A stretch of DNA of 64,000 nucleotides from Methanoregula sp. GTDB taxonomy: Archaea > Halobacteriota > Methanomicrobia > Methanomicrobiales > Methanospirillaceae. The position numbers were made by a program, and so were the translations under genes. Below, piece after piece: positions 1-64,000 of this stretch; position 1 is the stretch's first letter; each line of letters opens with the position of its first letter. The notes under the pieces are model-generated. The model searched no databases and had not been told where the DNA came from. It saw only the letters and a program-made list of their open reading frames with translations. The stretch is from the NCBI GenBank assembly GCA_026625165.1, contig CP112999.1, positions 1,988,741 to 2,052,740 on the forward strand. The letters are read 5' to 3'.

Positions 1-1
1 C

Positions 2-2008
2 ACGCCGTCGTATATCGTGGATTACATCGTTGAGAAAACGGTCGGCGAACTGCTGAAGAGGAAAACGCCCCGCGACGTGGCAATGCTCCGGATCTGCGAT
101 CCGGCGTGCGGATCGGGATCTTTCCTGTTGGGCGCGTACCAGTACCTGCTCGACTGGCACCGGGACTGGTACATCGAGAAACTCGTCCCGGTCTTAATCG
201 ACCACCCTGCGACATCACCGGAAGTCCGGGCGCTCCTGCCGGAACCGCCGGGTTCTAAAAAAGCGGCGAAGAAAGAGGGCGGGTTCGAGCTGCCGGTGTA
301 CAAGACTACCAATGGCGACGGGTCGAAACTGCGCAGCGGCTGGAAGCTGACGACAGCGGAACGTAAGCGTATCCTCCTCAACAACATCTACGGTGTGGAC
401 ATCGACACACAGGCTGTCGAGGTGACAAAACTCTCGCTGCTCCTCAAGGTGCTGGAAGAGGAGAGCGAGGAGAACGTTGCAAAGCAGCTCAAGCTCACGG
501 CCGAGCGGGCGCTCCCGTCCCTGCACCACAACGTCCGGTGCGGCAACTCGCTCGTTGCGCCGGACTTCTTTGATTACAGGCAGGCACACCCGTTCAACAT
601 GGAGGAGCGCAAGCGCGTCAACGCATTCGACTGGAAAGCAGGGTTCCCTCAGGTAATGGCTGCGGGCGGATTCGACGCGGTGATCGGCAACCCGCCGTAC
701 GTCCGGCAGGAGTCGCTCAAGGAGCAGAAAGAATATTTCCAGTCGCGCTACGCGGTCTACCAGGGGACAGCCGACCTGTACGCGTACTTCATCGAGAAGG
801 GCATCTCGCTTTTACGCGAGGGCGGGATCTTCTCGTACATCGTGGCAAACAAGTGGATGAGGGCGAACTACGGCAAACCGCTCCGCAAGTTCCTCTTAAC
901 AAAACAGATCGAGGAGGTCGTGGACTTCGGCGATCTTCCGGTTTTCAAGGACGCGACCACCTACCCCTGCATCCTCCGGGTCAGCAACGCCCAACCCTCC
1001 CGCGAGTTCTGCGTCTCGAAGGTGGACACGCTCGACTTCCCCGATCTCGCGGAGTACGTCAAAGCACACCGGCACCCCATCGACCAGAAATCGCTCACGG
1101 ACGGCAGCTGGACGCTCGGCGACAAGCGGACAGAGAATTTGCTGAAGAAGTTGCAGAGTGTGGGGAGGCCGCTGGAAGATTACGTGATGGGAGCGGTTTA
1201 TCGGGGAATCGTCACTGGATTTAATGATGCATTTGTGATTGATGAAAAAACGAGAAACCGATTGATTGAGGAAGATCCGAAAAGTGCAGAAATTATTAAA
1301 CCATTTATTGTTGGAAAAGATGTTAAAAGATACAAAGCACCACGAAACGAGGGTAAGTTTCTAATTTTCACACGACATGGGATTGAGATAAAACAATATC
1401 CTGCAATTTTGAATTATCTAAAACGATTCAAAGCGAATTTAATGCCGAAGCCTATTGATTGGAACGGCGAACAATGGAAAGGTCGCAAACCCGGATTGTA
1501 CGAATGGTACGAGATTCAGGACACGATTGATTATTTTACAGAATTTGAAAAAGTAAAAATTGTCTATCCGGAAATTTGTCAAAAACCAGAATTCACATTG
1601 GACGAAGCTCGTTATTATACGAATAATAAGTGCTTCATCATTCCGCGTTCTGACAAATATTTATTGGGAGTTTTAAACAGCAAATTAACGTATTTCTTGT
1701 TCGAGACAAATTTACCTAAACTTCGTGCTGGTTTTTTCATGCCAGCATATGTTGTCCTGAAAAATTTCCCCATCTACACCCCAGACTTCGACAAACTCGC
1801 GGACAAAACCCGGCACGACCGGATGGTCGATCTTGTGACGCAGATGCTATCACTTCATGCATATTTGCAGAAGGCCAAGACCGATCAGGAAAAGCGGCTC
1901 GTGCAGCAGGAGATCGACACGATGGATGTGAAGATCGATGCGCTGGTGTATGAATTGTACGGGCTGACTGCGGATGAGATAGGGGTGATCGAAGCGAGTT
2001 CTGCCTGA
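2..2008 (+). CDS. Type IIG restriction-modification protein (Eco57I/TaqI-like), 5' end outside window
   Basis: N6-adenine DNA methyltransferase of the large single-chain restriction-modification type. The frame is open from base 2 and already reads TPSYIVDYIVE, a conserved stretch ahead of motif I, so the true start and any N-terminal nuclease lie upstream. Motif I (DPACGSGSFL) is encoded from base 98 and the catalytic NPPY motif at 689-700. The C-terminal third resembles the TaqI-type specificity domain and ends with a helical tail. Bases about 1190-1745, which encode the predicted target-recognition part, are clearly richer in A+T than both flanks, as if exchanged by recombination. HicBA follows, so this edge looks like a defence cluster. 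Methylase assignment is firm; nuclease activity cannot be judged from this part. Confidence 0.88.
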   Translation, partial: TPSYIVDYIVEKTVGELLKRKTPRDVAMLRICDPACGSGSFLLGAYQYLLDWHRDWYIEKLVPVLIDHPATSPEVRALLPEPPGSKKAAKKEGGFELPVYKTTNGDGSKLRSGWKLTTAERKRILLNNIYGVDIDTQAVEVTKLSLLLKVLEEESEENVAKQLKLTAERALPSLHHNVRCGNSLVAPDFFDYRQAHPFNMEERKRVNAFDWKAGFPQVMAAGGFDAVIGNPPYVRQESLKEQKEYFQSRYAVYQGTADLYAYFIEKGISLLREGGIFSYIVANKWMRANYGKPLRKFLLTKQIEEVVDFGDLPVFKDATTYPCILRVSNAQPSREFCVSKVDTLDFPDLAEYVKAHRHPIDQKSLTDGSWTLGDKRTENLLKKLQSVGRPLEDYVMGAVYRGIVTGFNDAFVIDEKTRNRLIEEDPKSAEIIKPFIVGKDVKRYKAPRNEGKFLIFTRHGIEIKQYPAILNYLKRFKANLMPKPIDWNGEQWKGRKPGLYEWYEIQDTIDYFTEFEKVKIVYPEICQKPEFTLDEARYYTNNKCFIIPRSDKYLLGVLNSKLTYFLFETNLPKLRAGFFMPAYVVLKNFPIYTPDFDKLADKTRHDRMVDLVTQMLSLHAYLQKAKTDQEKRLVQQEIDTMDVKIDALVYELYGLTADEIGVIEASSA

Positions 2009-2140
2009 GAGGCAGGGCAAGCTTGAGAAGATCCCGCAGGGATCTTTGATGTCTTCTCACTGACCTCATCGGCAAATCTATAACCATCCACAGAAGAGAT
2101 AAACCAGAGAGCACAAAACAAAAGGAATAGGATCAGCACT

Positions 2141-2374
2141 ATGGATCAGATGAGCTATCGGGTTCTGCTCAGGAAAGAGCCGGAAGGCGGGTATACCGCA
2201 ATCGTTCCGATGCTTCCCGGCTGCGTCACGTTCGGCGACACCATTGAAGAAGCTATTGCAATGGCAAAAGAAGCAATCGAGCTCTACCTCGAAAGCCTCA
2301 AAGCTCACGGAGAGGAGATCCCGACCGAAGAAGGTATCCTCGAATACACGGTCATGGTAAAGGCACATGCCTAA
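2141..2374 (+). CDS. hicB: HicB-type antitoxin
   Basis: Short 77-residue HicB protein, predicted to bind and neutralise the HicA mRNA interferase encoded next. The sequence shows the typical HicB core: an N-terminal strand, GGYTAIVPMLPGC, then GDTIEEAIAMAKEAIELYL, the partial RNase H-like fold of the family. No extra C-terminal DNA-binding domain is present, so autoregulation would need another protein or the complex. It overlaps hicA by 8 bases. The order antitoxin-then-toxin is the reverse of the classical hicA-hicB arrangement but is common for this short HicB form. Confidence 0.88.
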   Translation: MDQMSYRVLLRKEPEGGYTAIVPMLPGCVTFGDTIEEAIAMAKEAIELYLESLKAHGEEIPTEEGILEYTVMVKAHA

Positions 2375-2591
2375 ACTCCCGCGGCTGACACCGCAGAAGA
2401 CCATAAAAATTCTGGAAAGCCGTGGGTTTGTCCTTGACCGGACAAAGGGAAGCCACCATATCTTTTTTCATCCCGAATCAAAACGGCGGGTGGTTGTCCC
2501 GGTACACCAAAAGGATCTTCCGGTCGGGACGCTCATCGAGATCCTCAAACAGGCCGGGATCGAGAAAGATGACATGCGCGAATTCCTGTGA
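2367..2591 (+). CDS. hicA: HicA-type mRNA interferase toxin
   Basis: 74-residue HicA toxin, a small dsRNA-binding-like fold that cleaves mRNA. The hallmark GSHHIFFHP segment contains the catalytic histidine, followed by VVVPVHQKDLPVGTL and the C-terminal helix ILKQAGI. Length and motif order match full-length active HicA proteins, with no sign of decay. The ATG lies inside the 3' end of hicB (8-base overlap), so toxin synthesis is probably coupled to antitoxin translation. Confidence 0.9.
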   Translation: MPKLPRLTPQKTIKILESRGFVLDRTKGSHHIFFHPESKRRVVVPVHQKDLPVGTLIEILKQAGIEKDDMREFL

Positions 2592-2680
2592 GACGATCCG
2601 ATCATTGGTTTATCCGGCAGGAGATCGAGGCGACAGACTTTTTACAGCATCATTACTCTCCGGATCGCGGATTGTGCTTC

Positions 2681-2974
2681 TTAGGATATATCTTCCTTCA
2701 TATCGGGCAGCTTCCGGAAATCCTGAAGTAATGCCGGTTCATCGGGCACTTTTAAAAGTAAGAACGCAGCGAGCGGGCGTTTGAATGCTGATGAAAGCCG
2801 CTCGACTTTATGTAAGGGTAAGATAACGGGATCATGACCATCCCACCATCTTCTGACAACATTTTCAGGGACACCAATTCGCTGTGCAATTTCTTCCGCA
2901 CGCCATCCGGAAGTATCGCATAGCCACCGGAATACATCAGGGGCGATCGAAACCTGAACAGAAGTGCGTGGCAT
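2681..2974 (-). CDS. XRE-type N-terminal domain of an ImmA/IrrE-family regulator, C-terminally truncated
   Basis: 97-residue protein matching only the front of the regulator family in which an XRE helix-turn-helix precedes an ImmA/IrrE metallopeptidase domain. Visible are the HTH (EEIAQRIGVPENVVRRW), the family segment FKRPLAAFLLLKVPDEP and the linker DFRKLPD. A stop follows soon after. The zinc-peptidase half (HExxH), usually another 200 or more residues, is absent and does not appear downstream, where hicA lies 90 bases away on the other strand. It may be a relic or a stand-alone DNA-binding antitoxin. Confidence 0.6.
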   Translation of the reverse strand: MPRTSVQVSIAPDVFRWLCDTSGWRAEEIAQRIGVPENVVRRWWDGHDPVILPLHKVERLSSAFKRPLAAFLLLKVPDEPALLQDFRKLPDMKEDIS

Positions 2975-3571
2975 GGTATCAGACTATAGAGAGAATTTTG
3001 TGATAATCTATTAAAAGATAGCCCGGAGATGGAGAAAGTGCGTGAGTCTGCACTGTCATGATTTCATACCATTTTGTTGGCGTCAACCAAATGGTAGCTA
3101 TCGAATCAGAATCAACATCCTGTCAAACCGCTTCGTTCAATCTTTGGCGCATTCCCGGAGATCGATATGAAAAAGATATACGAAGATCACGACCGGGAAG
3201 TTGAACTGGAGGATGAGGATGACCGAAAAACAGCACTTCCACCAGTTTAAGGAGTGAAATTCATATTATTTTTATATAAATTCCAAATATATGAGGGCGA
3301 CTGCTTGTTTCTTTTAACAGATAATTGGCCGGATCAACCTGTAATATATCCCAAAAAACAGGGGGCTAAAAAGCCCGCTATTTAGCAGGGTTTTAACCGG
3401 TTATACAACGGTATTTTTGTGAATAGCCCGTTTTAATCAATATTTTCCGTGGGCGTGGACACCATTTCCATTCGAGATTGATCCAAACACACACCAGAAT
3501 ACAAAGCCTCCGTCGGAGAAAGATCCCCTGTATCCTTAGAGACTATGGAAGGGGGTATAACCTGGCAATAA
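2975..3571. other. Gene-poor stretch between the toxin cluster and the next gene
   Basis: About 600 bases without a convincing intact gene. It holds the inverted repeat at 3067-3096, a short hairpin gggct-aaaa-agccc at 3363-3376, and A+T-rich DNA around 3260-3300. A plus-strand frame without a good start (3098-3250) reads SIFGAFPEIDMKKIYEDHD before its stop; it could be the tail of a decayed VapB-like antitoxin, but this is only an impression. Confidence 0.5.
3067..3096. repeat. 13-bp inverted repeat with 4-base loop
   Basis: Left arm taccattttgttg and right arm caaccaaatggta pair at 12 of 13 positions around the loop gcgt. There is no T-run after it, so it is more like an operator than a terminator. 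It lies about 90 bases upstream of the start of the minus-strand HTH gene (2974) and could bind that regulator. Confidence 0.45.
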
Positions 3572-4084
3572 TCAGATACCGTCAGACCCACCTTCCCCAT
3601 CTCCGGGTGGGGGGTTTGACCGTCCTGATTCCATAGACATCCCCTGATGCAGCCTTTTTAGCGCTTCGAGCGGATTGATGATGATCTCCCTCTCTGTCTT
3701 CCACTTCTCCTTGTCATAGTGGGGGTTGACATACCCCTCGACCCGGTTGAACCCGAGCTCTCCGACAACGTCGCTCAGGATGTAAAAGCGCCTCCACGCC
3801 CGCTCGTTCTGCGTACGCACCCAGAGCTCGCGCAGCACGAAGCGCGGCATCGGCAGGGCTCGCAGGGCCGCGATCTCTTCCGGAAAAAATTTCTCGGCCG
3901 GCGTTTTGTCATTGATGGAGTACCGGATCTTTTTCACCTTCACGACCGCGATTACCGCATCGCGAAAAATAAATGCATCAAAGGGAAACTCCGGGTCCGT
4001 GTTCCCGCACCACCGGTACCCCATCTTCTCCGCACAGCTCTTTGCCTCATCAATCGCAGCCGTTGGTTTCTTCCCGCGTGTCAA
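3572..4084 (-). CDS. Conserved hypothetical protein, possible PD-(D/E)XK-like fold
   Basis: 170-residue soluble protein not recognised as a named family. The segment PFDAFIFRDAVIAVVKVK, an acidic residue followed about a dozen residues later by a hydrophobic strand ending in K, recalls the D...(E)xK pattern of restriction-type nuclease folds, but the usual acidic residue before K is replaced here, so activity is doubtful. The C-terminus (about 25 residues, rich in Gly, Ser, Pro) looks disordered. It stands alone between the toxin cluster and a membrane protein gene. Function unknown. Confidence 0.6.
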   Translation of the reverse strand: MTRGKKPTAAIDEAKSCAEKMGYRWCGNTDPEFPFDAFIFRDAVIAVVKVKKIRYSINDKTPAEKFFPEEIAALRALPMPRFVLRELWVRTQNERAWRRFYILSDVVGELGFNRVEGYVNPHYDKEKWKTEREIIINPLEALKRLHQGMSMESGRSNPPPGDGEGGSDGI

Positions 4085-4217
4085 TGCAAAAACTCCACAA
4101 GGATCATCAAAGATATTTCAAAAAAGAAAGTTGTCCGGAATAATACGCTTTGTGGGAGAGAGCCGGCCGAAACAGATCGCGCCAAAAAAAAGCTGGAATG
4201 ATTTCCTTTTTTAATCC

Positions 4218-4733
4218 CTACCCGATGTGGGTTATCGCAAGAAACGTAAAAATGTACAGCACCGCAACAAAGAATCCGGTACTGACAGTGCTGCGTACCG
4301 CACGCTGCCGCTGGCCGGGGCGGTAAAGGTCGTCCGGGGTAATGGCCTGTTTGAGATGGAGCAGGAATGCGCAGAACAGGTATGTCCCGTAGGTAAAGAG
4401 CGTGATCCCGCAGGCAAGCGGCCCCCAGTTGAAGACCGCTGCGGCAAATGCCGCGATACCGATCGCGAGGTTCGCGTACCCCACTTCGATCTGGAACTCG
4501 GGGTGCTCCTGCGTCCAGCCCATCCGGGCCTGGTCAGACCGGTAATATACCGAATGCCGGAGGAAGCTGAGCGTCCCCACAACCCCTACGAGGAGCGTTG
4601 CAACGATTCGGAATGCAAGTCCGGAATTGACAAAGAGAAGGTAGATTCCCAAAAAGATCCCGATCATCGTTACGACCATCGTCGCTGCCATGAGCTGCGA
4701 AGCAGTCTTTCCTGCTGCCGGTTGCGGTGCCAT
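4218..4733 (-). CDS. Four-TM membrane protein (DUF6790-like)
   Basis: About 171 residues with four predicted membrane helices. The segment HPEFQIEVGYANLAIGI between helices two and three resembles the signature of small integral membrane proteins now filed as DUF6790; this assignment is from memory. The ATG at 4733 is preferred because the frame upstream of it is poor in hydrophobic pattern and overlaps the promoter space of the divergent methanopterin gene, whose start is 64 bases away. No enzymatic motif is visible. Confidence 0.65.
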   Translation of the reverse strand: MAPQPAAGKTASQLMAATMVVTMIGIFLGIYLLFVNSGLAFRIVATLLVGVVGTLSFLRHSVYYRSDQARMGWTQEHPEFQIEVGYANLAIGIAAFAAAVFNWGPLACGITLFTYGTYLFCAFLLHLKQAITPDDLYRPGQRQRAVRSTVSTGFFVAVLYIFTFLAITHIG

Positions 4734-4797
4734 AGTTGTTCTCGTACTGTACCGGAGATCAGTATCCTTATTAGTCCTTGTGCAGAGGATCATCGGG

Positions 4798-6330
4798 ATG
4801 GATATCACTAAGGGCCTTGATAAGATCGAGAGGGACGTGGGGCACCTCTCTCCCTTCCAGAAATTTCTTCTCGGGACTGACGGTTCAGTCACGCAGCTCC
4901 TTGAAGCGGTAACGGGACATCAGGTCAGTATCAAGACAATCGTACAGGAAGTCGTCCCTGCGGATGCTGCGGTTGCTGACCGGCTCGGCATCCCCACCGG
5001 CGAAAGCGTCAACCACCGGGTTGTGGAGTTAAAAGACGCGGAAACCGGCACCGTTCTCATCTACGCTGTCTCGGAGACGCCCCTCTCCCGGCTATCGCCG
5101 GAGTTCAGAGAGGATCTTATGAAGGCGGATATCCCGATCGGTAAAATCATCAGCCGGCACAAGATCGAGGCACGGCGCGAGATCCTCTCTGCCCGCGTCA
5201 CCCCCGCAGATGGCACGACCGGACCCTTGTTTTCGGTCTGCAGAAACGAGCCTCTCGTCTCCCGCGATTACCGGATCATCCACAGGGAAAAACCCCTGAT
5301 CTTCATCACCGAACAGTTCCCCTACAACCGGTTCCTTGATGAGCGGCGCGTAATTGTCGAGACCGGCAGCCGTATCCACCTCGGACTCATCGAGATGAAC
5401 GGCGGGTCCGGGAGGGTTGATGGCGGCATCGGGATTGCGCTGGACGACCCCCGCGTGCTGCTGGAAGCTAAGCAGAGTGCTGAAGTGGAAATTTCCGGCT
5501 GCGATGAGGCAACCGGCCGGCTGGTCAGGGATATCGCAACCCGCACGCTTGCCGGCATCCGTGCCGGGGCAGGGGCATCGATCACGGTCCGGTCCTCGTA
5601 CCCTTCCCATACCGGCCTTGGCTCCGGCTCGCAGATCTCTCTTGCAACCTCACGGGCAATCTGCGAGCTTTATGGCAGGCAGATGACGGTTCATGAGCTT
5701 GCACAGATGACGGGCCGGGGCGGAACATCCGGCATCGGCACCGCGGCGTTTGAGATCGGCGGTTTCATTATTGACGGCGGGCACCGGTTCGGGCCGGGTG
5801 CTGAGAAGACCGGGTTTGCCCCGTCATCCGCTTCAAAGGGGATCCGCCCTGCACCGGTCACCGTCCGGCACGACTTCCCAAAGGACTGGAAAATCATGCT
5901 CGCGATCCCCGACATCCCGAAAGGTGCAAGCGGCGGGCGGGAACTGGACATCTTCCAGAAGCACTGCCCGGTGCCGCTTGAAGAGGTGCAAGCTCTCTGC
6001 CACGAGGTGCTGGTGCGGATGCTGCCCGGCATCGTGGAACACGACCTCGACCTGTTCGGCTCATCGGTCAACAATATCCAAAGCCTCGGGTTCAAGAAGG
6101 TCGAACACAGCCTCCAGCCAAAGGAGATGGGCGGGCTTCTAGGCGCGATGCGGCAGGCGGGTGCAGCTGGCGCTGGCATGAGCTCGTTCGGGCCGGCACT
6201 CTATGCCGTGTGCGATACTGGTGTGCGGGATGCAGAATCTGCCGCCCGGTCGTACATGGACGGCTGGTGCGGCGGGACGACTCTCATCACATTGGCGCGG
6301 AATACGGGCGCCATCGTGAGAGTTGCATGA
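4798..6330 (+). CDS. Fused chorismate lyase-like protein / beta-ribofuranosylaminobenzene 5'-phosphate (RFAP) synthase
   Basis: 510-residue bifunctional protein predicted to act in tetrahydromethanopterin synthesis. Residues about 1-180 match the archaeal chorismate lyase-like domain (DUF98), thought to release 4-hydroxybenzoate from chorismate. Residues about 190-510 match RFAP synthase of the GHMP-kinase superfamily, which joins a hydroxy/aminobenzoate to phosphoribosyl pyrophosphate. Visible are ETGSRIHLGLIEMNG near the junction and the GHMP loop SSYPSHTGLGSGSQIS. Most methanogens encode the two steps separately. The ATG at 4798 follows a weak purine-rich site, and the reading frame upstream is non-homologous. 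Domain assignment is strong; substrate channelling is inferred. Confidence 0.88.
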   Translation: MDITKGLDKIERDVGHLSPFQKFLLGTDGSVTQLLEAVTGHQVSIKTIVQEVVPADAAVADRLGIPTGESVNHRVVELKDAETGTVLIYAVSETPLSRLSPEFREDLMKADIPIGKIISRHKIEARREILSARVTPADGTTGPLFSVCRNEPLVSRDYRIIHREKPLIFITEQFPYNRFLDERRVIVETGSRIHLGLIEMNGGSGRVDGGIGIALDDPRVLLEAKQSAEVEISGCDEATGRLVRDIATRTLAGIRAGAGASITVRSSYPSHTGLGSGSQISLATSRAICELYGRQMTVHELAQMTGRGGTSGIGTAAFEIGGFIIDGGHRFGPGAEKTGFAPSSASKGIRPAPVTVRHDFPKDWKIMLAIPDIPKGASGGRELDIFQKHCPVPLEEVQALCHEVLVRMLPGIVEHDLDLFGSSVNNIQSLGFKKVEHSLQPKEMGGLLGAMRQAGAAGAGMSSFGPALYAVCDTGVRDAESAARSYMDGWCGGTTLITLARNTGAIVRVA

Positions 6331-7009
6331 GTTTTTTGGTCCTTACCAATGAGGGCAGCTGAAAATCCAGGCTCAGTTTTTTTATCATTATACACAGAAT
6401 GAAAACATCGGGGAACCGGGGGACAGAGAGAGGCACAAATTGCAGATATCCCGCTGGATTTCACCGGCAACCGCTGGATGATGATGATCGGATTGGCTGT
6501 AAAATAATTCTAACCGGATCAAACCACTGCTGGTTCTGATGGATTCATTCTGTTGGGTCTTCCCACTTACAAAGGAATAAAATATATCGATGTTTGAGCA
6601 ATTAAAAAATAAGAATACAAAAAAACCCGAAAGCAATAATTATAACAATTACAATTTGCTCCCAGAAGGATAATCCTGCAAAAAAACTAAAGATACGACC
6701 GCCACGCCGTGCCATACCTAACAATATTTCACGGTAAAATTGTTGCTTGTGATTTTGACTTACGGCTATTTTTCCCATGCTTCTTGTTTAAAGTCCCGCC
6801 ATTTATCAGTCCGTTGTTTTTTGTTGGAAATCCCGTTATCTTATCAGAACCTGTGAACGGCTTTGCACTTAAAGTATCATCCCCGCCCTACTTTAGGTGC
6901 AGACTTAAGACTTTAGGTGCAGAATGGTGGTTTAGGTGCAAAGCCCCTGTGAGCAAAAACTTTATTAGTTAATTAAGACTAACTAAAAGTGAAACATAGG
7001 AGGGATCCT
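6331..7009. promoter_or_regulatory. Regulatory region upstream of hsp20
   Basis: About 680 bases without a gene. The last 150 bases are organised. The decamer TTTAGGTGCA occurs at 6892-6901, 6912-6921 and 6931-6940, spaced 20 and 19 bases, close to two helical turns; a near-copy in inverted orientation (TGCACTTAAA) lies at 6864-6873. A 7-bp dyad (TTAGTTA, 8 bases, TAACTAA) occupies 6965-6986. The Shine-Dalgarno sequence aggagg is at 6998-7003. A TTTATTAG-like TATA element at about 6961 would place transcription initiation inside or next to the dyad, as expected for heat-shock repression. The proximal 500 bases show nothing else. Confidence 0.5.
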
Positions 7010-7543
7010 ATGACCCGTGAAAAACCTGAGAAAAAAAGTACTGATGTAATTCCCATCACTCCGGGTTCTTCGCAGATACCCCGGAGAGGGCAGAGCTGGC
7101 TTGAACGTGACTTCGACTCCATCTTCGATGACTTCCGGAGGTCGTTCGATGTCATGATGCGACCGTATATTCCGCTGGAGATGCAGATGCAGGACCTCGG
7201 CATGCTGCCGGTCCGGTACGCACCGCTCGATTTCATCGATGAGGGAGACCACTACCTCATCCATGTCGAGCTCCCGGGCTTTACGAAGGATAATGTGGAG
7301 GTCCAGGTCAACAGGGACGGACTGACCGTCCGTGCAAAGAAAGAGACAGAGAAAGAAGACAAGAAGAAGAACTATCTCCACCGCGAGCGGGCGTACTCCG
7401 CATTTGAACGGTCCATCTCATTCCCGGAAGAAGTTGATCCGGCAAAAGCCGAAGGTACGATGAAGGAGGGAGTGCTGGAACTCAAAGTTAACAAAAAAGA
7501 GCCCAAACCTGAAGTGAAACCAAGGAAGATCGAACTGAAGTGA
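7010..7543 (+). CDS. hsp20: Small heat-shock protein, Hsp20/alpha-crystallin family
   Basis: 177-residue small heat-shock protein, an ATP-independent chaperone that forms large oligomers and holds unfolding proteins. The alpha-crystallin domain spans about residues 68-160, with YLIHVELPGFTKDNVEV at its front and the family signature AEGTMKEGVLELKV at its end. The N-terminal arm has the DFDSIFDDFRRSFD helix typical of archaeal Hsp20, and the C-terminal tail is charged. ATG 7010 is chosen because aggagg lies 6 bases before it; an in-frame GTG at 6989 has no such site. A long T-rich stretch (7561-7584) probably terminates transcription. Its 3' end recurs at 13623-13776. Confidence 0.95.
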   Translation: MTREKPEKKSTDVIPITPGSSQIPRRGQSWLERDFDSIFDDFRRSFDVMMRPYIPLEMQMQDLGMLPVRYAPLDFIDEGDHYLIHVELPGFTKDNVEVQVNRDGLTVRAKKETEKEDKKKNYLHRERAYSAFERSISFPEEVDPAKAEGTMKEGVLELKVNKKEPKPEVKPRKIELK

Positions 7544-7639
7544 CCCGCTTCTGTAATTATTAATTTTTCACTTTTTTTTCTTTTAGGTGCAGCAGATTTT
7601 AACGGCATCCCTGCCCACCAGATGGATCATGACGCTCTC
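7483..7639 (+). repeat. hsp20 3'-end repeat, copy A
   Basis: The last 20 codons of hsp20 plus about 95 bases downstream recur, in the same orientation and only moderately diverged, at 13623-13776. Shared landmarks in order are the KKEPKPEV coding segment, cttctgtaatt, aatttttcac followed by a T-run, ggtgcagc, gattttaa and cccaccagatgga. The two copies flank the heme/catalase segment. Confidence 0.85.
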
Positions 7640-7848
7640 AAATTGAGTTACTGAGCGAACTACATCTGTCGCATCAACGGCAAAAAGGAGTAGGATAACA
7701 AGGTTGGGGCGTCATCGTGTCGGATCAACCGGAGAAAGGAGCCGGGAGGATCTGCGGGCGGAACAGAGGGGAGCGAGCGCGAGGCGGAGTGAGGCGGAGA
7801 TGAACAGTCCCGGCCGTACTGTATTTCCGCGAGAAGGCCCTCATCTCA
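7544..7848. other. Intergenic region between hsp20 and the heme operon end
   Basis: Contains the rest of repeat copy A, a T-rich terminator-like stretch after hsp20, a further TTTAGGTGCA decamer at 7582-7591 and a G+C-rich, purine-biased tract (7740-7800) with no coding pattern. It separates convergent transcription units. Confidence 0.5.
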
Positions 7849-9048
7849 TTACTCCTGCTGCCAAACATCCTGATTGATAAAACAGAAGGGATCACCGGCT
7901 GATACATCCCCGGTTGCTGCAAACGCCCGCACCCTGCACCCCCCGCCACAGAGATTGAAATATCCGCATGTCCGGCATTTTCCGCCGATATCTCCGGTTT
8001 TATCCCGGAACCGGGAGAGGATCGGGTTGGAAACATCGGTCCAGAGTACACTGAACGGTCGCGTACGGATATTCCCGATAAAAAAAACCGGCAATCTGGC
8101 AAACTGGCAGGGGTAAACGTTTCCCCGGGGATCGACATTTGCCGCCCGGTTGCCTGCGCTGCACCCGCCCTTTAAGGACTTCAGGAGATTTTTTGCATCC
8201 TCAAGGTCCGGTGAACCGTCCCGTTCCATGGACTTGAGCAGGTGGATGCAGTCCTGCGGGGCGTCAACCGTAAGAAACTCCATCTCATCCGGCGGGATCT
8301 CCTGTGCCTTCCGGTACAGGAGCGAGAGGGCTTCAGTCACTTCGTGGCTGCCGAGCTGGATCCGGGAATAGCTGTCGCTTCCCCTGCCGCTCGGGACGAG
8401 CCAGTACAGGCAGAACCGGGAGGCACCAAGGGAGCGGGAGAGATCAATGAGGTCGTTAAGTTCCCCGAAATTTTCCTTTGTCAGCGTGACCCGCACCCCG
8501 CACCGGACTCCTGCTTCCCGGCACCGGGCAAATGCTGCAATCGTACGGTCAAATGCACCGGGAGCATTCCGGAACCGGTCATGGGTCTCTGCAGTCGCCC
8601 CGTCGAGCGAGATCCCGGCATATTCGATCCCGCTTTCTTTGATCTTCCGGGCATTTTCCGCAGTGATCAGGGTGCCGTTCGTACTGAGTGCCGTCTTGAT
8701 CCCGTTTGCCGCAGCGTGGCCTGCAAGTTCCCAGATATCATGGCGCAGGAGCGGTTCGCCGCCGGTAAAAAGGATGAGGGGGATTTCAAATCCGGCCATG
8801 TCGTCAATAAAAGCGATCGCCTCGGCAGTTGTCAGTTCACCTGCCACGTCACGATCAGGACCTGAACGGCTGTAGCAGTGCTCGCACGAGAGGTTGCACC
8901 GGTCGGTAATATTCCAGAAAACGACCGGGCGCGGCATACCGGAAAATGCCATGAGCCCGCTCGGTACCTTGGCGGGGTGTGCATGCCGGTGTTTCATCAC
9001 GGCGCTGATAGTGCCCCGGCCATGGAGGCACTGGGTGATCCTGTTCAC
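7849..9048 (-). CDS. ahbC: Radical SAM 12,18-didecarboxysiroheme deacetylase AhbC
   Basis: Radical SAM enzyme of the alternative heme pathway, removing acetate side chains from 12,18-didecarboxysiroheme to give Fe-coproporphyrin III. The radical SAM cluster motif is CNLSCEHC (Cys51, 55, 58), followed by FTGGEPLLRHDI, and the C-terminal part carries further cysteines (CSAGNRAANVDPRGNVYPC, CRTCGYFNLCGGGC) for a second iron-sulfur cluster. The segment KVPSGLMAF-PVVFWNITDRCN matches the AhbC/NirJ1 front better than AhbD. The start is GTG at 9048, overlapping the ahbB stop as GTGA, so translation is coupled. Last gene of the operon. A heme d1 role is less likely because no other d1 genes are present. 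Confidence 0.85.
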   Translation of the reverse strand: MNRITQCLHGRGTISAVMKHRHAHPAKVPSGLMAFSGMPRPVVFWNITDRCNLSCEHCYSRSGPDRDVAGELTTAEAIAFIDDMAGFEIPLILFTGGEPLLRHDIWELAGHAAANGIKTALSTNGTLITAENARKIKESGIEYAGISLDGATAETHDRFRNAPGAFDRTIAAFARCREAGVRCGVRVTLTKENFGELNDLIDLSRSLGASRFCLYWLVPSGRGSDSYSRIQLGSHEVTEALSLLYRKAQEIPPDEMEFLTVDAPQDCIHLLKSMERDGSPDLEDAKNLLKSLKGGCSAGNRAANVDPRGNVYPCQFARLPVFFIGNIRTRPFSVLWTDVSNPILSRFRDKTGDIGGKCRTCGYFNLCGGGCRVRAFAATGDVSAGDPFCFINQDVWQQE

Positions 9049-9533
9049 AGGACACCGCCCCCGTTCTCCCGGATCCTCACGTTCGGCACGCGCTTGAACT
9101 CTTCGGTGCTGAACAGGATGGTGTAATCAGTAAGATTCGTTTTGCCTGCGATCAGCCGGACTTCCTCCTGAACTTCTTTGCGGGAAAAGCCGTGGTGCAC
9201 CGTATAAAGGTTATATTCCCACTTACCCGGCACCGGCCTGCGTTCATAACAATGGGTGACGCAGGGGTAGGAAGCCAGCAACCCCCCGATCCTGCCAGCC
9301 TCCTGCCCGTTGCATTTCCATGCAACGAGGGCATTGGCTGTAATCCCGACAAGCCGCTGGTTGATCCGGGCCCGGAACCTGCGGATGATGCCGGAAGCCT
9401 GAAGATCGCGGATCCTCTCCAGCACCTCCTCCCCGTTCATCCCTATCTGCTTCCCGATCTCCTCATAGGGTTCGGAAACGAGCGGGAGGCCGCCTTCAAG
9501 AGATGAGAGGATCTGGAGATCATGCGGGTCCAT
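9045..9533 (-). CDS. ahbB: Siroheme decarboxylase subunit AhbB
   Basis: 162-residue Lrp/AsnC-like protein that with AhbA forms siroheme decarboxylase. It has an N-terminal HTH-like region (EEIGKQIGMNGEEVLERIRDL) and an effector-like domain with VTHCYERRPVPGKWEYNLYT, the pattern of the AhbB side of the pair. Although built like a transcription factor, the family acts as an enzyme on siroheme. The ATG at 9533 lies within the last codons of ahbA (14-base overlap). The A versus B label rests on recalled motif differences and could be swapped. Confidence 0.82.
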   Translation of the reverse strand: MDPHDLQILSSLEGGLPLVSEPYEEIGKQIGMNGEEVLERIRDLQASGIIRRFRARINQRLVGITANALVAWKCNGQEAGRIGGLLASYPCVTHCYERRPVPGKWEYNLYTVHHGFSRKEVQEEVRLIAGKTNLTDYTILFSTEEFKRVPNVRIRENGGGVL

Positions 9534-10029
9534 GGGGTTCCTCCTCCTGTTGCCGGGTGAACGGGAACTGCACATCGATCTTGATCTTCTGAACGGTGGG
9601 AAGATTGAGGATCGTATCCTCAGGTATTCCGGTCTCCGAGAGGATCGTATCAAGAACCTGCCGGAGAGCCGTGTCATCCTTTGCGGCAAGCGTAAACCAG
9701 AGCGAGTAATGATGGTCCCGCCGGAAATTGTGGGACACTTCAGGATACCGGCTGATGATGGCAGCAACAGTGGAGATCCTGTCCTGCGGCACGGGAAGCG
9801 CAACCAGCGTTGCTGCGGCAAGGCCCATCGGCCGGGACTCGATGATGGGCGATATGCCCCGGATGATCCGGGCATCCTGAAGCCGCCGCAGCCGTTCCAG
9901 CAGGAGCTGCTCAGGGATCCCGAGCCGTGATGCGATCTCTCCAAATGGCCGGGGAACAAGCGGGATCTCCTGCTGCAGGGCATCAAGAATGCACAGGTCC
10001 AGCCGGTCCGGCAGCACATTTTCCGTCAT
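9520..10029 (-). CDS. ahbA: Siroheme decarboxylase subunit AhbA
   Basis: 169-residue Lrp/AsnC-like partner of AhbB. It reads GEIASRLGIPEQLLLERLRRL in the HTH-like part and VSHNFRRDHHYSLWFTLAAK in the substrate-binding part; the HNFRRxHxY pattern is typical of siroheme decarboxylase subunits. Together the two subunits remove the C12 and C18 acetate carboxyls of siroheme, the first committed step towards heme in this route. The ATG at 10029 overlaps the ahbD stop as ATGA. A more upstream in-frame start at 10056 would extend into ahbD and has no merit. Confidence 0.83.
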   Translation of the reverse strand: MTENVLPDRLDLCILDALQQEIPLVPRPFGEIASRLGIPEQLLLERLRRLQDARIIRGISPIIESRPMGLAAATLVALPVPQDRISTVAAIISRYPEVSHNFRRDHHYSLWFTLAAKDDTALRQVLDTILSETGIPEDTILNLPTVQKIKIDVQFPFTRQQEEEPHGPA

Positions 10030-11099
10030 GCTGCATCCCCCGTTTCGTACGGGCATAACGGATCTTCGGCACAGATTTCCCCTATGAGAGCGCCCGGTTT
10101 TTCCAGCCCGTCACACCAGCGATGGGGGAGGGCATTTGCCCCGCGGAACGCCCGCGCCCGGCAGCCCCCGCAGACGGTTTTATACCGGCACCGCCCGCAT
10201 TTACCGGTGAGCAGGTCCGGATCCCTGAGTGCCCGGAAGATTTCAGCATGGTACCAGATCTCATCAAATGGTATAGTCCGCACATTGCCGGTGCTAACCG
10301 GCAGGTACGGGCAGGGCGTCACATCGCCATTGGCGTAAATCCGGCAGTAACTGATTCCCGCAAGACAGCCCCGGCCCCATGCCGGGTTCCGGATGCCAGC
10401 CTCGTCCGCGATCCGGCGGAACTGGGGGGCGCAGGTCGGGCGGATATTCAGATCGGAATTCCGGTACCGGATAAGGATCTGCCGGATCAGTTCCTCGTAT
10501 TCCTCCGGCCTGCGTGACTCTATCTGCCGTGCCCTTCCGGTAGGAACCGGGAAGAAGAGCTGGTAATCACTGACCCCGAGAGCCGTCCCGAGCCCGATCA
10601 CGTCTTCAACATCGCTGATGGCAGACCGCATCACCGACATATTGATCTGGACAGCGATCCCCGCATTGCGGCAGTGCCCGATGGCCTGAACGGCCCGCTC
10701 CCATACCCCCTCAAGGCCGCGGAACGAATCGTGGGTCGCCGCGTCTTTCGAGTCCAGGCTGATGGCCACTGCCCGAATCCCCACTCCCCGGAGTTTTACT
10801 GCAGTGTCTTTGTCGATAAGATACCCGCTGGTGCCCATGACCATCCGGAGCCCCCGTTCAGTCCCGTACCGGGCAATGGCAAAGATATCCTCCCTCATGA
10901 GAGGTTCCCCTCCGGAGAGCACGACAATTGGTTTCCCGGTCTTACAGATCTGGTCGATGATGCCGAACGCTTCCTTTGTGGAAAGCACTCCCTCTGCTTC
11001 TCGTTTGCCAGCGTCCACGTAACAGTGGGCACACTTCAGGGGACACCTGAGCGTGATGTTCCACGAGATAAGACGCGGACCGTTCCCTGCACCGTTCAA
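10026..11099 (-). CDS. ahbD: Radical SAM heme synthase AhbD (Fe-coproporphyrin III decarboxylase)
   Basis: Radical SAM enzyme predicted to decarboxylate the two propionates of Fe-coproporphyrin III to vinyl groups, giving heme b. Cluster motif CPLKCAHC (Cys19, 23, 26), SGGEPLMREDI, and a Cys-rich C-terminus (CGRCRYKTVCGGC, CPYETG) for an auxiliary cluster. No ATG precedes the conserved PRLISWNITLRC; the likely start is TTG at 11099, which overlaps the stop of a 22-residue open frame as TTGA. It lies 80 bases after katG on the same strand and starts the ahbDABC set. Upstream siroheme synthesis genes are not in the window. Confidence 0.85.
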   Translation of the reverse strand: MNGAGNGPRLISWNITLRCPLKCAHCYVDAGKREAEGVLSTKEAFGIIDQICKTGKPIVVLSGGEPLMREDIFAIARYGTERGLRMVMGTSGYLIDKDTAVKLRGVGIRAVAISLDSKDAATHDSFRGLEGVWERAVQAIGHCRNAGIAVQINMSVMRSAISDVEDVIGLGTALGVSDYQLFFPVPTGRARQIESRRPEEYEELIRQILIRYRNSDLNIRPTCAPQFRRIADEAGIRNPAWGRGCLAGISYCRIYANGDVTPCPYLPVSTGNVRTIPFDEIWYHAEIFRALRDPDLLTGKCGRCRYKTVCGGCRARAFRGANALPHRWCDGLEKPGALIGEICAEDPLCPYETGDAA

Positions 11100-11164
11100 A
11101 GTTTCAGCCCTTTTGCCACCCGCTGCCCGGGTTCCTTATACAACTTCGTGAGGTTCTCCACCAT
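11096..11164 (-). CDS. Possible 22-residue leader peptide between katG and ahbD
   Basis: ATG at 11164, fifteen bases after the katG stop; the stop TGA at 11098-11096 overlaps the TTG start of ahbD in the pattern TTGA. The peptide is basic (LTKLYKEPGQRVAKGLKL after a MVEN start). No ribosome-binding site is evident before it. It could be a coupling device for the weak TTG start, the stump of a lost gene, or chance. Confidence 0.3.
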   Translation of the reverse strand: MVENLTKLYKEPGQRVAKGLKL

Positions 11165-11179
11165 AAAAAGACGTTTATG

Positions 11180-13512
<2,333 letters not shown>

Positions 13513-13537
13513 GATAGATCAGAGTAACCTTACTGCA

Positions 13538-13554
13538 ATCTTATTTAATAAGAT
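13538..13554 (-). promoter_or_regulatory. Palindromic operator candidate before the catalase leader
   Basis: ATCTTATT-T-AATAAGAT, a perfect 8-1-8 inverted repeat, 26 bases upstream of the leader start at 13512. An outer imperfect pair (AACCTTA at 13526-13532, TAAGGTT at 13554-13560) surrounds it. Seen from the minus strand, a TATA-like element TATTTTATAA occupies 13581-13590, so initiation should fall near 13557 and the palindrome just covers or follows the start site. A 7-1-7 A+T-rich core is the architecture of Fur/PerR boxes, which would suit a peroxide-inducible promoter; the regulator is not identified. Confidence 0.5.
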
Positions 13555-13622
13555 AAGGTTCATGGCAAAAGCTCAATAAATTATAAAATACCGGAAAGTG
13601 CCGGAAAGATTCAGGTCAAGCC

Positions 13623-13776
13623 AAAGTTCACAAAAAAGAGCCCAAACCTGAAGTGGAACCAAGGAAGGTCGAACTGAAGTAAAGCGCTTCTGTAATTTTT
13701 AATTTTTCACTTTTTTTCCCCGGGTGCAGCCGATTTTAATGGTATCACTGCCCACCAGATGGACCGCGATACTCTC
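13623..13776 (+). repeat. hsp20 3'-end repeat, copy B (decayed hsp20 duplicate)
   Basis: Matches 7483-7639. It still encodes KVHKKEPKPEVEPRKVELK and a stop in the hsp20 frame, then the same T-rich terminator and downstream bases. No other part of hsp20 is present. The rest of the stretch 13513-13846 consists of the catalase promoter and the leader of the next plus-strand gene. Confidence 0.85.
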
Positions 13777-13846
13777 TTTTTTGGCTTCCGGGACTGAAGA
13801 AAGGTTGATAGGTACACGCTGCTATCATCTGGACGGTGGATTCTGT

Positions 13847-14194
13847 ATGCAGACCGGGTTTGGCTGGATAGAGATTAACGGGGTCCGGTACGATCACGAC
13901 GTCATCATCCATGCGGATGGTACGGTGAACAAACGAAAAAAGAAGGCATCAAAGGCCCTGAAAGGGGAGTACGGGCACACGCCACTCTCCCGTGCAGAAC
14001 TGGACTTCCTCTCCGATGAAAAGCCACGGAAAGTCTTCATCGGCACGGGCCAGGACGGCGATCTCCCGGTTACACCGGATGCAACGGCGTTCCTCTCCCG
14101 GTATGAAACCGTGACTGCACCGACACCCGAATTGCTTACTCTTATCGGGCAGGAAAAAGAGCGGTTCGTAGCGATCCTGCACGTCACCTGCTGA
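13847..14194 (+). CDS. Mth938-like domain protein
   Basis: 115-residue single-domain protein of the Mth938/NDUFAF3-like fold. It shows FGWIEINGVRYDHDVIIHAD, a charged KKKASK stretch, then RKVFIGTGQDG and the C-terminal helices, which is the complete family pattern. The role in archaea is unknown; the human relative NDUFAF3 assists complex I assembly. ATG 13847 follows the purine-rich ggacggtgga, and the frame upstream runs through the hsp20 repeat and is not part of the gene. Confidence 0.8.
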   Translation: MQTGFGWIEINGVRYDHDVIIHADGTVNKRKKKASKALKGEYGHTPLSRAELDFLSDEKPRKVFIGTGQDGDLPVTPDATAFLSRYETVTAPTPELLTLIGQEKERFVAILHVTC

Positions 14195-14269
14195 AGCGTC
14201 TTGAGAGGGGGCGATAGGTGAACACGCAACCAGGGCACGGGATACGGTGAGTTGCTGCTTTTTGCCAAA

Positions 14270-15160
14270 TCACTTACCAATCTTTAAAAGCATCTCCTCA
14301 AGCGACGGGTACCGTGACTCGATCTTCTCCACCTTTCCTCCCGCCTCATGGATGAGCCCCGTGCACTCATTGAGCTCCCCCATGCTCTCCGCTTCGCAGA
14401 TGTAGAACCCCTCCTCCTGCCGGTATGTCTTTGAATGCCCGATCAGTTTTCCGGGATTATCGATAGAGAAGAAGATTGTATAGGAGAGCGAGCCGAACTG
14501 TTCGCGGAGCTCAGACATGCTGCCGAAAGCGACCATCTTCCCGCGCCTGAGGATCATCACCCTGTCGCAGATCGCCTCTACCTGGTACAGGTTGTGGGCC
14601 GAGAGCACGATCGTCTTGCCCTCTTTTTTTAACGTGCGCAGGTAGTCAGCAATGAAACGAGAGGTCATCGGGTCAAGCCCGCTCGTCGCCTCATCATAGA
14701 CCAGCAGCTCCGGGTCATGGATGAGCGACCGTGCGATTGCCGTCTTGCGCTTCATGCCCTTGGAAAACTCCCCGATCTTCTTGCCGTTGGGTTCCAGCGA
14801 GAGCACTGAGAGCAGCTGCCGGCTGCGTTCGCGGATCACCTGAAGCGGCAACCCGTAGATCTCCCCAAAAAACGCAAGGTAGTTCTCGGCAGTCATCGTC
14901 TCGTAGAGCCGGGACTCCTCGGGCAGGTAGCCGAGGATCCCCTTGAGCGAGACCGGATCTTTGACCACATCGATCCCGTTGACAGAGAGCGAGCCGGAAG
15001 TCGGTGCGATAAGCCCTGACATAATCTTTAAAAGCGTGGTCTTGCCTGCCCCGTTGTGCCCGATGATCCCGAAGATCTCGCCATCCGAAAACCCGAAACT
15101 GATATCGTCGAGTGCCAGGAACCCGTCGAACTTTTTGACAAGGTTTGTTGCGGTGATCAT
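14270..15160 (-). CDS. ABC transporter ATP-binding protein (ABC-2 type)
   Basis: 296-residue ATPase energising an ABC-2 exporter. Walker A GHNGAGKTT, signature in the form GEFSKGMKRKTAIARSL, Walker B LLVYDEATSGLDP and H-loop SAHN are all present, and a C-terminal extension of about 75 residues follows, as in NatA/CcmA-type subunits. It diverges from two permease genes starting at 15354, which are probably its membrane partners. The substrate is unknown; NatAB-like systems export sodium or small molecules. Confidence 0.9.
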   Translation of the reverse strand: MITATNLVKKFDGFLALDDISFGFSDGEIFGIIGHNGAGKTTLLKIMSGLIAPTSGSLSVNGIDVVKDPVSLKGILGYLPEESRLYETMTAENYLAFFGEIYGLPLQVIRERSRQLLSVLSLEPNGKKIGEFSKGMKRKTAIARSLIHDPELLVYDEATSGLDPMTSRFIADYLRTLKKEGKTIVLSAHNLYQVEAICDRVMILRRGKMVAFGSMSELREQFGSLSYTIFFSIDNPGKLIGHSKTYRQEEGFYICEAESMGELNECTGLIHEAGGKVEKIESRYPSLEEMLLKIGK

Positions 15161-15353
15161 GGGGATGACACGTTCATAGTGAGGTGTTCAGGAATCCAGA
15201 TTAAGGTTCGGGTGGTGCACTTCCCCATGCCATGATGGATGGGTATATTTTGTGCCACACTGGACTATTGTTTACTGCAATCAAAATGATGAAAACGGTT
15301 ATAGTGCTGCCTAAAAAAATCCGGCACCGTAATGACCGTGCAAGGAACCAGCC

Positions 15354-17159
15354 ATGGGCGCACTCGCAGATATCACCACCATCGCGCGATGGGAAGTGAG
15401 ACGGACGCTCACCCAGATGAGCAGGGACACGCTCCCGCTCGCCATTGTCCTCTTCATCCTCCTCGTCCTCGTCACCGGCTTTGCTGCCCAGAGCGGTATG
15501 CACCTGCAGGACGGGATGTACGTTGTGGGGGTGGACGACCCCGTGATCGCACAGCTCCTTGCGTCCGACAACCGGTTCTCGGTATACCCGGCGGACAGCG
15601 CAACACTGGAGAAGAACCGGCAGGTGTTTGACCTTATCATCATCAACGGGCAGGTCTTTGCCGGCATAACCGACCGAAGCAAATCCGCGCTTAAAACCGT
15701 GGAACGCGACTATGGAAAGTACACCAACAGGGTATACAACCGGCAGGACGACCTCTACGCTGCGTACCCGCTCTGGATTGATGTTGTGAATGTAAAGTCA
15801 GAACTGAACTTTTTAGCAACACAGGGCGGGCAGTACATCTCGGCCCGCCCGGACGCCGTTGCACCCGTTCCCGAAGGGGAGATAAGCAACATCCCGGTAC
15901 CATCGCCAACCCTTGCGATCAGCAAAGAAGAGCTCCGCAACGAGCTCACAAAGTCCGAAGCGGCAAACTCCCAGATCTCCCGCTACACCGAGATGCTCTC
16001 TTCCGATACCGCAATGGGCAGGTTCAGGACACCCTCCCAGCTCTCGCCCCCGCTCCCCTTTGACTCCATCATCCTCATCTTCGTCTTCATCTTCCCGCTC
16101 TACTTCACCTCGCAGTTCTTCATGATGAGCATCATGAACGAGCGGATCGAGCGCAAAGGCGAGGTGCTCCTTTCAACGCCGGTAAAACCTGTCTTTATCA
16201 TCATAGGAAAAGCGCTCCCGTATCTGATTGGCATGCTCGCGATCTCTGCCGCGCTCACGGTTTATCTCAAAGCGTCCCTGCTGATCATGCTCCCCCTTGT
16301 GCCGGTCATCTTCTTCTTCTTGGCAAATGCGCTGCTCATCGGGATGGTCTCGCGCAGCTTCAAGGAGCTCTCGTTCATCTCGATCTTCTTTTCAACCGTC
16401 GCCACGTCCTACCTCTTTTTTCCCTCCATCTTTGCCAACGTCCACGTCATCAGCCTCATCTCCCCGTTAACACTCATCATCCTCACCCTGCAGGGCACTG
16501 CGTACACCTTCACCGACTACCTCTTCTCCACCTCGCTCTTCTGGCTCACCTCCGGTGTCCTCTTTTATGTCGCGGTAAGGAACTTTTCCGAAGAACGGCT
16601 CTTCTCCGAAAAAGGACTCCTGATTCGGATCCGCGAGTTTGTTGCCACAAGCCTGTCGCAGAAGCACCCGTTCTTCTCGCTCTTTCTCTTAAACGGGTTT
16701 GCGATCCCGTTTGTCTTCATGGTGCAGCTGATGTGCCTTGTGCTCTTCTTCAACCTGCCCATGCCGTACTCGCTTGTCCTGCTCATCGTCTTTGCCGCAG
16801 GGATTGAAGAGCTTACAAAATCGATCGGGATTTACACGCTCTACGCACAGGACCCGTCGTTTTTGTCATGGAAGAACCTCATCCTGGCCTGTGCTGCAAC
16901 TGCAATCGGGTTCCTGGCCGGTGAAAAACTGCTTCTCCTCATCACGCTTTCCCAGATCACCGAATCGGTCTTCGGGAGCGTCCTGTTTTTGTCGCTCGGT
17001 GTGCTATGGCTTCCCCTGCTGCTGCACTTTGCAGGGGTATTTGTCGTCGCCTGCGCCCTGAAATCCGGCGGCAGGAAATGGTATGTCCCGGGGCTCCTTG
17101 CAGCGACGGTGATCCACTGCCTGTATAACCTCTACTTCATCCTGGGGTGGCTCACGTGA
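15354..17159 (+). CDS. ABC-2 type permease fused to a PrsW-like intramembrane protease domain
   Basis: 601-residue membrane protein. Residues about 1-410 are an ABC-2 permease: one helix near residue 35, a long external domain (about 55-225), then five or six helices. Residues about 435-601 form a second bundle with EELTK (485-489), FLAGEK (about 519), LHFAG and HCLYN (about 588), resembling the EExxK, FxxxE and His motifs of PrsW-family intramembrane proteases. ABC-2 permeases do not normally carry this domain. The next permease gene overlaps it, so the two likely form one transporter with the divergent ATPase. Protease activity is inferred. Confidence 0.75.
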   Translation: MGALADITTIARWEVRRTLTQMSRDTLPLAIVLFILLVLVTGFAAQSGMHLQDGMYVVGVDDPVIAQLLASDNRFSVYPADSATLEKNRQVFDLIIINGQVFAGITDRSKSALKTVERDYGKYTNRVYNRQDDLYAAYPLWIDVVNVKSELNFLATQGGQYISARPDAVAPVPEGEISNIPVPSPTLAISKEELRNELTKSEAANSQISRYTEMLSSDTAMGRFRTPSQLSPPLPFDSIILIFVFIFPLYFTSQFFMMSIMNERIERKGEVLLSTPVKPVFIIIGKALPYLIGMLAISAALTVYLKASLLIMLPLVPVIFFFLANALLIGMVSRSFKELSFISIFFSTVATSYLFFPSIFANVHVISLISPLTLIILTLQGTAYTFTDYLFSTSLFWLTSGVLFYVAVRNFSEERLFSEKGLLIRIREFVATSLSQKHPFFSLFLLNGFAIPFVFMVQLMCLVLFFNLPMPYSLVLLIVFAAGIEELTKSIGIYTLYAQDPSFLSWKNLILACAATAIGFLAGEKLLLLITLSQITESVFGSVLFLSLGVLWLPLLLHFAGVFVVACALKSGGRKWYVPGLLAATVIHCLYNLYFILGWLT

Positions 17160-18235
17160 AAGCGCGGCACCTTTCCATTGTGATGCGAAAAGAGTTCCGG
17201 GGGTTGTTCAATGAACGGACGATCCTGCTTGCAGTCCTCCTCCAGCTCTTCATCGCGATGTTCTCGTCGTTCCTCATGGTCGGGCTCACTTCGATGTACG
17301 ACCCCTCGTCCCTCTCCAAGTACTCACGGTTCAGGTACAGTATCGGATACTGCGGCAACGATTCGGGACTGCGGGACTACCTTGAGAAGAGCCCCGACTT
17401 CAATGTCTATGGCATGGAACTCTCCCCTGCGGTTGAAGCTCTTAAAGAGCGCAAGCTTGCCGCGGTGATCTATGTCCCGGATACCGCGCCGGACGCGGAC
17501 GACCCGGTCAAGATCACGCTCTATTCCCTGCAGAATGACCTGCAGAGCGCGATCGTGAACGTCAAACTCAAGGATATATTCCTGAAATATGAAAAAGACC
17601 TCCGGGGGGTGCGGGCAGCCCGGCTGAACGAATATCCAATCCCACTCCGGATCCCGGCTGCACGGGGCGGGGGCGACTTCTACGAGTTCGTGTACGGCCT
17701 CCTGATCCCGCTCCTGCTCTTCATGCCGGCGATCATCGCATCAGCCCTTGTCATCGACCTGATCACCGAGGAGTACCAGCACGAGACGCTCGAGACGCTC
17801 ATCTCGACTCCCGTCACCTTTGCCGAGGTTGTCTGGGGCAAGGTGCTCGCCTGCGAGCTGCTCATACCCCTGCAGGCGGGAGCGTGGCTGCTCCTGCTCC
17901 TTATCAACGGGATCACAATTGACAATGTGCCACTCATCCTCATACAGGTCACGCTCACATCGTTTGTCCCCATTCTTATCGGGGCGCTCACCGCGCTCCA
18001 CTACCGGGAACGCACCTCTGCCCAGTTCATCTTCTCCACCGCGCTCGTGGTCGTGATCCTGTTTGTTCTTGCCCTGCCGGCGAACCCGTTAAACATCCTG
18101 ACCCGCCTTGCCGTTGGCACCGCAGGTCTTGAGCAATGGATCGTGCTTGCCGGAGTTATAGCAATCGGGGCCGTGCTCTCGGTTGCAACCCAGAAATACG
18201 CGGAAAAGATCTGGAGGGAGCACCATACCGGGTGA
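17156..18235 (+). CDS. ABC-2 type permease, second subunit
   Basis: About 359 residues: an N-terminal helix (TILLAVLLQLFIAMFSSF), an extracytoplasmic domain of about 140 residues, and five C-terminal helices, the usual ABC-2 layout. The sequence TEEYQHETLETLISTPV between helices is the conserved cytoplasmic coupling region of this family. GTG 17156 overlaps the upstream stop as GTGA with ggggtgg before it; a GTG at 17147 is also possible. It pairs with the preceding fused permease. Confidence 0.85.
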   Translation: MKARHLSIVMRKEFRGLFNERTILLAVLLQLFIAMFSSFLMVGLTSMYDPSSLSKYSRFRYSIGYCGNDSGLRDYLEKSPDFNVYGMELSPAVEALKERKLAAVIYVPDTAPDADDPVKITLYSLQNDLQSAIVNVKLKDIFLKYEKDLRGVRAARLNEYPIPLRIPAARGGGDFYEFVYGLLIPLLLFMPAIIASALVIDLITEEYQHETLETLISTPVTFAEVVWGKVLACELLIPLQAGAWLLLLLINGITIDNVPLILIQVTLTSFVPILIGALTALHYRERTSAQFIFSTALVVVILFVLALPANPLNILTRLAVGTAGLEQWIVLAGVIAIGAVLSVATQKYAEKIWREHHTG

Positions 18236-18263
18236 ACTACTGGTTAAAAAAGATTAATTCTTC

Positions 18264-18737
18264 TTAATACATTCCGCCGATGATCAGCGATTCGTCCTTC
18301 ACCTTGTACACCGTGCCTGAGGATGTGACATAGACCTCGCACCGGTCGCTGCCCCGGGTGCCGCGGATCACGATCTCGTCTCCCTGCTGGGGCTTCTTGC
18401 CGTCACGCATGTATTGTTCTTCAACAGTCCCGTCAGAACGCGTGACCCGCATCATGATCTTCTGGACAAACGGCAATCCCCTTCCCCCATTGTAGTGCAG
18501 GGTAATGTCGGAATAGGTCCGGTCCTTGTTCAGCTGGAGGTCGACAACCTGCTCGGGCGGCAGGGTGCGGAGCGGTTCCGGTGTCGCGGTCGTGACAACC
18601 GGGGCCGGGGCGGGGGTGGCGATCGCGGCGGTGGGGGCGGGTGTTGCAGGAGGAGTCTCCGGGGCATTTGTGCACCCGCTGCATGCCACCAGCAGCACAA
18701 TCGCCAGCGCAATAGCGATCCTGACATGAAGTTTCAT
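18264..18737 (-). CDS. Lipoprotein with a C-terminal surface domain shared with a TIR protein of this window
   Basis: 157-residue secreted lipoprotein: signal helix, lipobox LVACSGC, an Ala/Pro/Thr linker (about 25-60) and a C-terminal domain of about 95 residues. That domain (HYNGGRGLPFVQK, VTRSDGTVEEQ, IRGTRGSDRCEVYV) clearly resembles the C-terminus of the TIR protein ending at 50344 (KFEGGRGQGLV, LTRSDGTVTQG, LQGTRGTDRLQVIV). The function of the domain is unknown; it is probably exposed outside the cell. Confidence 0.8.
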   Translation of the reverse strand: MKLHVRIAIALAIVLLVACSGCTNAPETPPATPAPTAAIATPAPAPVVTTATPEPLRTLPPEQVVDLQLNKDRTYSDITLHYNGGRGLPFVQKIMMRVTRSDGTVEEQYMRDGKKPQQGDEIVIRGTRGSDRCEVYVTSSGTVYKVKDESLIIGGMY

Positions 18738-18929
18738 GTACGATGATCTCCTTTTTTGCTATAACATATTTTGTGTCCGGATCGCTCTGCGGCGCGGTTC
18801 TTTTTATAAACAAAGACTTTTTATTCATGACAACTAACAAAAAACCCCAAAAAAACGCATAAAATCCCCACCATAACAGTTAAATTAAAAAGGACATCGG
18901 TTTTAATGTTACTTATCAGGAGAGAGGGA

Positions 18930-19550
18930 ATGTTCTGTCCGAAATGTGGGAAGGAGACTGATGCTTCCGGAAAATTCTGCCAGTGGTGTGGGACTGATAT
19001 CGAGGCCATTGCACCAAAAGCCGTAATGAAGACCGAGCTCGAGGAGGACGATGAGGAAGAGTCCATAACCGGTAACTATGCCGGGCTGGGCAGGCGGTTC
19101 TTCGCGTTCATCATCGACGCGATCGTGCTCCTCATCCTTATGACTGTTGCTGCGACGTTCTTTGGCCTTGTGCAGGGAGTGAAATATTTCTACTACCTCA
19201 CCGTCCAGCGGGCGCCGATCTCCGCCCTGACCGAAGCGGGCACCAGCGAAGCCGCGCTCACCCCGATCGTTGCGGCTCTGGGCGTGCTCCTCATCATCAT
19301 CCCGTGGCTCTACTTTGCAGGGTTTGAGTGCTCGCGTGGCCAGGCGACACCGGGCAAGACGCTGCTGCGCATCGTAGTCACCGATATAGACGGCTCCCGG
19401 ATCAGCTTTGCCCGTGCCACCCTCCGTCATTTCTTCAAATATATTTCCGCCCTGATCATATTCATCGGATTTATCATGATCGGGCTCACAAAAAAGCGCC
19501 AGGGCCTGCACGACCGGGTTGCCAGTTGCCTCGTGCTCCTTCCAGAATAA
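18930..19550 (+). CDS. RDD-family membrane protein with N-terminal zinc ribbon
   Basis: 206 residues. The N-terminus has two CxxC pairs (CPKCGKE, CQWCGTD) forming a zinc ribbon, then an acidic linker and an RDD domain with three to four helices, including AGLGRRFFAFIIDAIVLLI and the TPGKTLLRIVVTDIDG segment, the RDD hallmarks. The RDD family is linked to ion or solute transport. ATG 18930 is chosen because gagaggg precedes it and CPKC follows directly. Confidence 0.88.
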   Translation: MFCPKCGKETDASGKFCQWCGTDIEAIAPKAVMKTELEEDDEEESITGNYAGLGRRFFAFIIDAIVLLILMTVAATFFGLVQGVKYFYYLTVQRAPISALTEAGTSEAALTPIVAALGVLLIIIPWLYFAGFECSRGQATPGKTLLRIVVTDIDGSRISFARATLRHFFKYISALIIFIGFIMIGLTKKRQGLHDRVASCLVLLPE

Positions 19551-19828
19551 ATATAAAATATTTTTTAGAATTATATCGTCTTTTTAGGATTTTCTGTTAT
19601 GCCATCACGACGATGCTTTGCATGTCACAACAGCACGCGTAAAACCGGTACCGGTTTGGACATGATGCCCCAAGCCCGCTTGAGATCGGCCTGTTACCCC
19701 GGCATCAGGACAATTATCCAAAAGGGCCGGGTATTTTCCCGGAAATGCCGGGTTCCTTGTCATTATCGAAAAACCGGATCGGTTATTCATTTCCGGGAGG
19801 TAAGAGATCTTAATAAAAAGGGAGAGGA

Positions 19829-20980
19829 TTAAAGACAGACACATACATCGCATATGCACTGACCATTACAGCATCGTTGTGCAGCACCGCACATATGCCC
19901 GCACGATCCGCAGTTGCTGCTGGAAGTCTGGGTATCCACGCATACTCCGCTGCACCACGACTTGCCTGACACTACACACAGCGTTGCCGGATTTAACGTA
20001 ACAGGAGTGTGGATAACCAGGCTCGAAATACACTGGCCATTCTCACAATGCTGAAGAGAACCGCATGAATTTCCGCACGATCCGCAGTTGCTGCTGGAAG
20101 TCTGGGTATCCACACATGCTCCGCCACAGTTGGTCTGGCCGGAGCTGCATGCAACCGTGCAGGTACTACCGGAACAGACCTGTCCTGCCGGACAGGAATG
20201 GCTGCACGATCCGCAGTTCGAAGGATCAGACTGGGTAGATACACAGATGCCATTGCAGTTTGTCTGGCCGGATGCGCAGGAAGGAGTCCCTGCTGCGCAC
20301 TGGCCGTTCTGGCAAAGCATTCCGGCGGCACAGGTGATACCGCAGGAACCGCAGTTGTTCGTGTCCATATACAGGTTCCTGCAATATCCGTTGCAGTACG
20401 TGAGGCCGCTAACACAACTTTGGGCACACTGCCCGTTCACGCATGACTGACCTGAGGGGCAGGTGACGCTGCAGGCCCCACAATTGGTCGTGTCCGTATA
20501 CAGGTTCCTGCAATACCCGTTACAGTACGAAAGGCCGCCGACACAGCCCTGTGCGCACTGGCCGTTCTGGCAGACCTGACCGGATGGGCAGGATATCCCA
20601 CACGACCCACAGTTGCTGCTGTCAGTGTAGAGATCCCTGCAGAACCCCCCGCAGCTGGTCTGGCCGCCCTTACAGGTGCACTGGCCGTTGATGCAGGACT
20701 GTCCGGACGGACAGGTGACACCGCACGTACCGCAGTTCCCGATATCGATTCCAAGGTCCCGGCAGAACCCCCCGCAATTTGTCAGGCCTGCGCGGCAGGA
20801 CCCGCCCTGAGGGGTGGGAGTGTCCATGGATGGAGCCGTGACATAGGGGGTTGGCGTATCTGTTGTTACCTTTGATGACGATGACTGAGGGAGTTGCGGG
20901 AACATGCAACCCGATACAATGACACACGCCAGTACGATACCGGAAAAAACGGCAAATGAATTGCCCTGCAAAAATCTCAT
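19829..20980 (-). CDS. Cysteine-rich repeat lipoprotein
   Basis: 383-residue secreted lipoprotein. After a signal helix and lipobox (VIVSGC) comes a Thr/Pro linker, then seven tandem repeats of about 42 residues, each with eight cysteines in the order C-C-C-NCG-C-C-C-NGxC (for example GQTNCGGACVDT, NCGSCG). Neighbouring repeats are nearly identical in DNA in places (19903-19950 against 20077-20125), pointing to recent internal duplication. Similar Cys-rich modules occur in bacterial surface proteins such as those of myxobacteria. If the cysteines are paired the protein needs an oxidising exterior; in an anaerobe they might bind metal instead. Confidence 0.85.
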   Translation of the reverse strand: MRFLQGNSFAVFSGIVLACVIVSGCMFPQLPQSSSSKVTTDTPTPYVTAPSMDTPTPQGGSCRAGLTNCGGFCRDLGIDIGNCGTCGVTCPSGQSCINGQCTCKGGQTSCGGFCRDLYTDSSNCGSCGISCPSGQVCQNGQCAQGCVGGLSYCNGYCRNLYTDTTNCGACSVTCPSGQSCVNGQCAQSCVSGLTYCNGYCRNLYMDTNNCGSCGITCAAGMLCQNGQCAAGTPSCASGQTNCNGICVSTQSDPSNCGSCSHSCPAGQVCSGSTCTVACSSGQTNCGGACVDTQTSSSNCGSCGNSCGSLQHCENGQCISSLVIHTPVTLNPATLCVVSGKSWCSGVCVDTQTSSSNCGSCGHMCGAAQRCCNGQCICDVCVCL

Positions 20981-21125
20981 GAGGCGGTATAGAGTGTAAA
21001 TAATATTTATTGTTTTTTAAATAGTTTGCCCCTGATCTTTGAACATCTCACAATGAGAAATTGAGAGATAGAGTCTCCTGGTACGACACTGCTGCCAATG
21101 AAAAATGAGGGGAAAATGTACCGGG

Positions 21126-21380
21126 TTATCTGTACCGGATCTTCATTGCCAGCAGGACGATGATCAGCGCGAACGTGATCACGTTTGCGGCAATGATGGG
21201 GAGTGAGTCGACCCAGATCCCATAAAGCGTCCAGAGTAAGATTCCAGCGGCAAAGAGCAGGAGCATTACAAGCGAGATGTCCCGCGTCTCTTTGAGCCGC
21301 CATGCCCGGAAAACCTGCGGGATAAACGAGACCGTTGTCAGTGTGCCTGCGATATATCCGATGATAATTGTTGTATCCAT
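21126..21380 (-). CDS. SemiSWEET sugar transporter
   Basis: 84-residue protein with three transmembrane helices and the PQ-loop motif in the first (TVSFIPQVFRAW), then DISLVMLLLFAAGILLW. This is the complete SemiSWEET unit, which dimerises to make a sugar uniporter. ATG 21380 has aggag before it; the frame further upstream is not homologous. Confidence 0.88.
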   Translation of the reverse strand: MDTTIIIGYIAGTLTTVSFIPQVFRAWRLKETRDISLVMLLLFAAGILLWTLYGIWVDSLPIIAANVITFALIIVLLAMKIRYR

Positions 21381-21529
21381 AGTTCGTCTCCTATTCTTGT
21401 CCCTGCCGGGCGATAAAATCGCGGCGGCCGGCATGGTGCTTCCAGGATTGGTACTTTTTAAAAAAAATTGCATATCTCCGCAGATAACTGCGGTATTGCG
21501 CGGGGAGTGAAAGTGGGAAAATTGAGAAT

Positions 21530-21964
21530 TCAGAATTTCACATGCGGCGCTTCTGCTTCCCGCATGTTGTCCGCCATCGTCCAGAAGTATGCCTCGCCGT
21601 GGGCGACCCGGAACATCGCAACCTTCGCGTCCTTTGGGGCGGTTTTCAACAGGTCAGCAACCCAAGGCCGGTCCATTGAGAGCCGTTCTTCAAGCGCCTT
21701 ATCGTCAAGGAACTCCACCTTCCCGGCAACCCGCATCATCATTCCTGCACCCTGTGCACCGGGCGCGTAAAAGCAGAGCTCAACCTTCGGGTTCTTTTTC
21801 AGCTGGCGGTACACGCTTTTAGGAGTGCCGGTATGGTAATAAAACCCGGTCTTGTCGGCAAACCACATGGCAAACGCCCGGACCCGGGGCTGGTCGCCAT
21901 CCGCAGTCGCGATGTACGTTACAGGGTTTTTTCTGGCAAATTTGACGCATTCGGAAAAATCCAT
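21530..21964 (-). CDS. Pyridoxamine 5'-phosphate oxidase-like flavin-binding protein
   Basis: 144-residue split-barrel protein. The front NPVTYIATADGDQPRVRAF and the FYYHTGTPKSVYRQLKKNP segment are typical of the FMN-binding PPOX-like group found widely in anaerobes, where members bind FMN or F420 and reduce small molecules. The whole family length is present. The substrate cannot be read from sequence. Confidence 0.85.
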   Translation of the reverse strand: MDFSECVKFARKNPVTYIATADGDQPRVRAFAMWFADKTGFYYHTGTPKSVYRQLKKNPKVELCFYAPGAQGAGMMMRVAGKVEFLDDKALEERLSMDRPWVADLLKTAPKDAKVAMFRVAHGEAYFWTMADNMREAEAPHVKF

Positions 21965-22046
21965 AACTCACCACTCAGGAAATCGGAAAACATCCGTAAA
22001 AAGGTTCGCGACAAGGTGTGCAGACAAAAGGTGCACTTTTTAAAAA

Positions 22047-22856
22047 TCACGTTCTTCCTGTGGCTTTGAAAAAGGTATAACAGAACGTGCCGTCCGGCTC
22101 GCAGGTCCGGTACAGATCGGCAATTCCCCGGTTCCAGTCTGCTTCCGTCATCATTCCGTGAGACAACGCTGCGTCCCGCACGCCCTCAACCATCGCGGTG
22201 AACGTCAGTTTTGTGAACCCTTCCACAAGTGAGGGACGGGACGCGTCGACGTAGACCATGCGGGGCGAGACGCTCACATCCGAATAGCCGGCCCGGATCA
22301 GGAGCGGGTAAAGCTCCTGCCCGATCAGGGCATTTCCCCCCGCGTCCTTCTGGAGGGCAACGAGGCAGTCGATCGCTTTCCTCGCGTACTGGCTGTCGGG
22401 ATGGAAGTACGCCGAGCCATGGTCACCTTCAATAACCGTGATGGTCCCGCCGGGTTTCAGAACCGTTTTCAGGCTCACAAGCGCGCCGGCCGGATCCTGC
22501 AGGTGTTCAAGGACAAAACATACGAAGACATGGTCGAAACTTTCGGGTGCGAAGGGGAGGTTGAAGATGTCGGCCTTCTGAAAGGTAACATTCCGGTGCC
22601 CGGCCTTCCTCACCCGCGCCTCTGCCTCCACAAGTGATAACTCCGAGCAGTCGATGCAGGTGAAATATGCATCCGGGCTCTGCTGTGCGAGCGTTACGGT
22701 CTGGGCGCCGACACCGCAGCCGGCCTCAAGCACCCGGCTCCCGGCAGGGTACCGGGTATCATGGTGGAGAAGATCGGTGAGCGTCTGTGCCTGGTCGAGA
22801 AGCCTTTCTGCCTCGCGGGGGGAGTACCCGTGGACATAGTCGTTTGCCTTTTTCAT
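22047..22856 (-). CDS. Class I SAM-dependent methyltransferase
   Basis: 269 residues. The SAM-binding motif I is VLEAGCGVGAQT, followed by the acidic residue of motif II (CIDCSELSL), the QKADIFNLPF motif and the FVCFVLEHLQDP post-motif, all characteristic of the small-molecule methyltransferase group (UbiE-like). A helical C-terminal part follows. No operon partner suggests a substrate. Confidence 0.88.
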   Translation of the reverse strand: MKKANDYVHGYSPREAERLLDQAQTLTDLLHHDTRYPAGSRVLEAGCGVGAQTVTLAQQSPDAYFTCIDCSELSLVEAEARVRKAGHRNVTFQKADIFNLPFAPESFDHVFVCFVLEHLQDPAGALVSLKTVLKPGGTITVIEGDHGSAYFHPDSQYARKAIDCLVALQKDAGGNALIGQELYPLLIRAGYSDVSVSPRMVYVDASRPSLVEGFTKLTFTAMVEGVRDAALSHGMMTEADWNRGIADLYRTCEPDGTFCYTFFKATGRT

Positions 22857-22925
22857 TGTGTATTTCCTGTATGCGTTAGTACAATGATTTTTTTACAGGC
22901 AAAAAAATTCCGTGGATGTCCAGGG

Positions 22926-23732
22926 TTATCCCCAGCCTTTCAGTTCATACGAATTGAACGGATCTACACCATCCTGGCAGGTATACGGAAATTCGTACCT
23001 GACGGGCACTGGAACTCCCGGTGCAATCCAGAAGGTAATCGGCGTACCGTCTTTGAAACTGCCCACACACTTCCGGGTATCCGGATAGGTGCCAGCCGGA
23101 ACGGTCACGGGTTCAGTGCCCGAACAGGTAAGCGTGATATTCATTTCGCCAAATGGCATGATACCCAAAAAACCCCCCGGACGGTCTTCCCGGTTGTTCT
23201 GGTATGCCGGAATATCGATTGAGGGTTTTGCTGTCCCCTTTATCGTACTGGTCTCCGTTCCCCCAAGGAATCTGTCCGAGAACGGATCATAATATCTGTC
23301 ATCGACGATAATCCACCCGTTCTTCGTTACCGTGACGATATCACCGGCCAGTTCTGGGTAATCCGTCATCATAATGGTTTTATAACGAACAGCCGGGGCC
23401 GCTTTATAAACCCCGATGGAGCGCTCCATCCTGATAGTATACACCCACGAGGACCGGGGATTTGGCGGCATGGTCACGGAATTATTTTCATGATATTCCA
23501 CCCAGCGGTACTCCCCGTTAAAAACCCTGACGGGACGCTCTGTCATTTTAACATGTACGGTGGTATCCGGTTGCAGGGCAGCAGTTACTGTGACGGTTTC
23601 GGTTGTCGTTATTGCGGGTGCTGCGATTTGTTGGGTCGTAGATCCTGACGGTACGGAATCGGAACATCCGGCAAAGAATATCATAAGTAAAAGTGTTAGT
23701 ATCGCAATACTGCCTATAGTCGAAAACTTCAT
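22926..23732 (-). CDS. Secreted lipoprotein, unknown function
   Basis: 268 residues with signal helix and lipobox (FFAGC), a short Ser/Thr linker, then a globular beta-rich domain with few cysteines. The SVTMPPNPRSSWVYTIRM and DITVTKNGW-like strands suggest a cell-surface domain, but I recognise no family. It stands alone, downstream of the membrane-protein operon on the same strand (48 bases from it), and could be its last gene. Confidence 0.7.
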   Translation of the reverse strand: MKFSTIGSIAILTLLLMIFFAGCSDSVPSGSTTQQIAAPAITTTETVTVTAALQPDTTVHVKMTERPVRVFNGEYRWVEYHENNSVTMPPNPRSSWVYTIRMERSIGVYKAAPAVRYKTIMMTDYPELAGDIVTVTKNGWIIVDDRYYDPFSDRFLGGTETSTIKGTAKPSIDIPAYQNNREDRPGGFLGIMPFGEMNITLTCSGTEPVTVPAGTYPDTRKCVGSFKDGTPITFWIAPGVPVPVRYEFPYTCQDGVDPFNSYELKGWG

Positions 23733-23780
23733 TGTTCTTCACCCATCAGATGTAAAAAGAAGTATCCGTGTTTTGTGCTG

Positions 23781-24407
23781 TCACCGAGGTGCATGCCCGG
23801 GCGCATTCCGGCCGGTTCGTGCCTTTTCAATCGCCCGACAGAGAGATTCCGGTTCATCGGTTCCGATCCGGAACGCCTTTCCGGAAAGCAGCCGGACTTC
23901 CACCGCCCCGTACCCGGATACATTGTAGAGCGGGCCTGTCGGTGTCCAGCGGATGCCCCAGCCATAGTACCAGGGATTGGTGACCGCGATGGCCGAGGCG
24001 ATATCTGCAACCGGCCAGTTCTTCCTGATAAGCCCGACCGGCCCGAACCGGATCCGGAGGGTGTCATCACAGACCGATACGTTGAGCGTGGAGCAGATCG
24101 CGAGCACGAAGACCATGATGATGATGACGAGCAGCGCGATCCAGACAAATCCGTACAGGAACATCATCGCGAGGATAAAGAGGATTGCAGAGCTCACCGA
24201 AGCGATGATGAGAACTCCCCGCTGGGTATGCTCGTACCACCAGTCCCAGGGCTTCCCGGACCGGTCGGCTCCCGATGGCCCGGGGCTTTTTGCCACCGGA
24301 TTTGCAGCGCCGAAACTGAGCCCTGCGCTGTCGCCGCTCTTTGCTTTCATAACGCGCCCGTTCGGGCACCAGCCGAGATACTGCCGGATAACGTCGGCGA
24401 TGAACAT
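23781..24407 (-). CDS. LGWCP-type membrane protein with PH-like domain
   Basis: 208 residues; last of four consecutive proteins beginning with a short helix ending LGWCPN (here VIRQYLGWCPN). Two membrane helices (about 65-110) precede a C-terminal domain with LRIRFGPVGLIRKNWPVADI and SGKAFRIGTDEPESL, which looks like the bacterial PH-like fold seen in membrane proteins. Its ATG overlaps the stop of the gene before it in a TAATG arrangement. Function unknown. Confidence 0.7.
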   Translation of the reverse strand: MFIADVIRQYLGWCPNGRVMKAKSGDSAGLSFGAANPVAKSPGPSGADRSGKPWDWWYEHTQRGVLIIASVSSAILFILAMMFLYGFVWIALLVIIIMVFVLAICSTLNVSVCDDTLRIRFGPVGLIRKNWPVADIASAIAVTNPWYYGWGIRWTPTGPLYNVSGYGAVEVRLLSGKAFRIGTDEPESLCRAIEKARTGRNAPGHAPR

Positions 24408-25024
24408 TAAGAAGCCTCCCTCGCTGCGGTAAATGAATCAGTCTCCTTGTCAAACATCACAGTGTAACCCGTCTTTTGCTCCCACAGCAGGATCAGCAGG
24501 AGAACGTACCAGGGGATAAACGCAAATCCTGTGGCGAATGCAGGGAATGCCGGCGCCCCTGCGAACGATATGGGGACGAGGATCGCCGAAAGGAGAAGAA
24601 CGGCGCCCAGCGGGATAGCGCCGGCGATAAGGAACGTAAGGATGTACTCTTTTGGCCCGGTCTTTATTATCGCACCTTTTTGAAGCATCCCGAGACTCTT
24701 CCACAGCCACCGCCCGAAGAAGACAAAAATACCAAATCCGGAAATTGTCCCAAGGCACAACATCAGCCTCGTTAGATCTGCGGCCAGAAAAACCGCAATG
24801 AGCGGCAGGGAGACCATGGTGAAAAAAACAGCCCAGATAAAGACCTGGTTCCTGTACCGCTGCATCGATCCGGTTTGTGCCGGAATCCCTGCCCCCTGCG
24901 CCTTATAGCCATCTGCTACAGTATCATGAAGCACCGGAAGTTGTCTCACCGTAACCTGTGCCTGAGGGCACCAGCCCAGCCACCCGTGGATAATTTCAGT
25001 AAATCGTGACAGTGTCATACGCAT
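24407..25024 (-). CDS. LGWCP-type membrane protein (DUF1673-like)
   Basis: About 205 residues with the N-terminal motif EIIHGWLGWCPQAQV, a hydrophilic stretch, then four membrane helices in two pairs. This organisation matches DUF1673 proteins, which occur in multicopy in methanogens and have no known role. ATG 25024 has aggag 5 bases before it; ATG 25018, which overlaps the previous stop as ATGA, is an alternative. Confidence 0.72.
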   Translation of the reverse strand: MRMTLSRFTEIIHGWLGWCPQAQVTVRQLPVLHDTVADGYKAQGAGIPAQTGSMQRYRNQVFIWAVFFTMVSLPLIAVFLAADLTRLMLCLGTISGFGIFVFFGRWLWKSLGMLQKGAIIKTGPKEYILTFLIAGAIPLGAVLLLSAILVPISFAGAPAFPAFATGFAFIPWYVLLLILLWEQKTGYTVMFDKETDSFTAAREAS

Positions 25025-26097
25025 TTCGTCTCCTGTTCTCCTTTGGGCATCCCGGGCATCCGGCCGGTTTTTCCATATGTGTAAAGATTCACAGTAGCGA
25101 TGCCCGCCACTGTTGAGATGATAAACGCCAGACCACACAGTGCGAGCATGAACAGGACTGCTGCTGCGATCCATGCAGCACCCAGGTACCAGAAGAGCAG
25201 CATATCGGGTGAGATAATCTCATAGACAATCCGGAAGAGCAGGGCCGTGAGTGAAACCGCAAATAAAACTATGCAGAAAATGAGGAAGCAGGAAATCACT
25301 TCACACCAGACATTTTTCATAAGGGTTACCGATCCTGTAACTGCCTCAGGCAGGCGTTTGTTCTCCAGCACCACCAGCGGGACGACAAACAGGGTCAGGA
25401 CGAACAGGAGACCGTTGATCCCAGATATGACGATTGCCGAGGTGACCGCTGACAGCATGGCATACGTGCCACCGATCGGGCCTGTGCTGTAGACTTCCGG
25501 AAGAAGGAGGAAGTTAAAGGGGAACAGGTCAAGAACCGTGTACAGGATAAACTGCATGTTCCCGTAATAATGGAAAGGGACAAAAAGTGCTGTCCCGCAG
25601 AGTGCCAGGGTCACCGCCCAGTCTGCAAGGGGCCGCAAATACCCCTTTACCCGTGATAACCTGTCACGGAAGGAAACGGGCCTGCCGGTCTCTTCCGGCA
25701 AGAGACTCAGAACGAGGCCGGCCAGCAGGACAATAAGGCAAAATACCGTAAACAGCTCGACAGCAAACGTAAGGACAACCCAGCGCGGAAAGTCAATCGA
25801 ATTGTACGGATAGGTCCCAAGAAGATGGAGTCCGTACCTGGCAATGAATATGAAAGCCATCACAAGACCGGTCAGGAGCGAGAACCAGAGCAGTTGGTTA
25901 TTCCTGATAAGAGTTTTTATACTTCCTGTCGCCAGTGTGATCCCCCGGCCGATCCGTCCTGAATCGCCAGCCCCGCCATCCGGTTCCAGAGGATGTACGG
26001 TAACCGGCGGAGTTGAGAGAACCATCGATGCGGTGCGCAAGGCCGGCACATTCGGGCACCAGCCCAGATGTCGTTTAATGGTTTTAACGACGTACAT
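25015..26097 (-). CDS. LGWCP-type membrane protein, eight-helix form
   Basis: 360 residues, the largest of the group. It begins with TIKRHLGWCPNVPAL, then has about eight predicted membrane helices, twice the number of its neighbours. Pro-rich and charged loops are short. The start at 26097 lies 2 bases after the previous stop, in keeping with the tightly packed operon. No transporter signature is evident. Confidence 0.7.
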   Translation of the reverse strand: MYVVKTIKRHLGWCPNVPALRTASMVLSTPPVTVHPLEPDGGAGDSGRIGRGITLATGSIKTLIRNNQLLWFSLLTGLVMAFIFIARYGLHLLGTYPYNSIDFPRWVVLTFAVELFTVFCLIVLLAGLVLSLLPEETGRPVSFRDRLSRVKGYLRPLADWAVTLALCGTALFVPFHYYGNMQFILYTVLDLFPFNFLLLPEVYSTGPIGGTYAMLSAVTSAIVISGINGLLFVLTLFVVPLVVLENKRLPEAVTGSVTLMKNVWCEVISCFLIFCIVLFAVSLTALLFRIVYEIISPDMLLFWYLGAAWIAAAVLFMLALCGLAFIISTVAGIATVNLYTYGKTGRMPGMPKGEQETKCV

Positions 26098-26099
26098 GA

Positions 26100-26687
26100 T
26101 CAGGACTCCTTTACTAATGAGAGCATCAGACCATCTGATTGCAGATGGCATTTTGTCTGTGATTCCCAGAGCCAGATAATGAGAAGAAGCCACCAGAACA
26201 GAATGAATATTAACCCCCCGGTAATCGAGTTTAACATCGTCATATCGGTACCGGGAATTGCCCCCATAAAGACGAACATCGGGACCATGGCCATCAAGAG
26301 GGTAATTGCAATGGTGGTTTTATCATACAGTGTCACGAGAAACACCGCCCCGTTCTGACGCACTTCATTCATAGTCTTCCAGAACCGGATCGCATGAAAT
26401 ACTGACAGTAACGATCCTGCTACAATACCGATGAAGAACATCGAAACGTCAATACCGCCTATGAACACAGATAACAGGACTCCCACTACTGAAAAGTAAA
26501 GCGCCAACAAAATGATCTGGTTCCGGAACAGGCCGAGCCAGTGAATTGCACGGTCTTTGAAAGATCCGCTTTTTGATGGGACGACTGCTTCATCATCCAG
26601 CCGGACTTCTGCGTTCTGTACCCGTTCATGTGCATCCGGACACCAGCCCATCCATTCATGAATAACTTCAGAAATGCGTATCGTCAT
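26100..26687 (-). CDS. LGWCP-type membrane protein (DUF1673-like), first of four
   Basis: 195 residues: VIHEWMGWCPDAHER at the N-terminus, a basic cytoplasmic stretch, two membrane helices, a charged loop (FWKTMNEVRQNGAV), and two more helices, ending in a short tail. Same design as the product of 24407-25024. The ATG overlaps the stop of the regulator gene as ATGA. Confidence 0.72.
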   Translation of the reverse strand: MTIRISEVIHEWMGWCPDAHERVQNAEVRLDDEAVVPSKSGSFKDRAIHWLGLFRNQIILLALYFSVVGVLLSVFIGGIDVSMFFIGIVAGSLLSVFHAIRFWKTMNEVRQNGAVFLVTLYDKTTIAITLLMAMVPMFVFMGAIPGTDMTMLNSITGGLIFILFWWLLLIIWLWESQTKCHLQSDGLMLSLVKES

Positions 26688-27130
26688 ACCATCGCCTTTA
26701 CTTTCGCAAACAGTTCTTCAGCCATTTTTGTCGGGTCTGCAGTCTTCTCGATCCTGATGCCGAGCTCGGTTGCATAGTCCCAGAGCAGCTCGATGCATTC
26801 TGTATACCGCTGGCATGTGCCGCAGTCGCCGTCATGCTCGTACCAGACCTGCATCCCGTGTTTTTCAGATACGAAAATGATTGCAGGCGTTGCAAACGGG
26901 ATAGAGCGCCCGAGCAGGATCCCCCTCTCCGCGTTGATCGTATCGACAGCGATCTGGTTTGCCTGCGCCATCTCACGGAGCGCCGATCCGATCTTCTCGT
27001 CCATGACAAGAAGGGCTTTTGACACCGCCTGCCGGGAAATCCCGAGCCGGTTTGCGATGGTAATATTGGGCACTCCGCTCCTGCGCATTGCCCAGAACCC
27101 GAACTGTTTGTCGTTTTTTGGCAGGAACAT
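26684..27130 (-). CDS. HTH transcriptional regulator with C-terminal cysteine motif, operon head
   Basis: 148 residues. The N-terminal helix-turn-helix reads NITIANRLGISRQAVSKALL; the C-terminal half has the cysteine cluster CGTCQRYTEC, which could bind a metal or sense redox state. It heads the operon of four LGWCP membrane proteins and its start codon lies directly after a perfect palindrome, so autoregulation is likely. I do not recognise a named family beyond archaeal HTH regulators. Confidence 0.78.
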   Translation of the reverse strand: MFLPKNDKQFGFWAMRRSGVPNITIANRLGISRQAVSKALLVMDEKIGSALREMAQANQIAVDTINAERGILLGRSIPFATPAIIFVSEKHGMQVWYEHDGDCGTCQRYTECIELLWDYATELGIRIEKTADPTKMAEELFAKVKAMV

Positions 27131-27131
27131 G

Positions 27132-27153
27132 TGTCAACATTAGAATGTTGACA
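27132..27153 (-). promoter_or_regulatory. Operator palindrome and leaderless promoter of the LGWCP operon
   Basis: TGTCAACATT-ag-AATGTTGACA, a perfect 10-bp inverted repeat with a 2-base centre, ends one base before the start codon of the HTH gene (27130). A TATA-like element (TTTATATT on the minus strand) touches its upstream side at 27153-27163. At the usual 22-26 base spacing transcription would begin at about the ATG, giving a leaderless mRNA with the operator between TATA box and start. Confidence 0.7.
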
Positions 27154-27320
27154 ATATAAATAGTTTCCGTGGAATTAAAAAAATCATTCCGGTCCTGCCG
27201 TAAAATCGGGAGCAGAACAGATGTCCGCAGGCGAATTACCAGCATGAGACTGCAGGTATAGGCCGGTGCTGCCCCTGTCAGGTTTATCAGGACAGATGGC
27301 AACAATTCAGGTGATCAACT

Positions 27321-27830
27321 ATGCCGGGAACATCGATCCGTCCGGTAACCCAGGCGGACCGGGATGCTGCTATTGGGATCTTCAACCATTATGTTACTAC
27401 CGGTTTTGCTGCATACCCGGACCGGCCCGTATCGCCGGGATTCTTTGACGTGCTCCGTGAGGGCGCTTATTCGTTCCTCGTTATCGAACGCGACGGGGAG
27501 ATTATCGGGATCGGGCTCGTAAAGCCGTTCCTGCCGTTTTTTACCTTCTCCCGTACCGCAACCGTCTCCACCTTCATTGCCCCTGCGTACCGGCACATGG
27601 GATACGGGACAATCCTGCTTGCCGCGATGACTCGTGCAGCGAGAAAGAAGGGGATCGTAATGCTGCTTGCAAACATATCATCCCGGAACCCCGAGAGCCT
27701 TGCATTTCACAAAAAGCACGGCTTTACCGAATGCGGGCGTCTCCACAATGTCGGCATCAAGTTCAATGAAAGGTTTGACGTGGTGTGGATGGAAAAGGAT
27801 CTTGAGCGGGCTCCGGCAGCATCCCGCTGA
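27321..27830 (+). CDS. GNAT N-acetyltransferase (phosphinothricin acetyltransferase-like)
   Basis: 169 residues. The start SIRPVTQADRDAAIGIFNHY, the acetyl-CoA loop APAYRHMGYGTILLAAM (pattern RxxGxG/A) and SRNPESLAFHKKHGFTECGRL match the pat/bar-like GNAT group, which acetylates small amines such as phosphinothricin or methionine analogues. Complete length. The native substrate is unknown. Confidence 0.88.
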   Translation: MPGTSIRPVTQADRDAAIGIFNHYVTTGFAAYPDRPVSPGFFDVLREGAYSFLVIERDGEIIGIGLVKPFLPFFTFSRTATVSTFIAPAYRHMGYGTILLAAMTRAARKKGIVMLLANISSRNPESLAFHKKHGFTECGRLHNVGIKFNERFDVVWMEKDLERAPAASR

Positions 27831-28078
27831 TGATGCCCCCGACAGAGCGGCCGATCTTTTGCATCATTACGGGCACGACAGGTCTGCAGTCTATCCTCTT
27901 TTTCGGCTATTTCTGTGTCTGATTATTTGGCACACTGATCCGGATTGTACGAAAATTATCCATCTGACATCCGGTAGACGAAACAACGGAAGCTATCTAC
28001 GAAGTACCTTCGACAGGAATTACAACCCGTTTGAATTTCGGAGGATAATAGATGTATCCTTTCTCGCGGAACCACTGC

Positions 28079-28270
28079 GGCGCCCCCGAGACTATGTGTA
28101 ATTCCGCCGTGCGTGAACAAATAGAGATCCGGAGATCTGTCAGATATAAATGAAAAAAGGATATCCACGTCAAGAATCACTGCACCAAGGACAGCGAACG
28201 GGATCAGCGCGGGCAGCCCGAGTGCAGACAATATGATGACAGCGATCAGGGCGTGGGAGAGCGCGTCCAC
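28079..28270 (-). pseudogene. Truncated metal-dependent hydrolase (DUF457/YdjM-like) N-terminus
   Basis: Starts normally with MDALSHALIAVIILS and continues ILDVDILFSFISD, THGGITHSLGG, the N-terminal HTH...THR/GxxHSL pattern of the DUF457 membrane hydrolase family. After about residue 63 the similarity ends and the frame runs into unrelated sequence with a stop at 27956. In another frame nearby the sequence reads YIYYPPKFKRVVIP, apparently from a different gene. A deletion has most likely joined two remnants. Confidence 0.6.
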
Positions 28271-28543
28271 ACCGGACTGTTGTGTGGTAATTCCCTTAAA
28301 GGTTGACGGCAGGGGATCGCGGTGTTCCCCTGCGATGATTTATGCCGGATGTCACGCAGGCCGGATGAGGGTCGGAAATGAAATTGTGAGAACAGCCGGA
28401 CTCAGAGAGGTTTCCGGCAGGAGACCCAATAGAAAATAATGAATTTATTCCTGTCGTTATCATTATAATATTACAGTCCAATAGCAGTCTACCAGCGGGT
28501 GCAGCGGTGCCGGCACCCTGATCCAGTATAGGATTGGCTTTCA

Positions 28544-29776
28544 ATGAAAACAGCAGAATATCTCTTTATTCTGGCATTTTTAATCCTCCTTGCCAGTGTA
28601 CCTCCAGCGGCAGCAGATGACTCTACTGTTGTCATCACCGGTTACAAAGTGACACCGGCCGTGATGATGCCGGGTGATACCGGCACCATTGAAATAACCA
28701 TTATGAATACGGCTTCGGGTGCAAGCATTACCGAGAAGACCGGGGTTAGTGAGGATAATCCGGTCCTGACCAAAACAACAGACATCAATGTCTACGTTGA
28801 AACAATCCGTCTCGAAGGCAGGGGTGTTGATGTTCTCAGCGATACCTTCAATCGGGTGGGGGATCTCGGGCCTGGCCAGTCCTTCCCGATTACGTTCCTG
28901 ATCCGGGCCCCGGCGCAGGCTGGTATCTATTTCCCGGAAGTCCGGATCGATACCAAAGGGGGGCGTAGCACCCGGTACCCGGTACCGGTCAATGTGAATA
29001 CCCAGATCGCCGTAGCCAAACTCGCCGTTCTCGGCACGGCCATGACAATACCCGATGCGGTGAGGCCCGGAGAGCAGGCAGCAGTCCGGCTCGATCTTGT
29101 CAACAGCGGGGAAAGCGCTGCCGAGCGCATCATCGCTCGTATAGGGAATGCCAGTACATCCGTCACACCGAAGGATGCCGGGATGTACTATATCAGCAGC
29201 ATCGCAGCAGGCCGGAGCGAGCCTATTGATATTACACTGATAACGGACCGTAAGGCAGCAACCGGCATTGCCACAGTACCGGTTACTATCCAGTACTATA
29301 CCATCGACGGCATCCGGCACACAGAATATGCCACCATCAACCTCCTGATTCAGGGGCAGGCAGAGATCGGTATCGCTTCGATCGAGACCAGCCCGGAACG
29401 GATCGTATCCGGTCAACCGTTCAACCTGATCATCCGTGTCGAGAACGCCGGCACGGGCGATGCAAAATCAGTGAACGCCCGCATCGATCTCCCCTTCTCC
29501 GGCACGCGGGAGGCATTTCTGGGAAAAATCAAACCGGGCAATGACGCACCCGCCCTGTTCCGGCTCAGCGGTGCTCCGTCAGGCGACCACCCGTACTCCG
29601 TGACCATTGCGTACAACGACGAGTGGGGGGACCACACGATGACGCACCCGCTGTCGCTCCCGGTTGCCCCATCTGATTATACCGGTCTTGTGATCGGGCT
29701 TGTTATCCTCGCGCTCCTTGCGGGCGGGGCATGGTTGCTGTTCTTTAGGAAAAAACCGGGCAGAAGCCATGAATGA
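28544..29776 (+). CDS. Surface protein with repeated CARDB/NEW3-like domains and C-terminal anchor
   Basis: 410 residues: signal peptide (FILAFLILLASVPPAAA), three beta-sandwich domains of the COG1361/CARDB type (segments such as PGDTGTIEITIMNTASG, PGEQAAVRLDLVNSGES, SGQPFNLIIRVENAGTG), then a membrane helix followed by a basic FRKKPGRS tail. Topology: outside domain, anchored. It overlaps the permease gene by 8 bases and is probably the extracytoplasmic component of that ABC system. Confidence 0.85.
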   Translation: MKTAEYLFILAFLILLASVPPAAADDSTVVITGYKVTPAVMMPGDTGTIEITIMNTASGASITEKTGVSEDNPVLTKTTDINVYVETIRLEGRGVDVLSDTFNRVGDLGPGQSFPITFLIRAPAQAGIYFPEVRIDTKGGRSTRYPVPVNVNTQIAVAKLAVLGTAMTIPDAVRPGEQAAVRLDLVNSGESAAERIIARIGNASTSVTPKDAGMYYISSIAAGRSEPIDITLITDRKAATGIATVPVTIQYYTIDGIRHTEYATINLLIQGQAEIGIASIETSPERIVSGQPFNLIIRVENAGTGDAKSVNARIDLPFSGTREAFLGKIKPGNDAPALFRLSGAPSGDHPYSVTIAYNDEWGDHTMTHPLSLPVAPSDYTGLVIGLVILALLAGGAWLLFFRKKPGRSHE

Positions 29777-30983
29777 GACGCTCACCCGGCTGCAGCTCTC
29801 CTTTTTCTTAGGCCTGCGCTCGCTCCAGCGCGGCAACATCGGCAGCCTCGTGATGACCGTCGTTATCATCGGGATGGTCTTCACCAACATGATCTTCCTG
29901 CCCTCGGTCATCACCGGCGCGATCAAGAACTTTGAACAGCAGACCATCCAGTACCAGTCCGGCAATATCATCATCGAGCCCAAGAAAGACACAGAGTATA
30001 TCGATGACCTTGAGAACCTCCTTGCCCGGGTGAACCGGGTGCCGGGTGTAATGCGGGCAGCGCCCCATTACGATATCGGGGGAGTCATGAAGTTCAAAGG
30101 CAACCGCCTGCCCGGCAGCATCATCGCCATCCGCCCGCATGATGAGAGCATGGTGACCGGGGTATCCAAAAAGATGGCAGAGGGCCAGTACCTTGGTGAG
30201 GGGGATACCGGCGTCATCGTCATCGGCAAGATGGTTGCAGGGCACGAGGATGAGTCCGAGGACCTCATGCCCTCGCTCGGGGGGGTTACCGCGGGGGATT
30301 CAATCGACGTTGAATATACAAACGGCGTGACCCGCACGTACCGGGTAAAAGGGATATTTGAGACCAAGTCGTTCACGGTCGACCCGCTTGTGTACATCAC
30401 CTGGGAGGAGCTGGAGAGCGTCAGGGGGCAGCCCATCGACCGGGCAACGGCCGTCCTGATCCGGACTATCCCGGGGGAGGACGAGCGCGAGGTGAAGTTC
30501 TCCTTAATCGGTATGGGCATACAGGAGAAGGTCAAGACCTGGCAGGACCTGCTGGGCAAGGCATTTGCGCAGGTTGTCCAGAGCTACGCGGTCATCAACA
30601 ACATCTCAACGGCCGTCAGCCTCGTCATAGCCATCGTGGTCATCTTCATCGTCATCATGATCAAAACCATAAACAACCGGCGCCAGATCGGGATCTTAAA
30701 AGCGCTAGGGATCCACAGGACCACAATCACGTTCAGCTATGTCTTCCAGGTCATCATCCTCGCTATCATGGGCATCATTTTTGGCCTCATCATCCTCTTC
30801 GCCCTCGACCAGTATTTTGCCGTGTACCCCATGGTATTTCCCGAAGGGGACATCCGCCCCGCGTTCACCATTGCCGATATCGCGTCCAACGCGGTGCTCC
30901 TGTTTGTGGCATCAGCAATCGCCGGCTTCATCCCGGCATGGCGGATAGCCCGTGAGGACATCCTCACCGCGATGAGGGCTTAA
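29769..30983 (+). CDS. FtsX/MacB-type ABC permease
   Basis: 404 residues: one N-terminal helix (SLVMTVVIIGMVFTNMIFL), a large external MacB-like periplasmic core domain (about 55-265), then three helices forming the FtsX domain (NRRQIGILKALGIH, the usual cytoplasmic loop). Such permeases act mechanically on surface lipoproteins or export peptides rather than transporting through a pore. The ATG lies inside the end of the surface-protein gene and the ATPase gene follows after 1 base. Confidence 0.9.
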   Translation: MNETLTRLQLSFFLGLRSLQRGNIGSLVMTVVIIGMVFTNMIFLPSVITGAIKNFEQQTIQYQSGNIIIEPKKDTEYIDDLENLLARVNRVPGVMRAAPHYDIGGVMKFKGNRLPGSIIAIRPHDESMVTGVSKKMAEGQYLGEGDTGVIVIGKMVAGHEDESEDLMPSLGGVTAGDSIDVEYTNGVTRTYRVKGIFETKSFTVDPLVYITWEELESVRGQPIDRATAVLIRTIPGEDEREVKFSLIGMGIQEKVKTWQDLLGKAFAQVVQSYAVINNISTAVSLVIAIVVIFIVIMIKTINNRRQIGILKALGIHRTTITFSYVFQVIILAIMGIIFGLIILFALDQYFAVYPMVFPEGDIRPAFTIADIASNAVLLFVASAIAGFIPAWRIAREDILTAMRA

Positions 30984-30984
30984 C

Positions 30985-31698
<714 letters not shown>

Positions 31699-31704
31699 AA
31701 TAAA

Positions 31705-31777
31705 GGCCAGGGCCGAGATTCGAACCCGGGTCGGGGGATCCACAGTCCCCTAGGATAACCAACTACCCCACCCTGGC
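31705..31777 (-). tRNA. tRNA-His (GTG)
   Basis: 73-base tRNA on the minus strand. Acceptor stem GCCAGGG pairs CCCTGGC; anticodon stem GGGGA/TCCCC encloses CTGTGGA with anticodon GTG; T arm CCGGG-TTCGAAT-CTCGG. Discriminator is C73 as in all tRNA-His. The base before G1 is T, not G, so the essential G-1 is not encoded and must be added after transcription by a Thg1-type enzyme. CCA is not encoded. No intron. Confidence 0.93.
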
Positions 31778-32050
31778 AGATTTCCCTTTTACATTGGAAG
31801 TTGTCATTCTTTAAGGTATCCTAAAAAGTTCCTGCTCCCATACGACGCAGGATTTGCCGGATCCGGAGTATTGTTCCCATGATGCGACGACATGAATATC
31901 CGGTGATTATTAATAGTCTCTTGACTCCATTACCTATCAGGTTGACATGGACGGTTTGTCCGTAATATCATAACATCCCAGGACTGCACCTTTTCTTGTG
32001 CGGCGATCCGTAAATTTTGCGCCGGCGATGCGTGTCCCTGTGATGGACCG

Positions 32051-33838
32051 GTGGTGAATGTGGCGCATAATCCAAAAATCCGTACACCCATCGTCTGCGT
32101 GATGGGGCACGTCGATCACGGGAAGACATCGCTCCTGGACCGGATCCGCGGCTCGTCTGTAGTCTCCTCCGAGGCGGGTGCAATCACCCAGCATATTGGC
32201 GCAACCGTCGTCCCCATCGATGCAATCCGTACCATGAGCGGCACGATGGGCAGGGCGCCGATCAACATACCCGGCCTTTTGTTCATCGACACTCCGGGCC
32301 ACCACGCGTTCACCACACTGCGGGCTCGGGGCGGCGCGCTTGCCGACATGGCAATCCTGGTCGTCGATATCACACAGGGGTTCCAGCCCCAGACGGTAGA
32401 AGCGCTCCAGATCCTGCGCAACTGCAAGACACCATTTGTGATCGCAGCGACCAAGATCGACCGGGTCCACGGGTGGCGAGTAAACGAGAACGATACGTTC
32501 GTTTCATCGTTTGCACAGCAGAACGACAGGGTCAAAGGCGATATCGAGAACAAGACCTACGAGATCGTGGGAAAACTCGCGGAGCTCGGGTTCTCCGCCG
32601 ACAGGTTCGACCGGGTCGCCGACTTCCAGCGGAACCTCGCGATTGTCCCGGTGAGCGCCCATACCGGCGAGGGCATTCCTGACCTCCTCCTTGTCATGAT
32701 CGGGCTCGCCCAGAGGTACATGGGGCAGGAACTCGCTCTCACGGTCGAAGGCCCCGGCGCCGGCACAGTACTTGAGGTAAAAGAGGAGCGGGGGCTCGGG
32801 ATGACGCTTGACGTGATCCTCTATGACGGCACGCTTTCAATAGGGGATGAGATTGCTGTCGCAGGAAAGGACGAGGTCGTTGTCACGAAGATCCGGTCGC
32901 TCCTGCAGCCCCGCCCGATGAAGGAGATCCTCATAGAGGACAGGTTTGAGCGGGTCAGATCGGTCGCAGCGGCATCGGGAGTTAAAGTGACCGCCCCCAA
33001 CCTCGAACGGGTCATTGCAGGCTCGCCGCTCTTTGTGATCCGGGGCAACCGGGATGAGATCGAAGACCGGATCAAAAAGGAGATGAGCGAGATCCATGTG
33101 AACCTCTCCGAAGAGGGGCTCGTGATCAAGGCGGACACGATTGGGGCGCTCGAAGCGCTCTGCAAGGAGCTTGAGGCAAAGGAGATCGGCGTGATGCGGG
33201 CGGAGATCGGGGGGGTAAGCCGGCATGACCTGATCGAGACCGAGACGATAAAAAATCCGTACTACCGCGCCCTGCTCTGCTTCAATACCCCGATCCTTCC
33301 CGATGCGCAGGACATGATCAAGGACCCGCTCTACACGCAGGTCAGGGTCTTTGACGGCAAGGTGATTTACCAGCTCATCGACCAGTACATCGCATGGCGG
33401 GACGAGCAGAAACGGCTGCACGAGCAGAAACGTTTCGAGCACGTCATCATGCCGGCAAAGATCCGGTTGCTCCCCGACTGCGTTTTCCGGCAGAGCAACC
33501 CTGCGGTGGTCGGAGTCCGGGTGCTCGGCGGAAAACTGCGCGGCGATGTCGATCTGGTAAAACTGGACGGCAAAAAAGTAGGTCACCTTAAGACCATGCA
33601 GATGAGGAGCGAGACCATCCGCGAAGCCGATGCCGGGCAGGAAGTCGCAATCTCGATCGATGGGGCAACGGTGGGAAGGCAGGTAAGTGTCGGAGATGAT
33701 CTGTTTGTAGACATTCCCGAGCGTCACGTAAAAGTGCTCGAGCGTGAGATTGCAAAAACGCTCAACCCTGCTGCACAGGAAGTGCTTGCCGAGTTCGCGG
33801 CAATGAGGCGCAGGGCAGAACCTTTCTGGGGTAAATAA
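32051..33838 (+). CDS. infB: Translation initiation factor aIF5B (archaeal IF-2)
   Basis: 595-residue GTPase that promotes subunit joining in translation initiation. G1 GHVDHGKTSLLDRIRG, G3 DTPGHHAF and G4 ATKID lie in the first 150 residues, followed by domains II to IV. It has the short archaeal length without the long bacterial N-terminus and without an intein. Three GTG codons (32051, 32054, 32060) are possible starts; none has a strong ribosome-binding site. Upstream 31779-32050 holds no gene. Confidence 0.95.
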   Translation: MVNVAHNPKIRTPIVCVMGHVDHGKTSLLDRIRGSSVVSSEAGAITQHIGATVVPIDAIRTMSGTMGRAPINIPGLLFIDTPGHHAFTTLRARGGALADMAILVVDITQGFQPQTVEALQILRNCKTPFVIAATKIDRVHGWRVNENDTFVSSFAQQNDRVKGDIENKTYEIVGKLAELGFSADRFDRVADFQRNLAIVPVSAHTGEGIPDLLLVMIGLAQRYMGQELALTVEGPGAGTVLEVKEERGLGMTLDVILYDGTLSIGDEIAVAGKDEVVVTKIRSLLQPRPMKEILIEDRFERVRSVAAASGVKVTAPNLERVIAGSPLFVIRGNRDEIEDRIKKEMSEIHVNLSEEGLVIKADTIGALEALCKELEAKEIGVMRAEIGGVSRHDLIETETIKNPYYRALLCFNTPILPDAQDMIKDPLYTQVRVFDGKVIYQLIDQYIAWRDEQKRLHEQKRFEHVIMPAKIRLLPDCVFRQSNPAVVGVRVLGGKLRGDVDLVKLDGKKVGHLKTMQMRSETIREADAGQEVAISIDGATVGRQVSVGDDLFVDIPERHVKVLEREIAKTLNPAAQEVLAEFAAMRRRAEPFWGK

Positions 33839-33881
33839 AGCATTTTTTTGGCTCTGTGGAAATCATCTTCATAACATTCTT

Positions 33882-33961
33882 GGGGGTGTTTGCCGTTCCC
33901 TGCAGGGAAGGGCAAACTGAAGATGATGTCCCGATGGACATCTTCGAGTTACATTGCCCCC
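33882..33961 (+). ncRNA. Candidate structured RNA downstream of infB
   Basis: Within a 410-base gap (33839-34250), an 80-base segment folds by eye into a closed three-way arrangement: an outer stem GGGGG (33882-33886) with CCCCC (33957-33961); a first arm of 15 pairs with one mismatch centred on TTCCCTGCAGGGAA (33888-33917); and a second arm pairing GAAGATG (33919-33925) with CATCTTC (33939-33945) plus TCC/GGA inside. No T-run follows, so it is not an ordinary terminator. No known family is recognised. The rest of the gap shows only a 13-base palindrome at 34013-34025. Confidence 0.35.
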
Positions 33962-34250
33962 GCCACTGCGGCACTTAAAAAAAGGTCTGACGACCATTTT
34001 TACGAGTCCGCCATCCTTTAAGGATAGCAGACATCCCCCCTTGCGATATCCACCTAAAACCGGTTCGTCATGGATCTCTGGTAATGAGTAGCGATCAGGG
34101 ATTTCTACAGATCCTCTTCCTGCCGACGCGAGGATTTAATAGAGTGTCCAGCGTATAAAGTGGGTACTTCTCATGAGTAAGCGGCAGCGCCGGTAACGAA
34201 GAGATGAAAAAACCCAATAAATCAGGATATCGATTTACAGGAGTCAGCAT

Positions 34251-34706
34251 ATGGTGGAATTCAAGGTCGTTGTTGCAGACCCAAAAACAGGACGCGCCTA
34301 TAATGTCGACGCAGGCAGCGGCGTGGCGGGCGCGCTCGTTGGCAAAAAGATCGGGGACGAAGTGGACGCAGGTCCGCTCGGGCTCTCCGGCTACAAGGTA
34401 AAGATAACCGGCGGATCAGACCGGACCGGAACTCCGGCGAACAAGAGCCTTCCCGGGGCAGGGAGAAAGAGGCTCCTTGTCGCTGATGGTACCACAGGTT
34501 ACCACCCCAAGATGGAGGGGCAGCGCAGGAGGAAAATGCTGCGCGCAAAGGAGATCACCCCGGACTTTGTCCAGGTGAACACCCTTGTCACTTCGTACGG
34601 TGACAAGACGCTTGAGGAGATGTTTCCGGCAAAACCCGCCGGCGAAAAAACCGCGGATGCCGCCAAAGCTCCAGCAAGAAAACCGGCCTCAAAGAAATCC
34701 AAATAA
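34251..34706 (+). CDS. rps6e: 30S ribosomal protein S6e
   Basis: 151 residues. It starts EFKVVVADPKTGRAYNVDAG and has GPLGLSGYKVKITGGSD, GAGRKRLLVADGTTGYHP and RRRKMLRAKEI, the full archaeal S6e core, then a Lys/Ala-rich tail of about 30 residues that is longer than usual. Commonly located beside the initiation factor gene in methanogens, as here. A TATA-like element precedes it around 34155. Confidence 0.95.
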   Translation: MVEFKVVVADPKTGRAYNVDAGSGVAGALVGKKIGDEVDAGPLGLSGYKVKITGGSDRTGTPANKSLPGAGRKRLLVADGTTGYHPKMEGQRRRKMLRAKEITPDFVQVNTLVTSYGDKTLEEMFPAKPAGEKTADAAKAPARKPASKKSK

Positions 34707-34726
34707 AAAAATTCACCGATTCTTTT

Positions 34727-34849
34727 TTACGCTACTTTTAATGCTTTAAGTTTGCCCTCAATAGGAATATTGTGCTGTTTTGCGATAACCGCGAGCTTAG
34801 CTCTTAACATCAGGTCGTTGTCAAAATCTCTTGCTGATGAGCCGATTTT
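34727..34849 (-). pseudogene. C-terminal relic of a DUF2240-type gene
   Basis: The minus strand encodes AKLAVIAKQHNIPIEGKLKAL and a stop, closely resembling the end of the intact DUF2240 protein at 36448-36909 (AALAIIAKRHNVPFEDKLEAL). Upstream coding is lost and the sequence runs into frameshifts. It lies in the 283-base gap after the S6e gene, which otherwise shows no gene. Confidence 0.55.
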
Positions 34850-34989
34850 CTTTAACGAATATCTCGGTTTTCTGCCAATTATAATTCCTTGAGATAACTC
34901 AAGGAGGGTATGAATATTACACTTCCGGGGGGGACAGATATTTTAATATCATCACGCATCTATGCACAGCGTACAGAATCTGGTTATCT

Positions 34990-36387
34990 TTGATACATAC
35001 GGGGATGGATGATATGTTAAATCATGAAATGTGCCGGATATCAAAGCTGTTCCGCAATGTTCCATTTCTGCTGCTGATGTGTGTTTTTATTGCTTTCCTG
35101 CTGCCCTGCGTCTCTGCTGCAATGCAGCTTTCAGAGGGGGAGAACGACCTCGGGCTGATTGCCTATACCGAAGCACCAAAGACGTGGACGATATCTCTAG
35201 ATAACTTCCAGAAAGTCGAGGTGGGAGTATACAATTCAGCACGGGCGGAACCAAGCAGGTACGGCGGGTGGATGGGATATCTCAAGGTTAACGGGGAGAA
35301 GGTCTGGGAGCATACCGGGGACAGCAATATCAAAGACTACCTCATGGGAACCACGGTCAAGGAATCGGCATACCGGAACCAGTACTACGACCTGACTTCA
35401 AAGTTTCACAAGGGCCAGAACACGATCACCTACTATCACTATACAGGTGACGGAAAACACGGGCTGAAAGTCAGGCTGACAAAGGGGACTGCTGCCACAC
35501 CAGTACAGACACTGACTACCTTATCGACGCCAACGAAGACACCGACACCTGCACCAACTACAGAAAAGCCCTACTGTACGGGTAGCACATGCGGAGTGAT
35601 CAAATCCGTCCAGTTCAACGGGGTTGAGATCAAAGGACCCCTGACCGACCAGCAGAAGGATATTGTTGACAGGGTCAACCACTGGCTCAGTGAAGTCGAT
35701 CCGGTATATGGTTCAAGACGTGTGGATGAGATATTTACTCTCAACATCGTATCCGACAATAAGCCACCATTATGGAGCGAATCAAGAGATGAGATGCAGA
35801 TCCCACTAGATGCAACAGATTTTGATATCGCCCACGAGGTCGGACACTATGTGACCTACGGGATAATGATGGCAAACAATGGAGATCCTAAATATGTGCC
35901 TCTCTGGTTCAGGGACGGGCTCGCAGAGCAGATTGCCTTGCAGGTTGGAGCATCCGGCTGGCCTCGGCGGGACTGGTTTTTTACTGAGCTTGAGAGAAAA
36001 ACAACCAAAGATGAGATAAGAGCTTCTGCAATAAAAGCATTTGAAGACGCACGGGAAGCGACAGATTCCCTTGATCCGGCTATGGGATATGGCTCGACTG
36101 AAACGTTCGTTGAATTTCTTTACAACCGGTACGGCAAGGATGACATTATTATCGCCATGGTGGACTCATCGAACAATGATTACCGGAAACGCGAAGATCT
36201 GGATGTAGTCCTCGAACGCAGGACCGGAAAAAGATTTTCTGAACTTGAAGAAGACTGGCTTTCATACCTTGACCAGAAATATAAAATCTACCCCGCTGTC
36301 ACACCCGCTCCAGTGAACATCCCCTCTGCCGGAGATCCTATAAGCAATTTCTTCAGAGGACTTTTCCGGTGGCTCGGTGGAGGATAA
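34990..36387 (+). CDS. Secreted zinc metallopeptidase (gluzincin, peptidase MA-like)
   Basis: 465 residues: signal peptide (LLLMCVFIAFLLPCVSA), an N-terminal beta domain (about 45-165), a Thr/Pro linker, then a peptidase domain with the zinc motif AHEVGH (HExxH form) and downstream RDGLAEQIALQ and GSTETFVEFLY, which supply the third ligand region as in peptidase MA proteins. C-terminal Pro linker and amphipathic segment (FFRGLFRWLG). Probably acts at the cell surface. The exact third zinc ligand is inferred. The start may be ATG 34990 or the later ATG codons. Confidence 0.82.
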   Translation: MIHTGMDDMLNHEMCRISKLFRNVPFLLLMCVFIAFLLPCVSAAMQLSEGENDLGLIAYTEAPKTWTISLDNFQKVEVGVYNSARAEPSRYGGWMGYLKVNGEKVWEHTGDSNIKDYLMGTTVKESAYRNQYYDLTSKFHKGQNTITYYHYTGDGKHGLKVRLTKGTAATPVQTLTTLSTPTKTPTPAPTTEKPYCTGSTCGVIKSVQFNGVEIKGPLTDQQKDIVDRVNHWLSEVDPVYGSRRVDEIFTLNIVSDNKPPLWSESRDEMQIPLDATDFDIAHEVGHYVTYGIMMANNGDPKYVPLWFRDGLAEQIALQVGASGWPRRDWFFTELERKTTKDEIRASAIKAFEDAREATDSLDPAMGYGSTETFVEFLYNRYGKDDIIIAMVDSSNNDYRKREDLDVVLERRTGKRFSELEEDWLSYLDQKYKIYPAVTPAPVNIPSAGDPISNFFRGLFRWLGGG

Positions 36388-36447
36388 CGGGACTTTAGAG
36401 ATTTCAATCCCAGCCGGACGGTAAAACAGGACGTACTTATCCAAAGC

Positions 36448-36909
36448 TCACTTTTTTTTCAGGCTCTGCTGAAGCGCTTCAAGCTTGTCCTCAAAGGGGA
36501 CATTGTGCCTTTTTGCGATGATCGCCAGCGCCGCTTCAGGCAGCAGGTTGCCGTCAAACCCGTCTTTGATGAGCAGGTTCATCTCCGCGACAACTTCGGT
36601 CTCCTCTTTTTTTGTTGCCTGTGCAATGCGCCGGATCAGGTCCTGCGACGGGTCTTTTTTTTCAAAAATGACCGAGGTCGGTTTGAACCCGACCGGGATC
36701 GTAACGGCGGATATGTCAAAGCCGGGGGAAAAGACGCCTTTGTCCTGCACCAGCAACCCCTCTTCCTCGGCATTTTTTAACAAAAGGTTTGCCTGCTCGG
36801 TACTCATCCATTTGCGATCAAGCGCAAAGTAGTAGACCAGCTCGTTCTTTCGCATCGCCGTCTTCCGCGTGTGCCGGAATGGCGCTGCAATAGTAGTTTT
36901 AAGGGGCAC
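36448..36909 (-). CDS. DUF2240 family protein
   Basis: 153 residues. The opening LKTTIAAPFRHTRK, then NELVYYFALDRKWMSTEQANLLL, GLLVQDKGVFSPGFD and the C-terminal AALAIIAKRHNVPF match the archaeal DUF2240 family over its full length, supporting the GTG start at 36909 over the internal ATG at 36855. It resembles a winged-helix protein. Function unknown. The gene begins 2 bases after the preceding stop; a relic of a second copy lies at 34727. Confidence 0.8.
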   Translation of the reverse strand: MPLKTTIAAPFRHTRKTAMRKNELVYYFALDRKWMSTEQANLLLKNAEEEGLLVQDKGVFSPGFDISAVTIPVGFKPTSVIFEKKDPSQDLIRRIAQATKKEETEVVAEMNLLIKDGFDGNLLPEAALAIIAKRHNVPFEDKLEALQQSLKKK

Positions 36910-36911
36910 GG

Positions 36912-37331
36912 CTATTTACCAAGAAGCAGGTTTTTCATATCCAGCGCATCGAGCCCGCCGGGTGCTCCTTCCTTGGCAATATCGATATCGGTATGCCTGA
37001 CCCGGTCGGTGAGCCTGACAAAGAACACATCGTTTGCGATCGGCACCTTGCCGCCGCCCCGCAGTGCAAGCGCAAGCACCGAGATGCGCATGTCCTGCGA
37101 TTCGGTGACGGTCCCCGGTCGTACGATATCCGGAGTGATATCGCCAAATGTTGCACGATCGACTGCCACTTCGACTTTAATCTTGACCTTGACGAGCTCT
37201 TTTGCCGGGGATGTCTTTGTGGTTTCCGAGCCGTCAAGGGATACGATATGCCTGATCGCCTCTAAAAAAGGGATGCCCATCGTAAACGAGAGGTCGATTT
37301 TCTGGGGGAACCGGTAATAGATCCTTCGCAT
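36912..37331 (-). CDS. Conserved hypothetical protein in the S8e operon
   Basis: 139 residues, soluble, mixed alpha/beta, with a run of alternating strands (VKVKIKVEVAVDRATFGDI, MRISVLALAL) and no cysteines. I do not recognise the family. It is co-oriented with and 61 bases from the S8e gene and 2 bases from the DUF2240 gene, so it may belong to a translation-linked operon. Confidence 0.65.
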   Translation of the reverse strand: MRRIYYRFPQKIDLSFTMGIPFLEAIRHIVSLDGSETTKTSPAKELVKVKIKVEVAVDRATFGDITPDIVRPGTVTESQDMRISVLALALRGGGKVPIANDVFFVRLTDRVRHTDIDIAKEGAPGGLDALDMKNLLLGK

Positions 37332-37392
37332 AGCTATTCTGTATGAAATACAAGAGAAAAAAGGTACTGGTTGATGGAGATATCAACAGGAT

Positions 37393-37770
37393 TTATTCCA
37401 TCAGTATCGCGTTGATGACGCCGTCCTGACCGGGCCGGCTGACAATGCGGGCTCGCCCGATCTCGGTCTGGATGATTGCGCCTTTGGTGAGGAGGTTGCG
37501 CCGTACGTAGTTCGGGTTTGCGCTGTTCTTCTCAACATTCGTGATCTTTGCCTTTTTAGTATCGCCATTTGCCGCATTCGTCACGTTGGCGTACTGTGCA
37601 CGCAGGGCACGCACCTTCTCGTTTGCGCCGGTTGTGCGTTCGATCTTCCTCTTGTCCTCACCGATATGGGTGTCCGTGGGAGCGAGGCCGATCTCGGTCC
37701 TCCGCTTCCCCTTCGCCGGACGTATACGGCCGCCGGTCACCTTCCGGATTGATTCTCCTTGCCATTGCAT
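37393..37770 (-). CDS. rps8e: 30S ribosomal protein S8e
   Basis: 125-residue archaeal S8e: begins WQGESIRKVTGGRIRPAKGKRR and ends TKGAIIQTEIGRARIVSRPG with QDGVINA, both family signatures. Complete and highly basic. Followed by two genes on the same strand. Confidence 0.95.
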   Translation of the reverse strand: MQWQGESIRKVTGGRIRPAKGKRRTEIGLAPTDTHIGEDKRKIERTTGANEKVRALRAQYANVTNAANGDTKKAKITNVEKNSANPNYVRRNLLTKGAIIQTEIGRARIVSRPGQDGVINAILME

Positions 37771-37892
37771 GAATAAACCCCGTTATATCATTGTATCTTT
37801 TAAAAACCCTTCTTATTGCCAAGGGCAGAAGAGTGGGTTTTTTTAAAGAGCGTGCTCTATATATTCCCTTTCCAGTTATTTAACAGCTGCGT

Positions 37893-38543
37893 TCATGAGG
37901 AGAGAATCTCGTCCAGCAGTCCGACGATGCCGTCCCCGGTCTTCAGGTTCGTGCGGAACACCTTCATGGACGGGTTGTACCGGTGGATATCCGCCTCCAT
38001 GCGGTCAAGGTTTGCGCCCACGGCCTCTGCGAGGTCGACTTTGTTGATGACTCCGATCGTGCAGTCCCGAAACATCATCGGGTGCTTGTTCACGACATCG
38101 TCGCCTTCCGTCGAACTGACAATGACAATCCGTTTTTCCGCGCCCAGTTTGAAATCGGTGGGGCAGACCATGTTGCCCACGTTTTCGATGAAGAGCACAT
38201 CGATCTCATCGAGCGGGAGGTGGTCGATGGCGTGTTCGACCAGATGTGCGTCAAGGTGGCATTCCTTGCCGGTGTTTGCATTATAGGCAGGGATGCCAAG
38301 CAATTTGATCCGCCTGAAATCGTCGTCCCCGTACACGTCACCGGCTATCGCCCCTGCCCGCTTCCCTTTCCTGACAAGCAGCGGGACGAGCCGTTCGATG
38401 AGTGCAGTCTTGCCCGAACCGATCGCGCCCAGAAGGTCAAACGCCCGCACCCCATGAGCCATGAGGTGCTCCGCGTTGTGGACCGCGATCCGGTTGTTGA
38501 CGTCGTAGACATCCTTCTCGATCCTGACGTCAATATGGTGCAT
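37893..38543 (-). CDS. hypB: Hydrogenase nickel incorporation GTPase HypB
   Basis: 216 residues. P-loop GAIGSGKTAL, switch II with FIENVGNMVCP, and NKVD are in place. Cys95-like and His residues of the metal site appear in NTGKECHLDAHLV. The N-terminal nickel-binding CxxCGC motif and His-rich tract of bacterial HypB are absent, as in archaeal forms. It delivers nickel to hydrogenases, which hydrogenotrophic methanogens need. No other hyp gene is nearby. Confidence 0.95.
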   Translation of the reverse strand: MHHIDVRIEKDVYDVNNRIAVHNAEHLMAHGVRAFDLLGAIGSGKTALIERLVPLLVRKGKRAGAIAGDVYGDDDFRRIKLLGIPAYNANTGKECHLDAHLVEHAIDHLPLDEIDVLFIENVGNMVCPTDFKLGAEKRIVIVSSTEGDDVVNKHPMMFRDCTIGVINKVDLAEAVGANLDRMEADIHRYNPSMKVFRTNLKTGDGIVGLLDEILSS

Positions 38544-38598
38544 GCACTAAAGGTTGGAGCGTGCAGTGTTTATACCTTAACACACAAACCATCCTGCA

Positions 38599-38871
38599 AT
38601 GGCAGATGAGTGTGTCCTGTACCCCTGTTATTTCAACGGCGCGCTGAAACGGAGCGAGGGGCGGAGGGTGCCCCTCAAGGCAGGGGTAAAAGCACCATCG
38701 CTTGCCGAGCTTGAGCGGGTATTGAAACGCTCGGGCCTCAGGTTCCGTGCCGAGGACAACCACCACCCGGCCCACTGGGAGCGCCATGAGGGGCGCCTTG
38801 TCGTTGAATGGAATAAGGGGAAGGGAGCGCTTATTAAAAAAGTGGCGCAGCAGATGGGAGGAAAACGATGA
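38599..38871 (+). CDS. srp19: Signal recognition particle 19 kDa protein
   Basis: 90-residue SRP19, which binds 7S RNA and prepares it for SRP54. It shows VLYPCYFNGALKRSEGRRVP and the C-terminal GKGALIKKVAQQM, as in archaeal SRP19. Divergent from hypB with 55 bases between them. The stop overlaps the next start (ATGA). Confidence 0.93.
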   Translation: MADECVLYPCYFNGALKRSEGRRVPLKAGVKAPSLAELERVLKRSGLRFRAEDNHHPAHWERHEGRLVVEWNKGKGALIKKVAQQMGGKR

Positions 38872-39521
38872 AAAAAATGTTCGACCTGCACACGCACACG
38901 ATCCACTCAGACGGGGAGATGCTTCCGATCGAACTCATACGGCGTATGGCGGTGCTAGGGTACACCACCGTAGCCATCGCCGACCATGTCGACACCTCAA
39001 ATGTCACTACTATTCTTGGGTCACTGGCGCTGGTGAAAGACTCGGCGCAGCTGTTCGGAGTGAACCTCCTGTGCGGGGTCGAGATCACCCATGTACCCCC
39101 GGAACAGATTGCCGGCCTTGCAAAACAGGCAAAAGACGCGGGAGGGGACATCGTGATTGTGCACGGCGAGACTCCTGTAGAACCAGTTGCTCCCGGCACA
39201 AACCGTGCTGCATGCACCTGCAGGTATGTCGACGTCCTCGCCCACCCGGGTATGATTAACATTGAGGATGCCATCCATGCTGCCAAAAATAATATCGCAC
39301 TCGAGGTCACTTCGAGGAGTGGGCACAACCGGACCAACGGGTATGTCGTTCAGGTAGCCCGCGAAACCGGGTGTCAGGTTGTTGTGGATTCAGATGCCCA
39401 CGGCCCGCACGACCTGCTGGACGAACGCGCGAGATTCCTTGTTGCGAAGGGTGCCGGGCTGACCGAAGCGGAATGCCGAGACGTATTATCTTTAAATATC
39501 GAGCAGTTCCTCTCTTCCTGA
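38868..39521 (+). CDS. PHP-domain phosphoesterase (histidinol phosphatase family)
   Basis: 217 residues. Metal-binding PHP motifs are visible: DLHTHTIHSDG at the start, ADHVDT, GVEITHV, DVLAHPG and DSDAHG, so all metal ligands of the three-metal site seem present. This compact archaeal form is often encoded beside SRP19. It could act as a histidinol phosphatase or a nucleotide or sugar phosphatase; the substrate is open. Confidence 0.88.
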   Translation: MKKMFDLHTHTIHSDGEMLPIELIRRMAVLGYTTVAIADHVDTSNVTTILGSLALVKDSAQLFGVNLLCGVEITHVPPEQIAGLAKQAKDAGGDIVIVHGETPVEPVAPGTNRAACTCRYVDVLAHPGMINIEDAIHAAKNNIALEVTSRSGHNRTNGYVVQVARETGCQVVVDSDAHGPHDLLDERARFLVAKGAGLTEAECRDVLSLNIEQFLSS

Positions 39522-39624
39522 AATTATTATTTATACTTTCACAAAACTTTTAAATACTGAACAGGCATTGATATATAGATTGCTAATTTAATCTGGCACA
39601 TCTGTATCTTTCAGAGGTTGTTGT

Positions 39625-39894
39625 GTGAAAGTTGTTGGTCGAGCGATGAGCACCCCCGGCAGCCGGATGCTCGTTATCCAGTGTGAACCCGCCCAACTCC
39701 CCGGACTGTACAGCGAAGTTATTGACCGGAAGATGCAGCCGGTCGGTAAAATCGTTGATATCTTCGGCAACATAAAAAAGCCCTACGCAACCGTCATCTG
39801 CCGCGGGCGGTGCGACATCAAACCTGAAGAGAAAGTGTTCGCAAAGGCAGCAACCGATCCAAAAGGGTACCGTCCTGTGTTAAGGAAGCGATAA
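39625..39894 (+). CDS. gar1: H/ACA RNA-protein component Gar1
   Basis: 89 residues: KVVGRAMSTPGSRMLVIQ, IVDIFGNIKKPYATV and CDIKPEEKVFA match the archaeal Gar1 beta barrel, part of the box H/ACA pseudouridylation complex with Cbf5, Nop10 and L7Ae. GTG start. A TATA-like element TTTTAAATAC at 39548-39557 would serve both this gene and TFB, which starts 17 bases after it. Confidence 0.92.
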   Translation: MKVVGRAMSTPGSRMLVIQCEPAQLPGLYSEVIDRKMQPVGKIVDIFGNIKKPYATVICRGRCDIKPEEKVFAKAATDPKGYRPVLRKR

Positions 39895-39911
39895 CAGCGT
39901 GGTGAATGTAA

Positions 39912-40916
39912 ATGCAGGAAATTGAAAAACTCAAAGTTCTCCAGAATGAGCGGGAAGCCCTCAAGTCCCGCACGAAAATAAAAGAGCAGGAGAAGAAGGC
40001 AGAGAACCATACCGAGACCGTCTGCCCCGAGTGCGGGGGCCGGCAGCTTGTCCATGACTATGAGCGTGCAGAACTGGTCTGCCAGGGCTGCGGGCTTGTG
40101 ATCGACGACGACTTCATTGACCGCGGCCCCGAATGGCGTGCGTTTGACCATGACCAGCGCATGAAGAGATCAAGGGTCGGCGCACCGATGACCTTTACGA
40201 TCCATGACAAGGGGCTCTCGACCATGATCGACTGGCGCAACCGTGACAGTTACGGCAGGGCAATCTCAAGCAAGAACCGTGCCCAGCTCTACCGCCTGCG
40301 CAAGTGGCAGCGCCGTATCCGGGTCAGCAACGCGACCGAGCGCAACCTCGCGTTCGCACTCTCGGAACTCGACCGGATGGCATCGGCTCTCGGCCTCCCC
40401 CGCAATGTCCGCGAGACCGCAGCTGTCGTCTACCGTGATGCAGTGGACAAGAACCTGATCCGGGGAAGGAGTATTGAGGGAGTCGCCGCTGCAGCACTCT
40501 ACGCAGCGTGCCGGCAGTGCAGCGTCCCCCGGACTCTTGATGAGATCGCGGAAGTGTCGCGTGTCTCAAGGAAAGAGATTGGACGGACATACCGGTTCAT
40601 CTCCCGCGAACTGGGTTTAAAACTCCTCCCGACCTCGCCAATCGACTATGTGCCCCGGTTCTGCTCCGGGCTCACACTCAAAGGAGAGGTGCAGTCCCGC
40701 GCGGTGGAGATCCTGCGTCAGGCAGGCGAGCGCGAGCTCACCAGCGGCAGGGGGCCAACCGGTGTCGCGGCTGCGGCAATCTACATCTCATCGATCCTTG
40801 GCGGGGAACGCCGCACCCAGCGTGAAGTCGCCGAAGTCGCCGGTGTGACCGAGGTCACCATCAGGAACAGGTACAAGGAACTGGCAGAAAAGCTGGATAT
40901 CGAGATCATCCTCTGA
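39912..40916 (+). CDS. tfb: Transcription initiation factor TFB
   Basis: 334 residues. After a charged N-terminal stretch (about 30 residues, longer than usual) comes the zinc ribbon (CPECGG ... CQGCG), the B-finger region ([19 protein letters not shown]) and two cyclin-like repeats, with the second ending [12 protein letters not shown], which contacts BRE DNA. All parts needed for RNA polymerase recruitment are intact. The gar1-tfb pairing is usual in Euryarchaeota. Confidence 0.96.
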
Positions 40917-41003
40917 TCTTTTTTTCCCATAAATTTTTGCGGCAGGCTGTGGTATCACAACAACTATATTTCATCCGCAGCAACTTTGTATGCCAGACCG
41001 TCC

Positions 41004-41075
41004 GGGCTCGTAGATCAGGGGTAGATCGTTACGTTCGCAACGTAAAGGCCGCGGGTTCAAATCCCGCCGGGTCCA
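41004..41075 (+). tRNA. tRNA-Ala (CGC)
   Basis: 72 bases. Acceptor GGGCTCG/CGGGTCC with the alanine identity pair G3-U70, anticodon arm TTACG-TTCGCAA-CGTAA with anticodon CGC, T arm GCGGG-TTCAAAT-CCCGC, A73. CCA is not encoded. Confidence 0.95.
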
Positions 41076-41247
41076 TCTTTTTTATAAGCGAGATAGATCT
41101 TACTTTTTACCTGTTCATGGTTACCAATGGAACTATACCTTCCTCTCACCAGCCCTTTAACCGGTAAATGAACTGCGCGGGCAATCAGGTATCGATGGTA
41201 TTAAAACAATCATGTACACAAATTTTACTCCCTGCAACCGGTGACAC

Positions 41248-42480
41248 ATGAAAACACAGGTAGAGCGTGCAAGAGGGGGAACGATCACATCCCTGTGCAG
41301 ATCCGTGGCAAATGCCGAGGGGTTACATCCCGAACTCATCGCCTCCCGCATCTCCACCGGAAGCATCGTGATCATGAGCCGGGGTAAATGCTGTGTCGGC
41401 ATTGGCGAGGGGCTACGCACCAAGGTGAACGTCAACATCGGCACATCGTCCCAGAGGCACGACCCCATGGAAGAAGCGATGAAAGCGGAGATTGCCCAAA
41501 GGTATGGGGCGGATACCGTCAGTGATCTCTCGATGGGCCCGGAAATCCGGAGTACCAGGAACCTCATTTTTAACCACACGTCTCTCCCGATCACAACGGT
41601 CCCGATCTACCAGACCGCTTCTGAAACCGGCATCAGGGACATGACAGGGGAAGACATCATCCGGACCATCCATGAACAGGCAAAGGAGGGGGTCAGCTCG
41701 TTTGTCCTCCACTGCGTCAGCAGACCTGTGCTCAATGCATATAAAAAAAATAAAAGGATCCTCGGGATAGTCTCAAAAGGCGGCTCGATCACCAGCGCCT
41801 ATATGCTGCTCAACCGCTGCGAGAACCCGTTTATTGAACATTTCAGGACCGTCCTTTCCATCCTGAAAAAGTATGATATTGTCCTCTCCCTGGGCAATAC
41901 CATGCGGAGCGGCGGCATCCACGATGCACGGGATAAAGCCCAGCTTGCAGAGATCCGCGAAAATATCAGGCTTGCCCGTCTTGCACACGATGCAGGCGTC
42001 CAGGTGATCATCGAGGGGGTAGGCGGACACGTACGAACGGATAAGATCGCGCAATATGTGAAATACCATAAACGGCTGGCAAACTTCCCGCTCTTTGTTG
42101 CCGGCCCGCTGCCGACGGACGTGGCGATGGGGTATGACCATATTGCCGGATGTGCCGGTGCAAGCATTGCAAGCGGTGCGGGGGCGGACTACCTCTGTTA
42201 TATCACACCCGCCGAACACCTCAGCCTCCCAACGCCGGAGCAGGTGCGGGAGGGGCTGATCGCGTTCAGGATTGCCGCACATATCGGGGACAGCGTAAAA
42301 TACGGGCTTTCCCCTGCTGATGCATCGGTTTCAAAGAACCGTGCAGACATGGACTGGGAGGGGCAGTTCTGCAATGCGCTCGATCCGGACAAGGCGCGGT
42401 TGATGGCGCCCCGCTCCGGCCCGTGCTCGATGTGCGGTGATTTTTGTGCCATCAAAATCATGCGGGAACTGGCACTGTGA
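41248..42480 (+). CDS. thiC: Phosphomethylpyrimidine synthase ThiC
   Basis: 410-residue radical SAM enzyme that converts aminoimidazole ribotide to the thiamine pyrimidine HMP-phosphate. The C-terminal cluster motif is CSMCGDFCAIK (CxxCxxxC spacing here), and the barrel core includes GTSSQRHDP, CVSRPVLNAYK, SLGNTMRSGGIHD and EGVGGHVRTDKI. This is the compact archaeal form. No riboswitch-like structure is seen in the 170 bases upstream. ThiL, the last step of the pathway, is also in this window. Confidence 0.95.
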   Translation: MKTQVERARGGTITSLCRSVANAEGLHPELIASRISTGSIVIMSRGKCCVGIGEGLRTKVNVNIGTSSQRHDPMEEAMKAEIAQRYGADTVSDLSMGPEIRSTRNLIFNHTSLPITTVPIYQTASETGIRDMTGEDIIRTIHEQAKEGVSSFVLHCVSRPVLNAYKKNKRILGIVSKGGSITSAYMLLNRCENPFIEHFRTVLSILKKYDIVLSLGNTMRSGGIHDARDKAQLAEIRENIRLARLAHDAGVQVIIEGVGGHVRTDKIAQYVKYHKRLANFPLFVAGPLPTDVAMGYDHIAGCAGASIASGAGADYLCYITPAEHLSLPTPEQVREGLIAFRIAAHIGDSVKYGLSPADASVSKNRADMDWEGQFCNALDPDKARLMAPRSGPCSMCGDFCAIKIMRELAL

Positions 42481-42522
42481 GATATACCTGGTTGAATGAG
42501 AAAGTGATCAGGAACACCGTTT

Positions 42523-42708
42523 TTACTTCTTCTGCTGCATTGACGCGACTTCGCTCTCAAGCGTCGACTTCAGCCTGTCCACAGCTTCGTTGAGGTCGCT
42601 GGTTGTAGTAATCATGAACGAGTTATCGCTCTTTGGGTCGTGGTAGTTGACGATATACTCGATCTGCCCGTCCTTTCCTTTCTTGGGTTCGATGATCAGC
42701 TTTGCCAT
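42523..42708 (-). CDS. Small conserved hypothetical protein
   Basis: 61 residues: a beta hairpin (AKLIIEPKKGKDGQIEYIV) and a C-terminal helix (LNEAVDRLKSTLESEVASM). Charged, no cysteines, no membrane segment. The start at 42708 is chosen because translation from 42720 adds only MCII. Function unknown. Confidence 0.6.
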   Translation of the reverse strand: MAKLIIEPKKGKDGQIEYIVNYHDPKSDNSFMITTTSDLNEAVDRLKSTLESEVASMQQKK

Positions 42709-42818
42709 AATGATGCACAAAAGGTTCTGTCTTTATCCCTCATGTTTCTTTTTAAACAAGACGCCGATCAGCAACAACTATATGGAATCCGCAGAAAAAT
42801 AGTATGCCACATCTGTTG

Positions 42819-42890
42819 GGGCTCGTAGATCAGGGGTAGATCGTCACGTTTGCAACGTGAAGGCCACGGGTTCGAATCCCGTCGAGTCCA
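42819..42890 (+). tRNA. tRNA-Ala (TGC)
   Basis: 72 bases, closely similar to the tRNA-Ala(CGC) gene 1.8 kb upstream. Acceptor GGGCTCG/CGAGTCC with G3-U70, anticodon arm TCACG-TTTGCAA-CGTGA with anticodon TGC, A73, no CCA. It marks the left edge of the accessory island. Confidence 0.95.
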
Positions 42891-42933
42891 TCTTTTGTTT
42901 TCCCTTTTTTTAGATTGGAATTTAAAAAAATGA

Positions 42934-43515
42934 TTATTTAGGTCTGGCCACTTCAACTGCATCAATGGTGATGAGCGGCATCTGCGCTCCGCTCTGAGGC
43001 AATACAACTGCAGTATTGGAATTTTTCGCTGGAGATACTACTAATGTGTGGACACCATCCGGCAGTCCGGCAGCAATCGGGACAGTTTTTATCGCTGCAT
43101 TGTTAGAATACATGTCGATCGACGGAAGTGTTTTCCCATCGAGAGTGACTTCAGCAGTTCCTCCAAACGGAGCTGCGAGATATACAAGAGCAATACCTGT
43201 CCCATTAAAAGTCAGGGTCATTTTAATGTTGTTGTATCCATAGGAACCGTAACCGGTCAATGTCCATGTGCCCCCGCTGGCCTGATTATTTTGTTCATTT
43301 TTCCAGCCGGGACTGTATACGATCATTGGGTCGGATTCTTCAACACGGATGGTTTCTATCTGGGATACCGGGCTTGTTGTTGTTACCTGAACAAGAGGCG
43401 ATCCACCGCTGGACTGAGGATTTGATGCAGTGTTTGAACACCCGCACAGAAAAACTCCGCATACCACTATAGCAATTGCACATATTGACAGCGGGATGAT
43501 GGCAATTCGTTTCAT
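42934..43515 (-). CDS. Lipoprotein with carbohydrate-binding-like domain
   Basis: 193 residues: signal helix, lipobox VFLCGCS, Ser/Gly linker, then a beta-sandwich with PMIVYSPGWKNEQNNQASGG, TFNGTGIALVYLAAPFGGTAEV and PDGVHTLVVSPAKN, the pattern of galactose-binding/CBM-like surface domains. Probably binds surface glycans or the envelope. Same strand as the next surface protein, 58 bases apart. Confidence 0.75.
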   Translation of the reverse strand: MKRIAIIPLSICAIAIVVCGVFLCGCSNTASNPQSSGGSPLVQVTTTSPVSQIETIRVEESDPMIVYSPGWKNEQNNQASGGTWTLTGYGSYGYNNIKMTLTFNGTGIALVYLAAPFGGTAEVTLDGKTLPSIDMYSNNAAIKTVPIAAGLPDGVHTLVVSPAKNSNTAVVLPQSGAQMPLITIDAVEVARPK

Positions 43516-43573
43516 AGATAATAATAAAATTAATGAATAGTAATAATGATTTTGTTTTGAAAGACAGGGAAAA

Positions 43574-44782
43574 TTATTTTCTCTTCTTTTGCATCATTGC
43601 ACCGAAGTAAACGAGCGCAACAGATACGACACTAATTATGTATACCGGCTCAATTCCCGATTTCTGGGTAGTGGTGACGACAGGAACGGTTGCTTCCGAT
43701 TTTACATCATCGATTAAAACAACGTAATCCCCTGTTCCGATATCCTGCTGAGATGAGTATGAGTAGTCATCCTCAATACCGATACTCATCCACATCAGTT
43801 TGTCAAGATCCATTTTGCCGTTGAGGTCTTGTTTTTCCCATGTCATTGGTTGGAACTTTGAAAACGGGATATTGGAATATTCCCATCCGGCCTTATCCAG
43901 TTCGCGGGCAACCGCCCAATAGCCGATGCTGGGTTCGAGTGATTCGAAGAGGTATACTCTCAGATGGCCGGTTTTTACCATCGGGTTATATGACCAGAAT
44001 CCGATGCCATTCTGATTCGTGAGATCGAATTGTTTCAGATCTCGCCCGATTCCACCCCAGTCCGGTCTTTCAATATTGTTGAACTGGCAGGTTATTTTGA
44101 TAGAGCTGGAACCGGATTTCACGTTTATGGTATCGAGAGCATTTGTACAGACATCTCCCGGCCCGGCAAATGGGAGCCACGCAGTTGTATCTTCCATGGG
44201 ATCGGACAGGGGCTTGGAAGATTTTTGAGTCGGAGTTGGCGGGGGTGAGGTAAATTTCAGTGTATTAAGACTGCTTTCGAAAATTGACTGATATTTATCA
44301 TAACTGGCTGTGGGAGTTGTCAATGTAAAAACATACCAATGATCTTGATCTATTAAAAAAGAGATTTTTTGACGAACTTTTACACTTTTGAATACTGTGT
44401 CATAAACAAGAACTCGTGCATCCCGATCTCCTACTTTTGTCCTTTCTTCAGATACCAATTGAAAATTATATTCCGATCCTAGCCTCGTGAGCTCTAATTT
44501 TGTTGCTGATACCACATCATCTATTCCAAAACCCATTGTATTATTGACATTAACATTTATGGAACTTGCAGAATTTGTGTCTTTGAATGCGATTATTACT
44601 CCTTTTTGACTGTTATCTACAATCCATCCCGCCGGGGGATCAAATGAGAAGCCATATTGAGAATTTGTGTAAGCACTTGTCACAGTGACAAGCAGCACTA
44701 AGGCAATTGATAATCCAATACAATACATCACTGTGTTCCGGGAATATCCCGAATGCGATTGCGTTCTGAAAACAACCACCAT
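43574..44782 (-). CDS. Membrane-anchored surface protein with PsbP-like and sugar-binding-like domains
   Basis: 402 residues. Signal helix, then a domain of about 150 residues starting YGFSFDPPAGWIVDN that resembles PsbP/DcrB-like proteins, a Pro linker, a second beta domain (about 205-365; INVKSGSSSIKITCQF, NGIGFWSYN) like carbohydrate-binding folds, and a C-terminal membrane helix followed by QKKRK. The start may be 44782 or ATG 44728. The DNA is more A+T-rich than the core genes. Confidence 0.72.
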   Translation of the reverse strand: MVVVFRTQSHSGYSRNTVMYCIGLSIALVLLVTVTSAYTNSQYGFSFDPPAGWIVDNSQKGVIIAFKDTNSASSINVNVNNTMGFGIDDVVSATKLELTRLGSEYNFQLVSEERTKVGDRDARVLVYDTVFKSVKVRQKISFLIDQDHWYVFTLTTPTASYDKYQSIFESSLNTLKFTSPPPTPTQKSSKPLSDPMEDTTAWLPFAGPGDVCTNALDTINVKSGSSSIKITCQFNNIERPDWGGIGRDLKQFDLTNQNGIGFWSYNPMVKTGHLRVYLFESLEPSIGYWAVARELDKAGWEYSNIPFSKFQPMTWEKQDLNGKMDLDKLMWMSIGIEDDYSYSSQQDIGTGDYVVLIDDVKSEATVPVVTTTQKSGIEPVYIISVVSVALVYFGAMMQKKRK

Positions 44783-44835
44783 ATCCAGGTCACATACCTT
44801 TATTGAAGGGGAATTGCTCGTAAAATATTTAAAGA

Positions 44836-45714
44836 ATGTTTTTTAATCAAAACAATTCTATCAATTATAATATGTCCCGCACCTCCGAATTCCTTCGGAC
44901 TCTATGTTATATCGATGGCGGAATTCTCCTGTTCACAACAGTATTACGATTAAACCAAGGGGACATTAACGCGTTATTTATTCTTATCCCCGCGCTTCTC
45001 TCATTCGCTGCAGGCAGATATTATACTACACATAAGGATTATGTTTCATTCTGGTCCCTCCTCATATCGGGAGGCTTGGGTTATGTAATGCTCATTAATC
45101 AGAATCCTTACTATCCTGACCCAGTCGGGACAGTATTAATGAAATTCCTCCTGCTCGCGTTCCCGCAAACAGTGATCCTGATCCTTACAATAAAAATCAA
45201 GGGTTTTGTCCTGTATCCAAAGGATGAGCCTGCTATACAAAACAAAGCTACCTTTTCCCCAGATAAAGGTGTAAAACCGTTATCCTCAACCGGCCATCAC
45301 GACGTCTTCATCAGCCATGCACAGGCAGACAAACCTGTAGCAGATGCCGTATGTGCCCGGCTTGAAGCTGCCAACATCCGCTGCTGGATTGCACCCCGTG
45401 ACGTTCCACCCGGCAAGGATTTCCCGGAAGCCATCATTGAGGGCATAGAAGGGAGCCGGGTGATGGTTCTCATCTTCTCGTCCCATTCCAATAACTCAAA
45501 ACATGTCATCCGCGAACTTACGAGTGCAGTCAACAAGGGGCTCGTCATCGTCCCGTTCCGGATTGAGGATATCATTCCTTCAAAGTCCATGGAGTACCTC
45601 ATCAACATTCCTCACTGGCTTGACGCACTGACTCCCCCGCTGGAACAACATCTCGAAACTCTTACGGATCGGATTGTACACATTTTACAGGATATTCCAT
45701 TGCCTGAGAAATAG
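44836..45714 (+). CDS. Membrane TIR-domain protein
   Basis: 292 residues. Four predicted membrane helices (about 22-122) precede a cytoplasmic TIR domain (155-290). The TIR shows HHDVFISHAQADKPVADAV, CWIAPRDVPPGKDFPEAI and NNSKHVIREL, where Glu227 is at the position of the catalytic glutamate of NAD-cleaving TIRs, and ends IPHWLDALTPPLEQH. The TIR half is closely similar to the one encoded at 49166. A TATA-like AAATATTTAAAG lies just before the ATG, so the mRNA may be leaderless or start at ATG 44872. Role inferred: NAD-consuming effector or signalling enzyme. Confidence 0.85.
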   Translation: MFFNQNNSINYNMSRTSEFLRTLCYIDGGILLFTTVLRLNQGDINALFILIPALLSFAAGRYYTTHKDYVSFWSLLISGGLGYVMLINQNPYYPDPVGTVLMKFLLLAFPQTVILILTIKIKGFVLYPKDEPAIQNKATFSPDKGVKPLSSTGHHDVFISHAQADKPVADAVCARLEAANIRCWIAPRDVPPGKDFPEAIIEGIEGSRVMVLIFSSHSNNSKHVIRELTSAVNKGLVIVPFRIEDIIPSKSMEYLINIPHWLDALTPPLEQHLETLTDRIVHILQDIPLPEK

Positions 45715-45887
45715 AGAAGATCATTTTTTCTGATGCAGAATCGGGAGCCTCTGCATAGCCACAAATTTTTTTATCTATATTCAGACTTAAAATTAAATAC
45801 GGCATAACCAGAAAATATTATTTAAATTGTGATGGTACTGATCGTATGAAAGCGAAGTCATTTGTGATATTCGTATTAATAATCCTG

Positions 45888-45895
45888 ACAATTAC
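45888..45895 (+). repeat. Target-site duplication, left copy
   Basis: ACAATTAC immediately before the element's left end; the same 8 bases follow the right end at 46905-46912. Perfect identity suggests recent insertion. Confidence 0.92.
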
Positions 45896-46904
45896 GGCTC
45901 TGTAGAAAACCTGATCTAAAACAGAGTTGTACCGACGACCGAAAGAGCTAAGGTACGGTGTCTCCTTACCTTGTTATGCAATCAACCTGTAAGGAGACGA
46001 TATAGTGTCAGCAAACCGGTATATCAGGTTTGTTGAAATATCATCCGGATTGATCAAAGATTCAAGAATTCCTCTTTTCTCTTCCAAGTTCTCAAGAAAA
46101 ACCTATACCCAACACCAGTTACTCATTCTCCTTCTCCTGAAAGAATATCTGTCTGAAGATTACCGGGACACGATCGAACTAACTGAGATCATGGATTCTC
46201 TCAGAGAGAAGATTCACCTCGATGAAGTACCTCATTTCACGACTATCCAGAAGTTCTGTCAACGGATCCGATCATTCACTTTCACCCGGTTACTTAACCG
46301 GCTCATGAAAATGTTCTACGACTGGGGCGAGAGGATCCCTTGTACTGCTATCGATTCATCCGGGTTCACCAGCTCCTATGCCAGCCATTATTATTCGTGG
46401 AGAACCGGTAAGACCAGAAAACGGTTCCTGAAAACCTCGATCTCCGTTGATACTGATCGTCAGATTATCACCGGTCTGAAGATCTCCCAGCACCCGGTCC
46501 ATGATATCCCTCACGCTGAAAAACTCCTGAAACAAACTCACAGAACCAGACAATCCGACCTCTATGTCATGGACAAAGGATACGACTCTGAAGAGATCCA
46601 TGAATTGATCCGGGACTCCCTCAACTCCTGTTCCCTTATCCCGGTCAGAAACAGAAAACGGAAACGAATCTCCGGGTATTACCGAAGACGAATCGCTCAG
46701 TCATTCGATGAAGATAAGTATCATCAGAGAAATAAGGTCGAAACGGTATTCTCCGTCCTGAAAAGAAAGTTCGGAGAAGCCCTCAAGGCTCGAAAATACA
46801 GACTCCAGATCAAGGAGATCAAAATTAAAGTGATCCTCTATAACCTCTCAAGAATGATGTTAACAATTTCAGTTCTTATTCGTATTGAGGAATTCTACAG
46901 AGCC
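45896..46904 (+). mobile_element. Complete insertion sequence, IS5-like with 8-bp target duplication
   Basis: 1009 bases. Terminal inverted repeats start GGCTCTGTAGAA on both ends (14 of the first 16 bases match: left GGCTCTGTAGAAAACC, right reversed GGCTCTGTAGAATTCC). One transposase gene fills it. The 8-base target duplication and size suggest the ISH1-like subgroup of IS5, which is a guess from general features. The inside has no stop for the transposase before the right end. Confidence 0.9.
46005..46904 (+). CDS. IS5-like DDE transposase, read through into host gene
   Basis: 300 codons from a GTG with AAGGAG before it to the exact right end of the element. DDE residues appear in [26 protein letters not shown] and [20 protein letters not shown] (Y..R..E..F..K pattern). 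The frame has no stop of its own: it crosses the terminal repeat and continues 228 codons into the interrupted lipoprotein, stopping at 47588, so the present product would be a 527-residue chimera. The catalytic part looks intact. Confidence 0.9.
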
Positions 46905-46912
46905 ACAATTAC
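46905..46912 (+). repeat. Target-site duplication, right copy
   Basis: ACAATTAC directly after the right terminal repeat, matching 45888-45895. Confidence 0.92.
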
Positions 46913-47610
46913 AACAATCGGTTGCGTGCAGAACACTTCAAATCCTGCCAAGGTAACAACCGGTATTCAGGCATCCCCGACAGCAGTTTCTTCTGCCGGC
47001 ACCCCGGAAATATCGCCCGCTCCCGGAACGACCGCCGCTGGTACAAAAACCAGTATTGTCACACCTCCCGTACTCACCAAGGTCATTAAAGACAGTGACC
47101 TGCTATTCTCATTAAAAGTACCTGAAAATTATTATGGGGCGACGAGAAGGTTATCGAACAGGGAGGGTTACTCGGGAATGATCTTTGCATCCGATATCGT
47201 AGATAAGAGTAACAGGAATCCGCAGTCAATTGAGAACTCTACCGACGATGGGTTGTATATACTAACCTATGGTATCGCGAGGAACCAGGACCAGGATCTA
47301 CGCAACTGGATCCGCGAACACTGGGTAAAGCCTGTCGAAACATCAGTTGTGATAAACGGGATCAAGTACACCAGGTTTGAGACAGGTTCGGGCATTAAGA
47401 GCGTTGCATACATTGGTTCAAAAACCAGTGCCAATGAAAAAGCATACGCGGTTGCCATTATCTATAATGTTGATCCGTCAGCAACCAAGCTCGGGATCGA
47501 AGGTCATGACGCAATGGTGAATTCGTTCCGATGGCTCACGATTAAAGAGGCCGGAACCACAACAGGTGAAGAGACGCAAAAAATATAAGCGCGGTTTAGC
47601 CCTTTCATCC

Positions 47611-47706
47611 TCGCTCGACGCCCTCACTCCCCCGCTGGAGCAGCACCTGGACAGCCTTACGGTCCGGATCACCCACATCCTCTCGGGTACCCCAGTGATG
47701 AAGTGA
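47611..47706 (+). pseudogene. C-terminal fragment of a third TIR-domain gene
   Basis: Encodes SLDALTPPLEQHLDSLTVR and a stop shortly after, matching the ends of both intact TIR proteins (LDALTPPLEQHLETLTDR; LDAITPPLEKHIDELAGN). No start and no upstream TIR sequence remain. It lies between the disrupted lipoprotein and the RyR gene, so a TIR gene once stood directly before the RyR gene. Confidence 0.8.
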
Positions 47707-47783
47707 TAAAGAGTGTCACACGTCATGCCGGCACAATCCACCCCACGATGAGTTCTTCTCATCCTCGCGATTTGAGGGATTAT

Positions 47784-47802
47784 AAATCCCACCGGGTCCA
47801 TC
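47784..47802 (+). repeat. tRNA-Ala 3'-end fragment
   Basis: Matches 18 of 19 bases of the end of tRNA-Ala(CGC) and its following bases (41059-41077): aaatcccaccgggtccatc against aaatcccgccgggtccatc. Further upstream the T-loop similarity is weak. This may be an attachment-site copy left by an integrated element or the stump of a lost tRNA gene. No integrase is visible in the window. Confidence 0.5.
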
Positions 47803-47923
47803 CTTGTTTTTATCATAATTCCTGAGAACGAGCCTCCATGCAGTTGATCCCTGCATACGGTATTTAATGAAAAACGTGAATATTATCGTTTAACAGAAAC
47901 CAGATTGGACAGAAGGTGTGGAG

Positions 47924-49036
47924 ATGCTTTTACAGAACGATGACAAACTGGCACAGGTCCTGAACTCGCTGCCGGTACTGATATTTTTTACAGATCCTGA
48001 CGGTGTATTTCTCTGGAAAAATAAGATATTTTATAAATTTTTCACGGGCTTGAAAATATCCGGAGGAGTAAATTCCATTGGTGATCTTTTTCCGGAAGAT
48101 AAAGAGGAGTTCTCCCGCGATATTCACAAAGTCGCCTCAACCGGTGAGCCGAAGTACGGGATCATCCGCCGGATCGACACCGCAAAAGCCGGTGCAAAAA
48201 CCCTGAAGTTCAGTATCCTCCCCTTCAATGGCAGCGGAAAGAGAAAATTTGAAATCCTTGTATTTGGGACAGACATCACCGAACAGGCCGAGATGGAACA
48301 ATTGAAAAAGGATGCTTATGACCAGATCGAGAGAAATATCGAACAGTTCGCAATATTGGGAGACCACCTTCGCAACCCTGTCACTGGAATTGTCGGGTTC
48401 TGCGATCTGCTTGACGACAAAACCATCGCCCAGAAGATCATTGGACAGGCTAAAGAGATCGACCGCATCATCACGCAGATAGATCAGGGCTGGATCGAAT
48501 CGGAAAAAGTCAGGACTGTTATTAAAAAATACTATGATGTCGGCGTAAGCGGGACGCATGAACTCGTTGCCCGTGCGATTCATGAAGAATATATCTCTCA
48601 GCAGAAGAAGTTGGGGATGACCCCGGAAACAAACCCCTCGATGCGCCCCTGGAACGAGCTGTCCCGCCACCTGCAGGATGCAAACCTCAAGCAGGCTGAC
48701 GATGCGTGGAAGAAGCTGCAGATGATCCAATGTGCTATCGGTTTTGCCATAAAACCGGACGAGCCGTTGTTCAGGTTCCTCCCCCAGGAGATCGAGATGC
48801 TGGCTGAACATGAACACCAGCGCTGGATGGATGAAAAGGTAAAAATGGGGTGGAAATACGGGCCCGAGACCAATGATAAGGCAAGAATTCATAATTGTAT
48901 AGTGCCGTGGGAGGTTCTGCCGGACCATGAGAGGGAAAAAGACCGGGATGCGGTCCAGGCCCTGCCGCAAATCCTTGCGAAGGTACGGTTGAAAATTATC
49001 CGGTTCGAAGAAAAAGAACCGCAAGACTATATGTGA
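47924..49036 (+). CDS. PAS / histidine-kinase-like dimerisation / RyR-domain sensor protein
   Basis: 370 residues in three parts. A PAS domain (about 8-125; LNSLPVLIFFTDPDGVFLWKN ending FGTDITEQ, split here as the typical PAS edges). A helical part with a histidine-kinase H-box, GDHLRNPVTGIVGFCDLL (His148). Then, where the ATPase should be, a RyR (ryanodine-receptor) domain: HELVARAIHEEYI, SMRPWNELSRHLQDAN, and HEHQRWMDEKVKMGWKYGPE. No HATPase motifs (N, G1, G2 boxes) exist. RyR domains in prokaryotes have been proposed to bind nucleotide-type ligands in conflict systems. ATG 47924 has gaaggtg before it. Confidence 0.82.
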   Translation: MLLQNDDKLAQVLNSLPVLIFFTDPDGVFLWKNKIFYKFFTGLKISGGVNSIGDLFPEDKEEFSRDIHKVASTGEPKYGIIRRIDTAKAGAKTLKFSILPFNGSGKRKFEILVFGTDITEQAEMEQLKKDAYDQIERNIEQFAILGDHLRNPVTGIVGFCDLLDDKTIAQKIIGQAKEIDRIITQIDQGWIESEKVRTVIKKYYDVGVSGTHELVARAIHEEYISQQKKLGMTPETNPSMRPWNELSRHLQDANLKQADDAWKKLQMIQCAIGFAIKPDEPLFRFLPQEIEMLAEHEHQRWMDEKVKMGWKYGPETNDKARIHNCIVPWEVLPDHEREKDRDAVQALPQILAKVRLKIIRFEEKEPQDYM

Positions 49037-49165
49037 TTTTTGTCATTCGTGGACAGGTAAATCCTTGAATCGTATGTTCGGATTATAGGGAAAGGCTAAT
49101 AATACAAAGACCACCAGAAAACAATGGATAGATAATTCGGAATAAAATATTGGGATGCTCAGGAT

Positions 49166-50344
49166 ATGCCACCTCCAGATGAATTTTCCCGGCCCAATGT
49201 AAACCATCACGATGTCTTCATCAGCTATGCCCAGCTTGATAAACCGATCGCCGATGCCGTATGTGCAAAACTGGAATCCCGCCATATCCGGTGCTGGATT
49301 GCACCACGGGATGTGCCTCCGGGGAAAAATTTCCCGGAAGCAATCATCGATGCGATTGAAGAGAGTAAAGTTGTCACGCTGATCTTTTCATCGCACGCCA
49401 ACAATTCTCCTCATGTACTCAGGGAAGTCACCAAAGCCGTGAACAAAGGCTGCATCATCGTCCCGTTCCGGGTTGAAGATGTCGTGCCGTCCAAATCGAT
49501 GGAATACCTGATCAGTGTCCCGCACTGGCTGGATGCAATTACACCTCCACTCGAGAAGCATATTGATGAACTGGCTGGTAACGTTGAACGAATTCTTTTG
49601 TCGTCAAAGGAACCTGCAGTCTGCGCGTCCTGTAAAACACCCCTCTCGTCCAATGCCCTTTTCTGCGAGAACTGCGGGAAACCTGTAACTGCAATTGTGC
49701 CCCAGGCTGCAACGCCGCCACCGCCACCAGTTGCAGAGCCATTGCCTGAAAAACCCGTGGATAAGCCGGCCAAGGTAGCGGAGGGGGAGGCACCCCCATT
49801 ACCGGTTTCACCTAAGGCACATCCGGGGCGCAACCGGAAGCTGCTCATCGGTGCCGGCATCATTGTTGCCGTGCTTGTTGCCCTGGTCTTTGCGTTTATC
49901 ATAAATCCTGCTACACTGCTCCAACCTATCGGAATTTCGATCAACGGGGGTGCAGCTTCACCCGTTACTGCAACGCCGACTCCCGTGAACTACCGGAGCG
50001 GGAACGCACCGATCAATACCGTGATTCTGACAACGGTACCGACACAGGTGCTTCCCGAAGGAAACTCGCTGACCATTGTCGCAGAAAAAAACCCCGTTGA
50101 TGCAGAAGTGGTTGTCAAGTTCGAAGGGGGTCGCGGGCAGGGGCTTGTGCTGGACAACCAGGTGATCCTGACGAGATCCGATGGGACCGTCACACAAGGG
50201 AAACTGGACTTTAGCCGGAAACCGTCAGAAGTCACCCTGCAGGGAACCCGCGGGACGGACCGCTTGCAGGTGATCGTGACCATGCGTTCCGGTGCAACCT
50301 ATGCAATCGTAGACCAGTTGCTGCCATACCGGGTAAGGGGATAA
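49166..50344 (+). CDS. TIR protein with zinc ribbon, membrane helix and external domain
   Basis: 392 residues. N-terminal TIR (14-145; HHDVFISYAQLDKPIADAV, CWIAPRDVPPGKNFPEAI, HVLREVTK with Glu87 at the catalytic position), a zinc ribbon (CASCKTP ... CENCGKP, about 151-173), a Pro-rich linker, one membrane helix (about 228-252) and a C-terminal domain of about 85 residues like that of the lipoprotein at 18264. Topology: TIR inside, shared domain outside. So an outer signal could control an inner NAD-cleaving domain. The TIR is a close paralogue of that at 44836. Confidence 0.87.
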   Translation: MPPPDEFSRPNVNHHDVFISYAQLDKPIADAVCAKLESRHIRCWIAPRDVPPGKNFPEAIIDAIEESKVVTLIFSSHANNSPHVLREVTKAVNKGCIIVPFRVEDVVPSKSMEYLISVPHWLDAITPPLEKHIDELAGNVERILLSSKEPAVCASCKTPLSSNALFCENCGKPVTAIVPQAATPPPPPVAEPLPEKPVDKPAKVAEGEAPPLPVSPKAHPGRNRKLLIGAGIIVAVLVALVFAFIINPATLLQPIGISINGGAASPVTATPTPVNYRSGNAPINTVILTTVPTQVLPEGNSLTIVAEKNPVDAEVVVKFEGGRGQGLVLDNQVILTRSDGTVTQGKLDFSRKPSEVTLQGTRGTDRLQVIVTMRSGATYAIVDQLLPYRVRG

Positions 50345-50388
50345 AAAAGGAATTTTTTAAAATTTTATTTTTCATTGGGTTCCGGCCA

Positions 50389-50832
50389 TCAGTTGATCCA
50401 GTCAAGTATCTGGTTTGCCGGCTCATGCACCCTTTTTTGGCCAATTTTCTCCTTGACACGTTTTACCGCCTCAATTGCGGGTGATGGCCTGGGTTGCTCA
50501 TACCGCCCGTAATCCATATAGTCATTTGCCATGGAATCATCGACAGCAATCTCCTGCATAAGCAGGGTGACCGGATCTTCCTGCGGGACTGGATCCGGTG
50601 TGTCCGGGATTCGGATCAGGTTGTGTATCTTTACCGGTTCCGGCGTCATTGACGGTTCCTGGAGAGTTATTGACGGGGGAGCGATGTTGATGAGGGGGGG
50701 CGGTGCTGCAGAAGGGACCTCCGGAGCCGGTGAAGATGTGCCTGAACGCTGGATTAAAAAGTTCACGAAGTCTTCGACCTCGCGCCGTTGTTCGGGTGAA
50801 AGCCGGTCCAGTTTGCTCTCGAGCGATTCCAT
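50389..50832 (-). CDS. Hypothetical protein with DUF2281-like N-terminus
   Basis: 147 residues. The first 30 (LDRLSPEQRREVEDFVNFLIQ) resemble the short helical DUF2281 motif often found in antitoxin-like proteins. The middle is long, Pro-rich and disordered; the C-terminus has a basic helix (AIEAVKRVKEKIGQKRV). It is convergent with the TIR gene. Function unknown. Confidence 0.6.
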   Translation of the reverse strand: MESLESKLDRLSPEQRREVEDFVNFLIQRSGTSSPAPEVPSAAPPPLINIAPPSITLQEPSMTPEPVKIHNLIRIPDTPDPVPQEDPVTLLMQEIAVDDSMANDYMDYGRYEQPRPSPAIEAVKRVKEKIGQKRVHEPANQILDWIN

Positions 50833-50908
50833 ATGTCCTTTTTGTCCTCCTTGTAGTGATCAATATCTCGTTTTTGGTATTAAGGAAAACCGGTCGGGAG
50901 CAGGAGCA

Positions 50909-51772
50909 TCAGGCCCATGTGTGCTGGTACCCCCGCTTCTCCAGCACCTGCCCGTCGCAGAGCACGCGGCAGTCTGAGGTCACCTCGCCGATAACAGTAT
51001 ACCCGACCCCGGCAACAGGGTGCTTTCCTCTGGGGCAGGTGAATATCAGTTCGTAGTCGCCGCCACCATGGAGCGCGAGCTCCCGTGCCTGTGCTTCCGG
51101 TATTCCGGCAGGGAGCGGCAACTCTGCCGATTCGATCCGAAATCCGCAGTTGTTGGCATCGGCAAGGTCGTACAACGAGAGCGCAATCCCATCGCTCACA
51201 TCCATCATCGCTGACACACCCGCACACCCGAGTGCCTGCCCTTCGGCGACACGGGGCTGCGGTTCAAACAGGGCTTTCCTGTGTTGCGGGTACCCCTCAA
51301 GAAATGCCTGCGCCTGCCCGCAGGTGCCGGTAACACATACGAGGTCTCCGGTTTTAGCACCAGTGCGCCGTACAAGGTGTTCGTTTCCGACAAAGCCCAG
51401 CCCCGTGCTGACAATGGTGAGTTCGCAGTGCCGGTCGATGTCTCCGCCGATGATCTCAGCCCCGTATTTTGTACAGCAGTCCTGCGCACCCTGCATGACG
51501 CCGGCAAGCTGCTCCCACCGGTCAAGCCCGACAGCAAGAAGCACGTAGCGGGGGGCTGCCCCCATGCCCGCGATATCCGACAGGGTGACAGCGGCGCTCA
51601 TCCACCCGATCTGCCAGTCGGTCATTCCGCCAACAAAATCGGTCGTGGCATGGAGCATGTCTGTTGTCACCACCATCACCTGGTCGCCAAACGGCAGTAT
51701 CGCACAATCGTCGAGGCAGCGGTCCCGCCCTACAATCCCCATCACGGTTTTCAACAGCGTCCGGTCATCCAC
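50909..51772 (-). CDS. thiL: Thiamine-monophosphate kinase ThiL
   Basis: 287 residues. It phosphorylates thiamine phosphate to the active cofactor. AIR-synthase-like fold: DDCAILPFGDQVMVVTTDML, MSAAVTLSDIAGMGAAP, GGDIDRHCELTIVSTGLG, AMMDVSDGIAL and LHGGGDYELIFTC carry the Asp/Gly metal and ATP sites. GTG 51772 has GGAGGTG 7 bases upstream and overlaps the DUF460 gene by 8 bases. Third gene of the rio2-DUF460-thiL set. Confidence 0.93.
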   Translation of the reverse strand: MDDRTLLKTVMGIVGRDRCLDDCAILPFGDQVMVVTTDMLHATTDFVGGMTDWQIGWMSAAVTLSDIAGMGAAPRYVLLAVGLDRWEQLAGVMQGAQDCCTKYGAEIIGGDIDRHCELTIVSTGLGFVGNEHLVRRTGAKTGDLVCVTGTCGQAQAFLEGYPQHRKALFEPQPRVAEGQALGCAGVSAMMDVSDGIALSLYDLADANNCGFRIESAELPLPAGIPEAQARELALHGGGDYELIFTCPRGKHPVAGVGYTVIGEVTSDCRVLCDGQVLEKRGYQHTWA

Positions 51773-53732
51773 CCTTGCGCACCTCCTTACCCCGTTCGCT
51801 CTTGTACTCCTTGAAGATGTGCTCGACCATTGCTGATTTCTTCGCCCGTTCACGCAGCTCCTGTTCCTCACGCCACCGGTCGAGCGCGGCATCGAGTGCC
51901 TCTTTTGGCACGCGGCCGATCTTTCCTTTCACCTGTGCGTGGGTCTCCGTACCGGAGAGGAGCGGGACTCCGGACTCCCTGAATGAGGGGAGCATCTGCG
52001 GGTCGCATGCCGCAAGAGAGGGGGCGGATACAATGACTGCAGTAACCCCGGCATCAGCAAGGTCCTTGACCACGCTCCTGCCCCACCCGTCGGTGCGGGT
52101 GACATAGATCACATCCCCTTCTTCAATCCCTGCCTCCCCGGCGAGCTGGAAGAGCCCGTCTTTTGTCAGCGCATCCAGCACCTTGACAGGGACGGCTTCT
52201 CCTTCCAGGGTAATTTCCTCTGACTCTTTTTTTCGCCCGAGCCTTTTTTTAAGGGATCTGTTGTGCCGTTCCTCTTTCCTGAGGCGTTTTTTGAGGCTCT
52301 GGATAATTGTATCCCGCTGGACAATACCGGTATCCCTTGCAAGCTCTGTGTCCCGGGCGGTGTGGACACGGCGCAACCTTGACTGGAGGCGCTGGATCTC
52401 GTAATTGCGTTCCTTGATCTCTTCCTGCAGCTCGGCAACATAAGTGCGAAGTCGTTTTACCATCCCGTCAAGCACCCGCACCCTTTCGTCATGTTTCCCA
52501 TCGACTGTAACCACGGGTCCGGTAGCAGATACGGGCGCTTCCACTTTGACCTTGAGGTCCCCGAGCACCTGCTCCAGCGCCTGCCCGCGGATCACCCGCG
52601 CCCGCACCTCGTCAAGGTCATGACCGGGCGGCACCCGCTTTGCAAGGTTCTGGAACTTGTTTCGGTACTGCCGGTACGCGTCGAGCGCAGCCGAGAGCGC
52701 GTCACGCTCATGGTCGTTTGCGTACTGGAATGCAGAGGTCAGGTCTATCTTTGATTCCACGCTCATATCCTGCCGGGGGGAATGCGCGATTGCGGAGAAC
52801 GCCCGCCGGATCTTTTCCACCGAAAACGGCATCTCCTGTACATCCGAGGCAATGATCAACGGTTTTCCAACCTTGTATAGCGATTCAACCACATCGGACA
52901 TGTTCATCTGCCGGGAGCTGGCAAGATGGAGCAGGTTGCCGTCAAGGTCAATTGCAGCAACAGCGGTGGTCGTACCAGGGTCAATCCCCACGATAAGGTA
53001 CCGGGGCTTCCCGGTGAGCGGGCGGAACCTTATCCTGTCTAGCCGTTTGCCGCTGATCCGAACCTGAACATCGGCGCCGCGGTACGTGGACACGGGGATC
53101 TGGTCCCGCACGGAAAATACCCGGAATGCGACACGGCTGCACCCGCCGAACGCCCGGGTCTCCTTCTTCTCGTACCTCAAGCCGGATGCGATCAGGATCT
53201 GTTCGATCTCCCGGCCTTTGCGCTGCACTCCGCCATGGATCTTCCTAACATACCGGTTCTGGCTCCATCCGCCCTTGCCCGGGGAGCGGTGCCGGCTTAC
53301 CACGACCTCGGTCTCGTTCTCAAATGCTATAACCTCGGCACCGGCTCCAAGGGATGCGACCTGGGCCGAGGTCCGTGCCTCCGCGAAGGGATCAAACCGG
53401 TCGAAGCTGATGTTGTAACGGGCTGCAACTTTTCCGAGCGTCTCCTTGCGTTCGCCGCCTGTTACCTGAACAAGGCGTGTCTGCGGGGGGAGGTGCTGGA
53501 GAAAAAAGAAGAGTTCGTGCTGGTCAGCTGCAATCTCCTGCAGGCTGTCCACAGCAAGGATATCGGGCTGTTCAGCCGAGAGCAGGCGGAAGAGCCGGAA
53601 CATCGAGACTTCGCTTTCGCTCGCTATCAGCTGCCCCTCCATGCGGACAAGGGCGTACATGGGGCGGCGGGACTTTGACCGTACTGAGCCTTTGATGATG
53701 TCGATTCCAAAGACCTTCAACCGGTCACGCAT
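51765..53732 (-). CDS. DUF460 family protein
   Basis: 655 residues. An RNase H-like/resolvase-like domain has VGIDPGTTTAVAAIDLDGN and SDVQEMP, a long coiled coil covers about 405-520 (basic, with RLRTYVAELQEEIKERN), and a C-terminal domain follows (EGDVIYVTRTDGWGRS). The family is confined to archaea and its job is unknown; the fold suggests nucleic-acid binding. ATG 53732 lies within the end of rio2 (16-base overlap). Confidence 0.85.
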   Translation of the reverse strand: MRDRLKVFGIDIIKGSVRSKSRRPMYALVRMEGQLIASESEVSMFRLFRLLSAEQPDILAVDSLQEIAADQHELFFFLQHLPPQTRLVQVTGGERKETLGKVAARYNISFDRFDPFAEARTSAQVASLGAGAEVIAFENETEVVVSRHRSPGKGGWSQNRYVRKIHGGVQRKGREIEQILIASGLRYEKKETRAFGGCSRVAFRVFSVRDQIPVSTYRGADVQVRISGKRLDRIRFRPLTGKPRYLIVGIDPGTTTAVAAIDLDGNLLHLASSRQMNMSDVVESLYKVGKPLIIASDVQEMPFSVEKIRRAFSAIAHSPRQDMSVESKIDLTSAFQYANDHERDALSAALDAYRQYRNKFQNLAKRVPPGHDLDEVRARVIRGQALEQVLGDLKVKVEAPVSATGPVVTVDGKHDERVRVLDGMVKRLRTYVAELQEEIKERNYEIQRLQSRLRRVHTARDTELARDTGIVQRDTIIQSLKKRLRKEERHNRSLKKRLGRKKESEEITLEGEAVPVKVLDALTKDGLFQLAGEAGIEEGDVIYVTRTDGWGRSVVKDLADAGVTAVIVSAPSLAACDPQMLPSFRESGVPLLSGTETHAQVKGKIGRVPKEALDAALDRWREEQELRERAKKSAMVEHIFKEYKSERGKEVRKGG

Positions 53733-54574
53733 TCTAACGTGTCCTCCGGGCTGGATGCGACCTTGTATTTTCTTTTGAAATATGCCAGGATGTTCCCGAT
53801 ATCCCTCTGCAACACCTGCTGCGCATTCGGGTGGCCGGATTCCACCCACTGGGGCCAGTCGATGATGATGCACCGCCCATCCTCGACCATGATATTGAAC
53901 TCTGAGAGGTCTGCATGGATGATCCCCGCCCTGTAGGCCGAGCGGACGTTAGTTAAGATCTCGTCAAGCATCTTTTTGGGGTCATCGAGCCGGCACCGGT
54001 TCAGGTTGGGCCCGGCAACAAGCGACATAACCACCGCATGCCTGTTCCTGTCCACAGGCACGGGCACGCTCACTTTCGGGTGCAGGGCACAAAGGGCCGC
54101 ATACTCCCGTTCAGCAGACCGGCTGGACGCGAAGATCCACGGGAAGTGCCCGCCGTCCGGCATGTACTCGCGGTTGGTCCGGGCTGACGCAAACGACCGC
54201 TGCCCGACCCGGTGGAACTTGATTGCAACCGGGCAGAGCCCGATCGCCTCGTGCACAACCGACTCCTTCCCCTCGCCGATCAGGGAACCGAGCGCCGAGA
54301 TCGTCCCTTTCTTGGTGAGCGCGTGCAGGGCAAGCGTGTCATATCCCCCGGATACGAGCGCGTACCCGTCATACGGTACCGGGTTGAAACGTACCATCCC
54401 CCAGCCGATAAGCCGCCGGAGCCGGTAGTCCGTCTCCGATTCCGACAGACCGATCGAGGTTTTGATCTGCTCCAGAGGCACCCACGAGTACCGCTTCATC
54501 CAGCGTTCGATGATGGAAAGGATGCGAAGTTCGTACTTGTGCAGGGAGCGGATATGCTCGGCGGAAACGGGCAT
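53717..54574 (-). CDS. rio2: RIO2-type serine kinase
   Basis: 285 residues: N-terminal winged helix (about 1-90), then the RIO kinase domain with GEGKESVVHEA as the P-loop, AIKFHRVGQ with the ATP lysine, the catalytic loop IIHADLSEFNIMV and the metal motif IIDWPQW (usually DFPQ). Acts in 30S subunit maturation. The Phe-to-Trp change in the metal loop is conservative. Divergent from ttuA with about 110 bases between. Confidence 0.94.
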   Translation of the reverse strand: MPVSAEHIRSLHKYELRILSIIERWMKRYSWVPLEQIKTSIGLSESETDYRLRRLIGWGMVRFNPVPYDGYALVSGGYDTLALHALTKKGTISALGSLIGEGKESVVHEAIGLCPVAIKFHRVGQRSFASARTNREYMPDGGHFPWIFASSRSAEREYAALCALHPKVSVPVPVDRNRHAVVMSLVAGPNLNRCRLDDPKKMLDEILTNVRSAYRAGIIHADLSEFNIMVEDGRCIIIDWPQWVESGHPNAQQVLQRDIGNILAYFKRKYKVASSPEDTLECVTG

Positions 54575-54685
54575 GTCAACACATTGGTTATGTGGCGGAC
54601 TATAAAATGCTCTTTGAGGTTTGCATTTGTACCGTTGAACACAAATTTAAACATCTTTAATCATCCAGTTTTTATCGGACAAACG

Positions 54686-55582
54686 ATGCGGTGCGACAAA
54701 TGCAGGCGCGGGGCGATCATACTACAGCGGTATTCGGGGTTGCACCTCTGTGAAGACCATTTTATCGCCGACTTTGAGGCAAAGGCAAAACGCGCCATCC
54801 GCACCCACCACTGGATGAAGAGCGGCGACCATATCGCGGTGGCGCTCTCCGGGGGAAAAGACAGCAGCTCCCTGCTCTATTTTTTAAAAAAACTGACCGC
54901 ACAGCGCCGTGATATCACCCTGTCGGCGATCACGGTTGATGAAGGCATCGGGGGATACCGTGACCCTTCCCGGGCAGTACACATCGCCGGATCGCTGGGA
55001 ACCGACTGCATGACCGCGACATTCCGGGACGAGTACGGTGTCACGGTCGACGAGATCGTGGCAAAAAAGGGTGACGCCTGCTCCTGCTCGTACTGCGGAG
55101 TGCTCAGGCGCTCGCTGATTAACCGGATCGCACGGGAGCAAGGCGTGACAAAACTCGCGCTGGGGTTCAACCTCGATGATGAGGCACAGTCGGTGCTCAT
55201 GAACGTGCTGCGGGGGGACATCGGCCGGCTGCTCCGCCCGCAGCGGGAAGTCGCGGGCATGGTGCCGCGGATCCGCCCGTTCATATACATTCCGGAACGC
55301 GAGGTCGCGCTCTACGCCCACCTGCACGTGAAGGGATTTGAACGGGGGCGCTGCCCCTATGCCCACAACGCCCTGCGTGCGGATGTGCGGGCGATGCTCA
55401 ACGACTATGCGTTCCGGCACCCGTCCACGAAATATTCACTGGTGAACGGCGGCGAACGCCTTGCTGAAGCCAGGGTAGCGGTGAGCGAAGAGATCCGGAC
55501 CTGTGAACAGTGCGGAGAGCCCTGCGGCATCACGTGCCGGAGCTGCCAGATCATAAGGGAGGTACTCGGTAGTGCCACATAA
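54686..55582 (+). CDS. tRNA 2-thiolation protein, TtuA/Ncs6 family
   Basis: 298 residues. PP-loop ATPase with SGGKDSSSL, an N-terminal zinc finger (CDKCRRGAII), the catalytic pair region CSCSYCGVLRR, HNALRADVR and a C-terminal zinc finger (CEQCGEPC, CRSC). These residues bind an iron-sulfur cluster and thiolate tRNA. The ATG at 54686 starts the first zinc finger; a longer frame upstream lies over rio2 and is spurious. Confidence 0.92.
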   Translation: MRCDKCRRGAIILQRYSGLHLCEDHFIADFEAKAKRAIRTHHWMKSGDHIAVALSGGKDSSSLLYFLKKLTAQRRDITLSAITVDEGIGGYRDPSRAVHIAGSLGTDCMTATFRDEYGVTVDEIVAKKGDACSCSYCGVLRRSLINRIAREQGVTKLALGFNLDDEAQSVLMNVLRGDIGRLLRPQREVAGMVPRIRPFIYIPEREVALYAHLHVKGFERGRCPYAHNALRADVRAMLNDYAFRHPSTKYSLVNGGERLAEARVAVSEEIRTCEQCGEPCGITCRSCQIIREVLGSAT

Positions 55583-57287
55583 ACGGGGCGCACTCTGGAG
55601 ACTGCTCCGCGGCTCGCCCGGAGCCCAGATCGGCCTCTATTTCCTCGCGTTCGCGATGCTGATCGGGTTGTACACATCCATATTCCATTCCCTGTACCCG
55701 GTGCTTGAGAACAAACCGATCAACTGGATAACAGCCCTGCTCTTTGTTGTGGAATCCATGACAACTGTCGGGTACGGGGATCTGTTGCCATTCACCAACG
55801 ACCTCACTGCCCTGCTTGCCATCCAGATTATGATCTCGGGAGTCATCATGATCTTCATCGTCGTCCCGCTCCTCCTTGCCCCGTTCCTCACAACGTTACT
55901 GGCACCTACCCCGCCCCGCAGGACACCCCATGCCCTCAAAGGGCACATCGTGGTCATCGGGTATGATGAACTCACCCGCTCGCTCATTGAGAGCCTGACA
56001 ATTTCGGATCATGACATCGTCATCATTGAGCAGGACAAGACAGAAGCACTCGGGATCGCTGCCCAGTTCCGCAGACGGGCCTTCGTCATCTGGGGCGATT
56101 ACACGGATATGGCGACATGGTCGGCGGCGCATATCGCCAATGCAGCGTTTATTGTCATCTGCAAGGATGAACGGGATACGGCAAACATCGTCCTTGGCAT
56201 ACGCGAGATGGCCCGCGGGAAGATTGTTGCCGTCGTCGACAAGCTCTCATTTGACCGGTACCTCCGGTACGCGGGTGCGGAGTATGTGCTCTCCCCCAAA
56301 CACGCAACCGGCAGGATACTTGCCCGGCATGCCGTTCTCAACCCAAGCGGCGACACCGCACCCGAGATCCCCGGACTCGAACGGTTGAGTATCAACCTTG
56401 CCGACCACCGGGAGCGCGAACTCCTGCTGATCAACATACCAGTAGTCACCGGGTGCAGGGCGGCAGGAAAGACCATCGCGGAACTGGAACTTTTTGAACG
56501 CTTTGGCGTCCTCGTCCTCTTTCTCTGGAAAAGCGGGACATTCAAACCTTTACCGGATGGTTCGGACATCATTGACAACACCACCTCGCTCTTCCTTTTC
56601 GGCAGGGCAGACGGGATCGCTGCAGCGATCATGGGGGAATTTGACAGCGACTGGCGCACGGAGGCACTCGCTGTCATCGCGGGTTTTGGCGATGTGGGGG
56701 CTGCCGCATACCAGGAACTCAGGTCTGCCGGGATCTCGTGCATGGTTGTCGACGCCAAAGGGCATGGCGTCGACCAGGTTCTCGGGAATGCCGAAGATGA
56801 AGAGGTGCTAAAACAGGCAAAGATTGCGGAAGCACAGTTCTGTATTGTTGCTGTCAACGATGATGATGTGAACATCTTTACCACCCTCATGGCACGCAAC
56901 CTGAACCCGACGATACGAATTCTTGCAAGGGCCAACGAGCAGGTATCGGTCGATAAACTGTACCGTGCCGGTGCAGATTATGTTGCCATTCTGCCAACCA
57001 TCGGGGGGCAGATCATCGGGCGTATACTTCTCTCTGATACCGTGACCATCCTGCTCGACCTGCCCAACGGTGAAAAAGTAGTGATGAAGCACGTGATGAC
57101 TCCCTCACTGCCAACCGTGGGATGGGTGAAACACAAAAGCGGGGTCAGGATTATCGGGATCGAATCGGCAGACCGCTCGGTTGTCGCACCACAGGACGGC
57201 GAACCGCTCCGTGAAGGTGATGCGGTGATCGCGATCGGAGAGACTGAACAGCTGAAGCGGCTGATACACTTTGTGAAAGGAGAGTGA
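55572..57287 (+). CDS. Potassium channel with two RCK (TrkA-N) domains
   Basis: 571 residues. Two helices flank the selectivity filter TTVGYGD, followed by two RCK units: the first has GHIVVIGYDELTRSL (Rossmann), the second LAVIAGFGDVGAAAYQEL, each with a C-terminal TrkA-C-like part. This is the layout of GsuK/MthK-type channels gated by NAD(H), Ca2+ or nucleotides. GTG start, overlapping ttuA by 11 bases. nadE follows directly. Confidence 0.92.
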   Translation: MPHKRGALWRLLRGSPGAQIGLYFLAFAMLIGLYTSIFHSLYPVLENKPINWITALLFVVESMTTVGYGDLLPFTNDLTALLAIQIMISGVIMIFIVVPLLLAPFLTTLLAPTPPRRTPHALKGHIVVIGYDELTRSLIESLTISDHDIVIIEQDKTEALGIAAQFRRRAFVIWGDYTDMATWSAAHIANAAFIVICKDERDTANIVLGIREMARGKIVAVVDKLSFDRYLRYAGAEYVLSPKHATGRILARHAVLNPSGDTAPEIPGLERLSINLADHRERELLLINIPVVTGCRAAGKTIAELELFERFGVLVLFLWKSGTFKPLPDGSDIIDNTTSLFLFGRADGIAAAIMGEFDSDWRTEALAVIAGFGDVGAAAYQELRSAGISCMVVDAKGHGVDQVLGNAEDEEVLKQAKIAEAQFCIVAVNDDDVNIFTTLMARNLNPTIRILARANEQVSVDKLYRAGADYVAILPTIGGQIIGRILLSDTVTILLDLPNGEKVVMKHVMTPSLPTVGWVKHKSGVRIIGIESADRSVVAPQDGEPLREGDAVIAIGETEQLKRLIHFVKGE

Positions 57288-58067
57288 ATGATGGGAGAAG
57301 ATCTTGGATGCAAAATGGGGCAGGTCGAACAGATGATCAGGTACGCGTACTGGACGAGCGGGTGCACCGGAATCGTCGTCGGGGTGAGCGGCGGAGTGGA
57401 CTCTGCAGTCGCTGCTGCGTTCTGCTGCCGCGCGATCGGTCCCGAACGCGTGCTGGGGCTCTCCCTGCCCGCATCCGTGAGTGCCCCGCAGGATGTAAAG
57501 GACGCTTTGGAACTATGTGCACAGCTTGGCATGAAGCATCGCACCATCAGTATCGAACCAATGCTCGGTTCGTTCCGGGCGATGCCGGGGTTTGTGCAAT
57601 CCCCGTATCTCCTTGGCAACCTGATGGCACGCATACGGATGACTGTGCTCTACTACCATGCGAACGCTGACCACCGGCTCGTCTGTGGCACTTCCAACCG
57701 GAGCGAGTACATGCTCGGGTACTGCACCAAGTTCGGAGACAATGCAGCAGACATCCAGCCCCTCCTCCACCTCTATAAAACCGACGTGTACGTGATCGCA
57801 CGGGAACTGGGGATTCCGGAGAGGATAATAAAAAAGGTGCCTTCGGCGGGACTCTGGGCGGGGCAGAGCGATGAAGGCGAGATCGGGCTCTCGTATCCCG
57901 AGATCGATACAGCACTGAAAAATCTTGAACAGAACAATGGGGCGGCATCAAACCCTGCCGAAGAAAAAGTGCTTGCGCTGGTGAAGAAAAGCGGGCACAA
58001 ACGCCTCGGGGCACTTAGCCTTTCAGCAACACCGACAGGATCCCGACAAACTTTTCCGGATGGTTGA
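57288..58067 (+). CDS. nadE: NH3-dependent NAD+ synthetase NadE
   Basis: 259 residues. It amidates deamido-NAD. The PP-loop GVSGGVDSAVAAA, GTSNRSEYMLGY, TKFGDNAADIQPL, LYKTDVY and PSAGLWAGQSDE are intact. No glutaminase domain. ATG 57288 follows the channel stop immediately. Its last 53 bases overlap the convergent pgi gene; the final 15 residues (about) lie in that overlap. Confidence 0.95.
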   Translation: MMGEDLGCKMGQVEQMIRYAYWTSGCTGIVVGVSGGVDSAVAAAFCCRAIGPERVLGLSLPASVSAPQDVKDALELCAQLGMKHRTISIEPMLGSFRAMPGFVQSPYLLGNLMARIRMTVLYYHANADHRLVCGTSNRSEYMLGYCTKFGDNAADIQPLLHLYKTDVYVIARELGIPERIIKKVPSAGLWAGQSDEGEIGLSYPEIDTALKNLEQNNGAASNPAEEKVLALVKKSGHKRLGALSLSATPTGSRQTFPDG

Positions 58068-58725
58068 GGAACGCGAGCGCGTCCTCGTTGCCAATCAGGC
58101 TGTAAATGGGCCCTTTGCAGAACCGGTGCTTTCCGCGCCCGCTTGCGGCATCCAGTTCCCGGATCGGCGGGACTTTTTGGTAATGCGGGTTCTTTATGAG
58201 TTCCCCGGTGGTCATTTCGTAATACGCAGCACCATGCAGTGTCTCGTACTCCCCGTAATCGCTCTCAAACGCTGTTGAGACAATATTTGCCATAGAGAGC
58301 GTACTATCGGGTGACGGGTTGATCGAGACATGTCCATAACCCGGCGGGACAATAACAATATCGCCGGCTTCTGCGGCAATGCGTACGACGTCATCGAGAG
58401 TGCGGGACTGGACAAGGTAGTGCACTGTTCCTTCCAGCACCTCGTAGATCTCTGGGTACCCGACACCATGGGCATTGGAGGGATGGTAATGACCTTTAGT
58501 CTTCACGCACTCACCGCAGAGGTCATGCGGGGGGATGACGGTGAGGTCATATCGCAAGTGGTGGGCGTGCAGCCATTGCCAGTCCGCATCGGACCGGGCA
58601 AGGTCGCGGTACATAAAATAGAGGGGCAGCTCGCACGCACATTCAGGTTCGGCAAGGACGGAGCGCATTTCCCTGATCGTCCGCACCGATGGTTCAGGAA
58701 GCTCCCCTTCCCACCCCAGCATCAC
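58015..58725 (-). CDS. pgi: Cupin-type glucose-6-phosphate isomerase
   Basis: 236 residues. Archaeal phosphoglucose isomerase of the cupin fold: metal motif TKGHYHP with PEIYEVLEG (His, His, Glu) and the fourth histidine in PGYGHVSINPS. Interconverts glucose-6-P and fructose-6-P. GTG 58725 overlaps the stop of the surface-protein gene as GTGA; ATG 58722 is also possible. Convergent overlap with nadE. Confidence 0.93.
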   Translation of the reverse strand: MMLGWEGELPEPSVRTIREMRSVLAEPECACELPLYFMYRDLARSDADWQWLHAHHLRYDLTVIPPHDLCGECVKTKGHYHPSNAHGVGYPEIYEVLEGTVHYLVQSRTLDDVVRIAAEAGDIVIVPPGYGHVSINPSPDSTLSMANIVSTAFESDYGEYETLHGAAYYEMTTGELIKNPHYQKVPPIRELDAASGRGKHRFCKGPIYSLIGNEDALAFLNHPEKFVGILSVLLKG

Positions 58726-60008
58726 TTTTTCTTTCGCATTACAAGTACATAATACCCAGCGCCTATGATCCCTGCAATGATGATGAGCAGGATCAATGGA
58801 TTTGAGAGCGGGCTGGCTGTGCCGGAACCTGCGATGACTTCTACTTTGACCTTGAGCGTGTCCGAGACTTGGCTGTTGGAGAGCGTGTCGCGGTACCTCA
58901 CCTCGCTGTCCAGCGAATATTCCTTTGGTATCGCCGCATCGTTCACGCTGATGCCATACCGGGCTGTCGCGGCCTCACCGGGTTCCAGGTTCCCGAGGTA
59001 TGCGGTGTCATCGTTGCTTGAGAAGGGGTCAACGGCCGTGATCCGTGCCTGTGCATTATAGACCGTGGTATCACCGGCGTTCCGGTAGTCCACGAGGATC
59101 ACTCCCTTTGAACCGGCAGTCACCTGCGGCGGTGCCGACGCCACGAGGAACTTTGTCTTGGCGCCGACGGGAATCCCGAGGGTATACGGGAATGATGTGA
59201 TTACCGCTCCCTCCTTGTTTTCATAGGTTACTGCCACGTCAACCGGGTAGGTCTGCTTCTCCGCATTGCCGGAGACCGCGACCTTGTACCGGCAGGTGAT
59301 GACCTCTCCTTTCGGGAAATCGCCGATAAAAACACTGGTATCTGTAGGGATGATCGGGCTTGCCCCGTTGCGGGTAATCTTCACCGTTGCCTTTTTCCCG
59401 TCCTCTGAACCGGTATTTTTTATCCTGATGTTCAGGTACCCTTCCATCCCTACGTTCAGGTTCTCGGGCGTTGCTTCCAGTACATCGATATCCACGCGTG
59501 GTTTGATCTTTACAACAAGCGGGATGGTCTTGGTCACCGATTTGTACATGAACAGGATGTTCTCGCTTGCTTCCTGCTCGGACGATGCGAGGTATTTATA
59601 CTGGATGGTGAGCGGAAGCTCGTACTGGCCTTCTGTTGCATTATTCAGAATTTTTGCGTTGACCTTCACGGTAACCGTACCGGTACCGTTGATGTCGCCC
59701 ACCCTCTGCGGATCGGTTTTGATGATGATGGGGGCGTTTCCTGATGAAAGACCGATGGTCACGAGTTTTGCGGTATTGGGCAGGTCGTCGCGCTCAATGG
59801 TACCGGAATTTACGAATTTGAAGGTGTTGAGGCCGTTGTTCTGCACGATGATGCTGATAGTCGCATCCTGCCCGGGTGAGAACTCGTTGGTGCCGGTGAT
59901 TGCCGCCGACAGGTCCGGGCTTGAGCCGATATACTTTGTTGCGGCGATGACTGGGTCGGTGCAACATACGAGCAGTAACATGAGGGCAATTGCAGGGCGG
60001 GCGTACAT
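58722..60008 (-). CDS. S-layer-like surface protein with CARDB-type domains
   Basis: 428 residues: signal peptide (IALMLLLVCCTDPVIA), three beta-sandwich domains of the COG1361/CARDB type (NVGMEGYLNIRIKNTGSE, AGSKGVILVDYRNAGDT), a C-terminal helix (NPLILLIIIAGIIGAGYY) and RKKK tail. The design matches that of the protein at 28544 although no ABC genes are beside it. It is divergent from a TrmB-type regulator and shares a transcript with pgi. Confidence 0.85.
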   Translation of the reverse strand: MYARPAIALMLLLVCCTDPVIAATKYIGSSPDLSAAITGTNEFSPGQDATISIIVQNNGLNTFKFVNSGTIERDDLPNTAKLVTIGLSSGNAPIIIKTDPQRVGDINGTGTVTVKVNAKILNNATEGQYELPLTIQYKYLASSEQEASENILFMYKSVTKTIPLVVKIKPRVDIDVLEATPENLNVGMEGYLNIRIKNTGSEDGKKATVKITRNGASPIIPTDTSVFIGDFPKGEVITCRYKVAVSGNAEKQTYPVDVAVTYENKEGAVITSFPYTLGIPVGAKTKFLVASAPPQVTAGSKGVILVDYRNAGDTTVYNAQARITAVDPFSSNDDTAYLGNLEPGEAATARYGISVNDAAIPKEYSLDSEVRYRDTLSNSQVSDTLKVKVEVIAGSGTASPLSNPLILLIIIAGIIGAGYYVLVMRKKK

Positions 60009-60052
60009 GAATGAACTCTTTGATATTGTCGTTTGACTTTGTTACTTGTTGT

Positions 60053-60068
60053 TGTTGTTATAACAACA
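60053..60068. promoter_or_regulatory. Palindrome between the surface-protein gene and trmB-like gene
   Basis: TGTTGTTATAACAACA, a perfect 16-base palindrome in the 91-base divergent gap, preceded by further GTT repeats. Placed 44 bases from the start of the surface gene and 31 from that of the regulator, so one operator could control both. TrmB-family proteins bind such dyads. Confidence 0.55.
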
Positions 60069-60099
60069 TTTAATATTGCAGGATATAAAGGAATGTTTC

Positions 60100-60882
60100 A
60101 TGGTCGAGCCCGCAGATGAGACCGTACGGATTGCCAATTTTTTAAAATCCCTTGGTTTGACAAAATATGAAGCCCTTGTCTACATTGCGCTCCTGCGGAT
60201 GAACGATGCAACAGCAACAGGGATCCACGAGATCTCTGGCGTACCGCGCGCATCAGTGTATCCGGTCCTTGACCAGCTCAAGGAAAAGGCACTGGTATCG
60301 GTATCGCAGTCTTCCCCAAAAAGGTTTGCCGCGCTGCCACCGGAGGAGGGGATCCGCAACCTGCTCTCCCGCATCGAGCAGGATGCAGCACATGCAAAAA
60401 CAGCACTGGAGACAATCCACCGGGAGCGCCTGAACACCGAACGGGCGGAGCAGGAGCTGATCTGGAACGTGTACGGGATCTCCGCCGTCCAGAAAAAACT
60501 TGTCGAGCTCCTCTCCCATGCACGGCACCGGGTACGGCTCATGGCTCACCCCCGGATCCTGTCTGAGGATGTAAAAAAGGTTCTTTTCCAGAAAGCCCGG
60601 CAGGCCACCATCGAGATTGTCACCCATGAATGGGACGGAGGGATTGTCAGCGGCATGACGGTATATGAGAAAAAATTACCAGAGATCCCAAAAGAGTTTG
60701 ACCGGGCAAAGGACCTGATGGCGGGTGGAATCTTTATCATCGACGATCACATGGTCATGGTCGTGATGGGCTCCGGGGACGAGGATGCGGTTGCCCTTTA
60801 TTCCGGATCGGTCGGATTTTTACGATTTTTTATCAGGTATTACAATTTCATCATCGAATGGGCAAAAAACACGGGCAGATAA
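60100..60882 (+). CDS. TrmB-family transcriptional regulator
   Basis: 260 residues. Winged helix at the N-terminus (LGLTKYEALVYIALLRMNDATA with ASVYPVLDQLKEKALV), a short coiled coil (QDAAHAKTALETIHRERL) and a C-terminal ligand-binding part of phospholipase-D-like type (ARHRVRLMAHPRI, SGSVGFLRFFIRYYNF). TrmB relatives respond to sugars, which would suit a pgi-linked target. ATG 60100 has aaagga 8 bases upstream. Confidence 0.88.
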   Translation: MVEPADETVRIANFLKSLGLTKYEALVYIALLRMNDATATGIHEISGVPRASVYPVLDQLKEKALVSVSQSSPKRFAALPPEEGIRNLLSRIEQDAAHAKTALETIHRERLNTERAEQELIWNVYGISAVQKKLVELLSHARHRVRLMAHPRILSEDVKKVLFQKARQATIEIVTHEWDGGIVSGMTVYEKKLPEIPKEFDRAKDLMAGGIFIIDDHMVMVVMGSGDEDAVALYSGSVGFLRFFIRYYNFIIEWAKNTGR

Positions 60883-60898
60883 AAACGCCGGATTGTTT

Positions 60899-61657
60899 TT
60901 AGTAATCCCGGATCTCGGTCATTTCTGAAACATCCATCAGCCCTTTCATGGCATTTGACTGCACCCAGCGCCCGCCTTCCTTGATCGCGGCGATCGGGTT
61001 GGTGCCGCCAACCGCGGCGATTGCAATGAACTGGGGGCTCACCGGGACCCCGAGCAGCGAGACGTTTGGCACCCCCACTTCCAGCACTCCGATAAAACTG
61101 CTGTCGGAGAGCTGGTCAAGGACTTCACCCACACGGGACTCAGCCTCCATGTGGAATTCCCGGATGTTTGCAAGGATGTTGCCGCTGCCCCGGCGCATAA
61201 CATTTGTCACCGATGTGAGCCGCTGGTAATTGAGCACCTGCAGGGGATCAATTGTCGTATATTCGTACAGGATCATGTGGGTGAAGCGGATGGGCGTCCG
61301 GTTCTCGATCTCCACGACGCCCCCGCCGATCGGGTTGACCGGGATACCGTGCCGGATCAACAGCCCGTCAAACGTGACGCTGCAGACGGTGCAGATCGCA
61401 GTCTGTCCCTTAGGGACAACAAAATCGTCCACCCGCGCACCCGATTTGTAAAATTTCACCAGCCCGCTTGCAGCGACACGCGTCGTGTAAGCGTCTTTTA
61501 AGATCCCGATAGCAAATTCGAGATCTTCGTTTTTCACAAGCGAGAGGTTATAGACCAGCCTGCCCTCGTGGGTATCAGGGCGGTAGGTCACCTGCATGGC
61601 AAAATCGTCGATGCTGTGGTTTATGAATTTGAGCTGAGCGGTTTCCTGCAAAACCAT
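60899..61657 (-). CDS. NrpR effector-domain protein without HTH
   Basis: 252 residues. Complete DUF128/NrpR regulatory domain: VPKGQTAICTVCSVTFDGLL, IPVNPIGGGVVEIENRTPI, TTIDPLQVLNYQRLTSV, GNILANIREF. In NrpR this part binds 2-oxoglutarate and controls nitrogen genes. The usual N-terminal winged helix is missing and the ATG at 61657 sits directly before the domain. It may work with a separate DNA-binding NrpR, as in organisms with split NrpRI/NrpRII. Confidence 0.85.
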   Translation of the reverse strand: MVLQETAQLKFINHSIDDFAMQVTYRPDTHEGRLVYNLSLVKNEDLEFAIGILKDAYTTRVAASGLVKFYKSGARVDDFVVPKGQTAICTVCSVTFDGLLIRHGIPVNPIGGGVVEIENRTPIRFTHMILYEYTTIDPLQVLNYQRLTSVTNVMRRGSGNILANIREFHMEAESRVGEVLDQLSDSSFIGVLEVGVPNVSLLGVPVSPQFIAIAAVGGTNPIAAIKEGGRWVQSNAMKGLMDVSEMTEIRDY

Positions 61658-61718
61658 TGTATTAATTCTCCGACACGACAATAGAAAAATTGTTCTATAA
61701 GACCATGGAAATTTATGT

Positions 61719-62684
61719 ATGATGGAAGACGATATGCGGGAAAAAGCCAGGAATGCGATGCGTCTCATTCTTGAAGCGGCACGGTTCGAGGTGGATGAGG
61801 TGGATGAACCGCTGGATCTCTCAGCAGTCCGTGAAGGCACCTGCCTTCTGGTACTCTGTTCCAATGAAAAAGGCGTCATCGCCCAGTTTGACAAGACCAA
61901 CTACAGCCTTATGGTCAACGACCATGAGATGACCTGCAAGAAACTGCTGTTCACCCTCGAGAAAGAGATCTCAACCGAAAACTGTGTCCAGTGGGGCGTG
62001 GACGAATTCGTCCGGTATGCCGGCGAGGCGGTGCTTGCCGATATCCTTGACCGCGAACTTGCGCTGGACCTCTCCGCTACCCTCGCGAAGAAACCCGCGG
62101 TCACCGCTGCCGGAGGGGTGGCGGCAACAGCTCCGCAGGCACCGTCCGGTATCACGATCCCCCATTTCCCGGTCAAGGTCAACGAGCAGGCGGCGATCCG
62201 CACGGCCGGTATTCAGGGGACGGCAAAGCTCAGGTTCATGCCGTACTTCCTCTTCCACTACACAAGCACCGGGGAGCAGGTGTACAAGGACCGCCGCATC
62301 CCGTTTGATGCCGACGGCTGGGGCGCAATAAACGCGATCAACGGCATCAAGATCGAGCTGGACGGAAAACAGGTAGTTGAGGACGAGATCCCCGCGGGCG
62401 CCGAAGTCTCCGACCCGCATATCGCAAAAGAGGAGGCCGCGGAGCGGATCGTGAGCGAACTCATCGAACGCCTCACCCAGAAAGTCCGCATCAAGCAGGA
62501 GAAAGGGGATGCGATCTTCTACGAGGAGAAGATCCTCAAACCCGACCGGAAGAATATCAAGGTTGACGCAAAGCAGGTCTTTATCCCGGTCTGGCAGATC
62601 CGGGGCAAGAAGATTGTCGAAGTAAATGCCTTCACCGGTGAGCTCCTGTCAGAGCCAATGGACGAGGGCGTCGAGGTATTCTGA
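61719..62684 (+). CDS. Conserved hypothetical protein
   Basis: 321 residues, soluble. N-terminal 120 residues (LILEAARFEVDEVDE, CLLVLCSNEKGVIAQFD) look like a nuclease-fold or Rossmann-like domain without a full catalytic motif; a Pro/Ala linker near 130-145; then a beta-rich C-terminal part (KLRFMPYFLFHYTSTGEQV, FIPVWQIRGKKIVEV with NAFTGELL). I do not recognise the family. Divergent from the NrpR-like gene. Confidence 0.65.
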   Translation: MMEDDMREKARNAMRLILEAARFEVDEVDEPLDLSAVREGTCLLVLCSNEKGVIAQFDKTNYSLMVNDHEMTCKKLLFTLEKEISTENCVQWGVDEFVRYAGEAVLADILDRELALDLSATLAKKPAVTAAGGVAATAPQAPSGITIPHFPVKVNEQAAIRTAGIQGTAKLRFMPYFLFHYTSTGEQVYKDRRIPFDADGWGAINAINGIKIELDGKQVVEDEIPAGAEVSDPHIAKEEAAERIVSELIERLTQKVRIKQEKGDAIFYEEKILKPDRKNIKVDAKQVFIPVWQIRGKKIVEVNAFTGELLSEPMDEGVEVF

Positions 62685-62723
62685 GAGCGGAGAGGCAAAC
62701 GGAGATTTTTTTTAAATTTTTTT

Positions 62724-64000
62724 ATGATAATAATTCTTGGCGGGGGCCCTGCAGGGAGGATCGCATCGATCCGGCTTGCAAATGCAGGGAGGGATGTGAC
62801 CCTTGTCGAATGCGGCGGGATTGGCGGGCAGTGCCTCCATTATGGCTGCATGCCCGTCTGCGCTCTCAATGATGCCGCCCGGTTCATCCGGCAGGCGCGC
62901 CTGTTCCGGCAGATGGGGATCTCGGGGGAACCCCCTGCGATCAGTTTCCCGGCACTGCTCAAAGAGATGCAGGCAATCCAGCAGAAGATCGCCGGTATTC
63001 TCGACCACGAGACCCGGAGCGCCGGCGTTGGGATTACATACGGAAAGCATGGCAGGCTCTTGGGCAGGCAGGCATTCATTGGCGACGAACCGGTAGAGAG
63101 CGATGCCGTAATTGTTGCAACCGGCTCCCGTCCGAATGTGCCGAAGGTGGAGGGGGTCGGCCTCAGCGGCATCTTTACCCCGCATACTCTCCCCCTCGCC
63201 AAAAACCTTCCACGACGCCTTGTTATTGTTGGGGGAGGTGTGATGGCTGCAGAATACTCGTATATATTCAGTGCGTTTGGAAGCAAGGTCACCCTGATCA
63301 GCCGGAGCGGCTTTCTCAAATCCATCGATAAGCACCTGCGCCCGCTTGCCATCAGGGAACTTGATGACGTTACGATCATGGAAAACACGCCCCTCCTCTC
63401 TTTTGAAGGGTGCTCGCAGGTCACCGGAGCCAGGGTCGGGAGTGACAGCGGCGAGATGACGGTGCCTGCCGATGCGGTGCTGATCGCTGCGGGACTCGTG
63501 CCCCGTTCCGAGGCGATCGAGGGGGTGAGGAAAGGCACGGCAGGTGAGGTGATCGTAGACGATCATATGCGGACGAGCGTGCCGGGCGTGTATGCAGCCG
63601 GTGATGTGACCGGGCCGCCCTACCTCACGCCGATCGCACGCCATGAAGGGATTGTTGCCGCGGACAATATCCTTGGCATCGACCGGAAAATGGATAAGCG
63701 GTTCGTCCCGCAATCGATCAGCCTCGACCACGAGCTGGCGTTCTGCACAACGGGCAGCACGACGGCGATCTCAATGGCGATGCCGGGGCTCGCCGGGCCC
63801 GGAACGTTCTGGCATGTCCCTTCCGGTACCACGGGGCTTGCCAAAGTGATGGTCGAGCCGGACACCGGCGCTATCAGCGGGATCTGTGCCGCAGGCCCGG
63901 GCGGCGGGCTGATCGCAGGGTATCTCGCGTTTCTCATGCGCGAGGGTTACACGGCCCATGATTTTGAGGAATTTATCGAGGTGCACCCATCAACCGACAG
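62724..64000 (+). CDS. Dihydrolipoamide dehydrogenase-like flavoprotein disulfide reductase, 3' end outside window
   Basis: 425 codons visible, no stop before the edge. FAD-binding ILGGGPAG, the redox-active pair in GGQCLHYGCMPVCAL (Cys...Cys), NAD-binding VIVGGGVMAAEYS and the second FAD motif VYAAGDVTG are intact, as is the start of the dimer interface domain (CTTGSTTAI...). Family members include Lpd, mercuric reductase and CoA-disulfide reductase. In methanogens lacking 2-oxoacid dehydrogenases the substrate is uncertain. ATG 62724 follows an A+T-rich promoter-like stretch. Confidence 0.9.
   Translation, partial: MIIILGGGPAGRIASIRLANAGRDVTLVECGGIGGQCLHYGCMPVCALNDAARFIRQARLFRQMGISGEPPAISFPALLKEMQAIQQKIAGILDHETRSAGVGITYGKHGRLLGRQAFIGDEPVESDAVIVATGSRPNVPKVEGVGLSGIFTPHTLPLAKNLPRRLVIVGGGVMAAEYSYIFSAFGSKVTLISRSGFLKSIDKHLRPLAIRELDDVTIMENTPLLSFEGCSQVTGARVGSDSGEMTVPADAVLIAAGLVPRSEAIEGVRKGTAGEVIVDDHMRTSVPGVYAAGDVTGPPYLTPIARHEGIVAADNILGIDRKMDKRFVPQSISLDHELAFCTTGSTTAISMAMPGLAGPGTFWHVPSGTTGLAKVMVEPDTGAISGICAAGPGGGLIAGYLAFLMREGYTAHDFEEFIEVHPSTD

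Follow-up and report, generated by a model that had tools for sequence, protein, structure and literature searches.

The gene at 47924..49036 (+ strand, as are all features given below) of the window, which is the whole analysed stretch of 64,000 nucleotides, encodes a PAS-HisKA(DHp)-RyR protein that, with a probability of roughly 0.52, acts as the receptor in a two-gene unit for TIR-RyR nucleotide signalling. The RyR domain would receive the product of the TIR protein encoded next door, and the PAS-DHp dimer would relay it. Of this reading, the domain architecture, the folds, the conserved residues and the pairing of the two genes are shown. The initial annotation included neither the invariant TIR partner gene nor the correspondence with the residues by which the phage protein RyDEP binds cADPR; both point towards a nucleotide receptor.

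Domain architecture

The open reading frame encodes 370 aa from the ATG at 47924, or 372 aa from an alternative GTG at 47918; the ATG is the better start because of an AAGGTG five bases upstream. Residue numbers here count from the GTG, two codons before the ATG, and the His148 of the initial annotation corresponds to H150. The PAS domain (47960..48289, residues 15-124) scores 27.6 bits against the Pfam PAS_4 cut-off of 23.1, and residues 6-121 of an AlphaFold2 model match solved PAS domains with Z of about 12-13. It leads into a HisKA/DHp-like helical hairpin with an exit helix (48278..48535, residues 121-206), delineated by Pfam, the model and a family survey; in particular, the Pfam HisKA match (residues 142-195) reaches 30.5 bits with a cut-off of 26.9, and the model places helices at residues 121-164, 168-193 (the return helix) and 196-206. 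Beyond a low-confidence hinge near residues 204-210 lies a confident, mostly helical domain (210-362), where residues 291-356 score 66.6 bits against the RyR cut-off of 27.4, making the protein a member of PF02026. The model was built from a 33-row alignment and has a mean pLDDT of 83 and a pTM of 0.52, a low value that leaves the relative placement of the domains uninterpretable. By structure comparison, its residues 6-200 match the sensor and DHp parts of a LOV-histidine kinase.

Pfam and AlphaFold2 thus bore out the order of PAS, HisKA-like and RyR regions proposed in the initial annotation, which had left the nature of the helical region and of the C-terminus to structure prediction: the former forms a hairpin in the model and exceeds the HisKA cut-off, and the latter matches the Repeat12 fold (Z 13.9). 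Its claim that the protein lacks an ATPase also holds, as there is no Pfam match to HATPase_c and the RyR fold comes after HisKA instead; because the ATPase is absent, the protein cannot phosphorylate itself in cis. The suggested search for other PAS-HisKA-RyR proteins returned seven further full-length orthologs and one cut short where its contig stops. The architecture is kept in all eight full-length orthologs (window protein included) and in the truncated one, which rules out chance or a sequencing artefact as its source. Among the sampled genomes, these orthologs occur solely in Methanoregulaceae, the family to which kinship also assigns the host archaeon; the contig scan relied on two peptide patterns taken from HisKA and is biased to that module, and the sampling of RyR domains came from family searches.

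A family of PAS-HisKA proteins that end without an ATPase

The same genome encodes three more PAS-HisKA proteins (333, 612 and 579 aa), all of which stop directly after the helix pair. Across the order, the query was matched in 151 of 199 sampled genomes, mostly through its PAS-HisKA module, and Pfam recognises HisKA in 32 of 33 family members that were sampled. When 92 such modules were examined, 86 ended 0-25 residues past HisKA and the other 6 were RyR fusions; none of the 92 had room for an ATPase domain after HisKA. Galperin et al. 2018 (PMC5847659) described nonenzymatic histidine kinase-like proteins of the type 'HisKA, no HATPase', mainly from Archaeoglobi and Methanomicrobia, and proposed phospho-acceptor or phosphatase roles for them. 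The window protein resembles these in having a PAS sensor and a HisKA-like dimer domain, mostly with its His, without HATPase and in the same archaeal order; it differs in that they end at HisKA, whereas it continues into RyR and has Gln in place of the His in 2 of 8 orthologs. It is therefore a fusion variant of them, since RyR comes after HisKA.

This history makes the phrase 'ATPase replaced by RyR' in the initial annotation misleading, and the scenario in which an ATPase was lost and RyR took its place was rejected: the relatives stop at HisKA, and RyR is an addition because the recipient family has no ATPase. In a tree, the eight fusion proteins have RyR domains that fall into a single clade (support 100/100), which fits a single event joining RyR to the end of a PAS-HisKA protein. 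This clade groups with TrkA_N-RyR proteins, not with AAA-RyR proteins (86/97).

In the ortholog alignment, the H-box His150 (48365..48367) is Gln in two of the eight proteins, namely the closest relative (L088, 64% identical) and L089. Judged as a histidine kinase, the window protein itself has HisKA above the cut-off together with its His, and Gln stands there in these two orthologs. Throughout the family, the His is kept in 82 of 92 modules; Gln occurs in one of the 86 that end at the C-terminus, and Glu, Asn, Tyr, Leu and Lys are also found, while the remainder of the motif (D..RNP) is mostly kept. A dimer role is likely for the PAS-DHp part, with phospho-acceptance optional.

The genome contains 32 HATPase_c matches (not all necessarily kinases) and 22 receiver-domain matches, so that partners for a DHp dimer exist. 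These numbers, the His retained in most of the ATPase-less family and the roles put forward by Galperin et al. would suit a PAS-gated phospho-acceptor or scaffold in two-component networks, to which the RyR domain is accessory and the TIR neighbour incidental. This reading is quite improbable, since His150 is lost even in the closest relative, the RyR ligand residues never vary, and the TIR pairing lies far above chance. The initial annotation had offered a phospho-acceptor role for the protein; as a requirement, it is unlikely, given that H150 is replaced in 2 of 8 orthologs and, across the family, in 10 of 92 modules, and that the RyR ligand residues are invariant.

The RyR domain and its ligand residues

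The RyR domain is a complete two-repeat Repeat12 fold (48539..49009, residues 208-364), recognised by VIA-align to human RyR3 and by phmmer to RyR2. Residues 208-364 of the model superpose on the whole of human RyR3 Repeat12 (848-1055, also given as 863-1055; 6uhb) with Z 13.9 and an rmsd of 3.2 over 157 aligned residues. The human receptor shares this fold at about 20% identity, but its Repeat12 belongs to a calcium channel that is about 5000 residues long. Repeat A (48554..48739, residues about 213-274) is degenerate: it was found in a whole-genome profile search at 15.3 bits, below the PF02026 cut-off of 27.4, and lies inside the structural match to Repeat12. Repeat B (48788..48985, residues 291-356) accounts for the 66.6-bit PF02026 match and carries the RyDEP-type ligand residues.

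Whether ryanodine-receptor domains bind cADPR has been debated for decades. Lopez Rivera et al. 2026 (preprint, PMC13232231) now report that a phage RyR domain does: DyoEdafos gp78 (RyDEP), a PF02026 protein, binds and cleaves 2'cADPR and 3'cADPR through H75, W78, H100 and D117. Among eight tested phage homologs in that study, six bind, two bind neither signal and none cleaves. In a direct alignment to gp78, H300, W303, H325 and D342 of the window protein (48815..48943) fall gap-free on these four residues, and all four are invariant in 8 of 8 orthologs; hhalign of repeat B to RyDEP gives the same register (probability 97, E 1.2e-10). The alignment shows that the RyDEP-type site is kept in the window RyR domain. 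That the ligand is cADPR does not follow from these residues, because neither signal was bound by two of the eight phage homologs, and because ATP and ADP are ligands of human Repeat12. RyDEP and the phage sponges (PF02026; PMC13232231) thus share with the window protein the RyR fold and the aligned, invariant residues, whereas RyDEP is a phage enzyme of 138 aa that stands alone and overcomes Thoeris, and the window protein is cellular and multidomain, is encoded beside a TIR gene and has a putative function. For cellular prokaryotic RyR proteins, no wet data were found beyond the Bacteroides thetaiotaomicron RyR-like structures (3nrt and others).

The best structural matches to the RyR model include RyR3 Repeat12 solved with ATP, ADP and AMP-PCP, as would be expected if the domain senses a general adenine nucleotide (ATP, ADP or NAD) and the protein reports energy or NAD status, e.g. 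the loss of NAD caused by the TIR protein. PAS domains, too, often sense redox or energy state. Even so, the strict TIR pairing and the RyDEP match suggest a TIR-specific signal, and a general nucleotide sensor is quite improbable.

The TIR partner protein

The neighbouring gene (49166..50344) encodes a 392-aa protein that, by Pfam and modelling, comprises a TIR domain, a zinc ribbon, a Pro-rich linker, a TM helix and an exported beta domain. The full model is poor (pLDDT 59, from seven sequences). The TIR_2 domain (49214..49537, residues 17-124; Pfam 6e-21) has a fold that matches the solved TIR domains of RRS1/RPS4 (Z 16.7), SARM1 (13.8) and AbTir (12.2). Glu87 (49424-49426) occupies the catalytic-Glu position; it is invariant in 8 of 8 orthologs and lines up with the Glu that TIR-STING and TLR6 conserve. 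On the strength of this fold and residue, NADase activity is assumed for the partner.

The zinc ribbon is absent from some orthologs. Beyond the TM helix, the C-terminal beta domain (50063..50329) is modelled with a pLDDT of about 80-89. Stand-alone homologs of this domain occur in 60 of 61 family genomes, and one is a small lipoprotein with a lipobox, which supports its location outside the cell. The domain appears to define an unnamed family of small secreted proteins or lipoproteins found in nearly every Methanoregulaceae genome (e.g. L218:1498-1938).

PADLOC and NCBIfam models match the TIR protein weakly (ThsB, E 4e-5, 20.9 bits; ThcB4, 19.5 bits against a cut-off of 220), none of the PADLOC models matches the PAS-HisKA-RyR protein, and no ThsA-type effector was recognised at the window locus. 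Matches as weak as these do not support an assignment of the unit to Thoeris. The likeness to Thoeris (TIR ThsB plus an effector) is that a TIR gene accompanies the gene of a protein that is a candidate to receive an ADP-ribose-type signal; the locus differs in its missing ThsA-type effector and weak ThsB matches, and a defence role cannot be read from its genes.

Pairing of RyR and TIR genes

The TIR gene is the next gene downstream, on the same strand, at 9 of 9 loci with the RyR gene (the eight full-length genes, window included, and the one cut by a contig end). The gaps between the two genes span 32-223 bp, with a 14 bp overlap in one genome. Most loci share common surroundings, with thiL and a DUF2281-like gene; in G184 the surroundings are different and the RyR-TIR pair is still intact. 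Further, the pairwise distances of the RyR and TIR proteins correlate with r = 0.93.

Beyond these orthologs, 22 of 32 TIR_2 genes in the 24 RyR-bearing Methanomicrobiales genomes lie within 10 kb of a RyR gene, where 0.34 would be expected; when a single genome represents each genus, 6-7 of 14 genera show such proximity, against 0.17 expected (P about 1e-9 or less). These expectations assume uniform gene placement, and defence-type genes tend to cluster anyway; general clustering could explain part of the excess, but hardly the direct, one-direction adjacency. Moreover, the TIR proteins encoded beside RyR genes vary in architecture (short TIR, TPR-TIR and TIR-ZnR-TM), which argues that the pairing arose repeatedly. 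In particular, TIR genes often directly adjoin TrkA_N-RyR genes, again with differing TIR architectures. A plasmid survey returned four RyR matches, one with a TIR gene nearby, and with so few matches neither backs nor refutes a bacterial RyR-TIR link. No report of cellular RyR-TIR pairs was found in the literature searched; outside that literature, the 2015 survey of nucleotide-centred conflict systems by Burroughs et al. may bear on prokaryotic RyR domains and may have noted RyR-TIR links.

There is an exception to the link: one genome (G515; locus L221, G515:C18, upstream of 6429) has an intact TIR gene at the usual site and only a decayed 39-residue RyR match (E 4e-4). This locus bears on the main rival to the receptor reading, namely an off-switch in which the RyR protein degrades the TIR product, as RyDEP does, or sequesters it, as the sponge homologs do, limiting or ending the signal, while the PAS-DHp part serves solely for dimerisation and regulation. 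The catalytic dyad H75/D117 is retained as H300/D342 in all eight orthologs, the RyR gene lies ahead of the TIR gene in a common direction of transcription, and those prokaryote-associated RyR domains for which biochemical tests were found all act as degraders or sponges (PMC13232231). Retained residues, however, do not imply cleavage, as the non-cleaving phage homologs (six of which bind) demonstrate; the TIR gene persists in G515 after its RyR gene decayed, and an antidote is therefore not needed for survival; and elsewhere RyR is fused to TrkA-type transport and AAA+ modules, which are receptor-type architectures. The G515 locus and these fusions weigh against a degrader or sponge, which is unlikely overall. 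As a special case, the idea of the RyR protein as an obligate antitoxin of the TIR protein is weakened by the same locus.

Proposed mechanism

Under the receptor reading, the TIR protein, anchored in the membrane and perhaps triggered by way of its exported beta domain, would turn NAD into an ADP-ribose-type signal, e.g. 2'cADPR or 3'cADPR. The signal would bind the pocket of RyR repeat B through the conserved H300, W303, H325 and D342, and the PAS-DHp dimer module, having no ATPase, would pass the bound state to an output. This output may consist of docking to, or tuning, response regulators or kinases of the two-component network, or of gating another partner, and the PAS domain may contribute a second input. 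In the TrkA-type RyR proteins of the same order, whose genes likewise neighbour TIR genes, ion transport would be gated by the same receptor. The cleavage of NAD, the identity of the ligand, the relay, the output and any antiviral role are what we infer from the genes and their folds.

The PAS-HisKA module has been known since 2018, and the RyR fusion and invariant TIR partner extend it. In the window locus, a candidate cADPR receptor that is cellular, small and apparently soluble has its presumed signal maker as a neighbour, so that receptor and signal can be tested together. For the many HisKA proteins of methanogens that have no kinase domains, the locus further suggests an output, through coupling to second-messenger sensing and not through kinase activity of their own. 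A broader, tentative extension is that cellular archaeal RyR domains might be receptors for TIR-made cyclic ADP-ribose isomers; in that case, signalling from TIR through cADPR to RyR could be old in prokaryotes, older than the debated link between cADPR and the animal ryanodine receptor, and its outputs could be exchanged for one another: transport of the TrkA type, AAA+ machines or, in the window protein, a PAS-DHp dimer coupled to two-component signalling.

Other RyR loci and the window neighbourhood

The TrkA_N-RyR proteins of Methanomicrobiales are the closest RyR relatives outside the fusion clade, have the same two-repeat RyR domain and in several cases are encoded directly beside TIR genes; they differ in carrying N-terminal membrane and TrkA_N domains where the window protein has PAS-DHp, and in TIR partners of other architecture. 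TIR or TPR-TIR genes precede TrkA_N-RyR genes in L083, L201 and L200 (directly in all three) and in L203 and L204, and such loci are candidate TIR-gated ion-transport systems in methanogens. One locus (L079, G033:C1:198940-216265) packs five TIR_2 and two RyR genes into about 17 kb, one RyR gene encoding a TrkA_N-RyR protein and the other a stand-alone 102-aa RyR protein (115 bits). A second archaeal RyR class, of about 850-1070 aa, combines a kinase-like N-terminus, an AAA+ module and a C-terminal RyR domain (L080:3083-5629, L077:2204-4801, L206, L208 and L209); in L206, its gene adjoins one for a very large WD40-repeat protein. On a Priestia aryabhattai plasmid (L197, NZ_CP128553.1), a small RyR gene directly follows an adenylate/guanylate cyclase gene; a Pycsar-effector gene is close by, and about 1.3 kb separate it from a TIR gene. 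This hints at a role of RyR proteins in other nucleotide-signalling defence loci as well.

The window's genome has three TIR_2 genes, and two of them are found no more than 3.2 kb from the only RyR gene above the Pfam cut-off. Besides the partner gene, the other of these two, identified by Pfam, encodes a 292-aa TM-TIR protein (44836..45714), 2.2 kb upstream of the RyR gene; it is probably a relative, and no membership in the unit is claimed for it. Between the two TIR genes, a 527-aa open reading frame (46005-47588) has a DDE transposase as its N-terminal half and runs in frame into an unrelated, secreted-protein-like tail; a relationship of this tail to a PsbP-like neighbour was rejected, as the two show no similarity. 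Adjoining it on the 3' side is a remnant of a TIR C-terminus (47617..47706, DALTPPLEQHLDSLTVRITHIL...), recognised by comparison with the TIR at 44836-45714. The transposase frame and this remnant indicate that a mobile element disturbed the spot between the TIR genes.
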